Source: an uncultured Pseudomonadales bacterium (GTDB lineage Bacteria; Pseudomonadota; Gammaproteobacteria; Pseudomonadales; Azotimanducaceae). Taken from it: a stretch of DNA of 64,000 nt. The DNA lies in the NCBI GenBank assembly GCA_958296405.1, contig OY282519.1, positions 662,132 through 726,131 of the forward strand. Direction: 5' to 3'. The notes below the pieces were generated by a model. The model ran no database searches, had not been told where the DNA came from, and was given only the letters and a program-made list of their open reading frames with translations. Shown here one piece after another: positions 1-64,000 of the stretch (position 1 is its first letter; each line of letters begins with the position of its first letter). The position numbers and the translations under genes were made by a program.

Positions 1-2061
1 AAGCTCCAGCGCGATGAGGCCGCTGGCGCGACGCCGCGCGAAGCGTTCGACGGGCGTTTTCTTCACCGTCCCATTCGCGGTGGCCATGAACACGAACGCA
101 TCGTCCGCGACATCCCGCAACGGCAGCAGCGCCGTGACGCGCTCGTCGCCATCGAGCGGCAGCATATTCACCAGCGGGCGACCCTTCGCGCCGCGGCTGC
201 CCTGCGGAATCTGGAACACGCGCAGCCAATACACCTTGCCCTTGTTGGAGAAGCACAGCAGCGTGTCGTGGGAGTTCGCGGTGAGCAGATGCTCCACGAA
301 ATCCTCATCCCGCACCGACGTGGCTGTCTTGCCGCGCCCGCCACGCCGCTGCGCTTGATAGACGGTGAGCGGCTGCGTCTTGGCATAGCCCTGGTGAGAC
401 ACCGTGACGACCATGTCTTCCTCGGTGATGAGGTCTTCAGCGCTCAGGTCTTGATGGGAACTCTGAATCTCGGTGCGGCGGTCGTCCCCGTAGCGCTGCC
501 GAATGTCCAGCAACTCTTCGCGAATCACCGCCGTGAGGCGCTCGCGTGAATCCAAAATGGCCTGCAACGCGGTGATCTCGTCCAAGACTTCGCCGTAGTC
601 CTCCATGAGCTTGTCTTTCTGCAGCCCGGTCAGCCGCTGCAGCTGCATGTCCAAGATGGCTTGCGCCTGCTGTTCAGAGAGCCGGTAGAGCCCGTCGACG
701 AAGCCAAACTCCTCGCCCAAGCCATCCGGGCGGCAAGACTCGCTGCCGGCGCGCGTCATCAACTCCGCCACCGCCTCCGAAGCAAAGCGCCGCCCCATCA
801 GCGCCACCCGGGCATCCGCCGGCGTGCGCGACGCGCGGATGAGGTCTACCACCGTCTCTGCATTCTCCAACGCCACCGCTTGCCCTTCGAGCAGATGGCC
901 GCGCCGCTGCGCCCGCGCCACGAGGAACGCCGTGCGCCGAAACACCACCTCGCGGCGATGCTTGATGAACTCCTCCAGCATCTGCTTCAAGTTGAGCAGG
1001 CGCGGTTGGCCATCCACCAAGGCCACGCAGTTAATGCCAAAGACAGACTGCAACTGCGTTTGCGCGTACAGGTTGTTCAGCACCACCTCGCCGGGTTCGT
1101 TGCGACGCAGTTCGATGACGATGCGCAGGCCGTCCTTATCCGATTCGTCGCGCAGCTCCGTGATGCCCTCGATCTTCTTGTCGCGCACCAGTTCGGCAAT
1201 CTTCTCGATGAGGCGCGACTTGTTAAGTTGGTAAGGAATCTCGGTGACGACGATGGTGTCCTTGCCGGCGCCGTCTGACTGCACCGTCGCCCGCGCCCGC
1301 ACATAGATGCGCCCGCGCCCGGTGCGGTAGGCCTGCACGATGCCAGCGCGGCCGTTGATGATGCCGGCGGTGGGGAAATCTGGCCCGTCGATGTGTTCCA
1401 TCAGGGCGTCCACGCCGATGGCGCCATCCTCAAGCAGGGCAAGGCAGGCGTCGATGGTCTCGCACAGATTGTGCGGCGGGATGTTCGTCGCCAAGCCCAC
1501 GGCGATGCCGGCGGAGCCGTTCAGCAACAGGTTCGGCACCCGCGTTGGCAACACCTCCGGCATGGACAGCGTGTCGTCGTAGTTCGGCACGAAATCCACG
1601 GCGTCCTTGTCCAAGTCCGCCAGCAGTTCGCTGGCGAGGCGCTCCATGCGCACTTCCGTGTAGCGCATCGCCGCCGGCGGGTCGCCATCCACCGAGCCAA
1701 AGTTGCCCTGGCCATCCACCAAGGTGTATCGCAAGGAGAAATCCTGCGCCATGCGGGCGATGGTCTCGTAGATGGCGCTGTCGCCATGCGGGTGGTACTT
1801 GCCCATCACCTCGCCGACCACCCGCGCGGACTTCATGTACGGGCGGTTATGGACGTTGTTGAGCTCGTGCATCGCGTACAGAACGCGCTTATGCACCGGC
1901 TTCAGCCCGTCCCGCACGTCCGGCAGCGCACGCCCGACGATGACGCTCATCGCGTAATCGAGGTACGACTGCTTCAGCTCATCTTCGATGTTGACCGGGA
2001 GAATCTCCCGGCCGCGGGTTCCCCCGCTGTCGGCGACGGAATCCCCCCCGGCATCAGACAT
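1..2061 (-). CDS. gyrA: DNA gyrase subunit A, 3' end beyond the window
   Basis: This is the DNA-cleaving subunit of DNA gyrase, which pairs with GyrB to introduce negative supercoils. About 687 codons from the N-terminus are visible; the C-terminal beta-pinwheel is only entered and no stop is seen. The start is the ATG ending at 2061. Hallmarks are the segment [20 protein letters not shown], the catalytic tyrosine at about residue 134 in AMRYTEVR, and the quinolone-resistance region [14 protein letters not shown] near residues 89-101. That region has Ser at the Ser83-equivalent and Glu at the Asp87-equivalent of E. coli. The tyrosine context and NFGSVDGD favour GyrA over ParC. The gene borders an accessory island on its 5' side. 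Confidence 0.96.
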
Positions 2062-2393
2062 TGGGCAGCTTGCCTAAGGGCAGTCCAAAGGGATCGATTT
2101 TATCATTGAACGGGGGCGGGCCGGAGGACAAAGGCGATACCTCCTCCTCGTCGACAAACGACGATCCACTCTTGATCAACGAGCTCGTCGCGACAGTTTC
2201 GCCATCACCGGGCCGGTACGAAACGACGCGAGACCTGCCGTTCGCCTCAGGCGACTGGCAGGAAGCCATCCCTGGGTTGCCGCGCATCCAGCGTCAGCAC
2301 CTCGCCCTCTGTGTCGAAGCGACTCTGGTGACCCATGTCCGTCGTTCGGCGGATACAGCCTGCGTAAAATGGGCAACGCAGACCGGCCTCGAC
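2062..2393. other. gap between gyrA and the helicase gene
   Basis: This 332-base stretch must contain the gyrA promoter and leader, since gyrA reads leftward from 2061. A minus-strand frame of 77 codons (2054-2287) ends in the peptide [11 protein letters not shown] and runs into the gyrA start. I cannot assign it to a family and treat it as unsupported. No clear terminator, tRNA or repeat was seen. Confidence 0.4.
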
Positions 2394-4883
2394 TCATCGA
2401 ATGGGCTCGCTCTCCAACAGATTCAACAAATCCGGCCAAAGAAGCCCTTTCTTTCGCATCGCCTCTCCCATCTGCTCGCGCAGCTCCATCGGCAACGCCC
2501 CGCTCGCAACGTCCTTAAGCAACGACTCCAGTTTCTCCCCCAGTTCCTTCAAGCTCTCCAATCTCACCACTACCATCTCCTCGCTAGGATTCGCGCTCGA
2601 CGTAGCCTTTTGCTTAGGCCCCACAAACATCGGAACGACTTCCACAATATCTGGGTTTTCCACACGCACCCACTGAATATGGTCATACATCTGCCCCACC
2701 TCTTTCTTCCCGTAGCTACTACTCTGACTTTTGTTCGTCTTTACTTCTATGCAAATTGCAACGTTGAAGTCACGCACGATCCACAATACATCGGGCCCCG
2801 TACGCACCTCGTTGTCCGGTCTCGAAGACTCGAATCCCAAATATTGACCGAGATACCGCAATGACTCCTCTACATTCCCGCTCGATCCTCCACGCAGGCC
2901 ACCCAGATTCAACCGAAGCCCTTTCGGCGGCTCAAGCTCCGATCCTCTACCCGGCAAGATCTGACGGGCGACCTGATCTACTTGAATTGACACCGTCTCG
3001 CCCGCATCGCCGAGAATGTCTTGGTGGCGAGGGACATTCTTTTGAATCGCATGCGCATCTCTGTACAGTTCCTCCGCCGACGTCCTGTCACCAGACCTCT
3101 CAAGTGCGTAGGCCAGCCAAACGCCATGCCATGCACCGGTATTCTCACTCACGCCCATTGCGCTACCACGAATTCCCTTCAACGCTTTCGCCGCCCCTTG
3201 ATAGTTCGAGTCCCAAAGGCGTTCCATGTACTTGCCCTCTCCCAGCGCCACTTCAAGCATCATCTTGTCACTTGCGTTCGCAGTCGCAACCTCCTTTTCT
3301 TCCGTATCGTCTACATATTTCTTATAGTTGCTCCTCCACTCTGGATTTCTGTCGAGGCAGTACGACGCTACACCATTCAGATCACCATCCTCGATTTGAT
3401 CAGAGAGCTCATGACCAAGCTCGATCTGCCTGCGTAAAAACGAAGGAAGCAGTTTCAGGTTTCTCTCCGTACCGAGCCATTTGAGGAGGCGTTCGCCCGT
3501 TAGGATGACTACACCATGGTCGTTCATACCTCTAGAAATCCGTCCGAAGCACTGCACCAATCGGGAGGCTATTGTGTTTCTCAGTGCATTATTGATGCGT
3601 AGCTGCTCCCAGAGGTAGCGCTCGAGCGGTCCTAAACCTATTGGCAAACCGTCGATGACGAGAATCCGGCATGTATTTCCCGGAAGGTCTACGCCATCAT
3701 AGCGACCGACGAGAAGCAGCTTCCTACGTTCATCAGCTCTAGAGTCGCGAAATCTCCTAACCTCGTCTGGTACGGATTCCCTTTTCGGGGGATTAGCGAT
3801 CTCCGACCAAGTCTCCGCGCCTTTGTATGTTGGCACGACGATCAAAGCCTTATATCTGCGCAGGAAGTCGGCGGTCGCTTGGTACTCGTCCGCTTGGCGC
3901 GATGGAAACAGCACGAGGCGTTCGCACTTTCCGGCTTTGGTTGACGAAGATATCGTCTTGGTTGGAGCCCGGCCGAAAGTCCGAGCAAAGGAATCTAGTG
4001 CATTTAAAGTTGCCGATAGATAGACTCGGCGCACATCGGTGGAGAAGTAGGGGAGAGTACTCACAGGGACAAAGGGGGGAGTGATAGTCAACGATTGTGT
4101 TGACAGGAGAAAGCAGCAATGGTCAATGTGATCCCGCAGGTGTTCCCAAGCGAACATGGTACCTTGGTCTTTCGTTAGACGACTAGACATCAATATTCGC
4201 TCTATCTCACTTTTGTGTTGGTAAACTACATTTGGAGGTATCCAGAAAGTGTTGTTGGACACACCATCGCACATCTCAATGTAGCTAACTGAGCGGCCAA
4301 CTCTATAATGATAATCCGCAAAGAGTTCGGCTAGTTTCTCGTACGCCGAGGACATACCGCTACGGTCTATGCTAAGGGTGAACTGATCCCTTAGTATCTG
4401 ATCTGCTGTGTGCGCATCGTCGAAGATCACGGCGGCGATGTCGTGTTGCCGGAATATTGTTTTGCCGTTGAAGATCGCTTGATATGTGGTCAAGCAGGGC
4501 TTCTGTGCCCTTTCGTAGCCGTCGTCGGAGAATTCTGTACGGTAGTAGGTCGTGACGTCGAGGCCGTACCCAGCCGCCATTTCCCTCGTCTGTTCAATAA
4601 GTTGTATGGATGCACATGCATAGACCACTTGCCTAGAAGACTCGTTGACGAGAGATTGGGCGATCAAAAGACCAACTAGGGTCTTTCCTGCGCCGGTGTT
4701 CAGGACAATACTGATGTCGCTTTCGCTACGGTTGGCGTGGAAATCCCGGAGAGCGTCGCCTTGAGGGAGCCAAAGTTCGTTTACGTTCCCATCCGATATT
4801 GTGCAGGACTGGAATATCTCTATCGGGTCAACGGGGCGGGCCGTGCTCGCGGTTGGACGGATCTTATTGAAATCTATGGCCAT
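2394..4883 (-). CDS. superfamily 2 helicase fused to a C-terminal PD-(D/E)XK nuclease
   Basis: This 829-residue protein is predicted to be a nucleic-acid motor fused to a nuclease. The N-terminal half is a DEAD/DEAH-type helicase: Walker A NTGAGKT at residues 62-68, the DDAH box at 155-158, and a motif VI-like QCFGRISRG in the middle. Near the C-terminus GPD (Asp698) is followed by CIEVKT (Glu713, Lys715), the spacing of a PD-(D/E)XK active site. The start is the ATG at 4881-4883 because GAGGA lies seven bases upstream; an in-frame codon at 4910 is less likely. GC is clearly lower than in gyrA, which points to horizontal transfer. It follows a Fic gene by 42 bases in the same direction. A defence role is an inference from architecture and neighbours; no named system is recognised. 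Confidence 0.8.
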   Translation of the reverse strand: MAIDFNKIRPTASTARPVDPIEIFQSCTISDGNVNELWLPQGDALRDFHANRSESDISIVLNTGAGKTLVGLLIAQSLVNESSRQVVYACASIQLIEQTREMAAGYGLDVTTYYRTEFSDDGYERAQKPCLTTYQAIFNGKTIFRQHDIAAVIFDDAHTADQILRDQFTLSIDRSGMSSAYEKLAELFADYHYRVGRSVSYIEMCDGVSNNTFWIPPNVVYQHKSEIERILMSSRLTKDQGTMFAWEHLRDHIDHCCFLLSTQSLTITPPFVPVSTLPYFSTDVRRVYLSATLNALDSFARTFGRAPTKTISSSTKAGKCERLVLFPSRQADEYQATADFLRRYKALIVVPTYKGAETWSEIANPPKRESVPDEVRRFRDSRADERRKLLLVGRYDGVDLPGNTCRILVIDGLPIGLGPLERYLWEQLRINNALRNTIASRLVQCFGRISRGMNDHGVVILTGERLLKWLGTERNLKLLPSFLRRQIELGHELSDQIEDGDLNGVASYCLDRNPEWRSNYKKYVDDTEEKEVATANASDKMMLEVALGEGKYMERLWDSNYQGAAKALKGIRGSAMGVSENTGAWHGVWLAYALERSGDRTSAEELYRDAHAIQKNVPRHQDILGDAGETVSIQVDQVARQILPGRGSELEPPKGLRLNLGGLRGGSSGNVEESLRYLGQYLGFESSRPDNEVRTGPDVLWIVRDFNVAICIEVKTNKSQSSSYGKKEVGQMYDHIQWVRVENPDIVEVVPMFVGPKQKATSSANPSEEMVVVRLESLKELGEKLESLLKDVASGALPMELREQMGEAMRKKGLLWPDLLNLLESEPIR

Positions 4884-4925
4884 TTTTAGCTTCCTCGAGG
4901 TAGCCCGCAATGTAGGGCCCGGATC

Positions 4926-5921
4926 CTACGGGTCGTCATCCACCGGCGGCAAGTAGGTGGTGCCCACCGTGCGCCCGCCGTTGCCGTTCGGTCGGTTCGT
5001 GTTGCCGGCCAGCGCTCGTTGGCCTAGGCGCACAGCTTCGCCTAACGTGACAAGCGCTAAGCGGCCAAGGTAGTCGCTGAACGCCCTTAGACCGCCAGTG
5101 TTGGCTGTTTCCAAAACGTCGATGTAGTCGCTTCGTCCAACGGCCGTGATGACGGGCGGCGGCTCGCTGCGGCGGATGAAGGCGTAGGCCATGAGCATCC
5201 GCGACACGCGGCCGTTGCCGTCTTGGAACGGATGCGTGCGCACGAAGCGGTGATGCATCCACGCGGCTTCCACATACACCGGGTAGCGTTGGTGCTCCAC
5301 TTCCGCGTGCAGGGCGAAGAAGCGGTCCATCTCGTCCTGCACCACCTCCGGCGGGCAGTGCTCGTGCATCACGCCGTCCGGGCGGCGCGGGTTGTTGGGG
5401 CGGTTCTTCCAGACGCCCTTGCGGCGGAACGGCACCTGCACCCTGCGGCCCTCGACCGTGAGGCCGGCGACGGTCTCCTGATGGCGCGTCACCAACTGAT
5501 GCCATGACTTCACGGCATGTTGCGTGAGCGGCCGGCCGCTGGCGACGTCTTCGAACAGCATGTTGTAGGCCGCCTCCTGATCCGCGAGCAAGCCCTTGAT
5601 GGTGCGGTCTTCGACGTTCTCCACCGTGTGGGAATGCACCACGCCTGCAAGGCCCTCGGCGATGAGTTGCTCGGTGATGCCCGCCTTGAGGGTGTAGAGG
5701 CCCTCGATCTGGCCAGTTTCGATGGCGAACGCCCGACCACGCTCTTCCAGCCACTTGTCGAGGAAGGCGCGAGGTTCGTCGCGGTCTTTCAGGCTGGCGC
5801 GGATGGACGCCCACTTTTCGCTGAGCTCGGCGTAGCCGGGCACCAGCCAGCTGTGGGCGCTGTCCGGCATGCCGGTGAGCGGGCGCCAGACTTCGGATGG
5901 CTGTTGGTTGGGGAGGTGCAT
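4926..5921 (-). CDS. Fic-domain AMP transferase with built-in inhibitory motif
   Basis: Fic enzymes usually transfer AMP from ATP to hydroxyl side chains of target proteins. The 331-residue product has the full catalytic motif HPFQDGNGRVSR at residues 230-241, including the catalytic His230. N-terminal to it, TGQIEG at 69-74 matches the inhibitory (S/T)xxxE(G/N) motif, whose glutamate obstructs productive ATP binding, so this is a class II (self-inhibited) Fic. The start is the ATG at 5919-5921, preceded by GGAGG; a longer reading to 6086 overlaps the upstream gene and lacks support. It lies between the AlbA-type gene and the helicase-nuclease on the same strand, probably as one transcript. 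The target is unknown. Confidence 0.9.
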   Translation of the reverse strand: MHLPNQQPSEVWRPLTGMPDSAHSWLVPGYAELSEKWASIRASLKDRDEPRAFLDKWLEERGRAFAIETGQIEGLYTLKAGITEQLIAEGLAGVVHSHTVENVEDRTIKGLLADQEAAYNMLFEDVASGRPLTQHAVKSWHQLVTRHQETVAGLTVEGRRVQVPFRRKGVWKNRPNNPRRPDGVMHEHCPPEVVQDEMDRFFALHAEVEHQRYPVYVEAAWMHHRFVRTHPFQDGNGRVSRMLMAYAFIRRSEPPPVITAVGRSDYIDVLETANTGGLRAFSDYLGRLALVTLGEAVRLGQRALAGNTNRPNGNGGRTVGTTYLPPVDDDP

Positions 5922-6028
5922 GGGACCCTCCAAGGGCTGCCTTGCTCGGCAGCCGTCAACTGCGCGGACATGCTCGTAACATCTGTCCGAACGGAGAAAT
6001 TGTACGCCTGAATCGCCCTTGCCGTCGT

Positions 6029-6985
6029 TCACCAACTGGCAGTGACCATCCTGCCGGATTTCTCTCGGGAGCCTTCCCGAGCCCACAACGTCAGCCGCAG
6101 CTCGTCCCCAAACAATCGGTACTCCGGTTTGCGCCCAGAGTGCGCTTCACCCTGTCGCAAGATCTTCCGCACCCCTTCGCCACGGGACTCTAGGAACACT
6201 TGCCCGGTGCGCTTGCTGCGCAGGCGGGAGAGGAAGCTCACCAAGAGCTGGTTGCGGGTGAAGGTTCGGTAGGGCATGTCGTCTAGCGTTAGCGTGTTGG
6301 GCAGTTTGCCGGGGCTGTAGAGCTCCAGCCGGTCTGCAAACAGGAACAGGCGAATCTTCGAACCGCCAATGGAATAGTCTCGGTGGGCGACGGCGTTGAC
6401 GATGGCCTCGACCACCACATCGATGTCATACGCACGCCGGCCGGCAGCGGGGCCGGCCTGCTGCATGAACTGCGCGACGAATGCGGTGGCTGCGTCTATC
6501 TGATCGGAAGCGGGGCCAGCGAGCCGTTCAACGTGCGTGAGATGATCGGACGAGAGTTCCGTGCCTGCGTAGCAGGCGGCTTCGATGGAGCAGGACGGCA
6601 GGAAGTCCGTTGGCTCGGTGGCGAACGCGAGCAGCCCGGCGACGGTGGGGCGGTCTGCGCCGTGCTCGTCCCGCACGGCGACGTGGGTGTTGCGCAGCAA
6701 GTCCAACCACGGAATCGTCGGCGAGCGGCCAAAGAAGGCTTCGAGGCGATGTTGGTTGAGGCCCGAGACGCTGGCGGCGAGCACGGCCTGTTCGTCGAAG
6801 ACGTACTCGCGGCCGCGCTGCTGGAACAGGCGCACGAGTTCCGCCGGCGTGAGGTCTCGCGTCGAGCTGCCAATGCGCTGGTAGTAGCGCCCCGCCCGTT
6901 GTGCGATGCATATGGAAACCACGAGGAATTTCGCCAAGGATCAAGTGATTGCGTTCGCCTTCACCCGCAGAACGTGCATGCCAGC
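6029..6985 (-). pseudogene. AlbA/Schlafen-type ATP-binding protein, N-terminally truncated and frameshifted
   Basis: The frame ending at 6029 matches COG2865-like proteins, which carry an N-terminal AlbA_2 domain and a C-terminal HATPase fold. Visible parts are the linker RIGSSTRDLTPAELVRLFQQ, the ATP-binding segment VEAIVNAVAHRDYS and a C-terminal winged-helix-like tail. The only start in this frame is a TTG at 6937 just after a stop, and most of the AlbA domain is missing. The preceding family segment (HLILGEIPRGFHMHRTTGG) is present in another frame up to about 6893, so one extra base in the C-run at 6890-6893 seems to have broken the gene. Upstream of about 6985 the resemblance is lost, and an IS5 element follows from 7167. 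A short product from the TTG cannot be excluded. Confidence 0.7.
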
Positions 6986-7166
6986 ACGGTTTGGGCTTCG
7001 CCACGGCGAGTGCAGATAGAAGCCGAGGCACTGCGCCAAGCCGGGATGTGGCCGCAGTCGCCACACTCGCGCCCTTGACGCCGGGTGGAGGATCACCTTC
7101 TTCTGCTGGGAAGAAGAAACGCACATCCCTGTCCCACACGTCAAGTAGCCGCACGGCGACCGTTAA

Positions 7167-7179
7167 GGAAGGTCTGAAC
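7167..7179 (+). repeat. left terminal inverted repeat of the IS5 element
   Basis: GGAAGGTCTGAAC reads inward from the left end. It is a perfect 13-bp match to the complement at 8309-8321, and similarity beyond it is imperfect. Confidence 0.92.
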
Positions 7180-7312
7180 CGACGGCTGGCGGTCGGCGAA
7201 GGCGGGTTCGACAGCGCCTTGGGCGCGGAACCGCCGCGAATGTGGCGCGATTCCGCCGCTTCGACGCCGTTTCCGGCGTTTTCCCCGCCTTCCGGGCGCA
7301 CGGGCGCCGCGC

Positions 7313-8254
7313 TCAGGCGGCCAGCCTCCGCTCGGCGATCAGCAGGTTGGCGAAGCCCAGCAGCAGCGCGATCCGCTGCGCGTTCTTGTGAAGCCCGCGG
7401 TAGCGAACCTTGCCGTAGCCGAACATCCGCTTCACGTAGAAGAACGGGTGCTCCGCCTTGGCGCGGACCGACGCCTTCTCCTTCTCCCGCAGCGCCGCCT
7501 CGCCGCCGGCCTCCAACTGCCGCCGCAGGCCCGGACGCATCGCCACCCGCCAGTCCACGCCCCGGCCCTTGTTCTCCGGGCGCTTCTCCACGCCCCGGTA
7601 GCCCGCGTCCGCCCAGACGCGCCTCTCGCCGCCGTGCAGGAGGCGGTGCGCATGCGCCACGTCCGACTCGCTCGCCGCCGTCGCCGCGAAGCTGTGCGCC
7701 ACCCCCGTCTCCGCGTCGGCGCCAATGTGCATCTTCATCCCGAAGTGCCACTGGTTCCCCTTCTTCGCCTGCCGCATCTCCCGCTTCCCCGAACGGTTCT
7801 TCGTCGACGACGGCGCCTCAACGATGCTCGCGTCAACCACCGTCCCCTCCCGCAGCCTCAGGCCCCGCGACGCCAAGCTCGCGTTGGTCGCCGACAGCAG
7901 CGCCTCCCCCAAGCCGTGCCTCTCCAGCAGATGGCGGAAGTTCAGGATCGTCGTCTCGTCCGGCAGCGCCGACAGCTTCAGGCCCGCGAACCGACGCACC
8001 GACTCGACCTCGTAGAGCATGTCCTCCATCGCCGGATCGCTCAGGTTGTAAAACAGCTGCGCGCAATGCACCCGCAGCATCGACGACAGCGGATGCGGCC
8101 GGCGGCCGCGGCCCGCCTTCGGACAGTGCGGACGGACCGCCTCCTCCAGCTCCTTCCACGGAACCAGCCCGTCCATCCGCTCCAGGAACTTCTCCCGCCG
8201 CGTCTTCCGCTTCTTCGCCGAGTACTCCAACTCCGCGAACGTCGCTTGGGTCAT
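7313..8254 (-). CDS. IS5-family DDE transposase
   Basis: The 313-residue transposase catalyses cut-and-paste movement of the surrounding element. It follows the E. coli IS5 transposase along its whole length: N-terminal TFAELEYSAKKRKTRREKFL, then GRRPHPLSSMLR, YNLSDPAMEDMLYE, the catalytic region VVDASIVEAPSSTKN, KKGNQWHFGMKMHIGAD with the second acidic residue in WADAGYRG, and the C-terminal RAKAEHPFFYVKRMFGY containing the catalytic glutamate. The start is the ATG at 8252-8254, preceded by GAGAGG; a longer reading to 8356 would cross the element's own end. No frameshift is visible, so the gene looks functional. Confidence 0.95.
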   Translation of the reverse strand: MTQATFAELEYSAKKRKTRREKFLERMDGLVPWKELEEAVRPHCPKAGRGRRPHPLSSMLRVHCAQLFYNLSDPAMEDMLYEVESVRRFAGLKLSALPDETTILNFRHLLERHGLGEALLSATNASLASRGLRLREGTVVDASIVEAPSSTKNRSGKREMRQAKKGNQWHFGMKMHIGADAETGVAHSFAATAASESDVAHAHRLLHGGERRVWADAGYRGVEKRPENKGRGVDWRVAMRPGLRRQLEAGGEAALREKEKASVRAKAEHPFFYVKRMFGYGKVRYRGLHKNAQRIALLLGFANLLIAERRLAA

Positions 8255-8308
8255 CGAACGCCTCTCCCAACGGTCAACGCGCCCATTGTCGCAGCACAGC
8301 CGGCGCTT

Positions 8309-8321
8309 GTTCAGACCTTCC
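8309..8321 (-). repeat. right terminal inverted repeat of the IS5 element
   Basis: The complement of GGAAGGTCTGAAC, flanked outward by the second TTAA copy (8322-8325). The transposase start lies about 55 bases inside this end. Confidence 0.92.
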
Positions 8322-8325
8322 TTAA

Positions 8326-8669
8326 CACCCGATTCTCGGGGACGGGCGGGCTTCAACCCATGCGATCAACCGCCCAAGGTTGAAATCGGCAGCGCCGTCC
8401 CCACAATCATGCTATGCTCACGGCAACCTGTTCAACGAGGGCTGAAGCCTCTTGCAAGAGGCATTGAACGGCCTGCCGTCGCAATGCGAACGCGGTGGAG
8501 CCCATGAGAGGTTCGGAGAGTTGAATTGAAGAGGGGCAATCCCCATGTTACTCGCTAGCCCCACCGGCATCAGCGACGCATCTTAAACGCCTCGTTTGGT
8601 CGACGCATCGACTATCGCATCTAAAAGCAGCCTGTAACGGGCGACTACGCAACGCTGGAGACTCGCATC
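8326..8669. other. leader region upstream of the ubiquitin-like operon
   Basis: No protein gene is supported here. The stretch separates the IS5 element from the ubiquitin-like operon and must hold the operon's promoter unless the IS supplies it. It contains a TATGCT -10-like hexamer at 8413-8418 without a convincing -35, then a strongly self-complementary nested hairpin (8421-8478) and a small GGGG-CAAT-CCCC hairpin at 8533-8544. About 125 bases follow before the first ATG. Confidence 0.5.
8421..8478 (+). other. nested hairpin, possible structured RNA leader
   Basis: Three sets of complementary arms are nested. The outer CGGCA (8421-8425) pairs with TGCCG (8474-8478), GTTCAA (8430-8435) pairs with TTGAAC (8464-8469), and the inner 16-bp perfect palindrome GCCTCTTGCAAGAGGC lies at 8447-8462. 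GAGG at 8437-8440 could alternatively pair with CCTC of the palindrome, giving two mutually exclusive folds. I recognise no known RNA family. A structured non-coding RNA, an attenuator or a protein-binding cruciform are all possible. Confidence 0.5.
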
Positions 8670-8930
8670 ATGGACATTGACGACAAAGGCCAACCCAAGG
8701 GCATCCGCATACACCTCAACGGCAGAGAGAAGGTTCTGACCGACGACAGCATCAGTTTCGAGGATTTGGTTCTCCTCGCCTATCCCAAAGGCACCGAATT
8801 CGATCAGCCTGGCTATCGCGTGGTCTTCAGCAACGCCGTAAGACCGCAATATGGTGATCTTAAGGCCGGCGAAGTGCTCAAAGCCAAGGACGGAACTGTG
8901 ATCAATGTCACACCCTTTGATCTCTCATAG
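8670..8930 (+). CDS. ubiquitin-like beta-grasp modifier (multiubiquitin-type domain)
   Basis: This 86-residue protein looks like one ubiquitin-like domain: a first strand pair IRIHLNGREKVLTDD, a helix around SFEDLVLLAYPKG, then YRVVFSNA and a C-terminal strand ending TVINVTPFDLS. Its type, size and place immediately before an E1-like gene match bacterial multiubiquitin/DUF2604-like modifiers. It lacks the di-glycine tail of classical ubiquitin, so either another C-terminal residue is activated or processing differs. The ATG at 8670 opens the operon, and the stop overlaps the next start by 26 bases, implying coupled translation. GC is near one half, unlike the flanking core genes. The assignment rests on pattern and context. 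Confidence 0.72.
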   Translation: MDIDDKGQPKGIRIHLNGREKVLTDDSISFEDLVLLAYPKGTEFDQPGYRVVFSNAVRPQYGDLKAGEVLKAKDGTVINVTPFDLS

Positions 8931-10119
8931 CGAGGACTTGACCCGTCTCTCGGATGACGGATATGCCCTAGCAATCCGAGAGGGAACGCTCATTGTCGAG
9001 GACATACCTTACGAGAGCGCTGGATCGATCAAGCGAGGTGCGTTCGTGTGCGGAATCGAAGACGACACGAATAGGACGTTGCCACCGGGCGATCATACTA
9101 TCTGGTGGTCAGGAGACGAGCCTAACGCTTCACTCATGGGGCTCCCAAAGAGTCCTGTCTGCTCTAGAGACGAGCAGATGATAGCTGGTGTACAAGTCCG
9201 ATTCCAGTTGTCCATTAAGAAGAGGTCGCCGGATGGAACTTGGGAAAACTATGTCGATTACTTCGACAAAATTTCCACATACGCAGACTTTCTGACCCGC
9301 AGTGCCAAGGCAATTGATGCATCCGCAACCGCTCGCTCCAACAGAGTAATTTCGTTTGAGGAATCCGAAAGCGTCTTCACGTATAGAGATGGAACGGCCG
9401 GCGTCCGGGGTATAGATCTGATAAACAAGAAGGTTGAGCACGAGATAGTAGCTATTGTTGGGACCGGTGGTACGGGAAGCTACATACTAGACTTTGTGGC
9501 CAGAACGCCGGTTGCCGAAATACATCTCTTTGATGACGATATCCTTAAGGCCCACAATGGCTACCGGTATCCAAGCGCCGTCCCGAAAGAGGACATCCAA
9601 GAGCGTCTGCATAAGGCTAAGTTTTTGTCTGACAAATACAGCAAGTTCCGTCGCGGCATATTTCCTCACATAGAGCCAGTTTTTGAACAACTACCAAAAT
9701 CTCTTTTGTCGGCAACGTTTGTGTTTCTCGCTATCGATAGCCCGCGAGACAAGCGCGGCATAGTGTCCAGCTTGCTTCGATTAAAGATGCCTTTCGTTCA
9801 TGTGGGCATCGGCATCAACATCCGACGACCGACCCCACACGATAGTCTATTTCAGGCCCTTGCTGCGGTGACCCTAATGGCGCCGGAAGATGACTGGAAC
9901 TTGGACTTGGCGGCGAAATACATAGGATTTTCGGACCCAGAGGAACAGGGCATTTATTCGTCGAATGCGCAAATCGTGGAGCTTAATGCGTTGAACGCAG
10001 CATTGGCGGTCCTCCAATGGAAAAAGTATAGGGGAGTGTATGTGTCAGGCAAAGAGATAGATACTAGCTACGACACTGAACTCCACCTACTGGCCAAGCG
10101 CACGGCGACGGAGAGGTGA
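8905..10119 (+). CDS. E1-like ThiF-family adenylyltransferase with N-terminal DUF6791-type domain
   Basis: This protein is predicted to adenylate the C-terminus of the small modifier encoded just upstream. The 404 residues divide into an N-terminal region of about 160 residues resembling DUF6791 (ISHSEDLTRLSDDGYALAI, later IDASATARSNRVISFEE) and a ThiF/E1 Rossmann domain with the ATP loop GTGGTGS at 186-192, the acidic HLFDDD at 207-212, and FLAIDSPRDKR further on. The whole protein has only two cysteines, Cys49 and Cys86, both in the N-terminal region. The ThiF part therefore has no thioester cysteine in the usual place. The ATG at 8905 overlaps the modifier gene, and the TGA at 10117-10119 overlaps the next gene's GTG. 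Confidence 0.85.
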   Translation: MSHPLISHSEDLTRLSDDGYALAIREGTLIVEDIPYESAGSIKRGAFVCGIEDDTNRTLPPGDHTIWWSGDEPNASLMGLPKSPVCSRDEQMIAGVQVRFQLSIKKRSPDGTWENYVDYFDKISTYADFLTRSAKAIDASATARSNRVISFEESESVFTYRDGTAGVRGIDLINKKVEHEIVAIVGTGGTGSYILDFVARTPVAEIHLFDDDILKAHNGYRYPSAVPKEDIQERLHKAKFLSDKYSKFRRGIFPHIEPVFEQLPKSLLSATFVFLAIDSPRDKRGIVSSLLRLKMPFVHVGIGINIRRPTPHDSLFQALAAVTLMAPEDDWNLDLAAKYIGFSDPEEQGIYSSNAQIVELNALNAALAVLQWKKYRGVYVSGKEIDTSYDTELHLLAKRTATER

Positions 10120-10505
10120 TAGTCGAACCGGCGTTCGTAGAGTCCATACCGGACACAATGCGTCCAAGAGTCATCTATGTGTGCCTTCCGTGCAAGGTGG
10201 TGTGTCACCTGTGTCTTTGTGGCTGCGGCTGTGAAGTTGTGACACCTCTCACACCCTTGGATTGGTCATTGACCTACGATGGTAAGCATGTCTCTTTGTA
10301 TCCTTCTATCGGCGGATGGGCGTTACAATGTAAGTCGCACTATTTCATCAGGCGAAACCAAGCAATCTGGGCCGGTAGGATGAGCAAGCGAGCGATCGAG
10401 CGTAGTCGTCTATCACGAGCACGGGCAGGCGACCTGGATGCAGAACGAGGCTTGGGGGCTAGATGGTGGCGATGGAGTCGTCTTTGGCGGCAGATACGGA
10501 GGTAA
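10116..10505 (+). CDS. DUF6527-like cysteine-rich protein of the ubiquitin-like operon
   Basis: This 129-residue protein has the DUF6527 pattern: a strand ending in VIYVCLPCKVVCHLC, the cluster CLCGCGCEVVTPLTP, then SLYPSIGGWALQCKSHYFI and AIWAG. Cysteines at 23, 26, 30, 33, 35, 37, 39 and 72, with His75, could bind one or two zinc ions. DUF6527 proteins are found beside DUF6791-ThiF and multiubiquitin genes. A conjugation (E2/E3-like), removal or zinc-scaffold role is possible, but I know of no proven activity. The gene starts with GTG at 10116 in a GTGA overlap with the E1 stop. The basic, tryptophan-rich tail after residue 95 is unusual. Confidence 0.75.
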   Translation: MIVEPAFVESIPDTMRPRVIYVCLPCKVVCHLCLCGCGCEVVTPLTPLDWSLTYDGKHVSLYPSIGGWALQCKSHYFIRRNQAIWAGRMSKRAIERSRLSRARAGDLDAERGLGARWWRWSRLWRQIRR

Positions 10506-11069
10506 ATCCGCCACACCGTCTCGGACTCGGTGTACGGCAGCACGGGATACACGATTTCTTGGCGTATCCTGAGCGCAGTCTGCAAGCCTTGGTTGTCGGG
10601 AAGGTGGGTCCCTTTACCGGACCATACTCGGTCAGCGTAAGGACAAGACCGTATTGGCGGTGCGCATCGGACCTACCGACAGCTGCGTGGAACGGCTAGT
10701 GGACTTGGACCACCGTTCGACTGTCGGCAAAAGTCGAAGATGCGCCTCACCAGCTCGGCTTGGCTCTTTGCGGCGAGTGAGCACAGATAGAACCGCCCCA
10801 CCAGCCACCCTTTTGGTCGATGGGCACCGCCAGACAGACTGCTCTTCGAGAGAAGTTGCCCACAGGCGAGGAAGGGCCTTGGCGTTGAAGGCGGTGGCGC
10901 GGGAGAAGGCTCGGGCGACCATGAATCAGCCCCGGGGCAGATGGCGCATAACTCCTTGACGACGCTGCCGTGCCGTGTGGTCGACTTAGACGCCGCCGCC
11001 CACCCCCGTCCCTTCCATCCCCCCGCCCCATCCGCTAGACTCACGCGACAGTGCAGCAGGGACGAGCGC
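10506..11069. other. gene-poor, apparently decayed sequence before rpoZ
   Basis: Several short open frames cross this 564-base stretch, but none resembles a family I know. About 40 bases at 10755-10796 resemble 6988-7025 near the broken AlbA-type gene (shared CGGCGAGTG and CAGATAGAA blocks). Both may be debris of one lost element. The last bases before 11070 should hold the rpoZ promoter; no clear promoter was identified. Confidence 0.4.
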
Positions 11070-11387
11070 ATGGCCCGCGTGACCGTTGAGGATTGCCTTG
11101 AGCATGTCGATAACCGCTTCGAGCTCGTCATGGTGGCGAGTCGGCGGGCGCGGCATCTGCATCGCCAGTTGGCGGAGCCGTTGGTTCCTGAAGAGAACGA
11201 CAAGCCAACGGTGATCGCGCTGCGTGAAGTGGCGGAAGGGCTCATCGACGATGAGGTCCTCGAGGCGCCGGAGGCGACCGCGGAAGACCTTGAGTTCGAG
11301 TCCATCGACAAAGTGCGCAGGTTGGAGAGCATCGCCAGGGCCAACATGGCGTTCGATGTGGGAGATGACCCAGCCAACGATCTATGA
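11070..11387 (+). CDS. rpoZ: RNA polymerase omega subunit
   Basis: Omega is the small subunit that stabilises beta-prime in RNA polymerase and forms part of one ppGpp site. The 105-residue product starts [20 protein letters not shown] and continues with [11 protein letters not shown] and [11 protein letters not shown], the conserved N-terminal core. The C-terminal part is acidic. The ATG at 11070 is the family start; an upstream extension is unsupported. The gene overlaps spoT by 23 bases, the usual gammaproteobacterial rpoZ-spoT pairing. gmk, which often precedes rpoZ, is absent; an accessory island lies there instead. Confidence 0.95.
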
Positions 11388-13563
11388 ATCCTACTTCGAA
11401 GCCCGGCTCAGGGAGGCTGCGTGCCGGGATGAGGTCGCCGCGCCGGCAACCATCGGTTCGTTAGCGGAGTCACTTTCTAGCTACCTCACCGAGCCGCAAG
11501 TCGCGGACATCGAGCGCGCCTTCGAGTTTGCCCGTGAAGCCCACGATGGGCAGATGCGGCGCACTCAGCATCCCTACATCACGCATCCGCTCGCCGTCGC
11601 CAAGATTCTCTCGGAAATGCGCATGGACGATCAGTCCATCGCCGCGGCGCTGCTGCACGATGTGCTGGAAGACACCGGCGCCACCAAGGATCGCCTGGCG
11701 GAGGACTTTGGCGAGGGCGTGGCCGGCATCGTCGATGGCGTCAGCAAGTTGGCGACCATCTTCAATACCCATGAGCAGGCGCAGGCCGAGAACTTCCAGA
11801 AGATGGCCATGGCCACCGCGAGGGATTTGCGGGTCATTCTGGTCAAACTGGCAGACCGGCTGCACAACATGCGCACCATCGGCGCGTTGCCGGGCCACAA
11901 GCGGCGGCGCATCGCCAAGGAAACGCTGGACTTGTATGCGCCCATCGCCAACCGCCTCGGCATGCACAACATCAAGGTGGAGTTGGAAGACCTCGCGTTC
12001 GACGCGCTCTACCTGCTCCGTTCAGACCGGTTGCGGCGCGCCGTGGCGGCGGCGCGGGGCAATCGCAAGGCGCTCATGGACGAGTTGGGCACCTCCATTG
12101 AAGCGGCGTTGCGTCGGGAAGGCATTGACGCTGCGGTGCGCGGGCGCGAGAAGCATCTTTACTCCATCTACGCGAAGATGAAGACGCAGCGGAAGTCCTT
12201 CACGGAGATCATGGACGTGTTCGGCTTCCGCATCGTCGTCGATCAAGTCGATGCCTGTTACCGGGCGCTCGGCGTGATGCACAACCTTTACAAGCCAGTG
12301 GTCGGCCGCTTCAAAGACTATGTGGCCATTCCCAAGGCGAACGGTTACCAAGCGCTGCACACCACGCTGTTCGGCATGCATGGCGTGCCCATCGAGGTGC
12401 AGATTCGCACCCGCCAAATGAATGCGGTGGCGGACCATGGCGTCGCCAGCCATTGGTTCTACAAATCTGCCGCCGAAAGCTACAACGGCGGCGAGGCGCG
12501 GGCGCGGCAGTGGGTGCAGGGGTTGCTGGAGCTGCAGCAACGCGCTGGAGACCCGTTGGAGTTCGTCGAAAACCTGAAGATCGATCTGTTTCCAGACGAG
12601 GTGTACGTGTTCACGCCACGCGGCGACATTCTGGAGTTGCCGCGCGGTGCCTGCGCCATCGATTTTGCCTACGCCGTTCACACAGACATCGGCAACCACT
12701 GCGTTGCGTGCCGGATAGACCGTGCCTTGGCGCCCCTTTCGCGGCAGTTGCAGAGCGGCCAGACGGTCGAGATTCTCACCACCAAGGACGCCCGCCCCAG
12801 CCCAGATTGGCTCACCTTCGCCGTTTCCGGGCGCGCCCGCTCATCCATCCGCCAAGCCTTGAAGGTGCAGCAGCGCTCTGAATCCATCGCGCTGGGGAAG
12901 GCGCTGTTGGATCGCTCGCTGCGCAATGCCAACACCTCCATCAAGAGTTTGGACTTTCGGCGCCTGCGCAAGGTGTTCCGCGAGTTCGGCGTGCGCAAGC
13001 TGAATGACTTGTTGGCCGAAATCGGCCTCGGCAACCGCTTGGCATACGTCGTGGCGCAACGGCTGCTTTCCGCAGACGATCCGAACTACGAAGCCGTGGA
13101 CATCGAACGCGGCGGCCCCGTTGCCATCCGCGGCGGCGAAGGGCTGGTCATCAGCTATGGCCGCTGCTGCGGGCCGGTGCCCGGCGATGCCGTCATCGGT
13201 CACATGACGCCGGAGCGCGGCTTCGTCGTCCACATGGACACCTGCCCGAACCTTGAGGAAGTGCGGCGCCGCAAGCCCAACGAGATCATCCCGGCGCGCT
13301 GGGCGGAATCCATCACCGGCGAGTTCGACACCTCGCTGCTGCTGGCCGTGCGGCGGCGCAAGGGCGTCATCGCGCAAGTTGCCGCTTCGATGAACGAAAG
13401 CAACGCCGGCATCAACAACATCCACGTGGAGGAGCGCAACGCGGAACTCTCCAACATCACCGTGGACCTGTCCGTTGCAGACGTTTCGCACCTGAACCGG
13501 ATCGTGCGGCGGCTGAGCGCCATCAGCACCGTGCAGAATGTGCGGCGGCCCGCCGTCGCCTAG
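11365..13563 (+). CDS. spoT: bifunctional (p)ppGpp synthetase/hydrolase
   Basis: SpoT makes and degrades the alarmone ppGpp. The 732-residue protein has an intact HD hydrolase domain ([10 protein letters not shown], His-Asp at 98-99), a synthetase domain with YGYQALHTT-like NGYQALHT, a TGS domain ([16 protein letters not shown]), a helical/zinc-finger region ([16 protein letters not shown]) and a C-terminal ACT domain. The synthetase motif is [15 protein letters not shown] is the RxKD form of bifunctional SpoT/Rel rather than the acidic RelA form. The likely start is the ATG at 11365 inside the rpoZ end; an ATG at 11356 is an alternative, and neither has a well-spaced ribosome site, consistent with coupling to rpoZ. 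Confidence 0.95.
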
Positions 13564-13579
13564 GAGGCTTGAACCCGTC

Positions 13580-13966
13580 ATGTTCCGCGAAGCCATTCAC
13601 ACCGATGCCGCCCCCGCCGCCATCGGCGCCTATTCGCAAGCCGTGCGCGTGGGCGAGGCCGTTTACCTCTCCGGCCAAATCGGGCTGGACCCGGCCACCA
13701 TGGAATTGGTGTCGGCAGATGCCGAAGCGCAGGTGCGCCAAGTCTTCCAGAACCTTGCAGCGGTGGCGCGCAGCGCCGGCGGGAGCTTCGCCGACATCGT
13801 GAAAGTCACCGTGTACCTCACGAACCTCGCTCACTACGGCGCGCTCAACGAGGTGATGGCAGAACTCTTCTCCCCTCCCTATCCGGCGCGGGCGGCCGTC
13901 GGCGTCGCGGCGCTGCCGCGCGGCGCGTTGGTGGAAGCAGACGCGGTGCTGTTGCTGCCAACTTGA
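13580..13966 (+). CDS. ridA: RidA-family enamine/imine deaminase
   Basis: RidA hydrolyses reactive enamine and imine intermediates released by PLP enzymes such as threonine dehydratase. The 128-residue protein shows [20 protein letters not shown] at the N-terminus, the conserved arginine in [19 protein letters not shown], and the acidic C-terminal segment. The ATG at 13580 is preceded by AGGAGG about twelve bases upstream. The gene lies between spoT and recG; the following recG start overlaps its stop in a TTGA arrangement, so the group is probably transcribed together. Confidence 0.95.
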
Positions 13967-15999
13967 GCACCCGCGTGGCGACGCGGGAAGACCCTGTCAC
14001 CGCATTGCGCGGCGTTGGCCCCCAAGCCGCGCAGGCCCTCGCCAAGGGCGGCATCGCAACCGTTGGCGAGCTGTTGCTGCATCTGCCCCAGCGCTATGAA
14101 GACCGCACCCGGTTTGTGCCCTTGGCGGACATCAAGATCGGGCAGTGCTGCCTCGCCCGCGGGCAGGTCGTGAAGGTGGATGCCGGCTATGGCCGCCGCC
14201 GCGCCCTCACTGCAACGCTGGAGGAAGCCGGCGGCTTCTTGACCATTCGGTTCTTCCATTACAACGCCCAACAGCGGCAAGCGCTGCGCCCAGGCATCTG
14301 GTTGCGCTGTTTCGGCGAAGCGCGCGTTGGCCCGGCGGGGCGCGAAATGGTGCATCCGGAGTATCGCGCCTCCTCCGCGCGGCCAGACGAGCCGGACGCG
14401 GTGCTGACGCCGGTGTACGGCACGGTGGGCGGCATCACCGGGGTGCGCTTGCGCCGTTTCATTGCAAGCGCCTTGGACGATGGTGCCGCTCAGGGCGGCA
14501 GCAACCTGCCACTCGCGCCGTTCGCAGCCTTGGATGACGCCATCGTGCTTCTGCACCGACCGCCACCGCAGACGACGCCAGACGAACTCGACGCGGCGCG
14601 CACCCGCATCGCCCAAGATGAGTTGCTCGCCCAACATCTGCTGATGAAGGCTCGCCAAGCGCTGCGCGAACGCCTCGCCACCCGGCCCTTGCCGCGCAGC
14701 CAAGGCTTGGGGCGGGAGTTGCGCGCCAACTTGGATTTCGCCCTCACGCGGGCGCAACAGCGCGTTACCGCCGAAGTGCTGAATGACCTGGAGCGCAACC
14801 GGCCCGCCATGCGCCTGCTGCAGGGCGACGTGGGTTCCGGCAAAACCATCGTCGCCGCCTTTGCGGCCATCCGCGCCGCGGAACACGGTTGTCAAACTGC
14901 GGTGATGGCACCCACGGAGCTCCTCGTGGAACAACACTACGAGCAGTTCTCTGGCTGGCTGACGCCGCTCGGCATCGATGTCGCCGCCATCACCGGCCGC
15001 CTCTCCGCCGGCGAGCGGCAAGCGCGTTTGGACGCCACGCAGCGGGGCGACGCGCTGGTCGTCGTCGGCACGCATGCGCTGTTTCAATCCACGGTCATCT
15101 TCAAGTCCTTGGCGCTCATCATCATCGACGAACAACACCGCTTCGGCGTGCATCAACGCATGATGCTGCGGCACAAGGGCAGGGCGCCGCATCAGCTCAT
15201 CATGACGGCCACGCCCATTCCACGCACGCTGACAATGGCGCTCTATGCGGACATGGACGTCTCCGTCATCGACGAGTTGCCGCCGCAACGCAAGCCAGTG
15301 CAAACCCGCGTGACGCCGGGCGCCCGCCGCGGCGAAGTGATGGAGCGCGTCGGCGATTGGTGTCGCTCCGGTCGCCAAGCCTATTGGGTTTGCACGCTCA
15401 TTCAGGAATCCGACGCGCTCGATTCCCAAGCCGCGGAAGCGGTGGCCGTCGAACTGCAGGCAGCGTTGCCGCATCTCAAGGTGGGCCTCGCACACGGCCG
15501 CTTGGCGCCCCGCGAGCGCACCGATACGATGGCCCGCTTCAAAGCGGGAGACATCGACGCGCTGGTGGCCACCACCGTCATCGAGGTGGGCGTGGATGTG
15601 CCCAACGCCTCGCTCATGGTGATCGACAACGCCGAACGTTTGGGCCTCGCCCAACTGCATCAACTGCGCGGGCGGGTGGGGCGCGGCGGCCAGCAGAGCC
15701 ACTGCATCCTGCTGTTCGAGCCACCGTTGTCAGACATCGCCCGCAAACGCCTAGCCGTCATGCGCGAAACCAACGACGGTTTCGCCATCGCGGAGAAAGA
15801 CCTAGCATTGCGCGGGCCGGGAGACGTGCTCGGCACCCGGCAAACTGGCGAAGAAACGTTCCGCGTTGCAGACTTGATGCGAGACGCTCACCTCATGCCA
15901 AGGATCATCGAGTTGGGCGAGGAGCTAGATCCAGAAGCCAAAGCCACCGTGCTTGAGACGTGGGGTGGCATGGCGCACGCAAACTACGTCGAAGTGTGA
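13963..15999 (+). CDS. recG: ATP-dependent DNA helicase RecG
   Basis: RecG remodels branched DNA, reversing stalled forks and processing Holliday junctions. The 678-residue product has the N-terminal wedge domain ([17 protein letters not shown] and the OB fold around residues 40-150), Walker A GDVGSGKT, the Walker B/DEQH box [19 protein letters not shown], and the C-terminal RIGRGGQ-like motif and TRAP segment ([21 protein letters not shown]). The length matches the family (E. coli 693). A TTG at 13963 overlapping the ridA stop is the probable start; a GTG at 13975 is an alternative. Confidence 0.95.
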
Positions 16000-16003
16000 C
16001 CCG

Positions 16004-16801
16004 ATGGTGCCAATGCCGCTGCTCCTCGACAAAGTCATCGGCGCATGGCTGTCGCCGTTGGGAATCGCCTTGGCGCTGGCTCTCGCCGGCTTTGCCGCCG
16101 TGTTTTGGCATCGGCGGCGAACGGCGCTGGCGCTCATCGGCTTCGCGGTGGCGTGGGTGTGGATCTGGTCCATGCCGGCCGTCTCTTCCGCGACGATGCA
16201 ATGGCTCACGGCGCCGTACCCGCCGCAGCGCGTCGAAACGCTGCCGGTGGCCGATGCCATCGTCGTCCTTGGCGGCGGCGTCACGCCAACCCGAGCGGGC
16301 TTCCCATATCCCAATCTCGGTGGCGCTTCCGACCGTATCTGGCACGCCGCACGGCTTTACCACGCCGGCAAGGCGCCAGTCATCGTGGCGTCCGCCGGTT
16401 CCGTCTGGGGTAAAGACGTGTGGGGCGAGCCAGACCGTCAAACGGGCGCCGAAGCGATGCGCACGGTGCTGGTCGCCTGGGGGGTGCCACACTCCGCCAT
16501 CATCGTCGAGCAGAACAGCCGTTCAACGCGAGAGAACGCAGTGGAGACGGCGCGTTTGGCTGCCCGCCGCGGTTTCGAGCGCCTCCTCTTAGTCACCTCC
16601 GTTTGGCACATGCGCCGCGCCGAGGCGGTGTTCCGGCGCGTCGGCCTGCCCGTGGTGCCGGCTGCCTGCGACCATGGCGGCGCCAGGGCTTCCCCCGGCT
16701 TGGTCCTGCTCTTGCCGACTGCCGGCGCCCTAGGGGCGAACAGCAGGTTCTGGCGAGAGCAACTCGGCTTGTGGGGGTACCGTTTGCGCGGCTGGGCCTA
16801 A
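16004..16801 (+). CDS. DUF218 (YdcF/ElyC-type) membrane protein
   Basis: The 265-residue protein has two N-terminal membrane segments (about residues 6-30 and 38-60) followed by a DUF218 domain: ADAIVVLGGGVTP, RIWHAARLYHAGKAPVIVAS, the active-site-like segment VEQNSRSTRENA and LLLVTSVWHMRRAEAVF. ElyC-type members support envelope polysaccharide and lipid-carrier homeostasis; the enzymatic reaction is not settled. The ATG at 16004 lies just after the recG stop, so the gene may be read with recG. It converges on the symporter gene 25 bases downstream. Confidence 0.88.
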   Translation: MVPMPLLLDKVIGAWLSPLGIALALALAGFAAVFWHRRRTALALIGFAVAWVWIWSMPAVSSATMQWLTAPYPPQRVETLPVADAIVVLGGGVTPTRAGFPYPNLGGASDRIWHAARLYHAGKAPVIVASAGSVWGKDVWGEPDRQTGAEAMRTVLVAWGVPHSAIIVEQNSRSTRENAVETARLAARRGFERLLLVTSVWHMRRAEAVFRRVGLPVVPAACDHGGARASPGLVLLLPTAGALGANSRFWREQLGLWGYRLRGWA

Positions 16802-16826
16802 GCCTCCAGCGCCAGCGGCCAAGCCC

Positions 16827-18134
16827 TTAGGCGGCATCTGCCGCGGCCTCGCGCCGCACTGCCGGCAGCGCCTCCCCTTCGCTGCGCGCCACCAGCGCCG
16901 TCACCGTGAGGTCGCTGGTCACGTTCACCGCGGTGCGGCACATGTCGAGCACACGGTCTACCGCAAGGACGAGGGCCACGGCCTCCACCGGCAACCCCAC
17001 GGCGCCAAGGATGAGCGTGATGGCGACCAAGCTTGCCGCCGGAATGCCGGCGACGCCGATGGATGTGAGCAGCGCCAGCAACACCACAGTGAACTGCTGC
17101 ACGAAGGACAACTCAAACCCCATCACTTGCGCGATGAAGATGACTACCACGCACTCATAGAGGGCGGTGCCATCCATGTTCACCGTGGCGCCAAGGGGCA
17201 GCACGAAACTCGTGGCGCGCCGCGAGATGCCGGCCTGCTCCGCGCAGTTGATGGTGACCGGCAGCGTCGCCGAGGAAGAGGCGGTGGAGAACGCCGTCAG
17301 CTGCGCTGGCAGGATGGCGCCGTAGTAAGCGGAAGGCCGCACTCCCCCCACCACGCGCAGCAACAGCGGCAACCACACCGCGAAGTGGATGGCCAGCGCC
17401 GCCAGCACGGTGACGAAGAAGAGCGCGAGCGAGCCGAGCACGGCGAAGCCGGACACGATGAACGTTTTGCCCACCAACGCGAAGACGCCGATGGGCGCGA
17501 ACCGCATGATCCACATGGTGATGAGGATCATCACGTCGTGAACGCCCTGCCAGAAGTTCTGCAGCGTTTCGCCGGCGGGGCCGGAAAGCCGCGACATGAA
17601 GTAGCCAAACACCACGCCCACGAAAATGAGCGCCAACAACTGTGCCTCGGCCGCGGCCACGAAGATGTTGGGTGGAATGGCGCGGGAAATGATGCCCACC
17701 AAGTCTGCCGCGCTGCGGCCTTCCACCCTGCCCAGCGTCTCCGTCGCGTCGGGCAGCGCGTTGCGCATCGCCTGCGCGTCGCCTTCGCCCGGGCCAATGA
17801 CGTTGACGAGCAAGAGGCCGGTGAAGATGGCGAGGAAGCCAGTGACGATGTAGAAGCCGATCGTCTTGCCGCCAACGCGGCCGAAGGCGTCCTGCCCCGC
17901 CATGTTGCGCACGCCGACGATGATGGAGGCGAGGATGAGCGGCACCACGATCATCTTCAGGGCGTTCAGGAACAGGCCGCCGAAGAAATCCAAGATGCCC
18001 ACCAAGGAGGCGCCGAAGAGGGTGGTCTCGGGGCTCGAAGGCGCGGCGACCAGCGCGGCCAACACCAAGGCGACGGCGATTTGCCAATGCAGCGGCAGCG
18101 CGAGCGCGCGGCGCAGTGGGTTGTCTTCGCTCAT
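16827..18134 (-). CDS. dicarboxylate/amino acid:cation symporter (DAACS family)
   Basis: This secondary transporter takes up C4-dicarboxylates or acidic amino acids with protons or sodium. The 435-residue product shows the family course: FLNALKMIVVPLILASIIVGV, about eight hydrophobic segments, the re-entrant loop region AFSTASSSATLPVTINCAEQ with its serine-rich SSSAT motif, GATVNMDGTALYE, and VDRVLDMCRTAVNVTSD. Those cover the substrate and cation sites of GltP/DctA proteins. The start is the ATG at 18132-18134 preceded by AAGGGG; the TTG two codons upstream is less likely. It is monocistronic as far as can be seen. The substrate cannot be decided. Confidence 0.93.
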   Translation of the reverse strand: MSEDNPLRRALALPLHWQIAVALVLAALVAAPSSPETTLFGASLVGILDFFGGLFLNALKMIVVPLILASIIVGVRNMAGQDAFGRVGGKTIGFYIVTGFLAIFTGLLLVNVIGPGEGDAQAMRNALPDATETLGRVEGRSAADLVGIISRAIPPNIFVAAAEAQLLALIFVGVVFGYFMSRLSGPAGETLQNFWQGVHDVMILITMWIMRFAPIGVFALVGKTFIVSGFAVLGSLALFFVTVLAALAIHFAVWLPLLLRVVGGVRPSAYYGAILPAQLTAFSTASSSATLPVTINCAEQAGISRRATSFVLPLGATVNMDGTALYECVVVIFIAQVMGFELSFVQQFTVVLLALLTSIGVAGIPAASLVAITLILGAVGLPVEAVALVLAVDRVLDMCRTAVNVTSDLTVTALVARSEGEALPAVRREAAADAA

Positions 18135-18221
18135 GTCCAATCCCCTTCTTCGCCCAGCTAGGAGACTAACGCGAACGCGCCTTGCCCGGCTTGGCTGGGG
18201 CGCCCGAAAGACGGCGCGGCG

Positions 18222-20174
18222 CTACTCGTTCGCGCCGGCGCGGCGCGGCGCATACCAAATGGGGGATGAGTAAGCGCGTTCCTGAATGGTCGGCGGGCCA
18301 CGCTCCGCGCGCTCCATGCCCAACGCCAACGCATCGAGGTGCGTGTGGCGCGGCGTGGGGATTTCCAACACCCGGGCGTAGTAGAAGGCCGGCTGATCCG
18401 CGTCGAAGGCTGGGTCGCTCCAAGAGGCCGTGAGTTCCGCGGCGCCGATGGCGTTGCGATAACGCCCGGTGGCGAGATCCACCGTGTTGCCCACGGCGGG
18501 CAATTTGCCTGTCGAACTCCGTTCGCGCTCACCGGCCCAAACCACGTCGAACACCTCCTCCTGCACCTGCCCGGCCGCGTCCAGCCAACCCTTGACGATC
18601 TGCACCCGATCCAAGTTGGCGCCGGCCGGGGCCTTCAGCGCCTCCACCTCGAAGACCAGTTTGGCATCGCCGACCGGCGGCTTCAGCTCGCCCCCCATCG
18701 GGGTGCGTCCATCCTCAATGCCGCCGTTGGCGACGGCGGCGGCATCGCCGGAAGACGCCGCGGCAGCATTGCCGTTGGCGCCCTGCCAACCGCCAAAGAA
18801 GCGCAGCCGGATACGCGGGCCGGTGGTGGCATAGGTCTCTCGGCGCTGCATCGCCGAGAGAATCTCTGCGCGGGTGTTCGCCGTCGCCCACACAGCGGCG
18901 AGGCCCGACGCAGACATGGCCCAACCACTCGCGCCACCGGAAATCACCACGGTGTCCTTAGATTCCGGCATCGAATCCGTCGCCATCTTGCCGGCGAAGT
19001 TGTTTTCCTGGGCCGTGGCGAGGCCAGTGTGCGAATCCGTCGAGCCGATGAGGCCGAATTGAAATGGATTCACGCCGAGGCGCTCGCCCAACGCAAGGCC
19101 GCGTTTCAACGCCGGGCGCGCATAATCCCCGGCGCTGGGCGTGTAAACATCCGCTGCCGGGTCCTGCTGCAGGAAGAAGGGATAACGCTCGAACGTCGCG
19201 AACTCGTCATTGGGCGCGAGCGCCGGATGCACTTCCGAATCGCCCTTGATCTGCGTCACCTCGATGACGTTCTCCCACCGCATCCGCAGCCGCGCGTGGT
19301 CCGCATCGAGGGCCGCCCCGCGCAACGTCACCTCCGGGAACATCATTCCCTTCGAGATGTTCGAGTTGTGTGGAATGGCGAGGAAGCGCGCGCCGGTGGC
19401 GGCGGCCGTGCGCTCGAGCCAGCGCCACAGATCGTCCGGGTACGGGCTGTCGATGGAAGAGAACGGCCGAAAGGTCGCCGCCTGCGTTGCGTTGGCGTCC
19501 GTCATCACGACGCGATGCAGGTTCGCGCCCCCCGGCATCGAGCTCCACTCCCAGCCAATGAAGGCGGTGAAGCGGCCCGGTTCATTGTGGGCATCCGCGG
19601 CCGCCGCCGCCTCGCGCCAAGCTCGCGCTTGCTCGGCCTCCATCGGCGGCAGCATGGCGTTGCCCACATCCCCGGGGCTTGCCGCCGCGGCGCGCGGGTC
19701 TCTCGATTCAGGCAGCAAGCCGCGGAACAGGGTGGCGGCTTCGCCGGCGTCTACCGCGTCGCGGAGGCTGCGCGTGGTGTACCAGTGGAGCAAGGAATCC
19801 CACAGCCCTGCATCCTCCGCCTCAATGCCGTGCAGATAGATGTGCCGCATGGCGCCAAAGAACTCGGCGTGATCGGAAACGACCAGAAAGTCCAACGGCT
19901 CATCGATTTGCAGCCGAGCGCGGTGATGCGGATGGCTGACAGGCAACCCCTTCGCGAAGCGATAAGCGGTGTGTGGGTCTGCCGCGAGGTTGCCGTTCAG
20001 GAAGGCGTCGATGGAGTACGAGGTGTGCAGGTGCGTGTCGCCCCACAGGAGGAGCTTGTCTTCGGCCGCCAGCGTGGGCTGAGCCAGCGCGAGGCACGTC
20101 GCCATTGCCGCGACGCCCCAACGCAGCGCCGTTTCGCCGTTCGCCCGGCGGGCGGCTCTACGTCTCCACATCAT
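18222..20174 (-). CDS. exported DUF3604 protein (PHP-like metallohydrolase fold)
   Basis: The 650-residue protein begins with a basic N-terminus and a hydrophobic signal segment (WGVAAMATCLALAQPTLA), so it should be exported. The mature part starts LLWGDTHLHTSYSIDAF, the HxH metal-binding strand of PHP-type enzymes, followed by FLVVSDHAEFFG, IPHNSNISKG, the segment EVTQIKGDSEVHP and GLIGSTDSHTG. All are DUF3604 hallmarks. The activity of this family is unknown; metal-dependent phosphoesterase or deacylase chemistry is an inference from the fold. It starts with ATGATG at 20169-20174, overlapping the upstream gene's TGA, and AGGA precedes it, so it is coupled to the pyridoxamine-oxidase-like gene. 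Confidence 0.88.
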   Translation of the reverse strand: MMWRRRAARRANGETALRWGVAAMATCLALAQPTLAAEDKLLLWGDTHLHTSYSIDAFLNGNLAADPHTAYRFAKGLPVSHPHHRARLQIDEPLDFLVVSDHAEFFGAMRHIYLHGIEAEDAGLWDSLLHWYTTRSLRDAVDAGEAATLFRGLLPESRDPRAAAASPGDVGNAMLPPMEAEQARAWREAAAAADAHNEPGRFTAFIGWEWSSMPGGANLHRVVMTDANATQAATFRPFSSIDSPYPDDLWRWLERTAAATGARFLAIPHNSNISKGMMFPEVTLRGAALDADHARLRMRWENVIEVTQIKGDSEVHPALAPNDEFATFERYPFFLQQDPAADVYTPSAGDYARPALKRGLALGERLGVNPFQFGLIGSTDSHTGLATAQENNFAGKMATDSMPESKDTVVISGGASGWAMSASGLAAVWATANTRAEILSAMQRRETYATTGPRIRLRFFGGWQGANGNAAAASSGDAAAVANGGIEDGRTPMGGELKPPVGDAKLVFEVEALKAPAGANLDRVQIVKGWLDAAGQVQEEVFDVVWAGERERSSTGKLPAVGNTVDLATGRYRNAIGAAELTASWSDPAFDADQPAFYYARVLEIPTPRHTHLDALALGMERAERGPPTIQERAYSSPIWYAPRRAGANE

Positions 20175-20680
20175 TCGCGATTCCTGAACGCCGCGCCTTC
20201 CTCGTAGTAGCGGTGATGCCAGATGCCTTCGCCCGGCTCGCCTGCTTGGGGCATGCGCCAAGTCTTCACCACCGCGCTGCCTAGCGGCAGACGATACAAG
20301 CCGCGTGGCTGGTCGATGGTGTTGCGCAGATAGGCTTCCGCCGCTTCCGGCGGCACATAGCGCCGGGCGATGCGGCGATAGCGTTCGCGCCAGAGGTCGT
20401 CGTGGCCGATGTCGTACACCAGTTCCGCCTCGCCTTCCGCGAGCACCTTGCGATAGGGCTGAGGCTGCTCGTCGATGCAGAGGGCCACGCGCGCGTCGCG
20501 CCGCAAACAGGCGAACCACTCAGAGCGCTTGCGCGGGGTGAAGTAGATGGCGTCGTCTTCGTGCAGAAACCAAATGGGCGTCACCAACGGGCTGCCGTCC
20601 TCACGCACCACCGCCACGCGCATCAGCACGCCACGCTCGCTCAAGAACTCGTTGGTTTCCGCTTCGGTCAGCGCCGGCAT
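20171..20680 (-). CDS. pyridoxamine 5'-phosphate oxidase-like flavin-binding protein
   Basis: The 169-residue protein has the split-barrel fold of the PNPOx-like/F420-dependent reductase superfamily: RGVLMRVAVVREDGSPLVTP, IWFLHEDDAIYFTPRKRSEW, DARVALCIDEQPQPYRKVLA and the terminal GLYRLPLGSAVVKTWRM. Such proteins bind FMN or F420, and many reduce small quinone-like or aromatic substrates; the substrate here is unknown. It reads leftward, one base after the rubredoxin gene ends, and overlaps the DUF3604 start. The rubredoxin neighbour makes an electron-transfer role plausible, which is inference. Confidence 0.85.
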   Translation of the reverse strand: MPALTEAETNEFLSERGVLMRVAVVREDGSPLVTPIWFLHEDDAIYFTPRKRSEWFACLRRDARVALCIDEQPQPYRKVLAEGEAELVYDIGHDDLWRERYRRIARRYVPPEAAEAYLRNTIDQPRGLYRLPLGSAVVKTWRMPQAGEPGEGIWHHRYYEEGAAFRNRE

Positions 20681-20681
20681 G

Positions 20682-20849
20682 TCAACCCACCTCGATCATC
20701 TCAAAATCTTCCTTGCCAACCCCGCATTCAGGACACACGAAGTCATCCGGGACATCTTCCCACGCCGTGCCGGGCGCGATGCCATCTTCCTCGCAGCCCT
20801 CAGCCTCGTCGTAGATCCAGCCGCAAACGATGCATTGCCACTTCTTCAC
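20682..20849 (-). CDS. rubredoxin
   Basis: This 55-residue protein is a one-electron carrier with a single iron held by four cysteines. The translation shows both CxxC pairs in the right places: CIVCGWIYDEAEG near the N-terminus and FVCPECGVGKEDFE near the C-terminus, with the conserved GTAWEDVPDD between them. The start is a GTG at 20847-20849 followed by AAGAAG codons; no ATG is available nearby. It is the first gene of a leftward trio with the flavin-type oxidoreductase and the DUF3604 protein. The gene is short and easily missed. Confidence 0.93.
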   Translation of the reverse strand: MKKWQCIVCGWIYDEAEGCEEDGIAPGTAWEDVPDDFVCPECGVGKEDFEMIEVG

Positions 20850-21059
20850 AGCGCTTCAAGTCGCTCCCAAAGACGTTGGAGGCCGCAGTTCAAGGCGCGG
20901 CGAGGATGGGCGCTACGCTACTGTCGCCCACGCCAAAACTCAATGGGCGCTTCACTCTCGCTGACGCAATGGTGAAGATGCCGAGCGTTGCATCCCCTGC
21001 ACCGTCTGCACTGGCGAACCGGCGATGGGCCCGGGCAACGCCGCGTAAACTTGGCGGCC

Positions 21060-21962
21060 ATGCTTGAAGCCGAGCGAGGACACTTGGCCACCCTCCGCCA
21101 GCGCTCGCTCGCTTACGCCGAGCTCATGCGCCTCGACAAGCCCGTGGGCACGCTGCTGCTGCTTTGGCCCACGCTCGCGGCGCTGTGGATTGCGGCGCAA
21201 GGCGTGCCCCCCGCCACGCTGGTGGCTGCCTTCGCTGGCGGCGTGTTGCTCATGCGTTCCTGCGGCTGCGTCATCAACGACATTGCAGACCGCAACGTGG
21301 ATGGCTTGGTGGAGCGCACCGCGCAGCGGCCCTTGCCAACCGGCCGCGTCACGCTGTTCGGAGCGTTCGCGCTGTTCACCGCGCTGGCCACCGGCGCCCT
21401 CGGCGTGGCGCTCACGCTGAACGCCCCGGCCATTCGCCTCGCGTTCGTGGGCATGGCCATCGCCGCGCTCTATCCCTTTGCCAAGCGTTGGACGCACTTG
21501 CCGCAGCTCGTGCTGGGCGCTGCATTCAGCTGGGGCATTCCGATGGCCTTCGCAGCGGCCACTGGCACTGTGCCCCCGCTCGCGTGGCTGTTGTTCGCCG
21601 GCAGCCTGCTGTGGGTGGTGGCCTACGACACCGAGTACGCCATGGCAGACCGGCGGGATGACCGCCGGGCGGGCGTGAAGTCCTTGGCGGTGTTGCTGGG
21701 CCGTGCAGACCGCGCCGCCATCGCCGCCTTGCAGTGCGCCGCGCTGGCAGCGTTCATCGGCGTCGGGGCCATCGCGGATTACAGCGTGGCATGGTTCGTC
21801 GCGCTGGCCGTTGCGGCCGGCATCCTCGCCAGCCAGCACTGGATGTTGCGGGAACGCGAACCGGCAGCCTGCATGAACGCCTTTCGCAGCAACGCTTGGG
21901 TGGGCTTCGCGCTGTTCGCCGGCGCCCTCTTCGAGCATGGGCTCACGGGCAAACAGGGATGA
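21060..21962 (+). CDS. ubiA: 4-hydroxybenzoate polyprenyltransferase
   Basis: UbiA attaches the polyprenyl tail to 4-hydroxybenzoate in ubiquinone synthesis, in the inner membrane. The 300-residue protein shows MRLDKPVGTLLLLWPTLAAL, the first aspartate-rich motif NDIADRNVDGLVERT, and the second YDTEYAMADRRDD, which coordinate magnesium-diphosphate. About eight hydrophobic segments fit the family. The ATG at 21060 is the start used here; an extension to 20988 has no support. Its last codons overlap the next gene in an ATGA arrangement, although that gene is an unrelated transporter subunit. Confidence 0.95.
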   Translation: MLEAERGHLATLRQRSLAYAELMRLDKPVGTLLLLWPTLAALWIAAQGVPPATLVAAFAGGVLLMRSCGCVINDIADRNVDGLVERTAQRPLPTGRVTLFGAFALFTALATGALGVALTLNAPAIRLAFVGMAIAALYPFAKRWTHLPQLVLGAAFSWGIPMAFAAATGTVPPLAWLLFAGSLLWVVAYDTEYAMADRRDDRRAGVKSLAVLLGRADRAAIAALQCAALAAFIGVGAIADYSVAWFVALAVAAGILASQHWMLREREPAACMNAFRSNAWVGFALFAGALFEHGLTGKQG

Positions 21963-22486
21963 CCGGCGCCGCGCCGGAACCCGCCGCCTTGCGCTGGATG
22001 GAAGGTGTCGTAGAGGGCATTGGCCGCAGCATCGCTTGGCTCGTGTTCGGCATGGCTGCGGCCACCGGCATCGTCGTGGCGCTGCGCTATGGCTTCGACA
22101 TGAGCGCGATTCCGCTGCAGGAATCCATCGGCTACATGCACGCGCTGGTGATTCTGCCGGGCCTCGCCTATGCGCTGCGCCACGATGCCCATGTGCGGGT
22201 GGACGTGGCGTACAGCCGCATGACGCCCCGCGCCCGCCGCTGGGTGAACCTCATCGGCCACGCCACATTGCTGACGCCGACATGCCTGACGGTGTTTCTC
22301 GTCAGCCTGAGCTATGTCGGCACGTCTTGGAGCATCCTCGAGGGTTCGCCAGAGGTGGGCGGCATCCCCGCGGTGTTCTTGCTGAAGACGCTGATTCCCG
22401 TCGCCGCCGCGCTGCTGTTGCTGCAGGCCCTGGCGTTGAGCGTGCACGCTTGGCGGGATGGCGCGGCAAGCCCGCGGGAGCATTGA
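21959..22486 (+). CDS. dctQ: TRAP transporter small membrane subunit
   Basis: The small TRAP subunit (DctQ type) has four transmembrane helices and pairs with the large permease for sodium-driven uptake of organic acids delivered by a periplasmic binding protein. The 175-residue protein shows four hydrophobic segments and the typical LQESIGYMHALVILPGLAYALRHDAHVRVD region. The start is ATG at 21959, overlapping the ubiA stop as ATGA. The large subunit follows after 8 bases. The substrate is not evident. Confidence 0.9.
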   Translation: MTGAAPEPAALRWMEGVVEGIGRSIAWLVFGMAAATGIVVALRYGFDMSAIPLQESIGYMHALVILPGLAYALRHDAHVRVDVAYSRMTPRARRWVNLIGHATLLTPTCLTVFLVSLSYVGTSWSILEGSPEVGGIPAVFLLKTLIPVAAALLLLQALALSVHAWRDGAASPREH

Positions 22487-22494
22487 CCGGCGGC

Positions 22495-23889
22495 ATGGTC
22501 GAGCTGCTGCCGCTCATCATGTTCGCGGCGGTGTTCGCGGCGTTGCTCGCTGGCTACGCCGTGGCGCCCACCCTTGCCGGCGTCGCCTTGCTGTTCGCCT
22601 TCGGCGGCGCGTTGTTCGGCGTGTTCGATGTGGGCGACCTCGGCTTTCTGCCGGGGCGGCTGTTCGGCATCGTCACCAACCAAACGCTCATCGCCGTGCC
22701 GCTGTTCGTGTGCATGGGGGTGACGCTGGAGCGCACCCAAATCGCCCAAGCGCTGCTGCACAGCCTGTCCAAGCTCGTGGGCAGCGCTCCCGGCGGCCTC
22801 GCGTTGGCGGTGACGCTGGTAGGCGCCTTGATGGCCGCAAGCACCGGCATCGTCGGCGCCACGGTGGTGACGCTGGGGTTGCTCTCCCTGCCCACGATGA
22901 TGCGCCGCGGGTACGACCCGAAGCTGGCCACCGGCACGATTTGCGCCACCGGCGCGCTGGGGCAAATCATCCCCCCCTCCATCGCGCTGGTGCTGCTCGG
23001 CGATGTGCTTTCAAGCGCCTATCAGCAGGCGCAACTGGGGCTCGGCGTGTTCTCGCCCAAAACCGTGTCCATTGGCGACCTGTTTGCCGGTGCCTTGCTG
23101 CCTGGGCTGGTGCTGGTGGGCTTCTATCTGCTGTATCTGCTTTTCGCGGCATGGCGCCGGCCAGAACGCGCCCCGGCAAGCATCGCGCCCGATTCTCTGC
23201 CCGAAGGCGGCGCCGAGGATGAAGGCGAAAGCGTGGCAACGCTCCTGCGCAGCCTCGCGCCGCCGGTGCTGCTTGTGGTGACGGTGCTCGGCTCCATCCT
23301 TGGCGGCTACGCCACGCCCACCGAAGCCGCCGGCGTGGGCGCCCTCGGCGCGTTGGCTTTGGCGGTGGCGCATCGGGCGCTGTCCTTGCCGGTGCTCCAG
23401 GAGATCGGCGCGGCAACGGTGAAGACCACGGCGATGGTGTTCTTCATCCTCATCGGCGCTTCGGTGTTTTCGCTGGTGTTTCGGGGCTACGGCGGCGATG
23501 AACTGGTGCAGGGCATCTTCGCGGACATGCCGGGCGGGGTGTGGAGCGCCACGCTCATCGTGATGGCGACCATCTTCCTGCTTGGCTTCGTGCTGGATTT
23601 CATCGAAATCACCTATGTGGTGGTGCCCATCGTCGGCCCGGTACTGCTGGCGATGGGGGTAGACCCGATTTGGCTCGGCGTGATGATCGCCGTGAACTTG
23701 CAGACATCGTTCCTCACGCCGCCCTTCGGCTTCGCGCTCTTCTACCTGCGCGGCGTGGCCCCGCCCGAAGTGGCCACCACGGACATCTATCGCGGCGTGG
23801 CACCCTTCATCATCTTGCAGCTCTGCCTGCTGGGGCTGCTCGTGGCGCTGCCGGAGCTGGCAACTTGGTTGCCCTCGGTGGTGTATTAG
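22495..23889 (+). CDS. dctM: TRAP transporter large membrane subunit
   Basis: This 464-residue DctM-type permease forms the transport pathway of a TRAP system. Diagnostic stretches are LIAVPLFVCMGVTLERTQIA, GATVVTLGLLSLPTMMRRGY, the family segment GQIIPPSIALVLLGDV, ATPTEAAGVGALGALALA, FVLDFIEITYVVVPI and NLQTSFLTPPFGFALFYLRG. Around twelve hydrophobic helices are visible. It belongs with the upstream small subunit. The likely partner binding protein lies not here but at 27526-28782 on the other strand. The gene converges on the TonB receptor. Confidence 0.95.
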   Translation: MVELLPLIMFAAVFAALLAGYAVAPTLAGVALLFAFGGALFGVFDVGDLGFLPGRLFGIVTNQTLIAVPLFVCMGVTLERTQIAQALLHSLSKLVGSAPGGLALAVTLVGALMAASTGIVGATVVTLGLLSLPTMMRRGYDPKLATGTICATGALGQIIPPSIALVLLGDVLSSAYQQAQLGLGVFSPKTVSIGDLFAGALLPGLVLVGFYLLYLLFAAWRRPERAPASIAPDSLPEGGAEDEGESVATLLRSLAPPVLLVVTVLGSILGGYATPTEAAGVGALGALALAVAHRALSLPVLQEIGAATVKTTAMVFFILIGASVFSLVFRGYGGDELVQGIFADMPGGVWSATLIVMATIFLLGFVLDFIEITYVVVPIVGPVLLAMGVDPIWLGVMIAVNLQTSFLTPPFGFALFYLRGVAPPEVATTDIYRGVAPFIILQLCLLGLLVALPELATWLPSVVY

Positions 23890-23911
23890 CCGCGACTGCC
23901 GGCAGAAGGCT

Positions 23912-23925
23912 GCACTGGCCAGTGC
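23912..23925. terminator. 14-bp palindrome between converging genes
   Basis: GCACTGGCCAGTGC is a perfect palindrome in the 54-base gap between the TRAP large subunit and the TonB receptor, which converge. It could form a small terminator hairpin for either side, but no T-run follows, so this is a weak call. Confidence 0.3.
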
Positions 23926-23943
23926 TTCGGGACGGCTTGAACG

Positions 23944-26217
23944 TTACAGAAAGCTGTAGCGCACACCAAGCCGGTAGGTTCGCGGCTCGCCGTAGTAAGC
24001 CAAGCCGACGCCGGGGAAGGCCGTCAGGTCGAAACCATGAGTGATGTACGCTTCGTCCGTGAGGTTCTTGATGCCCAAGGAGACACGCCACTTGCCCTCA
24101 TTGCTCTCCAAGCCTATCGAGGCGTTCACCAATGCGAAGCTGCCTTGCTTCAGAGCGCTGAGGTTGTTCACTTCCACATGGTATGCAGCGCGGTAGCTGA
24201 CGTCCGCGCCCATTTCCAGACGCGCAAAGCCCAGCGGATGGCGATACTGCAAGCCGAGGTTGCCGGTGAACTCGGGTGAATTGATGGGTGTCAGGCTGCC
24301 GCTCACATCCTGCATCTGGCTGTTGATGAACTCGCTGTACTCCGCCTTCAGGTAGCCTAAACTCAGGCTCATCAGAAGATTCTGCGTCGGGCTCGCCACC
24401 AGCTCTGCTTCCACACCGTAGGTCTCTGCCTCGCCGGCGTTGGTGAAGACCGTCGCGAAGCCGCCTTGGGGAGTTGCCGAGAAGCTGCTTAGCTGCAAGT
24501 CCTGATAGTCGTTGTAAAACAGAGCAGCGCCTATGCGCAGCCGTCCATCCGACACGCTTGCCTTCCAACCCAGCTCGTAGGTGTCTGCAACTTCCGGGTC
24601 ATATGGTTCGGCCTGCGTGTCCACGGCGCTCCCGTCGCTCGCGCCGTTGTAGCCAATGCGACCATCGAATCCCCCGCTCTTGAAACCTCGTGCGTAGGTG
24701 AAGTATGCCAACCCGAATTGCTCCGAACTGTAGCTTAGCGCCAGCTTCGGGGTGACTTTGCTGAAGTCCTTGTCCAGATCCAAACTGAGGGCAAAGGGAT
24801 TGGACGAGCCAAGTGGCGGATTGCACTCCTCGATGGTCGGAAGGACGGTGCCCAGAATGGCGAAGTTCTGGCAGGCCCTGCGACGCAGCTGCTTGGCTTC
24901 GTCCGTGTAACGAAGGCCGGCCGTGAACTCCAAGTGCGTCGTAAGCTGCCAAGACACCTCGCCAAACATCGCGGCGGCGCGTACGGACTGATCGTTTTCG
25001 CTAACCGTTCCGTACGGCGAGAAGAAAACGCCGAAGTTCATTGGCTCGGAATTGCTGATGCCGTCCGGCGAAACGTCGTCCTCCGAAAAGTAGTAGGCAC
25101 CGAGCAGCGCACGCATCGAGCCGCCAGCATCATAGGAGAGTTGCAGTTCTTGGCTGAACTGGTCCTGATCTTGATCCACATGCACCCCGAAAATATCCAG
25201 ACCAGTTCCATCCAGATCGATGTGCGTTGCATGCTCAAGGCGGCGGATAGAAGTGATTGACTTCAGGCTAAGGGCGTCCGACAGCCGGTAATCAACGACG
25301 GCAGCGGCACCTTCCACCACCAGCCGTTCCACGTCGTTGAAATCCGCCTCAATGTCAAACGGTTGCCTTGGTAGGAAATCCGCAGTGGCCGTTACCAACG
25401 CTGGCCCCCCGGTTACCCGCACCGGCGTCATCGAGCGTTTTGGTTCATTGACGGACCGATCCGCCGTCACGCGAATGCTCAGGTCTTCATTTGGCTCATA
25501 GCGCAGCTGCGCCCGCCAAGCCAGCGTGTCTTTGTCGCCGTCTGTGCTGTCCGTGTTTCCGGCAAACCGGTTGCGGTTGTATCCCCCATGCGCGATGTAA
25601 GCTAGGGAGACCCGCCCCGCCAGGCTGCCGCTCGAACTCAGCGGGCCGCTCCACGTCGCCTTCAGGCGGCGCTCATCGTAGTTTCCAGCAGACACGTCCG
25701 CTTCAAGCAGGGGAACGTCTGAGGACGCGGCGGAAACATACTTAACCGCGCCGCCAATCGTGTTGCGCCCGTACAGCGTTCCCTGCGGCCCTCGCAACAC
25801 CTCCACGCGCTGCACGTCAATCACGTCCAGAAACGACCCCTGCGCCCGCCCCAGATAAACGTCGTCCAGATACACGCCAACGCCGGGGTCGGCGAACGAG
25901 AGCGAGTCCCGCTGGCCCACACCCCGGATGTAGATGATGGCGTTTGCCGCATCGCCCATGTTGAAGCTCGTATTGGGCACGACGTTCTGCACGTCCCCAA
26001 GATCATCGATCTGCATGCGAGCCAAATCCGATGCCGACAAGGCGCTGACGGAAAGCGGCGTATCCAGCAGGTTCTCTTCCCGCTTACGGGCGGTGACAAC
26101 CACCTCCTCTAGATACCCTTCCCCGCTTGTCTGGGCGAAGGCGAAGGGAGCAACAACACAGGCGAGGCAAAGGGCCAAGCCCCACCTTGCCGACGTCATC
26201 CTTCGTGGCGCGGCCAT
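23944..26217 (-). CDS. TonB-dependent outer-membrane receptor
   Basis: The 757-residue protein is an outer-membrane beta-barrel that imports a large or scarce ligand using TonB energy. It has a signal peptide (WGLALCLACVVAPFAFA), a TonB box EEVVVTARKREE, a plug domain with YIRGVGQRDSLSFADPGVGV and VEVLRGPQGTLYGRNTIGG, and a barrel ending in a terminal aromatic-type strand (GVRYSFL). This form is frequent in marine and environmental Gammaproteobacteria; the ligand is unknown. The start is the ATG at 26215-26217, preceded by AGGGAAG, and it overlaps the upstream short frame as TGATG. A longer in-frame reading to 26694 crosses that frame and is rejected. Confidence 0.93.
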   Translation of the reverse strand: MAAPRRMTSARWGLALCLACVVAPFAFAQTSGEGYLEEVVVTARKREENLLDTPLSVSALSASDLARMQIDDLGDVQNVVPNTSFNMGDAANAIIYIRGVGQRDSLSFADPGVGVYLDDVYLGRAQGSFLDVIDVQRVEVLRGPQGTLYGRNTIGGAVKYVSAASSDVPLLEADVSAGNYDERRLKATWSGPLSSSGSLAGRVSLAYIAHGGYNRNRFAGNTDSTDGDKDTLAWRAQLRYEPNEDLSIRVTADRSVNEPKRSMTPVRVTGGPALVTATADFLPRQPFDIEADFNDVERLVVEGAAAVVDYRLSDALSLKSITSIRRLEHATHIDLDGTGLDIFGVHVDQDQDQFSQELQLSYDAGGSMRALLGAYYFSEDDVSPDGISNSEPMNFGVFFSPYGTVSENDQSVRAAAMFGEVSWQLTTHLEFTAGLRYTDEAKQLRRRACQNFAILGTVLPTIEECNPPLGSSNPFALSLDLDKDFSKVTPKLALSYSSEQFGLAYFTYARGFKSGGFDGRIGYNGASDGSAVDTQAEPYDPEVADTYELGWKASVSDGRLRIGAALFYNDYQDLQLSSFSATPQGGFATVFTNAGEAETYGVEAELVASPTQNLLMSLSLGYLKAEYSEFINSQMQDVSGSLTPINSPEFTGNLGLQYRHPLGFARLEMGADVSYRAAYHVEVNNLSALKQGSFALVNASIGLESNEGKWRVSLGIKNLTDEAYITHGFDLTAFPGVGLAYYGEPRTYRLGVRYSFL

Positions 26218-26594
26218 CAAGACCCACTTCCCTGCGACGCAGCCACCGGCACCTTCGGCCGCGTAAAGTGGTCCACCATGTTCTTGATCATCCTCATCTG
26301 GGACCCCATGCCCATGAAGGTGCCGGAGTAGGCCACTTGGAGCTGCGCGGCCATGTATGCGCCTGAAGAGACCCCCGAAACAGAAACCTGGAAAGCTGAG
26401 CCGTCTCCCGCCTCGCCTTCCGCCGCTGCACCAAGCCCGTCGAAGTCGTCGCCGGCGGCGAATGAAAACCCGCCGAGGAGAAACGTCGCCATCCACAGGC
26501 AGATGCAGGTGGCGCTCCGCCTTGGAGAACGGTTCCTCGCTTGCCTTTTTGCAGGGAATCGAATTGCAGGGAATCGAAGGTTCATCGGCACCAC
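26217..26594 (-). pseudogene. N-terminal remnant resembling PHB-depolymerase/esterase, coupled to the TonB receptor
   Basis: This frame of up to 125 codons has a hydrophobic export-like segment (MATFLLGGFSFAAGDD) and then FQVSVSGVSSGAYMAAQLQV with VAYSGTF. That resembles the beginning of secreted polyhydroxybutyrate-depolymerase-like esterases, including the GxSxG nucleophile box. Intact relatives are about three times longer, and the rest of the catalytic domain is absent; the last 28 residues do not fit the family. The stop overlaps the receptor's ATG as TGATG. It may be a deletion remnant, or a short exported protein retained to couple receptor translation. The start is uncertain (26594, 26585 or 26492). 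Confidence 0.5.
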
Positions 26595-26659
26595 TGTTCA
26601 TCAGGTGCCGGGCCAAATCAATGGAAAAAGTTGCGCGTAAATGCTGCGAGGAAGGCGGA

Positions 26660-27505
26660 TCAGGCAAGATCGCGTCTTTCGGACAACCGCTCAATCAGCA
26701 TGGACGCACCGCCAAGGGTGCGCGCGAAGTGTCCTAGCAGGCAGTCTTGCAGACGGTTGGTGGCCAATATGGTCGTCATCCGCTGGTCTTGCCCATCGCG
26801 CCGTTTCTCGATCATGCCCCGGCTGGCGGCAAAGGCGACGCGCTTCTCCCTCGTTCTTGCTGAGCCGGTGGCCATGCACTCGCAGGCTTCGCCCATCGTC
26901 AGCGGGCGATTGGCCCAGCCGCCGCGCAGGCAGCGGACAAACAGCAGCCAGTATTCGTCCGTCCGGAAACGCCGGTCGAACGCGAGGTTCCAGTCGTTGG
27001 TGTAGCCGACCAGAAACTCCGCCCAAGGCAGCAGGCAGGGCTTGTCCAGACTAGGGCCGGCGCACTCGATGGCGCACAGCAATGGGCTCAAATCGCGTTT
27101 GAGGAGCCGCTGGTTCGAGAGCAAGCGCACCGCTTTGCCCAAAGTCGAGCGGAAGTGCTCCCGGCCGAGCAGCAGGATGTCCTCCGTCGCCTCCAGGCAG
27201 GTGCGGCGCTGATCCGCTTGGTCCTTGACCTTCGTACACCAATGCTCCGCCATCACCTTTTTGAGCCGGTTCTCCCTTGTCTTGGAGCATCCGGTCTTCA
27301 TCGCGCCGTAGGCGTCGCTGACGTTAAGCGGACGGCCCTGCCAATGGCGAATCAGCGTCATGGCTACCAGATACCAGTACTCTTGGGAGTAAAAGTCCGT
27401 GCCGGTGTCCTCCAGCCATGCTGCCCCGTAGTCTTCCATGTACTGCATCCAGGCTTGAAGAGCCTCTTTGCTGAAGCATCCTGTGTGCGGACTGTGCGGT
27501 TGCAT
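26660..27505 (-). CDS. uncharacterised protein with two tandem MarR-like winged-helix repeats
   Basis: I do not recognise this 281-residue protein, but it contains an obvious internal duplication. Residues 14-125 and 159-266 align along their length: EYWYLVAMTLIRHWQGRPLN with EYWLLFVRCLRGGWANRPLT, then SKTRENRLKKVM with ARTREKRVAFAA, then KVKDQADQRRTCLEATEDI with EKRRDGQDQRMTTILATNRL. Each repeat looks like a winged helix-turn-helix with a MarR-style recognition helix (TRxxR) and a wing (D-Q-D-QR). A DNA-binding regulator acting as a single-chain pseudo-dimer is plausible. It lies 20 bases after the TRAP binding-protein gene on the same strand and may be co-transcribed. The start is the ATG at 27503-27505. 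Confidence 0.65.
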   Translation of the reverse strand: MQPHSPHTGCFSKEALQAWMQYMEDYGAAWLEDTGTDFYSQEYWYLVAMTLIRHWQGRPLNVSDAYGAMKTGCSKTRENRLKKVMAEHWCTKVKDQADQRRTCLEATEDILLLGREHFRSTLGKAVRLLSNQRLLKRDLSPLLCAIECAGPSLDKPCLLPWAEFLVGYTNDWNLAFDRRFRTDEYWLLFVRCLRGGWANRPLTMGEACECMATGSARTREKRVAFAASRGMIEKRRDGQDQRMTTILATNRLQDCLLGHFARTLGGASMLIERLSERRDLA

Positions 27506-27525
27506 TTGCGACGCGGCCTGGCGAG

Positions 27526-28782
27526 CTAGCGGGCGTTCAGATAGGCCTGTTCGGAGATGGCGTGGTATTGGCGGGCTTCGGCTAGGAAGCCGTAGTAGGA
27601 ATCCAGAATGCGGCGCGACAGGTCATCCGTTGCCGCTTCGCGCACCACGGCTTCCGATAGCTCCTGGAACCGCGCCAGCACGTCGTCCGGCAAGCGCCGC
27701 ACGGCGACGCCATGCTCCTCCACCAACGCCTTCAACGCGCGGGCATTGCGGGCGGTGAACTCGTCGAGCATGTCTTGATTGACGGCGCGGCAGGCGGTTT
27801 CCAGCATCGCCCGAAGGTCTGCCGGCAGGGCGTCGAAGGCGTCTCGATTCACCAGCGCCTCCAAAGTCGGCCCCGGCTCGTGCCAGCCAGGGTAGTAGTA
27901 ATACTGCGCGATGTCCTGCAGGCCGAGCGCCAAATCGTTGTACGGGCCCACCCATTCCGTGGCGTCGATGACGCCGGTTTGCAGCGCCGTGAAAATCTCG
28001 CTGCCCGGCATCGCCACCGCCACGCCGCCAGCCCGTTGCAGCACCTCGCCGCCGAAGCCGGGGATGCGCATCTTCAGGCCGTTCAAGTCTGCCAATGAGT
28101 TGATTTCCTTGTTGAACCAGCCCGCCATCTGCACGCCCGTGTTGCCGGCGGCGAACGGCATCACGCCGAACGGCGCGTACAGTTCGCGCCACAGCTCAAG
28201 CCCGCCGCCGTAGTGCAGCCAGCCATTCATCTCCTGCGCGCTCATGCCGAATGGCGCGGTGGCAAACACGGCTGCGACAGGCGCCTTGCCCCGCCAGTAG
28301 TAGGCCGCGCCGTGCCCCATCTCCGCGCTGCCCTCCGCCACCGCATCGAAGACTTCGAAGGCAGGAACCAGCTCTCCCGCCGCGTAAACACGCACTTGGA
28401 AGCGTCCCCCAGACATGGCATCCAGCAACTGCGCCAACCGTTCCGGCGCGGTGCCCAAGGCCGGCAGGTTTTTCGGCCAAGTGGTGACCAACTTCCACTC
28501 CACGGAGGGCGGGGCTTCGTCGCTGGCGGCCGGCGCGGTGTTCTCGGCATCGGCAGTGCCATCCGAGCAACCGCTCAGCGCAACGCCGACCGCGGCGCAG
28601 GTCACCTCGTCCTCCTGTTTCGTGTCCCAACCGGCCGAGCAACCGCTCAGCGCAACGCCAGCCGCGGCCGCCAAGGCAACAGCTCGCGCCAGCCGCCCGA
28701 AAGCATTGGCCACGACACGCCGCTTGCGCCCCGCTGCCAGAAGCGAAGCATTTGGCATGGCCCGTCGCCTGTGTTCGTCCAT
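27526..28782 (-). CDS. dctP: TRAP transporter periplasmic binding lipoprotein
   Basis: This is the extracytoplasmic solute receptor of a TRAP system. After the leader, WKLVTTWPKNLPALGTAPER begins a TakP/DctP-type domain, with GHGAAYYWRGKAPVAAVFAT, the ligand-binding arginine region LKMRIPGFGGEVLQRAGG, and TGVIDATEWVGPYNDLALGL. That form binds 2-oxoacids or related carboxylates in known relatives; the ligand here is not proven. The N-terminus has a lipobox LSGC, and 31 residues later a second copy of GVALSGCS, from a duplicated DNA segment. The start is ATG at 28780-28782 with AGAGG upstream. It follows uvrD by 32 bases, separate from its likely membrane subunits at 21959-23889. Confidence 0.92.
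   Translation of the reverse strand: MDEHRRRAMPNASLLAAGRKRRVVANAFGRLARAVALAAAAGVALSGCSAGWDTKQEDEVTCAAVGVALSGCSDGTADAENTAPAASDEAPPSVEWKLVTTWPKNLPALGTAPERLAQLLDAMSGGRFQVRVYAAGELVPAFEVFDAVAEGSAEMGHGAAYYWRGKAPVAAVFATAPFGMSAQEMNGWLHYGGGLELWRELYAPFGVMPFAAGNTGVQMAGWFNKEINSLADLNGLKMRIPGFGGEVLQRAGGVAVAMPGSEIFTALQTGVIDATEWVGPYNDLALGLQDIAQYYYYPGWHEPGPTLEALVNRDAFDALPADLRAMLETACRAVNQDMLDEFTARNARALKALVEEHGVAVRRLPDDVLARFQELSEAVVREAATDDLSRRILDSYYGFLAEARQYHAISEQAYLNAR
28560..28670. repeat. direct repeat in the lipoprotein leader of the TRAP binding protein
   Basis: The block GAGCAACCGCTCAGCGCAAC followed by GCC occurs twice on the plus strand, near 28565 and near 28637, with similar flanks (CGACCGCGG and CAGCCGCGG). 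Each copy encodes, on the minus strand, GVALSGCS with its lipobox cysteine. The copies lie about 72 bases apart in the same reading frame. Confidence 0.85.
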
Positions 28783-28814
28783 CCTGACCTCTTGGCCCGT
28801 TTCGCTGTCAGCGC

Positions 28815-31004
28815 TCAATCCAGCATCTCCAGATTCGCATAGCCCAACATCAACCATTTCGAGCCCAAACCGGCGAAGTTCACCTCCACCCGGGCGCGGT
28901 CGCCGCCGCCTTCGCAGCGCAGCACCACGCCTTCGCCAAACTTCGCGTGGCGAACGCGGGCGCCGATGCGCAAGGCCGCGTCTGCGTCCCTCGGGGCGCC
29001 ATTGCGTTGCAGCGGCCGTTTGAGCGCACCGCCCAAGCGCACGTCTTGCAGCGTCTCCACTGGGATTTCCTGCAAGAACCGCGAAGGCGGATTATAGGAA
29101 TCCGTGCCGTGGATGAAGCGCGAATCGGCACGGGTGAGGTAGAGCCGCCGCATGGCACGGGTGATGCCAACATAGGCGAGGCGGCGCTCTTCATCCATGC
29201 GCCCCAGCTCCTCCCCAGCCATGCGGCTGGGAAACAGCCCCTCTTCCATGCCGGTGATGAAGACCAGCGGAAACTCCAACCCCTTGGCCGAGTGCAATGT
29301 CATCAGTTGCACCGCGGCGCCGCCTTCCGCCTGATATTCCCCGGCTTCGAGCGCTGCTTGATCCAGAAAGTCCTCCAAGGTTGAAGACGGCTCGTCCGCC
29401 CCGTCGGCGTCGGCGCTGCGCGGGTCCAACGGAGACAGGCGATCTCTCTCGAACCGGCGGCAGGCCGCGACCAACTCTTCCAAGTTCTCCTTGCGCGCCA
29501 CCCCGCGCTCGCCCGGCTCCTTGGCATGATGCGCAAGCAGGCCGCTGGCTTCGACGCAGCACTGCGCCACATCGTGCAGCGAATGGCCCTCCACCTGCGC
29601 CGCGAACTCGTCAATCAGCGCCAAGAAGCTGCCCAGGGTTGCCGCGGCGCGCCCTTTGATTTCGCCGCTGGCGATGCCTTCCTTCACCGTCTGCCACATG
29701 GAAACGCCGCGTTCGCGCGCCAGCGTCCGCACCAAAGCGACGGTTTTGGCGCCGATGCCGCGCGGCGGCAGGTTGACGACGCGCTCGAAGGCCACGTCCG
29801 CATGGCGCGAACTCACCAAGCGCATGTACGCCAGCGCATTCTTCACTTCGGCGCGTTCGAAGAAGCGCAGCCCGCCATAGATGCGATAGGCGATGTCCGC
29901 GCGCAGAAACGCCTCTTCGAGGGCCCGGGACTGCGCGTTGGAACGGTACAACACGCCGATTTCGTCTGCGCTGCCGCCGCGTTCAATCCAAGCTCTGGCC
30001 GTGTCGGCTACAAAACGCGCTTCCTCCGTGTCGTTGTAGCCGTGATAGACGGACACCGGTTCGCCATCGCCAGCCGCCGTCCACAAGGATTTGCCCAGCC
30101 GCCCGGCGTTGCGTTCGATGAGGCCGTTCGCCGCCTTCAGGATGGTGCCGGTGGAGCGGTAGTTCTGCTCCAAGCGGATGATGCGCGTGTCGCGGAAGTG
30201 TTCTGGGAAACGGTGGATGTTTTCCATCCGCGCACCGCGCCAGCTATAGATGGATTGGTCGTCATCGCCCACCGCCATCACATTGCCGGCCGAGCCGGCA
30301 AGCAAGCGCAGGGAAGCGTATTGCAGGGTGTTGGTGTCTTGGAACTCATCCACCAACAGTTGCCCGAAGCGGCGGCGGTAGTGCTCAAGCAAATCCTCGC
30401 GGTCCAGCCACAGTTCATGGCAGCGCAGCAGCAGCTCGGCAAAATCCACCACGCCGCCCTGCCGGCAGAGCGCTTCGTAGGCTTCGTAGACGCGCTTTTG
30501 GGTTTCCGTGAAGTGGTCGCCGGCGGGCACGTCGCGCGGGCGGCGGCCTTCTTCCTTCTGTGCGTTGATGAAACCGGCGGACTGGCGGGCAGGCCAGCGC
30601 TGTTCGTCCAGGTTCTGCGCGCGCAGCACACGCTTCACCAGCCGCAACTGGTCATCTGCGTCGATGATCTGGAAGTTCTCCGGCAAACCGGCGTCGCGCC
30701 AGTGCATGCGCAGCAGGCGGTGCGCGATGCCGTGGAACGTGCCCACCCACATGGCCCGCGGCGGCGCCGACAACAGCGCCTCCGCTCTGGCGCGCATCTC
30801 CACCGCTGCCTTGTTGGTGAACGTAACAGCCAGAATGCCGTGCGGCGAAACCCCCTCCGCGGCCACCAGCCAAGCGATGCGATGCACGAGGACGCGCGTC
30901 TTGCCGCTGCCGGCGCCGGCCACGATCAGCAGGTTGCCGAGCGGTGCCGTGACGGCTTCGCGCTGGCGGTCGTTCAAGCCTTCAAGGATGGAAGTGATGT
31001 CCAC
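28815..31004 (-). CDS. uvrD: DNA helicase II
   Basis: UvrD unwinds DNA in nucleotide-excision and mismatch repair and clears RecA filaments. The 729-residue product begins DITSILEGLNDRQREAVTAP, then LLIVAGAGSGKTRVLVHRIA (Walker A), FTNKAAVEMR, VDEFQDTN, VGDDDQSIYSWRGA, LEQNYRST, LMTLHSAKGLEFPLVFITGM and RRLAYVGITRA: the full SF1A motif set. A C-terminal Tudor-like segment (RHAKFGEGVVL) follows. The start is the GTG at 31002-31004, which aligns with the family N-terminus; a longer reading into glmU is unsupported. It lies 46 bases after glmU in the same direction. Confidence 0.95.
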   Translation of the reverse strand: MDITSILEGLNDRQREAVTAPLGNLLIVAGAGSGKTRVLVHRIAWLVAAEGVSPHGILAVTFTNKAAVEMRARAEALLSAPPRAMWVGTFHGIAHRLLRMHWRDAGLPENFQIIDADDQLRLVKRVLRAQNLDEQRWPARQSAGFINAQKEEGRRPRDVPAGDHFTETQKRVYEAYEALCRQGGVVDFAELLLRCHELWLDREDLLEHYRRRFGQLLVDEFQDTNTLQYASLRLLAGSAGNVMAVGDDDQSIYSWRGARMENIHRFPEHFRDTRIIRLEQNYRSTGTILKAANGLIERNAGRLGKSLWTAAGDGEPVSVYHGYNDTEEARFVADTARAWIERGGSADEIGVLYRSNAQSRALEEAFLRADIAYRIYGGLRFFERAEVKNALAYMRLVSSRHADVAFERVVNLPPRGIGAKTVALVRTLARERGVSMWQTVKEGIASGEIKGRAAATLGSFLALIDEFAAQVEGHSLHDVAQCCVEASGLLAHHAKEPGERGVARKENLEELVAACRRFERDRLSPLDPRSADADGADEPSSTLEDFLDQAALEAGEYQAEGGAAVQLMTLHSAKGLEFPLVFITGMEEGLFPSRMAGEELGRMDEERRLAYVGITRAMRRLYLTRADSRFIHGTDSYNPPSRFLQEIPVETLQDVRLGGALKRPLQRNGAPRDADAALRIGARVRHAKFGEGVVLRCEGGGDRARVEVNFAGLGSKWLMLGYANLEMLD

Positions 31005-31050
31005 CGTCAGTATCTGCGCAAGTCGCGCGGCGTCGTGGCCGCCAAGCTGC

Positions 31051-32430
31051 TCAACGCTGCCGCTTGCGGCGCGCCGGCGGCGTCCAGCCTTTGATGTTGC
31101 GTTGTCTCGCCCGGCCCACGGCAAGGTCGCCCGGCGCCACCCGGGAGGTGACCGTGGAACCCGCCCCCACATAGGCATCGTCGCCGATTTCCAACGGCGC
31201 CACCAGCGTGGCGTTGGTGCCGATGAAGGCGCGGTCGCCAATGCGGGTTTCGTGCTTCACCGCGCCATCGTAGTTGCAGGTGATGGCGCCAGCGCCGATG
31301 TTGCTGCCGGCGCCGACGGCGGCGTCGCCGAGATAGGCCAGATGGCTGGCCTTGGCGCCGTCGCCGATGCGCGCCTGTTTCGTTTCCACGAAGTTGCCGA
31401 TGCGCACGTCGGCGCCAAGCTCCGTGCCGGGGCGCAGCCGCGCAAACGGCCCGACGCTGGCATTTGCCCCGATGTGGGCGCCATCGACAACCGTGTTCGC
31501 CTCCACCCGGCACCCGTCCTCCAAAGTAGCGTTGCGAATCAAGCAGTTCGGGCCGATGCGAACGCCGGCACCGAGCGTCACTTCGCCCTCGAACACCACG
31601 TTCACGTCCACGCTGCAATCCCTGCCAAAGTGCAAATCGCCGCGCACATCGAACCTAGCCGGGTCCAGCAGCGTGAGGCCATCGCGCATGAAAGCCGCTG
31701 CCCGGCCACGTTGATGCAGCCGCTCCGCCGCCGCCAGTTGCGCGCGGTCGTTGACGCCGGCCACCTCTGCGTAAGACCCGGCCTTCAGCGCAACCACCGG
31801 CACGCCGTCCTTGGCCGCAACGCCGACTGCATCTGTGAGGTAGTGCTCGCCTTGGGCGTTGTCGCTGCCGATGCTGGCCAGCAGGCGCTTGAGCAGTTTG
31901 GCGGGCGCCGCAATGATGCCGCTGTTGATCTCCGTGATGCGTTGCTGCGCCGGCGTGGCGTCGCGTTCTTCGACGATGGCCTGCACCTGTCCGCGCGCAT
32001 CGCGCACGATGCGGCCGAGGCCCGCCGGGTCGGGCGCATCCGCGGTCACGAGCGCAAGCCCGCTTGAGCGTTCGCTTGCCGCCACGCAACGCGCCAAGGT
32101 GTCGGTTTCGATGAGGGGCGCATCGCCGCAGAGCACCAGCGTCGTCGCCGCCTCCGCCACGGCTGGCATGGCTTGCAGCGTGGCGTGGCCAGTGCCGAGG
32201 CGCTGCGCCTGCTCCACCCACACGAGGTCCGTCTGGCCGACGAAGCAACGCCGCACCGCTTCGCCGCCAGCGCCAACCACCACCCGAATGGCCATCGGCT
32301 GCAACGCCCTCGCGGCATCCAGCACATGGGCGAGCATGGGCTTGGCGCCGATCTCATGCAGCACCTTCGGCACGTCAGACCGCATCCGCCTACCTTCGCC
32401 AGCGGCCAGCACCACGATCTCAACGTTCAT
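31051..32430 (-). CDS. glmU: bifunctional UDP-GlcNAc pyrophosphorylase / GlcN-1-P acetyltransferase
   Basis: GlmU makes UDP-GlcNAc for peptidoglycan and LPS. The 459-residue protein has the uridylyltransferase domain (VVLAAGEGRRMRSDVPKVLH) and a left-handed beta-helix of hexapeptide repeats (FARLRPGTELGADVRIGNFV, KASHLAYLGDAAVGAGSNIG, FIGTNATLVAPLEIGDDAYV). The nucleotide loop has GEGRRM where GxGTRM is usual, a small deviation. The ATG at 32428-32430 overlaps the methyltransferase stop. In relatives glmU follows atpC directly; here a methyltransferase gene is inserted between them. glmS is not adjacent. Confidence 0.96.
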   Translation of the reverse strand: MNVEIVVLAAGEGRRMRSDVPKVLHEIGAKPMLAHVLDAARALQPMAIRVVVGAGGEAVRRCFVGQTDLVWVEQAQRLGTGHATLQAMPAVAEAATTLVLCGDAPLIETDTLARCVAASERSSGLALVTADAPDPAGLGRIVRDARGQVQAIVEERDATPAQQRITEINSGIIAAPAKLLKRLLASIGSDNAQGEHYLTDAVGVAAKDGVPVVALKAGSYAEVAGVNDRAQLAAAERLHQRGRAAAFMRDGLTLLDPARFDVRGDLHFGRDCSVDVNVVFEGEVTLGAGVRIGPNCLIRNATLEDGCRVEANTVVDGAHIGANASVGPFARLRPGTELGADVRIGNFVETKQARIGDGAKASHLAYLGDAAVGAGSNIGAGAITCNYDGAVKHETRIGDRAFIGTNATLVAPLEIGDDAYVGAGSTVTSRVAPGDLAVGRARQRNIKGWTPPARRKRQR

Positions 32431-33842
32431 CGGCGCAACTCAACCACGGATTCATACAGCCGTTGGCCGCCCCCGCAACCGGAGCGCACGGCGGAATTGA
32501 CGATGCTGTTCCCCACGCGGGCATCCCGCGGCGTGTGAATGGCCACCACGTCAAACCCTTGGGCGGCAGCGATCTTCGCCAGAAAGCGGTCTGTCGGCAC
32601 GGGAACGCCCTGCAAGATGCTGTTGCCCAACACGACGAGCGCTATGCCGCCCGGGTGGAGGCAGTGCTTCGCGCCGGCGACGAAACGCGCGCAGTCGTTG
32701 AAGTATCGCGTTGCGTAGTTCGCCCAGCCGTGCCCGCCATAGATGCCTTTCTCCGGGTTCCGCTCGCGCACAGCAGCCACTGTCGAGCGAATTTCGGCAT
32801 CCATGATGCTTGGGTCGAGCGCCACTTCAGGCTGATCCCGCGCCGATTGCCAATAGGTGCCGAAGTTCAATTGCTCTAGGCGCTTGAGATCGGCCGGCGA
32901 ATGGCAGAAGCCCAGCCAGTACAGGTGCGGCCGGGTATTGCGGTTGTAGTGGTAGTTGTTGAGATAGGGCGGCGACGTGACAAGCACGTCCACGCTGCCT
33001 TCCGGCACCGCTTGGTAGCCGAGAAAGAAGGACTGCTCGATCACCTGCGCGTCAGCGCGCTCGGCCTCGGAGCGCTTGCCGCGATGCCAAGCGGCATCCG
33101 CCGCCATGTCCTCAACCTTGCTGGCCAACGCATCGAACACCGGGAAGTCCTCCACTTCCGGCCGGCCAACGGCTGCCTTGCGCCCCAAGCTGGGCTCGTA
33201 GGAGTAATTCGAGCAATCAACCATCGTTGCCGCGAACGCAAGGCGAAAGACATCGGCGACCAACCCGTTCTGCTCGCCGATGAAATCCAATGCCAGCAAC
33301 ACCTTGCGCTGCACCTTGGCGCCATAGAAGGGCGCACGGGTGCGGAACCCTGCCGGCGGCACCGCGCAGGGCACCCTCCCATCCCGCATCGCCGCTTCGC
33401 CAAAACGCCGAAAGGCGCTGATGGCTCGGCGCAAGGACATGCTTGGCACCCGATGCGCGGCCAGCTTGGTTCGGCAGGCGAAAGCGGCGTATGGGTTGAT
33501 CTCAAAGCCGATGGCTTGGTGCCCAGCCAAGTCTGCCTCCACCAAGGTGGTGCCGACGCCGGAGAATGGATCTAGCACCACGCCTCGCTGCGGCATGAAA
33601 CGGCTGAGCGCATCCTCGACAAAGTGCTTCGAGTAGCCGGCGATCCATGGCACCCAGCGGTGAATCCGCGCGTCGCGGTTGGACATGAACGCAGGGTCTT
33701 GAAAGCTACCCGCTGCGGCCTTCGGGGGGGCTGGCGGATCAACCGGAGCACAGTCGCCATCGCTTGCGGCAGGGGCGGCGCCCGCGCCGTTGTTCCGAGC
33801 CAGCTCTGCCACGGGTTGCCCGCCAGTTGCGTTCCGCAGCAC
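32427..33842 (-). CDS. solitary DNA methyltransferase (SPPY type)
   Basis: The 471-residue protein is a predicted amino-methyltransferase of the N4-cytosine/N6-adenine class. Motif I is VVLDPFSGVGTTLVEADLAG with GFEINPYAAF after it, and motif IV is LVTSPPYLNNYHYN. In the primary order, IHRWVPWIAGYS precedes motif I, as in related orphan enzymes. No restriction partner is adjacent. A GTG at 33842 is the start shown; the first 50 residues are low-complexity, but the segment before the next ATG (33686) seems conserved. It lies between atpC and glmU, overlapping glmU by an ATGA. A role in self-protection or epigenetic marking is inferred. Confidence 0.8.
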   Translation of the reverse strand: MLRNATGGQPVAELARNNGAGAAPAASDGDCAPVDPPAPPKAAAGSFQDPAFMSNRDARIHRWVPWIAGYSKHFVEDALSRFMPQRGVVLDPFSGVGTTLVEADLAGHQAIGFEINPYAAFACRTKLAAHRVPSMSLRRAISAFRRFGEAAMRDGRVPCAVPPAGFRTRAPFYGAKVQRKVLLALDFIGEQNGLVADVFRLAFAATMVDCSNYSYEPSLGRKAAVGRPEVEDFPVFDALASKVEDMAADAAWHRGKRSEAERADAQVIEQSFFLGYQAVPEGSVDVLVTSPPYLNNYHYNRNTRPHLYWLGFCHSPADLKRLEQLNFGTYWQSARDQPEVALDPSIMDAEIRSTVAAVRERNPEKGIYGGHGWANYATRYFNDCARFVAGAKHCLHPGGIALVVLGNSILQGVPVPTDRFLAKIAAAQGFDVVAIHTPRDARVGNSIVNSAVRSGCGGGQRLYESVVELRR

Positions 33843-33885
33843 GATAGCACAGCCGCTGTTGCGGGGCGGAAGACCGCCGCCCGCG

Positions 33886-34308
33886 CTAGCGCCGCCGCTT
33901 CTTCAGCTCTTCGACGGTGCGCTGGCGCGCCGCGGCATCCGCGAGTTGCGCGGTGGCGAGCGAGAAGTTGAAGTCTGCCGCGTGGTCTGAAAGGGCGCGT
34001 TCGGCTTGCTCGCGGGCGGTGACTGTGGCGGCTTCGTCGATGTCGTCTGCCCGCAAAGCCGTGTCGGCAAGCACTGTCACCACCGCCGGTTGCACTTCCA
34101 GATAGCCGCCGGAGGCGAAGAACACCTCCTCTTCGCCGTTATCGAAGCTGAGCCGCACCGGCCCTGGGCGGATGCCGGTGAGCAGCGGCGCGTGGCCGGG
34201 CATGATGCCGAGTTCCCCCAGCGTGCCCGTGGCCACCAACATCGTCACGCGGCCAGAGAAAATCTCCTTCTCCGCGCTCACGATGTCGCAATGCATCGTC
34301 ATGGCCAC
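33886..34308 (-). CDS. atpC: F1Fo ATP synthase epsilon subunit
   Basis: Epsilon couples rotation of the c-ring to F1 and inhibits ATP hydrolysis. The 140-residue protein starts [19 protein letters not shown] and has [19 protein letters not shown] in the N-terminal beta-sandwich and a C-terminal helical hairpin rich in alanine and charged residues. It is the last gene of the atp operon, five bases after atpD. A 43-base gap separates it from the methyltransferase gene. Confidence 0.96.
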
Positions 34309-34313
34309 TTGGG

Positions 34314-35708
<1,395 letters not shown>

Positions 35709-35741
35709 TCAACTGTCTCGTTTGCTCAAAGGCCATGCGGC

Positions 35742-36602
35742 TCAGACCGCCGCGGCGCCGCCGACGATTTCCGCAATCTCTTGGGTGATGGCCGCCTGCC
35801 GCGCGTTGTTGTAGAGCAGGGTGAGCTCGCCAATGATTTCCTCGGCGTTCTCGCTGGCGCTCTTCATGGCGACCATCTTCGCAGCCTGTTCGCAGGCCGT
35901 GTTCTCGATCACCGCGTGATACACCTGCGCCTCGATGAAACGCGACACCAAGCCATCGATCAGCTCGCGCGCATCCGGCTCATACAGGTAATCCCAACGG
36001 TGCTTCATCGCCTCGTCTGCGGTGGCGTCCAAGGGGAGCAACTGCCGCACCGTCGGGCGCTGCGTCATCGTGTTGACGAATTCGTTGGAAACGATGTCCA
36101 GCCGGTCTATGCGGCCTTCGGTGAAGCCATCCAGCATCACCTTCACCCCGCCGATGAGCGCCTCCAGCACCGGCTGCTCGCCAATCTCGTTGATGGCCGC
36201 CACCACGTTGCCACCGAAGGCGCGAAAGAAACCCGCTGCCTTGTTGCCGATGAGCATGAGGTCCACTTCCACGCCGCGGTCGCGCCACGCGGCCATGTCG
36301 CCCACCAGTTCTCGGAACAGGTTGGCGTTCAAGCCGCCGCACAGGCCCTTGTCTGTGGACACCACGATGTATCCCATGCGCCGCACTTCGCGGGTGTTCA
36401 TGTAGGCGTGGCGGTACTCCGGGTTGGAGTTCCCGAGGTGGCCGATCACTTGGCGGACGCGGTTGGCGTACGGGCGGCCGAGGCGCATCCGCTCTTGGGT
36501 GCGGCGCATCTTGCTGGCCGCCACGAGCTGCATGGCACTGGTGATCTTCTGCGTGTTCTGGACGCTGGAGATCTTCTTGCGGATTTCCTTGCCGACCGCC
36601 AT
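35742..36602 (-). CDS. atpG: F1Fo ATP synthase gamma subunit
   Basis: Gamma is the rotating shaft. The 286-residue protein starts [20 protein letters not shown] and keeps [39 protein letters not shown], and the C-terminal [20 protein letters not shown] with [19 protein letters not shown]. It follows atpA directly. Nothing unusual was seen. Confidence 0.97.
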
Positions 36603-36603
36603 G

Positions 36604-38148
36604 TCAGTAGCTGTGCGTCTGCTTGAACGCCTTGATCGCCTCGTGCATGAACGCCTCGGTGGCGTCGTCGTAGGCGCCGGTGGCGGTGATGTTTTCCATC
36701 CACTCTTTGTGCTCGGCGTTCATGTAGGCGAGCAGGTCTTGCTCGAAATCCAGCACGCGCTCCACTGGCACGTCTTCCAGATAGCGCTCGTTGGCGGCGA
36801 ACAGCACGACGCCCATTTCCGCCACGGCCATCGGCGCGTACTGCTTCTGCTTCATCAGTTCTTCCACGCGGGCGCCATGATCCAGCTGGCGGCGCGTGGC
36901 TTCGTCCAAATCTGATGCGAATTGCGAGAACGCGGCAAGTTCGCGGTATTGCGCGAGCGCCAGCTTGATGCCGCCGGAAATCTTCTTCATGAACGGCACC
37001 TGCGCGGAGCCGCCGACCCGGGACACGGAAGTGCCAGGGCTCATGGCTGGGCGCAGGCCAGAGTTGAAGCGATCCAACTCCAAGAAAATCTGCCCGTCGG
37101 TGATGGAGATGACGTTGGTGGGCACGAAGGCGGAGATGTCCCCGGCTTGGGTTTCGATGATGGGCAGCGCGGTGAGGGAGCCCGTCTTGCCCTTGACGGC
37201 GCCGTCCGTCACCCGCTCCACATACTCGGCGTTCACGCGCGCGGCGCGTTCGAGCAGCCGCGAGTGCAAGTAGAAGACATCCCCCGGATAGGCTTCGCGC
37301 CCCGGCGGACGCTTCAACAGCAGGGAGATTTGCCGGTACGCCCATGCCTGCTTGGTGAGGTCGTCATAGATGACCAAGGCGTCCTCGCCGTGATCCCGGA
37401 AGTACTCGCCCATCGTGCAGCCAGAGTAAGCCGCGATGTACTGCATGGGCGCCGGCGCCGCGGCGCCGGCCGCCACGACGATGGTGTGGTCCATCGCGCC
37501 GTTCTCCTCAAACGTGCGCACGATGTTGGCGATGGTGGACATCTTTTGCCCGATGGCCACATAGATGCAGCGGATGCCGCTCGTCCGTTGGTTGATCACC
37601 GCGTCCACGGCAAGGGCTGTCTTGCCGATCTGCCGGTCGCCAATGATCAGCTCGCGCTGGCCGCGGCCGATGGGCACCATCGAATCGATGCACTTGATGC
37701 CCATTTGCACCGGCTGCTGCACGGATTGCCTTGAGATGACGCCGGGCGCCACCTTCTCGATGGGCTCCGTGCCCACGGCGTCGATGGGGCCTTTGCCGTC
37801 CAGGGGGTTGCCGAGCGCATCCACCACCCGCCCCAACAAGCCAGGGCCCACCGGCACTTCCAAGATGCGCTGCGTGCAGCGCGCCGTCATCCCTTCAGAG
37901 AGGTTCTCGTAATCGCCGAGCACCACCACCCCAACCGAATCGCGTTCCAGGTTGAGGGCCATGCCGTACACGCCGCCGGGGAACTCGATCATCTCGCCGT
38001 AGCGCGCCTCGGCCAGCCCGTGAACGCGCACGATGCCGTCTGAGACGCCAACGATGGAGCCCTCGTTGCGCGGTTGCGAAGCGACGTCCAGCGCTTCGAT
38101 GCGACCCTTGATGATGTCGCTGATTTCGGAAGGGTTCAGTTGTTGCAT
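36604..38148 (-). CDS. atpA: F1Fo ATP synthase alpha subunit
   Basis: The 514-residue alpha subunit carries the non-catalytic nucleotide sites of F1. Motifs include [17 protein letters not shown] at the N-terminus, the P-loop [53 protein letters not shown] and [20 protein letters not shown]. Length and motifs are standard. The gene lies between atpH and atpG. Confidence 0.97.
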
Positions 38149-38171
38149 GTGTGGGTGTGTCTCCGATTCCC

Positions 38172-38711
38172 TTATGCCTTGGCCAGCGATTCCGCCAGCT
38201 TGTCGAGTTTGCCGCGCACGGAGCCATCGAAAACCGTGTCGCCGGCGCGAATGACGGCACCCCCCAACAGGGATTCATCCACCTTCGCCGTCATCTCCAC
38301 CTGCTGTTCGAAACGCTGCGCCAAAGCCGCTGCGAAGCGCTCCAAGTGGTCCTCTGTGAGCGGCGTGGCTGCGGTGATTTCAACGGCCAGGGTTTTGTCC
38401 GCATCGGCCTTCAGCGCATCGAACTGGCGGCGGATCTCCGGCAACAGCGGCAGCCGCTTGTTGGCGGCGAGGGCATGCACCAAACCGCGGCCGGCCTCGT
38501 TGAGTTCGGCGCCGACGACATCTGCCACTCGATGCGCCTTGGCCACATCCGGCACCGCCGGCGATTCGACCAGCGAGCGCACCTGCGACGCCTCCACAAC
38601 GTTTGCCAGCAGCGCCAACTGCCGCGCCCAGCCTTCAAGTTGATTCCGCTCGCGCCCCATGTCGTAGACGGCGTTGGCGTAGGGCCGCGCCAGCGTTGCG
38701 AGCTCCGCCAT
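38172..38711 (-). CDS. atpH: F1Fo ATP synthase delta subunit
   Basis: Delta joins the top of F1 to the peripheral stalk. The 179-residue protein begins [19 protein letters not shown] with the helical N-terminal domain, and ends with the conserved [20 protein letters not shown] segment. It lies between atpF (3-base gap) and atpA. Nothing unusual was seen. Confidence 0.95.
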
Positions 38712-38714
38712 CGG

Positions 38715-39185
38715 CTACAGTTCCGCCGCGAGTTGCTTCAGCAAGGCGTCATGGCGGCCACGATCGATGCTGTCGCGCAGGATGCGTTCAGCACCGGCCA
38801 CCGCAAGCTCCGCCACTTCGCCACGCAGTGCCTCCCGCGCCCGGTTGGCTTCCTGCTCAACCTCTTGGCTGGCGGCCTCCTTGATGCGCTCGCCTTCGGC
38901 TTGCGCTTCCTGCTTCGCCTGCTCCAGCATCTGCGCCGCTTGGCTGCGCGCCTGATCGACGATGCGCTGCGCCTCGCCGCGCGCTTCGGCAAGTTCCTTG
39001 GTGGCGCGCGCACGCGCCCGCTCAAGGTCTTGCTCTGCGCGTTCGCCAGCGACGAGACCTTCCGCGATGGCCTGCTGCCGTTCGCGCATGGCCGTGATCA
39101 AGTACGGCCAGATGAACTTGTAGCAAAACCAAACGAATACGACGAAGGTGATCGTCTGCCCGATGAGCGTCAGATTGATGTTCAT
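38715..39185 (-). CDS. atpF: F1Fo ATP synthase b subunit
   Basis: Two copies of b form the peripheral stalk. The 156-residue protein has one N-terminal membrane helix ([20 protein letters not shown]) and then a long, charged, alanine-rich coiled coil. The start [14 protein letters not shown] is family-typical. The order atpE, atpF, atpH is conserved. Confidence 0.96.
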
Positions 39186-39213
39186 GCCGTCACCTCGTTA
39201 GCGGCCGAACCGG

Positions 39214-39489
<276 letters not shown>

Positions 39490-39494
39490 TCAGT

Positions 39495-40331
<837 letters not shown>

Positions 40332-40748
40332 CTAGCTCTGTTCGTTCACCCACATCGGCGCCAACGCGCCAGCCACCGCCGCGACAACAAGCCCCGCGAC
40401 AAATCCCAAGGGCTGGACGGGCGCAAACGCCAACGCGCCAGCCATCAGCAACCCGGCCAGCGCCCACTTCAAGGCGGCCAACGCCAAGAAACGCCCGGCT
40501 GCCCGCATGCCAGCGCCCCGCGAGGCGGCAAAGGCCAACCCCGCGTTCGGCGCCGCAATCGCGACGCCACCCGCCAGCGCGGACAATGCTTCCCCAACCC
40601 CCAGCAGCAACAACAGCGCTGCACTGCCCAAAGCGAGCGCCCCGAACTGCGCGGCGACGATGCGCCAAGGCGCACCCGCACGGCGCAGCCGATCAAACGC
40701 GGCGACGCACACCAGCCTTAGCCCAAGGGCGCTGGCCCTGCGCGGCAC
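40332..40748 (-). CDS. atpI: ATP synthase accessory protein I
   Basis: AtpI is a small membrane protein that helps assemble the c-ring. The 138-residue product has four hydrophobic segments, ends GALAPMWVNEQS, and lies directly before atpB. Sequence conservation in this family is low, so the call depends on position and topology. The start is a GTG at 40746-40748 without a clear ribosome site; a start further upstream is possible. Confidence 0.75.
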   Translation of the reverse strand: MPRRASALGLRLVCVAAFDRLRRAGAPWRIVAAQFGALALGSAALLLLLGVGEALSALAGGVAIAAPNAGLAFAASRGAGMRAAGRFLALAALKWALAGLLMAGALAFAPVQPLGFVAGLVVAAVAGALAPMWVNEQS

Positions 40749-40812
40749 GCAGCGCGTGTCCGTCCATCATCTGCTGTGCCCCGCATGGGACCAAGCTCCG
40801 CGAGGCGCGCGC

Positions 40813-40841
40813 AGTATACGGCGTGGGGCGGCGGATTAGAA
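40813..40841 (-). promoter_or_regulatory. candidate promoter of the atp operon
   Basis: Reading leftward, TTCTAA (40836-40841) and TATACT (40813-40818) are separated by 17 bases, about 65 bases before the atpI start. The -10 is near consensus and the -35 is weak. The call is based on sequence alone. Confidence 0.4.
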
Positions 40842-41076
40842 GGGCGGCGTGGCGGTGGGCGGTTGGGGGCGGGCTGCGATCGGCCATGAACGAGAGAACT
40901 GTCACGAGACTCTATTCCCGATCCACCAGATCCGGAGAGGATCCGCTTTCTTGGCAACGCCGTCTGCCAAGCAAAAACTTGAGGGACATGGGTGCGTCGA
41001 AGACATGTTGCGAAGCGTTCCCTAGAGAGTGCCGCTTCGGTCCACAGTTGACTACATCGCCAAAAGGTCCAAACCG

Positions 41077-41085
41077 TGCTATAAC
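41077..41085 (+). promoter_or_regulatory. candidate extended -10 of the restriction-modification gene
   Basis: TGCTATAAC fits the extended -10 pattern TGnTATAAT, ending 30 bases before the GTG at 41116. A TTGACT lies upstream at 41048-41053 but is too far to serve as its -35. Transcription from here would exclude an ATG at 41029 and supports the GTG start. Confidence 0.4.
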
Positions 41086-41115
41086 CGCTTCTGTGTTTGG
41101 CTGCACGGATCAATC

Positions 41116-44100
41116 GTGGCAGACGAAGACGTCATCCGTAAGTTGCGAAACAACCTCAGCTCGTTGACGCGCGCCGGCAGAGAGTCCAGCGAACAGGATG
41201 TGGTCTCAGGGCTGATTCTTCCGCTGCTGGAGGATTTCGGGCATACCGTAGACACAATGCGGCACCAACCCACCGTGAGTGGCAAGCGCCCGGACATAGT
41301 CCTTTACAACGACACAACAGCGGCGACACGCGGGGACGCGCCGCATGTCTTTCTTGAAGCCAAAGAACTCGACGCCAACTTCGATAGCGCCTCAAGCCTA
41401 TCTGAAACCCCCCAACGTCAAATCGAAATGTACATGTTGGGGCGACAGAGTCGCCCCAACGTCTTCGGCGTACTCACAAACGGCCACCGCTGGCGGGTAC
41501 TTCGGCGCGTCGGAAAAAGCCACGATATTGAACGCATCGGCGAATGGGACATCTTCGCGGACTCGACAGGCATTGACAATATCCGAGAGGCCATTAAGCC
41601 GGGTCGAGATGGGGCGGAAGACGCCGATTTCGACGGCGGCGAAACCCCTTGGGATGCCGTGCTAGAAGAATTGAAGGGTGATCCCGGCGACGGGGTGGAT
41701 TTACTGAACACGATCAGTGGGCGGAAGGCCAGCGCTCACAAATTATTGACGATCGAGGAGTCAGACGTCGAGGCCATCCTAGCAAAACGTGACGGCGACT
41801 GGAAACGGGTCACTTGGATTGAGGGTCCGACAGTTGCCCGTCAACAACGTTCAATGCTTGGTGACCGCATGGTAATCGGATATGCCGAGATGGAATCTCT
41901 CGCCCGTAAAGACGTCCACATTCTGATGCGAACGCTGGCGTCCCAACAGCCGAGCGGGGCATCTCTCGGCATTATGAGCCGCCGTCGCTTAGACGGCGGC
42001 ATGGACGCCTGCATCGCTGTTCACCGCGGCAGACGCACCAGTATTGGCGAGTTGTTCGACACCGCATGGCCGAATGACAAAGTCGTCGAAACAGTACGTA
42101 AATCCGTCGTGTTGCTGAGGAAGGAGTCGGTCAAAGTCGAGCAAATCGACGAAGTGGTGTCGAACAAGGAACTGCATCAGCAGTTCTTCCGCGACGTTCG
42201 CGCATGGGTTGCCAACAAGATCGTGGGGCGGACGGACGACGACGAGAGAACCGCTGTCCTGCGGCATCTTCTGCGCTGCATGTTTGTGTGGGCGATGAAG
42301 CGGCGGATCGGCATTCCGGAGGAAGTGTTTGAGCTTGGTTGGGTCAACAATCTAGGAGTGTCTTCATATCACGAAGATGTGGTTCGCTTCCTGTTCCACA
42401 AGCGCCTGAACATGTCCGGGAAGCGGCCAAGGCACGGCAACGCGGTTGTGCAAAAGGCCATGTCTCAAGTGGTGTTCCTCAACGGGTCCCTTTTCACCAA
42501 CCAGCCGGGTGATGGCTCTCTCACCCTCGATCATGGGGACTATTTCGGCACTGGTGAAAACGCCGGCTTATGGACGATATTCAGGCGGCATGGTTGGACA
42601 AGCAAGGAAGAAAGCGCCGACATCCGTGAACAGTCCGTTGACCCGAAGATGCTCGGCATGCTCTTCGAGAATCTCATCGCGGCAGTTGAAGCCGGCGGCA
42701 CGGAATTTCTGTTGGAGCGAATGCCGGCAGGCACATACTACACTCCGGTGGATGTCGTCCGCGAAATGGTGAAGGACACCTTGACGGAGAGATTGGCTGC
42801 CAACTTGCCGGCAGGTTGGCGTCGTCGTCATATTGAGAGGTTGTTCGACGGCAGTTCACACGGATTGCCTGACGATGAGAAAGCAAAAAATGAACTAGCG
42901 AAGAGCCTTGCCGCGCTGAGGGTGTTCGATCCCGCTGTTGGTTCGGGCGAGTTCTTGCTTGGCGTAACTCGCGCCATTAAGGGGGCTTACGACACGTTGG
43001 GGCTGGACACGCCGCTCAAGCAAGTCCGAAGCATTGTGGAAAACCAGATATTCGGCCAAGACATCAATGCCCTAGCCGCCAGCGTGGCTCGTCTGAGGCT
43101 GTTCATCGCCATAGAAGACGATGAGGACGGCAGAGGAGAGAGGAAGCCACTTCCGAACTTGGAAGCCAAGATTGTGTGCGCGGACACCACCGGAACCGTG
43201 ATCAGGGCCAAGTCCACTCGGCCATTGAGCGAGAACGACCCCCATGTTCTGGAGTGCGTCCGGCAATGCCAAGATTCGCAGATAGCTTTCATGGACGCTC
43301 ACGACCTCGCCCTGAAGGCTCGACTTCGGAAACGCCGTCGGGAGGCGGGATTGCGATTGAGCAAGGCGCTCGCTACCACTGGCGACAGCCATAGCAGCTT
43401 GGACGCTTTTGCGAAGCACGACTACCTGAACACGGACAACGACCACGCCGTCGTGACCGACGCTAGGTGGACATTTTGGGGTGCGGCCCCACAGGGATTC
43501 GACATCGTGATCGGCAATCCGCCCTACATCAGAAAGACGGCAGCGGATCAATCGGCGCACAACGTCGCGCTTCGCAATAGAGCGCGGCGCAATGGATATG
43601 GGAAGTTCGATGACTTATTCGTGCTTTTCTGCAAAGCGGCACTTGAACTAACTCGGCCCGATGGTGGCGTGGCCTCGCTGATCGTCCCGTTATCCTTGAG
43701 TTTTGGGAAGAGCAAACAGGACGTTCGGTCGTTGTGGGAAGAAGGCTGCCAACTCATTCGGCTGCGGCATCAAGACAATCGCCCCGACAAGACGTTCGGC
43801 GATAGCCCAGTCGCACACGCGGAGAACCGGCAACGCACCACAATCGTCCTCGGCGTTCGCGGGGATCGCCGGTGTCGCATATACACGAGCCGGCTGGGGC
43901 GGTGGCTAAAGGCGGAGCGTCATCGTTACCTGCAAGACAGAAGTTATGTCCAGTGGAAGCTGAGCGCATCATCAAAACACCTATTGCCCAGTGACTTCCA
44001 AGCTCAATGGCCACGGCTGGCGTCGAAACGAGCGGCCGCGATTATCGAAGCGCTACTCGCGCACGGAGGTCCTATGCAATGGAGCGGCGATGCCGAAATC

Positions 44101-44556
44101 GGGCTGCCTAGGACCGCCATGTATTTTGTAACGGCTGCACCTGCTGGTCTATTCTATCGAAGGGAGAACTGCCTTAAGTTGCAAAAGAGGGAAATGGATT
44201 CCTTGTTGGCCGTTATGAACTCTGGCGTCGCATATCTGTGGTGGAAGGCTTGGGGAGACGGATTTGATGTCAAAGCTCACACATTTGCTGCCATGCCGGA
44301 CGTCCGGGGCATCGTTGACGCCCCAAAGTTGAGCCGGCTCGGCGCGAAGATCAAGCGAAGGCTAATGCGGGACGAACCCGATGTGAGGCAGTCGGGGACC
44401 GCTGGCGGGCGCGAGTCGGAGAACATGAACTTGTGGGAGAAAATGCCCGAAGTTCTCCACGACGTAGACGCTTTGATACTGAAGGGGCTAGGGCTTGATG
44501 AAGAGGAATATCACGAAGCCCTCGCAGCCGAGCGATTGCCGACTGTTGTGAAGTAA
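41116..44556 (+). CDS. Type IIG-like restriction enzyme/DNA methyltransferase (Eco57I type)
   Basis: One long protein of about 1146 residues seems to join a nuclease and an adenine methyltransferase. The N-terminal PD-(D/E)XK site is RPDIVLYND (Asp60) plus VFLEAKELD (Glu81, Lys83), with a trailing Q-x3-Y. The methyltransferase core has motif I VFDPAVGSGEFLLG near residue 605, IFGQDINALAASVARLRL, and motif IV DIVIGNPPYIRK near residue 800. A target-recognition region should lie in the C-terminal third. The GTG at 41116 is preferred because of the promoter-like element just upstream; an ATG at 41029 is possible. GC is lower than in the atp genes. A decayed fragment of a second copy lies at 45451-45513. 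Confidence 0.85.
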   Translation: MADEDVIRKLRNNLSSLTRAGRESSEQDVVSGLILPLLEDFGHTVDTMRHQPTVSGKRPDIVLYNDTTAATRGDAPHVFLEAKELDANFDSASSLSETPQRQIEMYMLGRQSRPNVFGVLTNGHRWRVLRRVGKSHDIERIGEWDIFADSTGIDNIREAIKPGRDGAEDADFDGGETPWDAVLEELKGDPGDGVDLLNTISGRKASAHKLLTIEESDVEAILAKRDGDWKRVTWIEGPTVARQQRSMLGDRMVIGYAEMESLARKDVHILMRTLASQQPSGASLGIMSRRRLDGGMDACIAVHRGRRTSIGELFDTAWPNDKVVETVRKSVVLLRKESVKVEQIDEVVSNKELHQQFFRDVRAWVANKIVGRTDDDERTAVLRHLLRCMFVWAMKRRIGIPEEVFELGWVNNLGVSSYHEDVVRFLFHKRLNMSGKRPRHGNAVVQKAMSQVVFLNGSLFTNQPGDGSLTLDHGDYFGTGENAGLWTIFRRHGWTSKEESADIREQSVDPKMLGMLFENLIAAVEAGGTEFLLERMPAGTYYTPVDVVREMVKDTLTERLAANLPAGWRRRHIERLFDGSSHGLPDDEKAKNELAKSLAALRVFDPAVGSGEFLLGVTRAIKGAYDTLGLDTPLKQVRSIVENQIFGQDINALAASVARLRLFIAIEDDEDGRGERKPLPNLEAKIVCADTTGTVIRAKSTRPLSENDPHVLECVRQCQDSQIAFMDAHDLALKARLRKRRREAGLRLSKALATTGDSHSSLDAFAKHDYLNTDNDHAVVTDARWTFWGAAPQGFDIVIGNPPYIRKTAADQSAHNVALRNRARRNGYGKFDDLFVLFCKAALELTRPDGGVASLIVPLSLSFGKSKQDVRSLWEEGCQLIRLRHQDNRPDKTFGDSPVAHAENRQRTTIVLGVRGDRRCRIYTSRLGRWLKAERHRYLQDRSYVQWKLSASSKHLLPSDFQAQWPRLASKRAAAIIEALLAHGGPMQWSGDAEIGLPRTAMYFVTAAPAGLFYRRENCLKLQKREMDSLLAVMNSGVAYLWWKAWGDGFDVKAHTFAAMPDVRGIVDAPKLSRLGAKIKRRLMRDEPDVRQSGTAGGRESENMNLWEKMPEVLHDVDALILKGLGLDEEEYHEALAAERLPTVVK

Positions 44557-44670
44557 TCGGGGAGACGCCCTGAGTCTGCAACAGGTCGTCAAGGCGCTGA
44601 TGCACGGCGGGGCCAAACTCCGGCCGGAGGCCATGCGGGCTAGAGCAGTAGCGTTGCGCCGACTTGAGTT

Positions 44671-45210
44671 CTAACGCCGTTCCGACATGTCGCTGGAGAT
44701 CGGGCGTCTAACCGCGTCCACCACGCGGCGCACCACGCCTCGTCGATGCCGCAAAGGATGAGCCTTGAGCCACGTCGCCAAGCGCTCAAAGTCCCCATAA
44801 ATCGTCTCAGGATTCTCTGACCGCTTACGCATCTCTCCGACGAAATGCTCCACGTCCTCGACCTTCCATATGGAAACCAAGCTCTCGCAGGCCAATCTTC
44901 TGATGACGTTCTTTGAGTAGATACGCGGGAAACCGGATACCGCTGGCGCGGCGAAGCGCTCGATTGCGTTTAATGCAGGCCCCAACACCTCACGCTGATA
45001 GTTGAGCCAATACTGCTTGTCCTTGGCCACCCTGTCTGAATGGTCATCCTTGTCCATCAACAGCGCCTGCATGGCATTTGAGGACATCAGCACTTCGGCT
45101 GCCGCAAGCGTCCGCCTAATCCTGTCCAGCCACCATGCCAAAAGTACATTAAGCGCAATCACAAGAACGCTCACCAACACGCTGATCGCCCAAGGCGGAA
45201 GTGCAGGCAT
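44671..45210 (-). CDS. uncharacterised single-helix membrane protein beside the restriction gene
   Basis: I do not recognise this 179-residue protein. It has one N-terminal membrane helix (PPWAISVLVSVLVIALNVLLAWW), then a soluble, mostly helical part with REVLGPALNAIERFA and IWKVEDVEHFVGEMRKRSEN, and a basic C-terminus. It converges on the restriction gene. Upstream, 11 bases away, is a proline-rich micro-gene. A truncated homologue of the first 30 residues occurs at 45491-45607. Co-duplication suggests it belongs functionally with the restriction locus; the function is unknown. Confidence 0.6.
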   Translation of the reverse strand: MPALPPWAISVLVSVLVIALNVLLAWWLDRIRRTLAAAEVLMSSNAMQALLMDKDDHSDRVAKDKQYWLNYQREVLGPALNAIERFAAPAVSGFPRIYSKNVIRRLACESLVSIWKVEDVEHFVGEMRKRSENPETIYGDFERLATWLKAHPLRHRRGVVRRVVDAVRRPISSDMSERR

Positions 45211-45221
45211 TCAATCGCACG

Positions 45222-45326
45222 CTACTTTTTCGGAGAGGGCGGAGGAGGTGTCTGCTTGGGTGGAGGTGGATTGGCCCCTTGCCCCTTGCCCGGTGGCTGT
45301 CCGATTGGCCGTCCCTTGGGTGCCAT
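45222..45326 (-). CDS. proline-rich micro-protein, copy A
   Basis: A 34-residue frame begins MAPKGRPIGQPPGKGQ and continues with runs of proline and lysine to the end. It starts with ATG at 45324-45326 and ends 11 bases before the membrane-protein gene. A similar frame (MQMPPKGRPTAPPPKPPPPE) precedes the truncated second copy at 45607-45684. Recurrence at the same position with the shared PKGRP motif argues for a real small gene; the composition alone would not. Confidence 0.45.
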   Translation of the reverse strand: MAPKGRPIGQPPGKGQGANPPPPKQTPPPPSPKK

Positions 45327-45450
45327 TTGCCTTTCATATCGCTCATATGACGTGGACACGCACTCTGCCTCATACGGAGATGTTCAAGAAACCGTAGCAC
45401 ATTTCGCTTCTGAGCACTCTCGAAATCGCCGCCATTGGGCGACAGTTGGG

Positions 45451-45513
45451 CAACCAGGACGTTCGGCGGCTATGGGAAGAGGGCTGTGAGCTAATCCGGT
45501 TGCGGCATCAAAG
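45451..45513 (+). pseudogene. fragment of a second restriction-modification gene
   Basis: These 63 bases align with 43713-43775 inside the intact gene with roughly three quarters identity. The translation LWEEGCELIRLRHQR corresponds to LWEEGCQLIRLRHQD. No longer frame is present, so only an internal fragment remains, joined directly to the beginning of the truncated membrane-protein copy. Confidence 0.75.
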
Positions 45514-45607
45514 ATAGTCGTCTTGGCACGACTAACAGCCATGCAAGGGCCGCGCCCGAAAGGCAAACGAGAACGCTCACAAGGCCGAGGGTGGCCCAAG
45601 GGGCCAT
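45491..45607 (-). pseudogene. truncated second copy of the membrane protein
   Basis: The frame from the ATG at 45605-45607 reads MAPWATLGLVSVLVCLSGAA, a membrane helix resembling the start of the 179-residue protein at 44671-45210 (PWAISVLVSVLV). After about 30 residues it runs into antisense of the restriction-gene fragment and stops. The homologous soluble part is missing. Confidence 0.6.
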
Positions 45608-45684
45608 CACCGCTGCCGCGGCGGCTCTGGTGGTGGTGGCTTCGGCGGCGGAGCAGTCGGCCGTCCCTTGGGGGGCATCTGCAT
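45607..45684 (-). CDS. proline-rich micro-protein, copy B
   Basis: A 25-residue frame reads MQMPPKGRPTAPPPKPPPPE and ends PPRQR. Its TGA overlaps the ATG of the truncated membrane protein as TGATG. It shares PKGRP and the proline-lysine composition with copy A at 45222-45326. It may be a leftover of the duplicated locus. Confidence 0.4.
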   Translation of the reverse strand: MQMPPKGRPTAPPPKPPPPEPPRQR

Positions 45685-45879
45685 AGGGACCAGTGGAGGT
45701 GCCCGAGGGGGCTCTGCGCTCATGTTGGCATCTCGTCAATCACGTCCCCGACCCCAAAGGCCGTCTTGTTCTTTCCGTACCATCACCCTATCACACGGGA
45801 TCACACGGGGCCGCGGTGGTCGAGTCGTGCTGCATGCGGCGGACAGCCGCTCACCACACCGCGCGAGCGTCGGCACCCC

Positions 45880-46986
45880 TCACCCCTTCCCAGCCGCCCG
45901 CAAGCATGCCGCCACCACATCGCCCGTCACCGTCAAGCGCTCGTCGATGAGGGTGATGACGCCGCTGCCGGCGCACACGTCGTCTGGGTGCGGGTTGGTG
46001 TTGACGTGGCCGTCGGTGACGTAGCCCATCGGCACGCCGGCGCCGCCGCGCACGAAGCTCACCACCACGTCTGCCCAGCGGAGGCCGGCGAAGGGGGTGT
46101 CGAAGCGCATGAGGTGATCTGCGTCGTGCGTGAATAGGTTCTCCAACACCTGCTCCACGCCCGGTGCGGTGAGCGCCCTCACCACCATTTCGGGATACGC
46201 CCGCAACGGGCGCAGCGTGCTGGTGGCGCCGGCGGCTTCGATGCGCTCGCGGTTCACGTCGTCCACCACTTCGGCCACCACCACGCGCGGCGCGCCGCCG
46301 GGCAGTGCCCCGAGGCGGCTCAGCACGTCGAAGGTTTGCGCGTCGCAGCGCGGGTCGTAGGGTTCTTCGGCGATGATGATGACGCAGCGGGCGCTTCCCG
46401 CGTTGGCGGCCACCAAGTTCTCCGTGCTCTCCGCTACCCCGTTGAAGTGGATGACGCCGGCGTCCACCAACTCCTGCGGCAAGCCATCCGCGTAGCGCGG
46501 CGTGAGCAATTGCACCGGAATGTCGGCGAGCGACGGCGCGTGGCGCACATGATCCACGAAGCGTGCGAGGTAGCTGTCCGCGTCTTGCGCGGGCACGTTG
46601 ACGATGAGCAGGTGGTCTTTCATGTTTCTCCACTTGAACTCGCCGCGGCGGCGGCGCTCTCGCCGCAGAGCGCGGTAATCGAACAGGTCTGAGGCGGCTT
46701 GCGCGAGAAGGAAGATGCCAAACAGGTACATACATAGGATAGTGGCCAAGCGCCCCAAGGGCGTCTCGGCGGATAGATCGCCGTAGCCGACGGTGGTGGC
46801 CGTGGTGATCGTGAGCCACGCGGCATCGCTCAGGGACATACCCTCAACGGTGATCATCGCGGCAACATGAACGGCGAACAGCACGAGGAAGAGCGCCGTC
46901 ACGCGGATGAGCCGACGACGAATGGCCCCCGCCACATGGCGCGTGAAGCGCAGATAACGCCGCCGCCGGAACCACTGAACAATCAT
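45880..46986 (-). CDS. two-helix potassium channel with RCK (TrkA-N) domains
   Basis: The 368-residue protein resembles ligand-gated bacterial potassium channels. A first membrane helix (VTALFLVLFAVHVAAMITV) is followed by a pore loop with the selectivity filter TTVGYGD at residues 64-70 and a second helix (LATILCMYLFGIFLLAQAA). Two cytoplasmic Rossmann-like regulatory regions follow (DHLLIVNVPAQDADSYLARF and later VVVAEVVDDVNRERI). The glycine pattern of the nucleotide site is degenerate. The start is taken as ATG at 46984-46986; an upstream start at 47028 is possible. It ends near the decayed restriction locus and probably precedes it as an independent unit. Confidence 0.9.
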   Translation of the reverse strand: MIVQWFRRRRYLRFTRHVAGAIRRRLIRVTALFLVLFAVHVAAMITVEGMSLSDAAWLTITTATTVGYGDLSAETPLGRLATILCMYLFGIFLLAQAASDLFDYRALRRERRRRGEFKWRNMKDHLLIVNVPAQDADSYLARFVDHVRHAPSLADIPVQLLTPRYADGLPQELVDAGVIHFNGVAESTENLVAANAGSARCVIIIAEEPYDPRCDAQTFDVLSRLGALPGGAPRVVVAEVVDDVNRERIEAAGATSTLRPLRAYPEMVVRALTAPGVEQVLENLFTHDADHLMRFDTPFAGLRWADVVVSFVRGGAGVPMGYVTDGHVNTNPHPDDVCAGSGVITLIDERLTVTGDVVAACLRAAGKG

Positions 46987-47090
46987 GTTGAGGCCCGCGC
47001 GGCTAAGCAGCGCTCGCGGCGCCGGCAATCACCGGCGACGGTGCGCGCTGGGGACGGCGCCCGCATCACATCAGCCAAAACAGGCACCGC

Positions 47091-48011
47091 TCAGCTGCCA
47101 CGCAGCCGCTCCAGCAAGGCGTCGAGCTCGCCAAGGCTGGCGTACGCGATCACCACCTTGCCCTTGCCCTTGGCGGTGTGCGAAATCGCAACCTGCGCAC
47201 CGAGGCGTTCGGAGAGTTCGCGCGCGAGGCGTTGCGTGTCGGCATCCACCACCGGCACGGACGCTTGGCGCGGCCCGGCCGCGGCCCGGCGCGCCAACTC
47301 CTCTGTTTGCCGAACGGACAAGCCCCGCGCCACCACTTCTCGCGCCAGCGCGTCTTGCTGTGGCGGCGGCAGCGGCAAGAGTGCGCGCGCATGGCCCATT
47401 TCCAACTCGCCGCTCTGAAGCAACTCGCGGGCGCCGTCCGAGAGGTTCAGTAGACGCACCAAATTGGCCACTGCCGGGCGAGATTTGCCCACCGCGTCCG
47501 CGAGTTCCTGCTGCGTCAGCGCGAACTCGTCCAGCAAGCGTTGCAGCCCCTGCGCTTCCTCGAGGGGGTTCAAGTCCTCGCGTTGCATGTTCTCGATGAG
47601 CGCCATGGCCATGGCTTGGCGGTCATCCACGTCGCGGACGAGAGCGGCCACCTGCGATAGCCCAGCCCGTTGCGCGGCGCGCCAACGCCGCTCGCCGGCG
47701 ATCAGCTCATAGCCGCCAAGCGCTCGCGGGCGCACCACCACCGGCTGCATCAGGCCTTGTGTCCGAATGGAAGCGGCGAGCTCTTCAATGCCGGCTTCGT
47801 TGATGGCCAGGCGGGGCTGATGGGGGCTGCGGAAGACTTGATCGACGTCAATGGAGCGCACACCTTCGGCTGCCTCCCCTGCGCTCGCGTCGGCCCCGCC
47901 CTCTTCTAGCCCGCCGGCAGCGGCGGCCGGCGCGTCCGCCCCATGCGCGGGCAAGCTGTCCGTCGCGTCCAGCAGGGCGCTCAGCCCGCGGCTCAGGCGG
48001 CGCCGGCTCAC
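47091..48011 (-). CDS. parB: chromosome partitioning protein ParB
   Basis: ParB binds parS sites near the origin and spreads as a CTP-dependent clamp. The 306-residue protein has the partner-binding N-terminus (RRLSRGLSALLDATDSLP), the CTP-binding region GYELIAGERRWRAAQRAGL, a helix-turn-helix (FALTQQELADAVGKSRPAVA) and the C-terminal dimer domain. The start is GTG at 48009-48011, overlapping the parA stop as GTGA. Two matching parS-like sites lie in recF (58461 and 59088). Confidence 0.96.
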   Translation of the reverse strand: MSRRRLSRGLSALLDATDSLPAHGADAPAAAAGGLEEGGADASAGEAAEGVRSIDVDQVFRSPHQPRLAINEAGIEELAASIRTQGLMQPVVVRPRALGGYELIAGERRWRAAQRAGLSQVAALVRDVDDRQAMAMALIENMQREDLNPLEEAQGLQRLLDEFALTQQELADAVGKSRPAVANLVRLLNLSDGARELLQSGELEMGHARALLPLPPPQQDALAREVVARGLSVRQTEELARRAAAGPRQASVPVVDADTQRLARELSERLGAQVAISHTAKGKGKVVIAYASLGELDALLERLRGS

Positions 48012-48769
48012 GTCGCGCGCGCCCGGCGCAGCAATTCATTCGCCAACGCCATGTAAGCGACGGCGCCGCGACACTGCCGGTCGTACAAGATGGCGGGGGC
48101 GCCGTGGCTCGGCGCCTCGGCCAACCGCACGTTGCGCGGAATGACGGTGCGGAAGACTTGATCGCCGAAGTGTTCGATCAATTCCTTCGAGACCTCCAGC
48201 GTCAAGCCGACGCGCGGGTCGAACATCGTCCGCAGAATGCCTTCTATCCGCAAGGCCCCGTTGCCGTGGTCGCGCACGCCGGCGATGGTGTCCAGCAACG
48301 CCGTCAACCCCTCCAGGGCGTAGTACTCGCACTGCACCGGAACGAGCACGCCGTCGGCGGCCATCAATGCGTTCAAGGTGAGCACGTTGAGCGAGGGCGG
48401 ACAGTCGATGAGCACAAAATCGAAGCGCTGCGCCGCGGCGAGGCGCTCGCGCAGCCGCACCGCTCGGTCTGCGCTCTTCAAGAGCTCGAACTCCACCGCC
48501 GTCAAATCACCGTTGGAAGGCACCACCTGAATGCCGGGGGGGCAAAGCTGCGCCACCACGTCGAGCGATGCCCCGCCAGCGAGCCACTCGTAGGTGGTGG
48601 CCGCCAGCGCGCGCTTGTCGAGGCCGCAGCCGGTGGTGGCGTTGCCCTGCGGGTCTAAATCCACGAGCAAGGTGGATTGCCCCGCGAGCGCGAGCGATGC
48701 GCCGAGATTGACGCTGGTGGTCGTCTTGCCCACGCCACCCTTCTGATTTGCCACCGCGAGAATGCGCAT
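48008..48769 (-). CDS. parA: chromosome partitioning ATPase ParA
   Basis: ParA is a nucleoid-bound ATPase that drives origin segregation with ParB. The 253-residue protein has the deviant Walker A KGGVGKTTTSVNLGASLALA, the switch regions LLVDLDPQGNATTGCGL and VLIDCPPSLNVLTLNALMAA, and length typical for chromosomal ParA (Soj). The ATG at 48767-48769 overlaps the rsmG stop by one base. Confidence 0.96.
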   Translation of the reverse strand: MRILAVANQKGGVGKTTTSVNLGASLALAGQSTLLVDLDPQGNATTGCGLDKRALAATTYEWLAGGASLDVVAQLCPPGIQVVPSNGDLTAVEFELLKSADRAVRLRERLAAAQRFDFVLIDCPPSLNVLTLNALMAADGVLVPVQCEYYALEGLTALLDTIAGVRDHGNGALRIEGILRTMFDPRVGLTLEVSKELIEHFGDQVFRTVIPRNVRLAEAPSHGAPAILYDRQCRGAVAYMALANELLRRARAT

Positions 48770-49338
48770 CAGCGCACCGCCACCGCGGTGATGTGGCGTT
48801 CAGGATGCGCGCCGGCCGCGCCAATCCGTTCACTCGCCAGCGTACACCCGTCTGCGAAGGCCATGGCCTCGAGCGAAGCGTTGGACTGCAGCAGCGCCAT
48901 CCCGCCCGGTTTCAGCAGCCGCCGCGCCAATTGCCACGCGGACTCGGGCGGGGCGACGGCGCGCGCGGTGGCGGCGTCGAACAGCGCCGGCGGGCGATAG
49001 TGCCGCGCATCTTGGTTCACCACGTTGGCGTTGGGCACATCGACTTCCAGCACCGCCTGGCGGAGGAAACGCACCTTCCTTGCGCTCCTTTCAAGCAGCG
49101 TGACGCGCACATCCGGGCGAACGATGGCCAGCGGGATGCCGGGCAGCCCAGCGCCGGAACCGATGTCCACCAACGTCGCGCAGCGCAGCCACGGCAACAG
49201 CGCGAGGCTGTCCTCGATGTGGCGGCCTTCCAAATCATCTAGCTGGCGGCGGCTCACTAGGCGATGCGTCCTGTTCCAGCGGCGCAGCAGCCCGGCATAC
49301 GCATCGAGACGCGCCTTGGTGGTGGCGTCGAGCGTCAC
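48769..49338 (-). CDS. rsmG: 16S rRNA (guanine527-N7)-methyltransferase
   Basis: RsmG methylates G527 of 16S rRNA. The 189-residue protein shows the SAM motif [20 protein letters not shown], the substrate region [20 protein letters not shown]-like [20 protein letters not shown], and [20 protein letters not shown]. The start is GTG at 49336-49338 overlapping the mnmG stop, a conserved gene pair in the mnmG-rsmG-parA-parB order. Confidence 0.95.
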
Positions 49339-51251
49339 CCGGACTGCTGCAGCGCCTCGCCTTCGCCGGTTGCGCGTTCGCCGCGCTTGGCATGCACCAG
49401 CAACAGCGAGAGCGCGGCCGCGGTGACGCCGGGCACACGGGCGGCCGCGGCGAGCGTGCGCGGGCGGGAGCGGCCGAGCTTCTCCTTGAGCTCGTTGGAG
49501 AGCCCCGCCACGCCGTCGTAGTTCAGCGTGGCTGGCAGCGGAATGCGTTCTTGCGCCTTCACGCGGAGAATCTCGTCGTCTTGCCGTTTGATGTAGCCAT
49601 CATACTTAGCTTGGATTTCAACCTGCGCGAGCGCGTCCGCCGGGGCGCTGGCCAACGCCGGCACCAGCGCCGCCATGTCTGCGGCGCGAACGCCGGGCCG
49701 TTTCAGGCAATCCAGCAAGCGCACGTCTTTGGACACCACCTCGCCACAGCGCTCTGCCAAGCGGCGCGCCAAGCCTCCTTCCGGGGCCACTACCGTGGCG
49801 GCGAGCTGGCGTTGCACCGCGGCGATGGCCTTGCGCTTCGCCTCGAACGCCTGCCAGCGGGCATCGTCCACCAAGCCAAGCGAGCGCCCCACCGGCGTCA
49901 GCCGCAGGTCTGCGTTGTCCTCGCGCAGCCGCAGCCGGTATTCGGCGCGGCTGGTGAACATGCGGTATGGCTCGTCGGCGCCGTGGTTGACAAGGTCGTC
50001 CACCATCACGCCGATGTACGCTTCATGCCGCCCCGGCGTCCACGGCGCCAATCCCGCCGCCTTGCGCGCCGCGTTCAGCCCCGCCAGCAAGCCTTGCGCG
50101 GCGGCTTCCTCGTAGCCGGTGGTGCCGTTGATCTGCCCCGCGAAGTAGAGGTTCTCCACCGCTCGCGTTTCCAGCGAGTGGTGCAGGCCGCGCGGATCGA
50201 AGAAATCGTACTCGATGGCGTAGCCGGGGCGCGTGATGTGGGCGCGCTCAAAGCCCTCGATGCTGCGCACCAGAGCAAGCTGCGCATCGAATGGCAGGCT
50301 GGTGGAAATGCCGTTCGGGTACAGCTCGCCAGCATCGATGCCTTCCGGCTCCACGAAAATCTGGTGCCGCTCACGGTCTGCAAAGCGCACCACCTTGTCT
50401 TCGATGGAGGGGCAATAACGCGGGCCGGTGCCCTGGATGGTGCCGGCATACATCGGCGAGCGGTCCAGCGCACCGAGCACGATGTCTCGGGTTTTGGGGT
50501 TGGTGTGCGTGATGTGGCAGCACACTTGGCGCGGCCGCGGCGCCGCGGCGTCCGTGACGAAGGACATGCTTGGCGGCGGCGCGTCGCCCCACTGCTCCTC
50601 AAGGCCGCTGAAATCCACGCTGGCGGTGGCGATGCGCGGCGGCGTGCCGGTTTTCAGCCGCCCATAGCTGAACGGCAGCGCGCGCAGGCGTTCGGCCAAG
50701 GCGTTCGACGGCGCATCCCCAGCGCGTCCACCGGGATGATTGTCTAGGCCAATGTGAATGCGCCCGCCGAGGAACGTGCCCGTCGTCAACACCACGGAGC
50801 GCCCTTGGAAGGCGAGGCCCATGGCCGTTCGGGCGCCGGTGACGCGCCCGTCGGCGATGTCCAGGTCCACCACCGCTTGCTGGAAGATGTCCAGATTGTC
50901 CGCGCCTTCCAGCAGCCGCCGCATGGCGGCGCGGTAGAGGGCGCGGTCCGCTTGGGCGCGCGTCGCTCGCACCGCCGGGCCTTTGCGCGCGTTCAGCACC
51001 CGGAACTGAATGCCGGCGGCATCCGTCGCCCGTGCCATCGCGCCGCCCAGCGCGTCGACCTCGCGCACCAGGTGGCTCTTGCCGATGCCCCCCACCGCCG
51101 GGTTGCAGGACATCTGGCCCAAGGTGTCGATGTTCTGCGTCAACAACAGCGTCGCCGCGCCCAGCCGCGCCGCGGCCAAGGCGGCTTCCGCGCCAGCGTG
51201 GCCGCCGCCGATCACGATGACGTCGTAGGTTTTGTCGTATCGCATGGCCAT
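49335..51251 (-). CDS. mnmG: tRNA uridine-5-carboxymethylaminomethyl modification enzyme MnmG
   Basis: MnmG uses FAD and methylene-tetrahydrofolate with MnmE to modify uridine 34 of certain tRNAs. The approximately 638-residue protein begins [20 protein letters not shown] (FAD site), then [35 protein letters not shown] and [12 protein letters not shown], and ends with the helical C-terminal domain. AGGG lies eight bases before the ATG at 51249-51251; ATG 51243-51245 is an alternative. It lies between mnmE and rsmG. Confidence 0.96.
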
Positions 51252-51276
51252 GCGCGCAGCCCTATGAGCGGGAAGC

Positions 51277-52584
51277 CTATTTCCCGATGCAGAACGTGGC
51301 AAAGATCTCGCCGAGCAGGTGTTCCGTGGTGGTTTCGCCAACGATGGCACCGAGTGCGCCTTGGGCGCAGCGCAGCTCCTCGGCAAGCAGCTCGCCCTCT
51401 TCGGCGCCAAGACGGTCAGCCGCCCGCCGCAATGCGGCGCCGGCATCCCGCAAGCCTTCCACATGGCGCCGACGCGCCGTGAACGTGCCTTCTCCCGCAT
51501 TGTAGCCGGCTGCCGCTTTGAGTGTCGCCACCAAGTCCTCAAGGCCATCGCCGGTGGCGGCGGAAACGCGCACGGCTCTCGGCGCCAGCGCTCCAGCGGG
51601 GCGGCCACTCAAATCGGCTTTGTTGCACACGAGAACTTCACTGTCGGCCGGCGTTGCCGGGTGCGCGCAGCGGCGATCATCCAAAACGCGCAACACGATG
51701 TCTGCGGTCGCCATGGCCTGTTTCGTCCGCGCCACGCCTTCGGCTTCGATCGCGTCCGCGGCGTCACGCAGCCCGGCGGTGTCGACCAGCCGCACCAGCA
51801 GGCCATCGAGATCGAGATCGGCCGTCAACGCATCGCGGGTGGTGCCCGGAACCGGCGTGACGATGGCCCGGTCTTCCCCCGCCAATCTATTGAATAAACT
51901 GGATTTCCCGACGTTTGGCTCACCGACGAGCACGGCCTTCGCGCCGTCTTTCAGCAACGCCCCGTGGCGCGCTTCACGCAGCAGCGCATCCAGTTCGTCG
52001 GCAAGGCCGGCGAGACGCGCCCCCACATCCGATTCAGACAGGAAATCGATGTCCTCATCGGCGAAATCGATGGCGCCTTCGCAGAAGACGCGCAGTTGCA
52101 GCACGCCTTGATCCAGCGCTTGGACGCGCTTCGAGAACGCGCCTTGCAGGGAACGCGCCGCGGCGCGGGCGCTGGAGCGGGTGGCGCTGTCGATGAGGTC
52201 TGCCACCGCTTCGGCGCGGGCGAGATCAATCTTGTCGTTCAGAAAGGCGCGTTCGGTGAACTCGCCGGGACGCGCGCGCCGCGCCCCCAACGCCAACACG
52301 CGCTCCAGCAGCATCTCAAGCACCACCGGGCCGCCGTGGCCCTGCAGCTCCAACACATCTTCGCCCGTGAAGGAGCGCGGCGCGGCGTAGAAGATGGCGA
52401 CGCCTTCGTCGATGGCCTCGCCTTGTGCGCCGCGGAACGCGCGATACGCAGCCCGCCGCGGTTGCAACGAGGCGCCAAGCATCGCCGTGCCGATGGCCGC
52501 GGCTTCCGGCCCTGAAACGCGCACCACCCCGATGCCGCCACGCCCCGGAGGGGTCGCCACGGCGGCGATGGTGTCTGCCGTCAG
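51277..52584 (-). CDS. mnmE: tRNA modification GTPase MnmE, apparent CTG start
   Basis: MnmE (TrmE) works with MnmG on tRNA wobble uridine. The product shows [15 protein letters not shown], the helical domain, the G domain ([48 protein letters not shown]) and the diagnostic C-terminal FCIGK. The conserved N-terminal ADTIAA lies after yidC's stop with no ATG, GTG or TTG in a suitable place. The fitting start is CTG at 52582-52584 in a CTGA overlap with the yidC stop. GTG at 52560 would remove conserved residues, and upstream starts would lie deep inside yidC. Confidence 0.93.
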
Positions 52585-54293
52585 GCGCGGGCCCCGGCGG
52601 TGTCCATCTTCTCGATCCGATAAGTGATGAACCACTGCTGCGCCATCGAGAGGAGGTTGTTGATGAGCCAATAGAGCACGAGGCCAGCCGGGAAGAACAG
52701 GAACAGCACCGTGAACATGATGGGCATCATCTTCATGATGCGCGCCTGCATCGGGTCTGGCATCGGCGGGTTGAGAAGCTGCTGGCCGTACATCGCCACG
52801 CCCATGAGGATCGGCAGCACGAAGAACGGGTCCATCGCGGCTAAATCGTTGATCCAGCCGAAGAACGGCGCTTGCCGCAGTTCCACGCTCTCGTAGAGCA
52901 CCCAGTAGAGCGCGATGAACACCGGCATCTGCAGCAGCATCGGCAGGCAGCCGCCGAGCGGGTTGGCCTTCTCCTTGCGATACAGCTCCATCATCTCCTG
53001 CGAGAGCTTCTGCTTGTCTCCAGCGTGGCGCTCCTGCAGTTTCTTCATTTGCGGGGTGAGTTTGCGCATCTTAGCCATGGAGCGGTAGCTCGCCGCGGAC
53101 AGCGGATACAGCACCAGCTTGACGGCGAACGTCATCAGGATGATCGCCACGCCCCAGTTGGCGATGAAGGAATGGATGATCTCCAGCAGGCGGAACAACG
53201 GCACCGCCAGCCACCACAGGAAGCCGTAGTCCACCGTGAGGTTGAGATTGGGCGCGATCTCTTCCAAACGCTGTTGATCCTTGGGGCCGGCGTAGAACCC
53301 GGCCTTGGCTTGGCCGCGGCCGCCCGGCGATACCTCGAAGGCGGGCGCGGTGAAGCCGACGATGTAGGTGCCGTCGCCACGCCGGTTCGGATAGCCGTAG
53401 AAATGGTTGACCGCGCCTTTTTCGCCAACCCACGCGCTCAGGAAGTAGTGCTGCAGCACGGCAATCCAGCCGCCCGGCACTTCGTAGCGGAACTCTTCGT
53501 CGTCGAGATCCTCGAAATCCACCTTCTCGTAGCGGCTCTCCGGCGTGGTGAGGGCGGCGCCCAAGTAGGGGCGCGGGCCCAAGCTGATGCCCTCGGCGGA
53601 TTCCGGCACGGACGCATCGCGCTTGATCTGGGCGAAGAGGTTCGCTGAGAACGGCTCGCTGCGCCCGTTCTCGACGAGGTACTCGAGGCCGACGTAGTAA
53701 TCCTCCGGCTCGAAGCGGAAGATTTTCTCGACGACGACGCCGGCGTCCTCAAAGCGCAGCGTCACCTCGCCCGGCTCATCCATGAAGCGATACGCCGCCT
53801 GTGAAGACCGGAAGAGCGGGCGTTCCCCTTGGGCGTCTGGGCCATCTCGCCCCACCAGCCCGCTCTGCGCGACGTAGGTATGGCCGGGGCGGCGATCAAG
53901 CAGCACAAAGGGGATGTCTGGCTGCTCCAAGCTCACGGGGTAGCGCGGCAGGCGCACACCCACAATGTCGCCGCCGAGGGGGTCAATCCAGACGCTCAAG
54001 GCGCGCGTCTCGACGGTGATCAACCGATCTGTCTGCACCGTCGCCAGCGTTTCGCGCTGCGGGCTGCCCGTTTGCATGGCCGGCGCTTCTGGCACCTCGG
54101 TGGGCACGTCCTGCCCGGTGGGCATCTCGACAGGCGGCGGCGCATCGTCCAGAGGATTCCCGGCGGCGACCGGCGGCGTGGTGCGCTCGGCGGGGCGGCT
54201 GCCGTAGTCCTCTTGCCACGCCAGCATCAGGAGGTATCCCGTGGCGATGAGCGCCACGATCAGCACGATGCGTTGAATCTCGGCAGACGGCAT
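52581..54293 (-). CDS. yidC: membrane protein insertase YidC
   Basis: YidC inserts and folds inner-membrane proteins, such as the c subunit encoded nearby. The 570-residue protein has an N-terminal helix (RIVLIVALIATGYLLMLAWQ), a large periplasmic domain, and the conserved core with PLFRLLEIIHSFIANWGVAI, MRKLTPQMKKLQERHAGDKQ, NPLGGCLPMLLQMPVFIALY and the final two helices. The length is Gram-negative type. Standard position after yidD. Confidence 0.97.
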   Translation of the reverse strand: MPSAEIQRIVLIVALIATGYLLMLAWQEDYGSRPAERTTPPVAAGNPLDDAPPPVEMPTGQDVPTEVPEAPAMQTGSPQRETLATVQTDRLITVETRALSVWIDPLGGDIVGVRLPRYPVSLEQPDIPFVLLDRRPGHTYVAQSGLVGRDGPDAQGERPLFRSSQAAYRFMDEPGEVTLRFEDAGVVVEKIFRFEPEDYYVGLEYLVENGRSEPFSANLFAQIKRDASVPESAEGISLGPRPYLGAALTTPESRYEKVDFEDLDDEEFRYEVPGGWIAVLQHYFLSAWVGEKGAVNHFYGYPNRRGDGTYIVGFTAPAFEVSPGGRGQAKAGFYAGPKDQQRLEEIAPNLNLTVDYGFLWWLAVPLFRLLEIIHSFIANWGVAIILMTFAVKLVLYPLSAASYRSMAKMRKLTPQMKKLQERHAGDKQKLSQEMMELYRKEKANPLGGCLPMLLQMPVFIALYWVLYESVELRQAPFFGWINDLAAMDPFFVLPILMGVAMYGQQLLNPPMPDPMQARIMKMMPIMFTVLFLFFPAGLVLYWLINNLLSMAQQWFITYRIEKMDTAGARA

Positions 54294-54296
54294 GGG

Positions 54297-54608
54297 CTAG
54301 TCCGTTGCGCCAGCGTGCGCCGCTTGCGTTTTGGCCAGACTAGATGCGCGCGGGGCAGCGCCCTTCGCAAGAGTGGTTTGAGGAACCGGATCGAACCCAC
54401 CGTCTCGCCACGGATGGCAGCGGCCGAGCCGCTTCAGCGCCAACCACCCGCCGCGGCCGACGCCGTGGCACTCGATGGCCTCCACTGCATACGCGGAGCA
54501 GCTTGGCCAATAGCGGCAACTGCTTGGCAGCCAAGGGCTCAGCGCCACGCGGTAGAGCCGAATCGGCGCCGTGGCGATGCGCCTAGCGCCGCGCCCAACA
54601 GCAGCCAC
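54297..54608 (-). CDS. yidD: membrane protein insertion efficiency factor YidD
   Basis: YidD is a small protein that assists YidC. The 103-residue product shows [40 protein letters not shown] and [19 protein letters not shown], the full conserved core with three cysteines. The C-terminal 25 residues are an extension compared with E. coli (85 residues). The likely start is GTG at 54606-54608, one base after the rnpA stop. It lies in the order rpmH-rnpA-yidD-yidC. Confidence 0.93.
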
Positions 54609-54609
54609 G

Positions 54610-54945
54610 CTAGCGCTCACTGAGCTTCGCCCAGAGTTCGTCGGCCGCTGCGCGCACGTTGTGCCCTCCATCCACGGTGATCACAAAGTCGCTCGGCGGC
54701 AAGCGACACCGCGCCAGCCGGAACGATTCCCGCACCATTCGTTTGGCCCGGTTGCGATCAACGGCGCGGCGCAGCGACCGCTTCGGCGCGACAACGCCGA
54801 GGCGGGCAAAGCCTTGGTCGTTGGGCTTGGCCAATAAACGCAGCGGCGGCGAGCGCAGCCGAATCGTTGGCGTGGCGAACGCCGCATCGAAATCACACTT
54901 GCGGGTGAGCCGCGCCGAAGCTGGAAATGCATGGCCAGCGCCCAT
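54610..54945 (-). CDS. rnpA: ribonuclease P protein component
   Basis: The protein part of RNase P helps cleave 5' leaders of pre-tRNAs. The 111-residue product has [13 protein letters not shown] at the N-terminus and the basic signature [20 protein letters not shown]. It lies 12 bases after rpmH. Nothing unusual was seen. Confidence 0.95.
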
Positions 54946-54957
54946 GCGAGACGCCGT

Positions 54958-55092
54958 TCAAACCGTCAGGCGCTTTCTGCCTTTCGCCCGCCTTGCGTTC
55001 AGCACACGCCGACCGCCCTTGGAGGACATCCGGGCGCGAAATCCGTGGGTGCGCTTGCGCTTGAGCACACTGGGCTGATATGTCCGCTTCAT
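54958..55092 (-). CDS. rpmH: 50S ribosomal protein L34
   Basis: The 44-residue protein reads [20 protein letters not shown] followed by [20 protein letters not shown], the standard L34. The start is the ATG at 55090-55092. It is the first gene of the leftward rpmH-rnpA-yidD-yidC unit and borders the origin region. Confidence 0.97.
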
Positions 55093-55261
55093 GGCGCGTC
55101 CCCGCTTCGCAAGGATGCGGATTCTACCGGATTCGACGGCTCGCCTGTCAATCTGGGGAATGGGGCGACGACGGTGGCGGCATGAGCCGCTTGCGCCGAC
55201 CACACCGCAAGAAAAAGGGATCTATAGAGAGTGCATGGTTGTTGTTAGCACCGTCGCGTCC

Positions 55262-55270
55262 TGTGGATAA
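55262..55270 (-). promoter_or_regulatory. DnaA box
   Basis: TGTGGATAA is the exact complement of the consensus TTATCCACA. Confidence 0.85.
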
Positions 55271-55274
55271 GGGC

Positions 55275-55308
55275 GATGTCTCACACGCATGGTGGGGGAT
55301 GTCTCACA
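55275..55308. repeat. direct repeat in the origin region
   Basis: GATGTCTCACA occurs at 55275-55285 and 55298-55308, 23 bases apart, about two helical turns. It could be a protein-binding pair; none is known to me. Confidence 0.6.
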
Positions 55309-55386
55309 TCGCAAGGGGTGAATATCGCGTGGCTAAACGATGCACAGCTTGTCACGCGGGGCTGCCTCCGGCGACGCTATTCTGAT

Positions 55387-55395
55387 TTATCCACA
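55387..55395 (+). promoter_or_regulatory. DnaA box
   Basis: TTATCCACA is an exact match to the consensus, 200 bases before the dnaA start. Confidence 0.85.
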
Positions 55396-55591
55396 GTTTG
55401 CTCACTTTGGGTCAACAGAATAGGCATTTTGCGGGGTTTGCTCGGCTTTCGGGGGCTGGCGCGAGTCGGCGTTATAAGAGATTGATTTACAACGTGAAAA
55501 GAGCGATCCTCGATTTTTCCGTGCAGGCTTGGCGGCAACATGCATAGAATGGCCTCAAGAACGTGCCGTCGTTGCTTGGGGGAGTGGCAGA

Positions 55592-56884
55592 GTGGTGTGG
55601 GAGGAGTGTGTCGGCCGCTTGGAGAAAGAGCTCTCGGTTCAGGACTACACCACTTGGATTCGCCCGCTGCAGGTGCGCAATGACGGCGCAAGCTTGGTCA
55701 TCCTCGCCCCCAACAACTATGTGCTGAAGCACGTTCGGGCTAACTTCATCGGCCGCATTCGGGAACTGCTGAACCTGTACGGCGACGTCTCCGATGTGGA
55801 ACTTGGCGTGGGCAGCCGCGGCAAGGAGCCGAAACAGCCAAAGCGCGTTGAGGGGCGGCGACGCCTAGGCCGGTTGAACGCAGCATTCACCTTCGACGCG
55901 TTCGTAGAGGGCCGCTGCAACGAGATGGGGCGCGCCGCGGCGCTGCAGGTCGCGAATGACCCGGGCAATGGCTTCTGCCCGTTGGCGCTGTACGGCAGCA
56001 CGGGGCTTGGCAAGACGCACCTGATGCATGCCATCGGCAACGAAGTGTTGCGCTGCCGGCCCAAGGCCAAGGTTTGGTACATCCACTCGCAGCAGTTCGT
56101 GAAAGATTTTGTGAACGCGCTCCGCGAGAAGGCGATGCCAAGGTTCGAGCAGCGCTACCGAAAGCTCGACGTGCTGCTCATTGACGATGTGCAGTTCTTC
56201 GCTAAAACCGAGCAATCTCAAGATGAGTTCTTTAATGTTTTCAACTCGTTAGAGCAGAACGGGCACCAATTGGTGCTCACTTGCGACCGGTATCCGAAAG
56301 AGGTGAGGGGGCTGGAGGAACGCTTGAAGTCTCGGTTTTTGAGCGGCCTTTCGGTGGAGCTGGACGTGCCGGACTTGGAAACTGGGGCGGCCATTCTGCT
56401 CACGAAGGCGGAAGCCGAGGGCGTTAACTTGGACGAGGACATGGCCGTTTACTTGGCCGAGCGCATCCGCTCGAATGTGCGCGAGCTGGAGGGGGCGCTG
56501 CAGCGCATCAAGGCGCATGTCCAGTTCACGGGCGCCGAGGTCAACCAAGCGATGGTGGACGAGTTGCTGCGCGACATCTTCGCCGCGCACTACCGGCAAG
56601 TGAGCATGGAGCAGATCCAATCTGTGGTGGCGGAGTACTACAACTTGCCCAAGGCGGATCTCCTCGGGCGGCGTCGCAGCCGCTCCGTGGCGCGCCCGCG
56701 GCAGATGGCCATGGCGTTGGCGAAGGGCCTCACCGCCCACTCGTTGCCGGAGATTGGCCGCGGATTCGGCGGCCGAGATCACACGACGGTGCTGCACGCA
56801 TCCAATAGAATCAAGGAGCTCCGCACCAGCAACGCCGAGGTGGACAAGGATTACCTGAACCTCAAGCGCCAACTGGAGCGCTGA
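55592..56884 (+). CDS. dnaA: chromosomal replication initiator DnaA
   Basis: DnaA binds boxes at oriC, opens the duplex and loads the helicase; it also regulates its own gene. The 430-residue protein has domain I (VWEECVGRLEKELSVQDYTT), a very short linker, the AAA+ domain (Walker A GSTGLGKT at 135-142, LLIDDVQFFAKTEQSQDEFF) and the DNA-binding signature FGGRDHTTVLHA. The start is GTG at 55592 with GGGGGAG before it, matching the family N-terminus; an upstream ATG at 55529 lies in the origin region and is less likely. Confidence 0.96.
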   Translation: MVWEECVGRLEKELSVQDYTTWIRPLQVRNDGASLVILAPNNYVLKHVRANFIGRIRELLNLYGDVSDVELGVGSRGKEPKQPKRVEGRRRLGRLNAAFTFDAFVEGRCNEMGRAAALQVANDPGNGFCPLALYGSTGLGKTHLMHAIGNEVLRCRPKAKVWYIHSQQFVKDFVNALREKAMPRFEQRYRKLDVLLIDDVQFFAKTEQSQDEFFNVFNSLEQNGHQLVLTCDRYPKEVRGLEERLKSRFLSGLSVELDVPDLETGAAILLTKAEAEGVNLDEDMAVYLAERIRSNVRELEGALQRIKAHVQFTGAEVNQAMVDELLRDIFAAHYRQVSMEQIQSVVAEYYNLPKADLLGRRRSRSVARPRQMAMALAKGLTAHSLPEIGRGFGGRDHTTVLHASNRIKELRTSNAEVDKDYLNLKRQLER

Positions 56885-56925
56885 GTCGCGGGTGTGAAGG
56901 GAAGGGCAAAACGGGTGACGGCAAG

Positions 56926-58038
56926 ATGAAGTTCAGCACCAACCGGGAAACATTGTTGCGGGCCATCGAGGTGGTCACGGGCGTGATTGAGCGCCCGAGC
57001 CCCGCGAATCCGCTGCCCGTGCTCGCCAACGTGTTGGTGGAAGCCGATGTGGACGGCTTGTCGCTGACGGGCACAGACATGGAGGTGGAACTCCGCGCTC
57101 GCGTTGAAGACGGCGTGAACGTCAGCGAACCCGGCCAAGCGACCATCCCCGGCCGCAAGCTGGCGGCAATTTGGCGCGCCCTGGCGGATGGCGTCGAGGT
57201 ATCCGTGGAGAGCGCCGCGCAAGTGACAGTGCGCTCGGGGCGGCGGCGTTTCGCGCTGGCGACGCTGCCGGTGGAGGAGTTTCCCAAGGTCGAGGTGCAG
57301 GCGCCACTTGGCGAGCTGTCGGTTTCCTCGGATGAGTTGAAACGCTTGGTCGCGCAGACCAGTTTCGCAGTGGCGCAGCAGGATGTGCGTTTCTATCTGA
57401 ACGGCTTGCTCCTCGAAGTGACGGACGGGCACCTGCGCGCCGTCGCCACGGACGGCCACAGGTTGGCCATGTGTACGCGCGAAGGCGGCGTGGACGGCGT
57501 GGAACGGGTGCGGGCCATCATCCCGCGCAAAGGCGTCGCGCAGTTGGGCCGCCTGCTCTCGGAAGGCGAGGAACCAGTTTCCATCGCCATCGGCAGCAAC
57601 GTCCTGCAGGCGCGCCACGGCCCCTACATGTTGACCACGAAGCTCATCGACGGCGATTTCCCAGACTATGAGCGCGTCATTCCGCGCCAGAGCAAGCACA
57701 CCATCATTGGAGACCGCAACACGCTGCAACACTCCTTGGCCGGGGCTGCCATCCTCACGAACGAGACCTACCGCGGTGTGCGGCTCTGCCTAGACAAGGA
57801 GCAGCTCACCGTGCAGGCGAACAATCTCGAACAAGAGGAGGCGGAAGACACCATCCCAGTGGACTATGACGGCGACAAGATCGAGATCGGCTTCAACGTG
57901 GATTACCTGCTGGATGTGTTCAACGTGATTCCCGGCGAAACGGTGCGGCTGTCCGTTTCGGACGCGAACAGCAGCGTGCTCATCGAGATGCCAGACGAGG
58001 ACGGATCGTTGTTCGTCGTCATGCCGATGCGCCTATGA
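56926..58038 (+). CDS. dnaN: DNA polymerase III beta sliding clamp
   Basis: The 370-residue clamp encircles DNA and tethers polymerase III. It starts MKFSTNRETLLRAIEVVTG, has the three repeated clamp folds (VRFYLNGLLLEVTDGHLRAV; RQSKHTIIGDRNTLQHSLAG) and ends with the conserved VVMPMRL. It follows dnaA by 41 bases and precedes recF by one base. Confidence 0.97.
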   Translation: MKFSTNRETLLRAIEVVTGVIERPSPANPLPVLANVLVEADVDGLSLTGTDMEVELRARVEDGVNVSEPGQATIPGRKLAAIWRALADGVEVSVESAAQVTVRSGRRRFALATLPVEEFPKVEVQAPLGELSVSSDELKRLVAQTSFAVAQQDVRFYLNGLLLEVTDGHLRAVATDGHRLAMCTREGGVDGVERVRAIIPRKGVAQLGRLLSEGEEPVSIAIGSNVLQARHGPYMLTTKLIDGDFPDYERVIPRQSKHTIIGDRNTLQHSLAGAAILTNETYRGVRLCLDKEQLTVQANNLEQEEAEDTIPVDYDGDKIEIGFNVDYLLDVFNVIPGETVRLSVSDANSSVLIEMPDEDGSLFVVMPMRL

Positions 58039-58039
58039 C

Positions 58040-62303
<4,264 letters not shown>

Positions 62304-62307
<4 letters not shown>

Positions 62308-62864
62308 GCGAGGAACACCGCTGCCGCGGCGGCGAGGTCCGCATAGATGTGGCGCACGCCCAGCGATCGGGCCTCGAGTTCCGTTGCGTCGTCATGGCCC
62401 GTCAGCACCAGCACTGGCTCACAGCCGGCGGCGATGGCGGCTTCCATGTCGGAGAGCATGTCGCCGACGAAGCAGGTGGCGGTGGCCGGCACGCCGAAAT
62501 CCCGCATGGCGGCTTGCAGGAGGCCGGGCTTGGGCTTGCGACATTCACACCCTTCGTCGGGGTGGTGCGGGCAAAAGAAGATGCCGTCGATGTGGCCGTG
62601 GACGGTGCGCAGCGCTGCGCGCATGTGGTCGTGGATGGCGGTGAGGTCGCCCTCGGACATCAGCCCCCGGCCGATGGGGCTTTGATTGGTGCAGACCGCC
62701 ACCGAGCAGCCGCTCGCGTTGAGCATGGCAATGGCTTCGAGGCTGCGTGGAATGGGCAGCCAAGCATCGGGCGCCAAAACGTACCCGTTGGGATGCGCGG
62801 GCCGGTGCCCAGGCCGGCCGCGGTTGATCACGCCGTCGCGATCAAGCAACACGAGTCTGTACAT
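62304..62864 (-). CDS. gmhB: D-glycero-D-manno-heptose 1,7-bisphosphate 7-phosphatase
   Basis: GmhB removes the 7-phosphate in the ADP-heptose pathway for LPS core. The 186-residue HAD-type enzyme begins YRLVLLDRDGVINRG (nucleophile Asp), has CTNQSPIGRGLMSEGDL, the zinc-binding region FFCPHHPDEGCECRKPKPGL and VGDMLSDMEAAIAAG. The start is ATG at 62862-62864; an upstream in-frame start at 62888 is unlikely. Confidence 0.93.
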
Positions 62865-63096
62865 GGGCGAGCGCGAACGATGCATCAAGTCGGCGGGCGA
62901 GCATAGTGTGGGGGATCGGCGACCTTCTGGACGTTGGGATCAGGCAGCCGCCTCAATCATCCTAGCGAACTCGGCAGGGGTTTTCATGCGAAAGGAGCGG
63001 CGCCAGCGGCGGTCGCGTTGACAACCCCGCCGCTTGCCAACAAAATGGTTGGCAACAAATCCGTTGGCAACAAGTCTGTTGGGAAGGCGCTTATCA
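62865..63096. other. gap holding a short tandem repeat
   Basis: No supported protein gene lies here. A minus-strand frame of 70 codons (62940-63152) is of unknown significance. The right half contains a tandem 15-base repeat (63033-63086). Promoters for gmhB (leftward) and for the ATPase (rightward) must lie in this stretch. Confidence 0.4.
63033..63086 (+). repeat. tandem 15-base repeat
   Basis: Units near GTTGGCAACAAATCC occur in tandem: 63048-63062, 63063-63077, a partial GTTGGGAAG from 63078, and a diverged unit CTTGCCAACAAAATG at 63033-63047. In the plus frame it would read VGNKSVGNKSVGK. Confidence 0.75.
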
Positions 63097-63174
63097 ATGA
63101 AACTCCGCAAGGCGGGCGGCAATTGGGTCGCCGGTGATCGGTTCTTCGACAAGCCGAAGAGGCCGAAGCGATGA
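63097..63174 (+). CDS. 25-codon leader frame resembling an ATPase N-terminus
   Basis: The frame reads MKLRKAGGNWVAGDRFFDKP and ends KRPKR. It resembles from memory the first residues of a common AAA-type ATPase family (KAGxWVxGxxFFDR). It stops at once and overlaps the next ATG as ATGA. It may be a remnant of a different ATPase or a coupling leader peptide. Confidence 0.4.
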   Translation: MKLRKAGGNWVAGDRFFDKPKRPKR

Positions 63175-64000
63175 CTGCGCCAGTCAGAAAATACAATCCG
63201 GCATTCTTAACCGACGCAGAACTAGTCGCCTCGTACTGTGTGCGTACCAGCGAGTTGACCTCCATCGTTGAAGCGTTGCGGGAATCCACCGGCGCCTCGA
63301 ACATCCACCAAATCGTGATTGGCCCGCGCGGCAGCGGCAAGACAAGCCTGCTGCTGCGAGTTGCGGCGGAAATCCGCGGCGAAGAGTCGCTATCCCATCG
63401 ATTGTTGCCCATCGTGTTCGCCGAGGAGAACTATTGCGTCGCCACTGTGGGCGAGTTTTGGCTGGAATGTCTGCACCGCGTGGCCGATCAGGTTCCGTCG
63501 ATAGAAGGAGCCCCTGATTTGCGGCGCATGGTGGAGGAACTGCGCACCATTCAGGATGACATGGTGCTGGCAGACCGCTGCTTGGGCGCGATACAAGACG
63601 TGGCAGACAGCGCGGCGAAGCGGCTAGTGCTAATCGTTGAGAACCTGAACATGATGTTCCGCGACATGCCGGATGCGAATACGGCAGCTTGGCGGTTGCG
63701 GCACACGCTACAGACCGACCCGCGCATCGTGCTGCTGGCCAGCGCCACCAGCCGCTTCGATCAGATCGACCATCCAGACCGGGCGCTCTACGATCTGTTC
63801 AGAACGCTGCAACTGCGCCCGTTGAACACCGAAGAGTGCGCGACGCTATGGGGAGCGGTCTCGGGGCAATGCCGCGAGCTAGGCACCGTCCGATCGCTGG
63901 AGATACTTACTGGTGGCAGCCCGCGCCTGCTAGCCATCGTCGCCCGCTTCGGCGGCGGGCTCTCCTTTCAGGACCTCATGGCGCAGCTGCTCGATTTGGT
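63171..64000 (+). CDS. AAA-type ATPase, 3' end beyond the window
   Basis: At least 276 residues of an ATP-binding protein are visible. Walker A is IGPRGSGKTSLLLRV (51-58 core), Walker B-like LVLIVENLNMMF, a sensor segment LLASATSRFDQIDHPDRALY and later LRPLNTEECATLW: the pattern of AAA/ORC-like (AAA_16-type) ATPases. The ATG at 63171 is preceded by GAAGAGG. The rest of the gene and any partner lie outside the window. Such ATPases often occur in conflict or mobile loci; the role here is unknown. Confidence 0.75.
   Translation, partial: MTAPVRKYNPAFLTDAELVASYCVRTSELTSIVEALRESTGASNIHQIVIGPRGSGKTSLLLRVAAEIRGEESLSHRLLPIVFAEENYCVATVGEFWLECLHRVADQVPSIEGAPDLRRMVEELRTIQDDMVLADRCLGAIQDVADSAAKRLVLIVENLNMMFRDMPDANTAAWRLRHTLQTDPRIVLLASATSRFDQIDHPDRALYDLFRTLQLRPLNTEECATLWGAVSGQCRELGTVRSLEILTGGSPRLLAIVARFGGGLSFQDLMAQLLDL

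Follow-up and report, generated by a model that had tools for sequence, protein, structure and literature searches.

How might a bacterial operon activate a ubiquitin-like protein, and probably conjugate it, when it carries neither an E2 gene nor a processing protease? Known ubiquitin-like conjugation relies on a glycine tail, on cysteine thioesters and usually on a processing protease. The question is raised by three overlapping genes in a 64,000-nucleotide stretch of DNA from an uncultured Pseudomonadales bacterium (henceforth the window), which encode a ubiquitin-like protein (UBL), an E1-like enzyme and a DUF6527 protein.

The operon and its setting

The operon and its left-hand neighbourhood contain the following features:

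2394-4910, - strand: PDC-S28 helicase gene (PADLOC candidate, 1.3e-274), defence-type neighbour, context
4926-6086, - strand: Fic gene, defence-type neighbour, context
6029-6937, - strand: HATPase_c_4 gene, defence-type neighbour, context
7162-8326, - strand: IS element (DDE transposase, 18-nt perfect terminal inverted repeats), upstream context outside the operon
8670-8930, + strand: UBL gene (86 aa, ATG start), single Multi_ubiq (beta-grasp) domain (PF14452, 9.9e-08)
8905-8930, + strand: UBL/E1 overlap of 26 nt, with E1 in the +1 frame of UBL
8905-10119, + strand: E1-like gene (404 aa, ATG start), DUF6791 at residues 10-162 and ThiF adenylation domain at about 167-404
9955-9957, + strand: E1 codon 351 (Tyr)
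10116-10119, + strand: overlap of E1 stop and DUF6527 start, 4 nt (GTGA)
10116-10505, + strand: DUF6527 gene (129 aa, GTG start; PF20137, 6.6e-22)

Both overlaps can be read directly from the sequence, as a preliminary description had reported. The Pfam matches of all three proteins (PF14452, PF20590, PF00899, PF20137) exceed the curated cut-offs, in agreement with its calls of a single UBL domain, a putative DUF6791-ThiF adenylyltransferase (PF20590 DUF6791, 2e-31; PF00899 ThiF, 1.6e-08) and a third component that truly belongs to the DUF6527 family. The beta-grasp identity of the 86-residue protein had been set beforehand as a test; a profile built from 67 UBLs matched the solved multi-ubiquitin protein PDB 9cd2 at positions 6-86 (E 2.1e-25). 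For the E1-like enzyme, the best NCBIfam match was the hypothetical protein PRK06153 (2.8e-95), below the cut-off (319.7 vs. 352 bits), and PADLOC matches to its ThiF domain were weak and came from E1-E2 families (best 5.2e-07).

On the left side, the IS element separates the operon from the PDC-S28, Fic and HATPase_c_4 genes, i.e., the defence-type neighbours already noticed in the preliminary description. The GC content was 0.54-0.55 at 8-11 kb vs. 0.60-0.67 at 10-21 kb, and it was also low (0.53-0.55) at 2-5 kb. Between positions 2001 and 16000 home-made profiles gave no E2-like and no JAB match, consistent with the reported absence of both from the operon, and we found no M78 match there. 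The window genome holds one full match to the IS element (7162-8326 itself) and 24 partial ones, indicating many degraded relatives; the start of the transposase ORF as called falls outside the right repeat.

That the operon kind is a known one, as had been stated, fits the type 6e operons of Iyer, Burroughs and Aravind, whose order has been known since 2006. In the available part of that paper (PMC1779556), a subset of type 6e has a ‘domain X’ where JAB would be, together with one to three Ub-like domains (the window has one), an E1-like protein with an uncharacterised non-JAB N-terminal domain, a metal-binding protein and a sporadic spread; we infer that ‘domain X’ is DUF6791. The available parts of two reviews of UBL systems (PMC12687455, PMC11354881) and of a further review (PMC12355090) contain nothing on the DUF6791 arm, and a literature text search found no paper containing the words DUF6527 or DUF6791.

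Recurrence of the operon and its 26-nt junction

To place the operon among its relatives, we searched with an alignment of five E1s and took the best 80 of 539 candidates in genome contigs and 7 loci in viral contigs. These, five loci from genome searches and the window make up, after exclusions, a set of 88 loci with both UBL and E1. Removed from the overlap count were L001 and L008 (the window again), L002, L003, L010 and L011 (JAB type), and L069, L094, L096, L097 and L098 (no UBL found, the match lying <160 nt from the contig start). The E1 alignment has 87 rows because the E1 of L009 is broken by a stop. A subset of 67 representatives shares <70% mutual E1 identity, yet its members are not independent; alignment A2 holds 63 of the 67 (four with a non-ATG start were dropped) and alignment A3 holds 61.

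The UBL and E1 genes thus recur in at least 87 further loci, in 86 of which DUF6527 lies about 2 kb or less downstream. With the window included, DUF6527 was found within about 2 kb downstream in 87/88 loci, directly after E1 in 83/88 (81 loci under a stricter ORF rule), and the contig of the one exception (L013) ends 36 nt past E1. The association of the three genes is therefore not due to chance, and their co-occurrence in other genomes, on which the preliminary description had staked its reading, is borne out. Home-made profiles run against the DNA retrieved per locus gave no JAB match in any of the 88 loci and no E2-like match in 87, window included. The sole E2-like match comes from a record of an uncultured archaeon (L030), where it lies on the opposite strand, >3 kb downstream, next to another E1; the pair (L030:9571-11369) occupies the region 2-4 kb downstream of the DUF6791-type operon.

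Among the 86 E1 rows with a record of origin, 77 fall in 15 named phyla, and two records are archaeal. On a quick tree the taxon labels cluster but need 26 changes for 15 groups, a pattern which is consistent with horizontal transfer without proving it. E1 relatives were found in 114 of 72,556 plasmid records (104 cover at least 80% of the query; 83 are conjugative or mobilizable) and in 0 of 50,697 phage records. DUF6791 is rare, occurring in 5/369 genomes of the class and 2/58 relatives (own genome counted in both), while DUF6527 was found in 19/398 genomes of a phylum sample (own included) and 11/385 of another class, with one common to both samples. Three loci (L014, L015, L019), from bins named Anaerolineaceae or Chloroflexi, agree in locus length and UBL tail and differ hardly at all in their E1 starts. 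An isolated DUF6527 fragment with a transposase-like ORF running into a second DUF6527 piece (L129) is likely a broken operon.

We also examined 29 DUF6527 loci outside the window genome with wide flanks (L115 was left out): 13 were of the DUF6791 type, 7 of the JAB type and 9 of neither. The 7, together with L010 and L011 of the window genome, are the nine JAB-type operons referred to below, all of them found via DUF6527.

The junction between UBL and E1 is fixed. Counting back 25 nt from the final base of the UBL stop codon leads, in 88/88 loci, to a codon in frame with E1, and in 87/88 the shared position holds a start codon (84 ATG, 2 GTG, 1 TTG); L061 (position 5992) is the only locus of 101 without one there, having CCG followed by TTG. 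The 13 loci picked via DUF6527 rather than E1, a second sample, all keep the 26-nt register, so that it holds in 101/101 loci, window included. Conserved E1 residues follow at constant distance from the junction (L5 in 78/88, D11 in 81/88, L12 in 82/88). By contrast, the E1/DUF6527 junction is variable, with the 4-nt option in 52/81 loci.

The UBL of the window ends ...INVTPFDLS. Across the DUF6791 arm the last UBL residue is Ser in 88/88 E1-chosen loci and 12/13 DUF6527-chosen loci, i.e., 100/101; none of the 101 ends in Gly, and Gly-Gly of the ThiS/MoaD type is likewise absent. The sole other ending is the TGQA of L152, where the 26-nt register is kept; a terminal hydroxyl is thus not required everywhere. 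Since the UBL tail is encoded by the same bases as the E1 start, we compared it with what E1 coding alone would give. Residue 8 of E1 is R in 48 loci, H in 24, L in 14 and P in 2, coded as C-N-T, meaning that the bases making the UBL Ser and stop are retained while the free base varies. A terminal Ser was observed in 67/67 representatives vs. 0.30 expected if only E1 residues were constrained; K/Q/R at position -2 reached 0.98 (0.37 expected) and T at position -4 reached 0.94 (0.30 expected). These excesses imply that the UBL tail itself is selected, at a set length. The preliminary description had read the two overlaps as a sign of fixed stoichiometry, which the data do not support: the 26-nt overlap is invariant, but the cause that can be seen is selection acting on the end of the UBL, and the second overlap varies between loci.

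As far as the literature could be read, several findings are new at the family level: the fixed register in 101 loci with a terminal Ser in 100 of them, the combination of missing JAB, E2 and invariant E1 Cys with an invariant E1 Tyr, and the arm-specific His and Cys of DUF6527 (the last two described below). On the register and the terminal Ser, the available part of PMC1779556 mentions neither, and no title among the literature matches listed concerns either, although papers on Bub biochemistry may cover them.

The E1-like enzyme, the DUF6527 protein and the JAB-type sister arm

In the 87-row E1 alignment there is no invariant Cys column, as a thioester-forming E1 with a catalytic Cys would have; the best-conserved Cys, C74 in DUF6791, is present in 79/87 and is Asn in the window copy. 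Tyr351, by contrast, is invariant (87/87). Its counterpart in BubCD is probably Tyr370, kept in 9/9 JAB-arm E1s, an equation which rests on a gapped alignment without direct pairing of the two; by residue count, Tyr370 is the Tyr mutated in PDB 9eav.

We also considered what DUF6791 might be. Its predicted order of a helix, four strands, a P-C loop and a later helix had prompted the idea of a hidden E2, which found little support in hhalign comparison with JAB-arm E2s (probability 2.3 local, E 0.021; 0.0 global), and C74 as an E2 catalytic Cys is missing from 8/87 members, the window included. A relationship to JAB fared no better by profile comparison (probability 0.2 local, 0.1 global). We consider both readings unlikely on profile and residue evidence, the fold matches barely covering residues 1-150.

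In the DUF6527 proteins of the DUF6791 arm, the pattern H31-x-C33-x-C35-G-C37 ... P63-S64 ... C72-x-S74-H75-Y76 is invariant (75/75). Four of these positions are shared with the JAB arm (C33 in 9/9, C37 in 8/9, C72 in 8/9, H75 in 9/9), which makes them putative Zn ligands, whereas H31 (0/9), C35 (4/9) and S74 (3/9) are not; H31 and C35 may thus be candidates for an arm-specific function, nine JAB-arm sequences being few. The type 6e metal signature, as given in the available part of PMC1779556, is C-x3-C-x35-38-H-x2-C; here C33-x3-C37 and C72-x2-H75 (each 75/75) would supply both putative metal-binding pairs, with the second reversed to C-x2-H. A predicted-structure model of DUF6527 (pLDDT 89.5) gave no fold match, and a sequence search found no solved relative.

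The window genome (3.83 Mb, one contig) contains two further DUF6527 genes, L010 and L011, each in the order UBL, E2-like, JAB-E1, DUF6527. The L010 E1 matched Citrobacter BubCD in the PDB at 2.6e-29, so that both arms of the family occur together in a single genome. The preliminary description had overlooked this kinship with Bub, as well as the lack of an invariant E1 Cys and the divergence of the window copy. Bub (BubA, BubB, BubCD; PDB 9ea4, 9ea5, 9ea8, 9eae, 9eav) shares with the window arm a multi-ubiquitin-type UBL, a related ThiF domain and a conserved Tyr near the end of that domain, and the nine JAB-arm operons compared, which were all found through DUF6527, also contain it. However, the Bub E1 has a fused JAB peptidase where the window arm has DUF6791, and Bub has an E2-like protein (BubB) which the window arm lacks; unlike in Bub, the window-arm UBL ends in Ser at the stop codon and its DUF6527 has H31 and C35. 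In 5/9 JAB-arm operons the UBL domain lies on one chain with an E2 domain, such that freeing a tail would need cleavage.

Several features of the JAB-type loci stand apart from this comparison. A gene for a ClpP-like SDH-type serine protease (L010:5876-6904, about 1.2 Mb in the window genome; PF01972, 1.3e-13) overlaps the DUF6527 gene end and is possibly a UBL-linked protease. The L011 operon (L011:205-10001) is flanked by a large gene with no Pfam match (methyltransferase-like by eye) and by an AAA ATPase and an SNF2 helicase with a PLD-like part, surroundings that look like a defence island. In L128 (5496-5753) the UBL gene comes last, 3' of DUF6527, and residues follow a Gly near the UBL C-terminus.

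PDB 9cd2 (‘ZDHYS365 multi-ubiquitin domain protein’) is by its tail, VTQTDKS, a UBL of the DUF6791 arm, but has 222 residues and further domains, whereas the window UBL consists of a single domain whose tail deviates. In Bil operons and Cap2 (CBASS), too, bacteria have UBL or E1 components encoded close to defence genes, but there cysteines of an E2 or E1 are used along with a JAB peptidase, while no JAB, E2 or invariant E1 Cys was found in the window arm.

The neighbourhood of the relatives bears on their role. A divergent gene for an M78-family peptidase lies upstream in 32/88 loci (the nearest match being upstream in all 32) vs. 0/20 control regions; 4 further loci have a same-strand M78 gene, and 52/88, some with little flanking DNA, have no match. 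Neighbours of 20 loci (six each, 120 proteins; random picks from 32 representatives with at least 13 kb of DNA) matched 105 PADLOC families at 1e-15, most commonly capP (5 members), vs. 7 families for a control of 110 neighbours, taken from 20 arbitrary regions in 14 genomes, a rough contrast given overlapping families, mechanical ORF calling and controls drawn from a single phylum. In the available part of a 2016 paper (PMC4963859), 70% of PF14452 proteins adjoin toxin-antitoxin-like loci whose toxin has a COG2856/DUF955 domain. Because roughly one relative in three has an M78/CapP-type gene upstream, expression may be induced by stress and the operon may act in defence; what speaks for a possible anti-phage role in particular is the neighbourhood.

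Proposed chemistry and alternative explanations

On balance, and by a narrow preference, we read the operon as an E2-less, protease-free module for UBL activation, and probably conjugation, which is a sister arm of Bub and uses a non-thioester or DUF6527-assisted transfer. Judging from its conserved adenylation residues and fold and from the UBL C-terminus, the ThiF domain would adenylate the UBL carboxy-terminus, i.e., the natural terminal Ser. The simplest reading of a terminal Ser placed by the stop codon is that the codon itself sets the mature end and that no maturation protease is needed. The activated UBL would be handed on without an E1 Cys, either directly to a target or via Tyr351, and the putatively zinc-binding DUF6527 protein may serve as a transfer or target-choosing subunit. 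Expression could be induced by stress through the upstream M78/CapP-type peptidase where there is one, in keeping with a role in defence.

A serious, if less probable, possibility concerns the window copy alone, namely that it is a decaying remnant with intact frames, whose function was lost once it had been transferred and an IS had inserted upstream. On the quick tree the branch of its E1 is the longest of 87 (2.07; median 0.33; next L056 at 1.68), and this E1 departs at 8/64 near-invariant sites, the most of all rows, including D299H and R321A; its UBL tail is odd (TPFDLS vs. consensus TATDKS, F and L taking the places of a T and a K/Q/R that almost every relative has), M78 had no match between 2001 and 16000, and a same-genus DUF6791-type operon (L009:1441-2671) has its E1 broken by a stop, with UBL and DUF6527 open. 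Yet the copy retains its three frames and two overlaps, as well as the terminal Ser, Tyr351, the adenylation motif and the H31/C33/C35/C37/C72/H75 set of DUF6527, and with 7 departures each L056 and L092 come close to its count. The divergence of E1 and the odd tail mean that the copy may be drifting; the operon is intact, unusually divergent and without an M78-type regulator, and is a poor choice as a model protein.

Returning to the proposed module, we hold a bolder version of it only tentatively, giving it about one chance in a few: that it represents a second chemistry of UBL tagging, in which the UBL is mature as soon as it is made and ends in Ser, the E1 has no catalytic Cys, a Tyr ester on E1 or a thioester on DUF6527 (Cys35/His31) carries the UBL, and the E2 is replaced by DUF6527, a transferase of a new class. 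If true, UBL conjugation would need three genes only, with no protease, E2 or RING.

Rather unlikely, in our estimation, is that the E1 modifies the UBL C-terminus chemically instead of conjugating it, i.e., that the Ser carboxylate is activated and then undergoes an intramolecular or small-molecule step as in MccB or TcdA. MccB acts on a peptide with a C-terminal Asn and TcdA on t6A. Both were among the PDB matches of the E1 family profile (TcdA 7.6e-08, MccB 3.8e-05), and a fixed terminal residue with a side chain, the missing invariant E1 Cys and the missing E2 would all suit such a reaction; against it, L152 ends in Ala, and Bub, as the nearest kin, has an E2-like subunit and was published under a title that says ‘protein conjugation’. 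A sulfur-carrier pair of the ThiS-ThiF or MoaD-MoeB type is highly improbable given the lack of a C-terminal Gly in 101 UBLs, the accessory-gene and plasmid distribution, and an E1 with no invariant counterpart of the crossover-loop Cys that ThiF has.

The operon kind is old, and what is of interest is the chemistry of the DUF6791 arm, which seems to do without a glycine tail, cysteine thioesters and a processing protease. The fixed overlap and terminal Ser define precise sites for mutation (Ser86, tail length, Tyr351 and, in DUF6527, Cys35 and His31). How the JAB arm and the DUF6791 arm differ shows what a ubiquitin system can do without.
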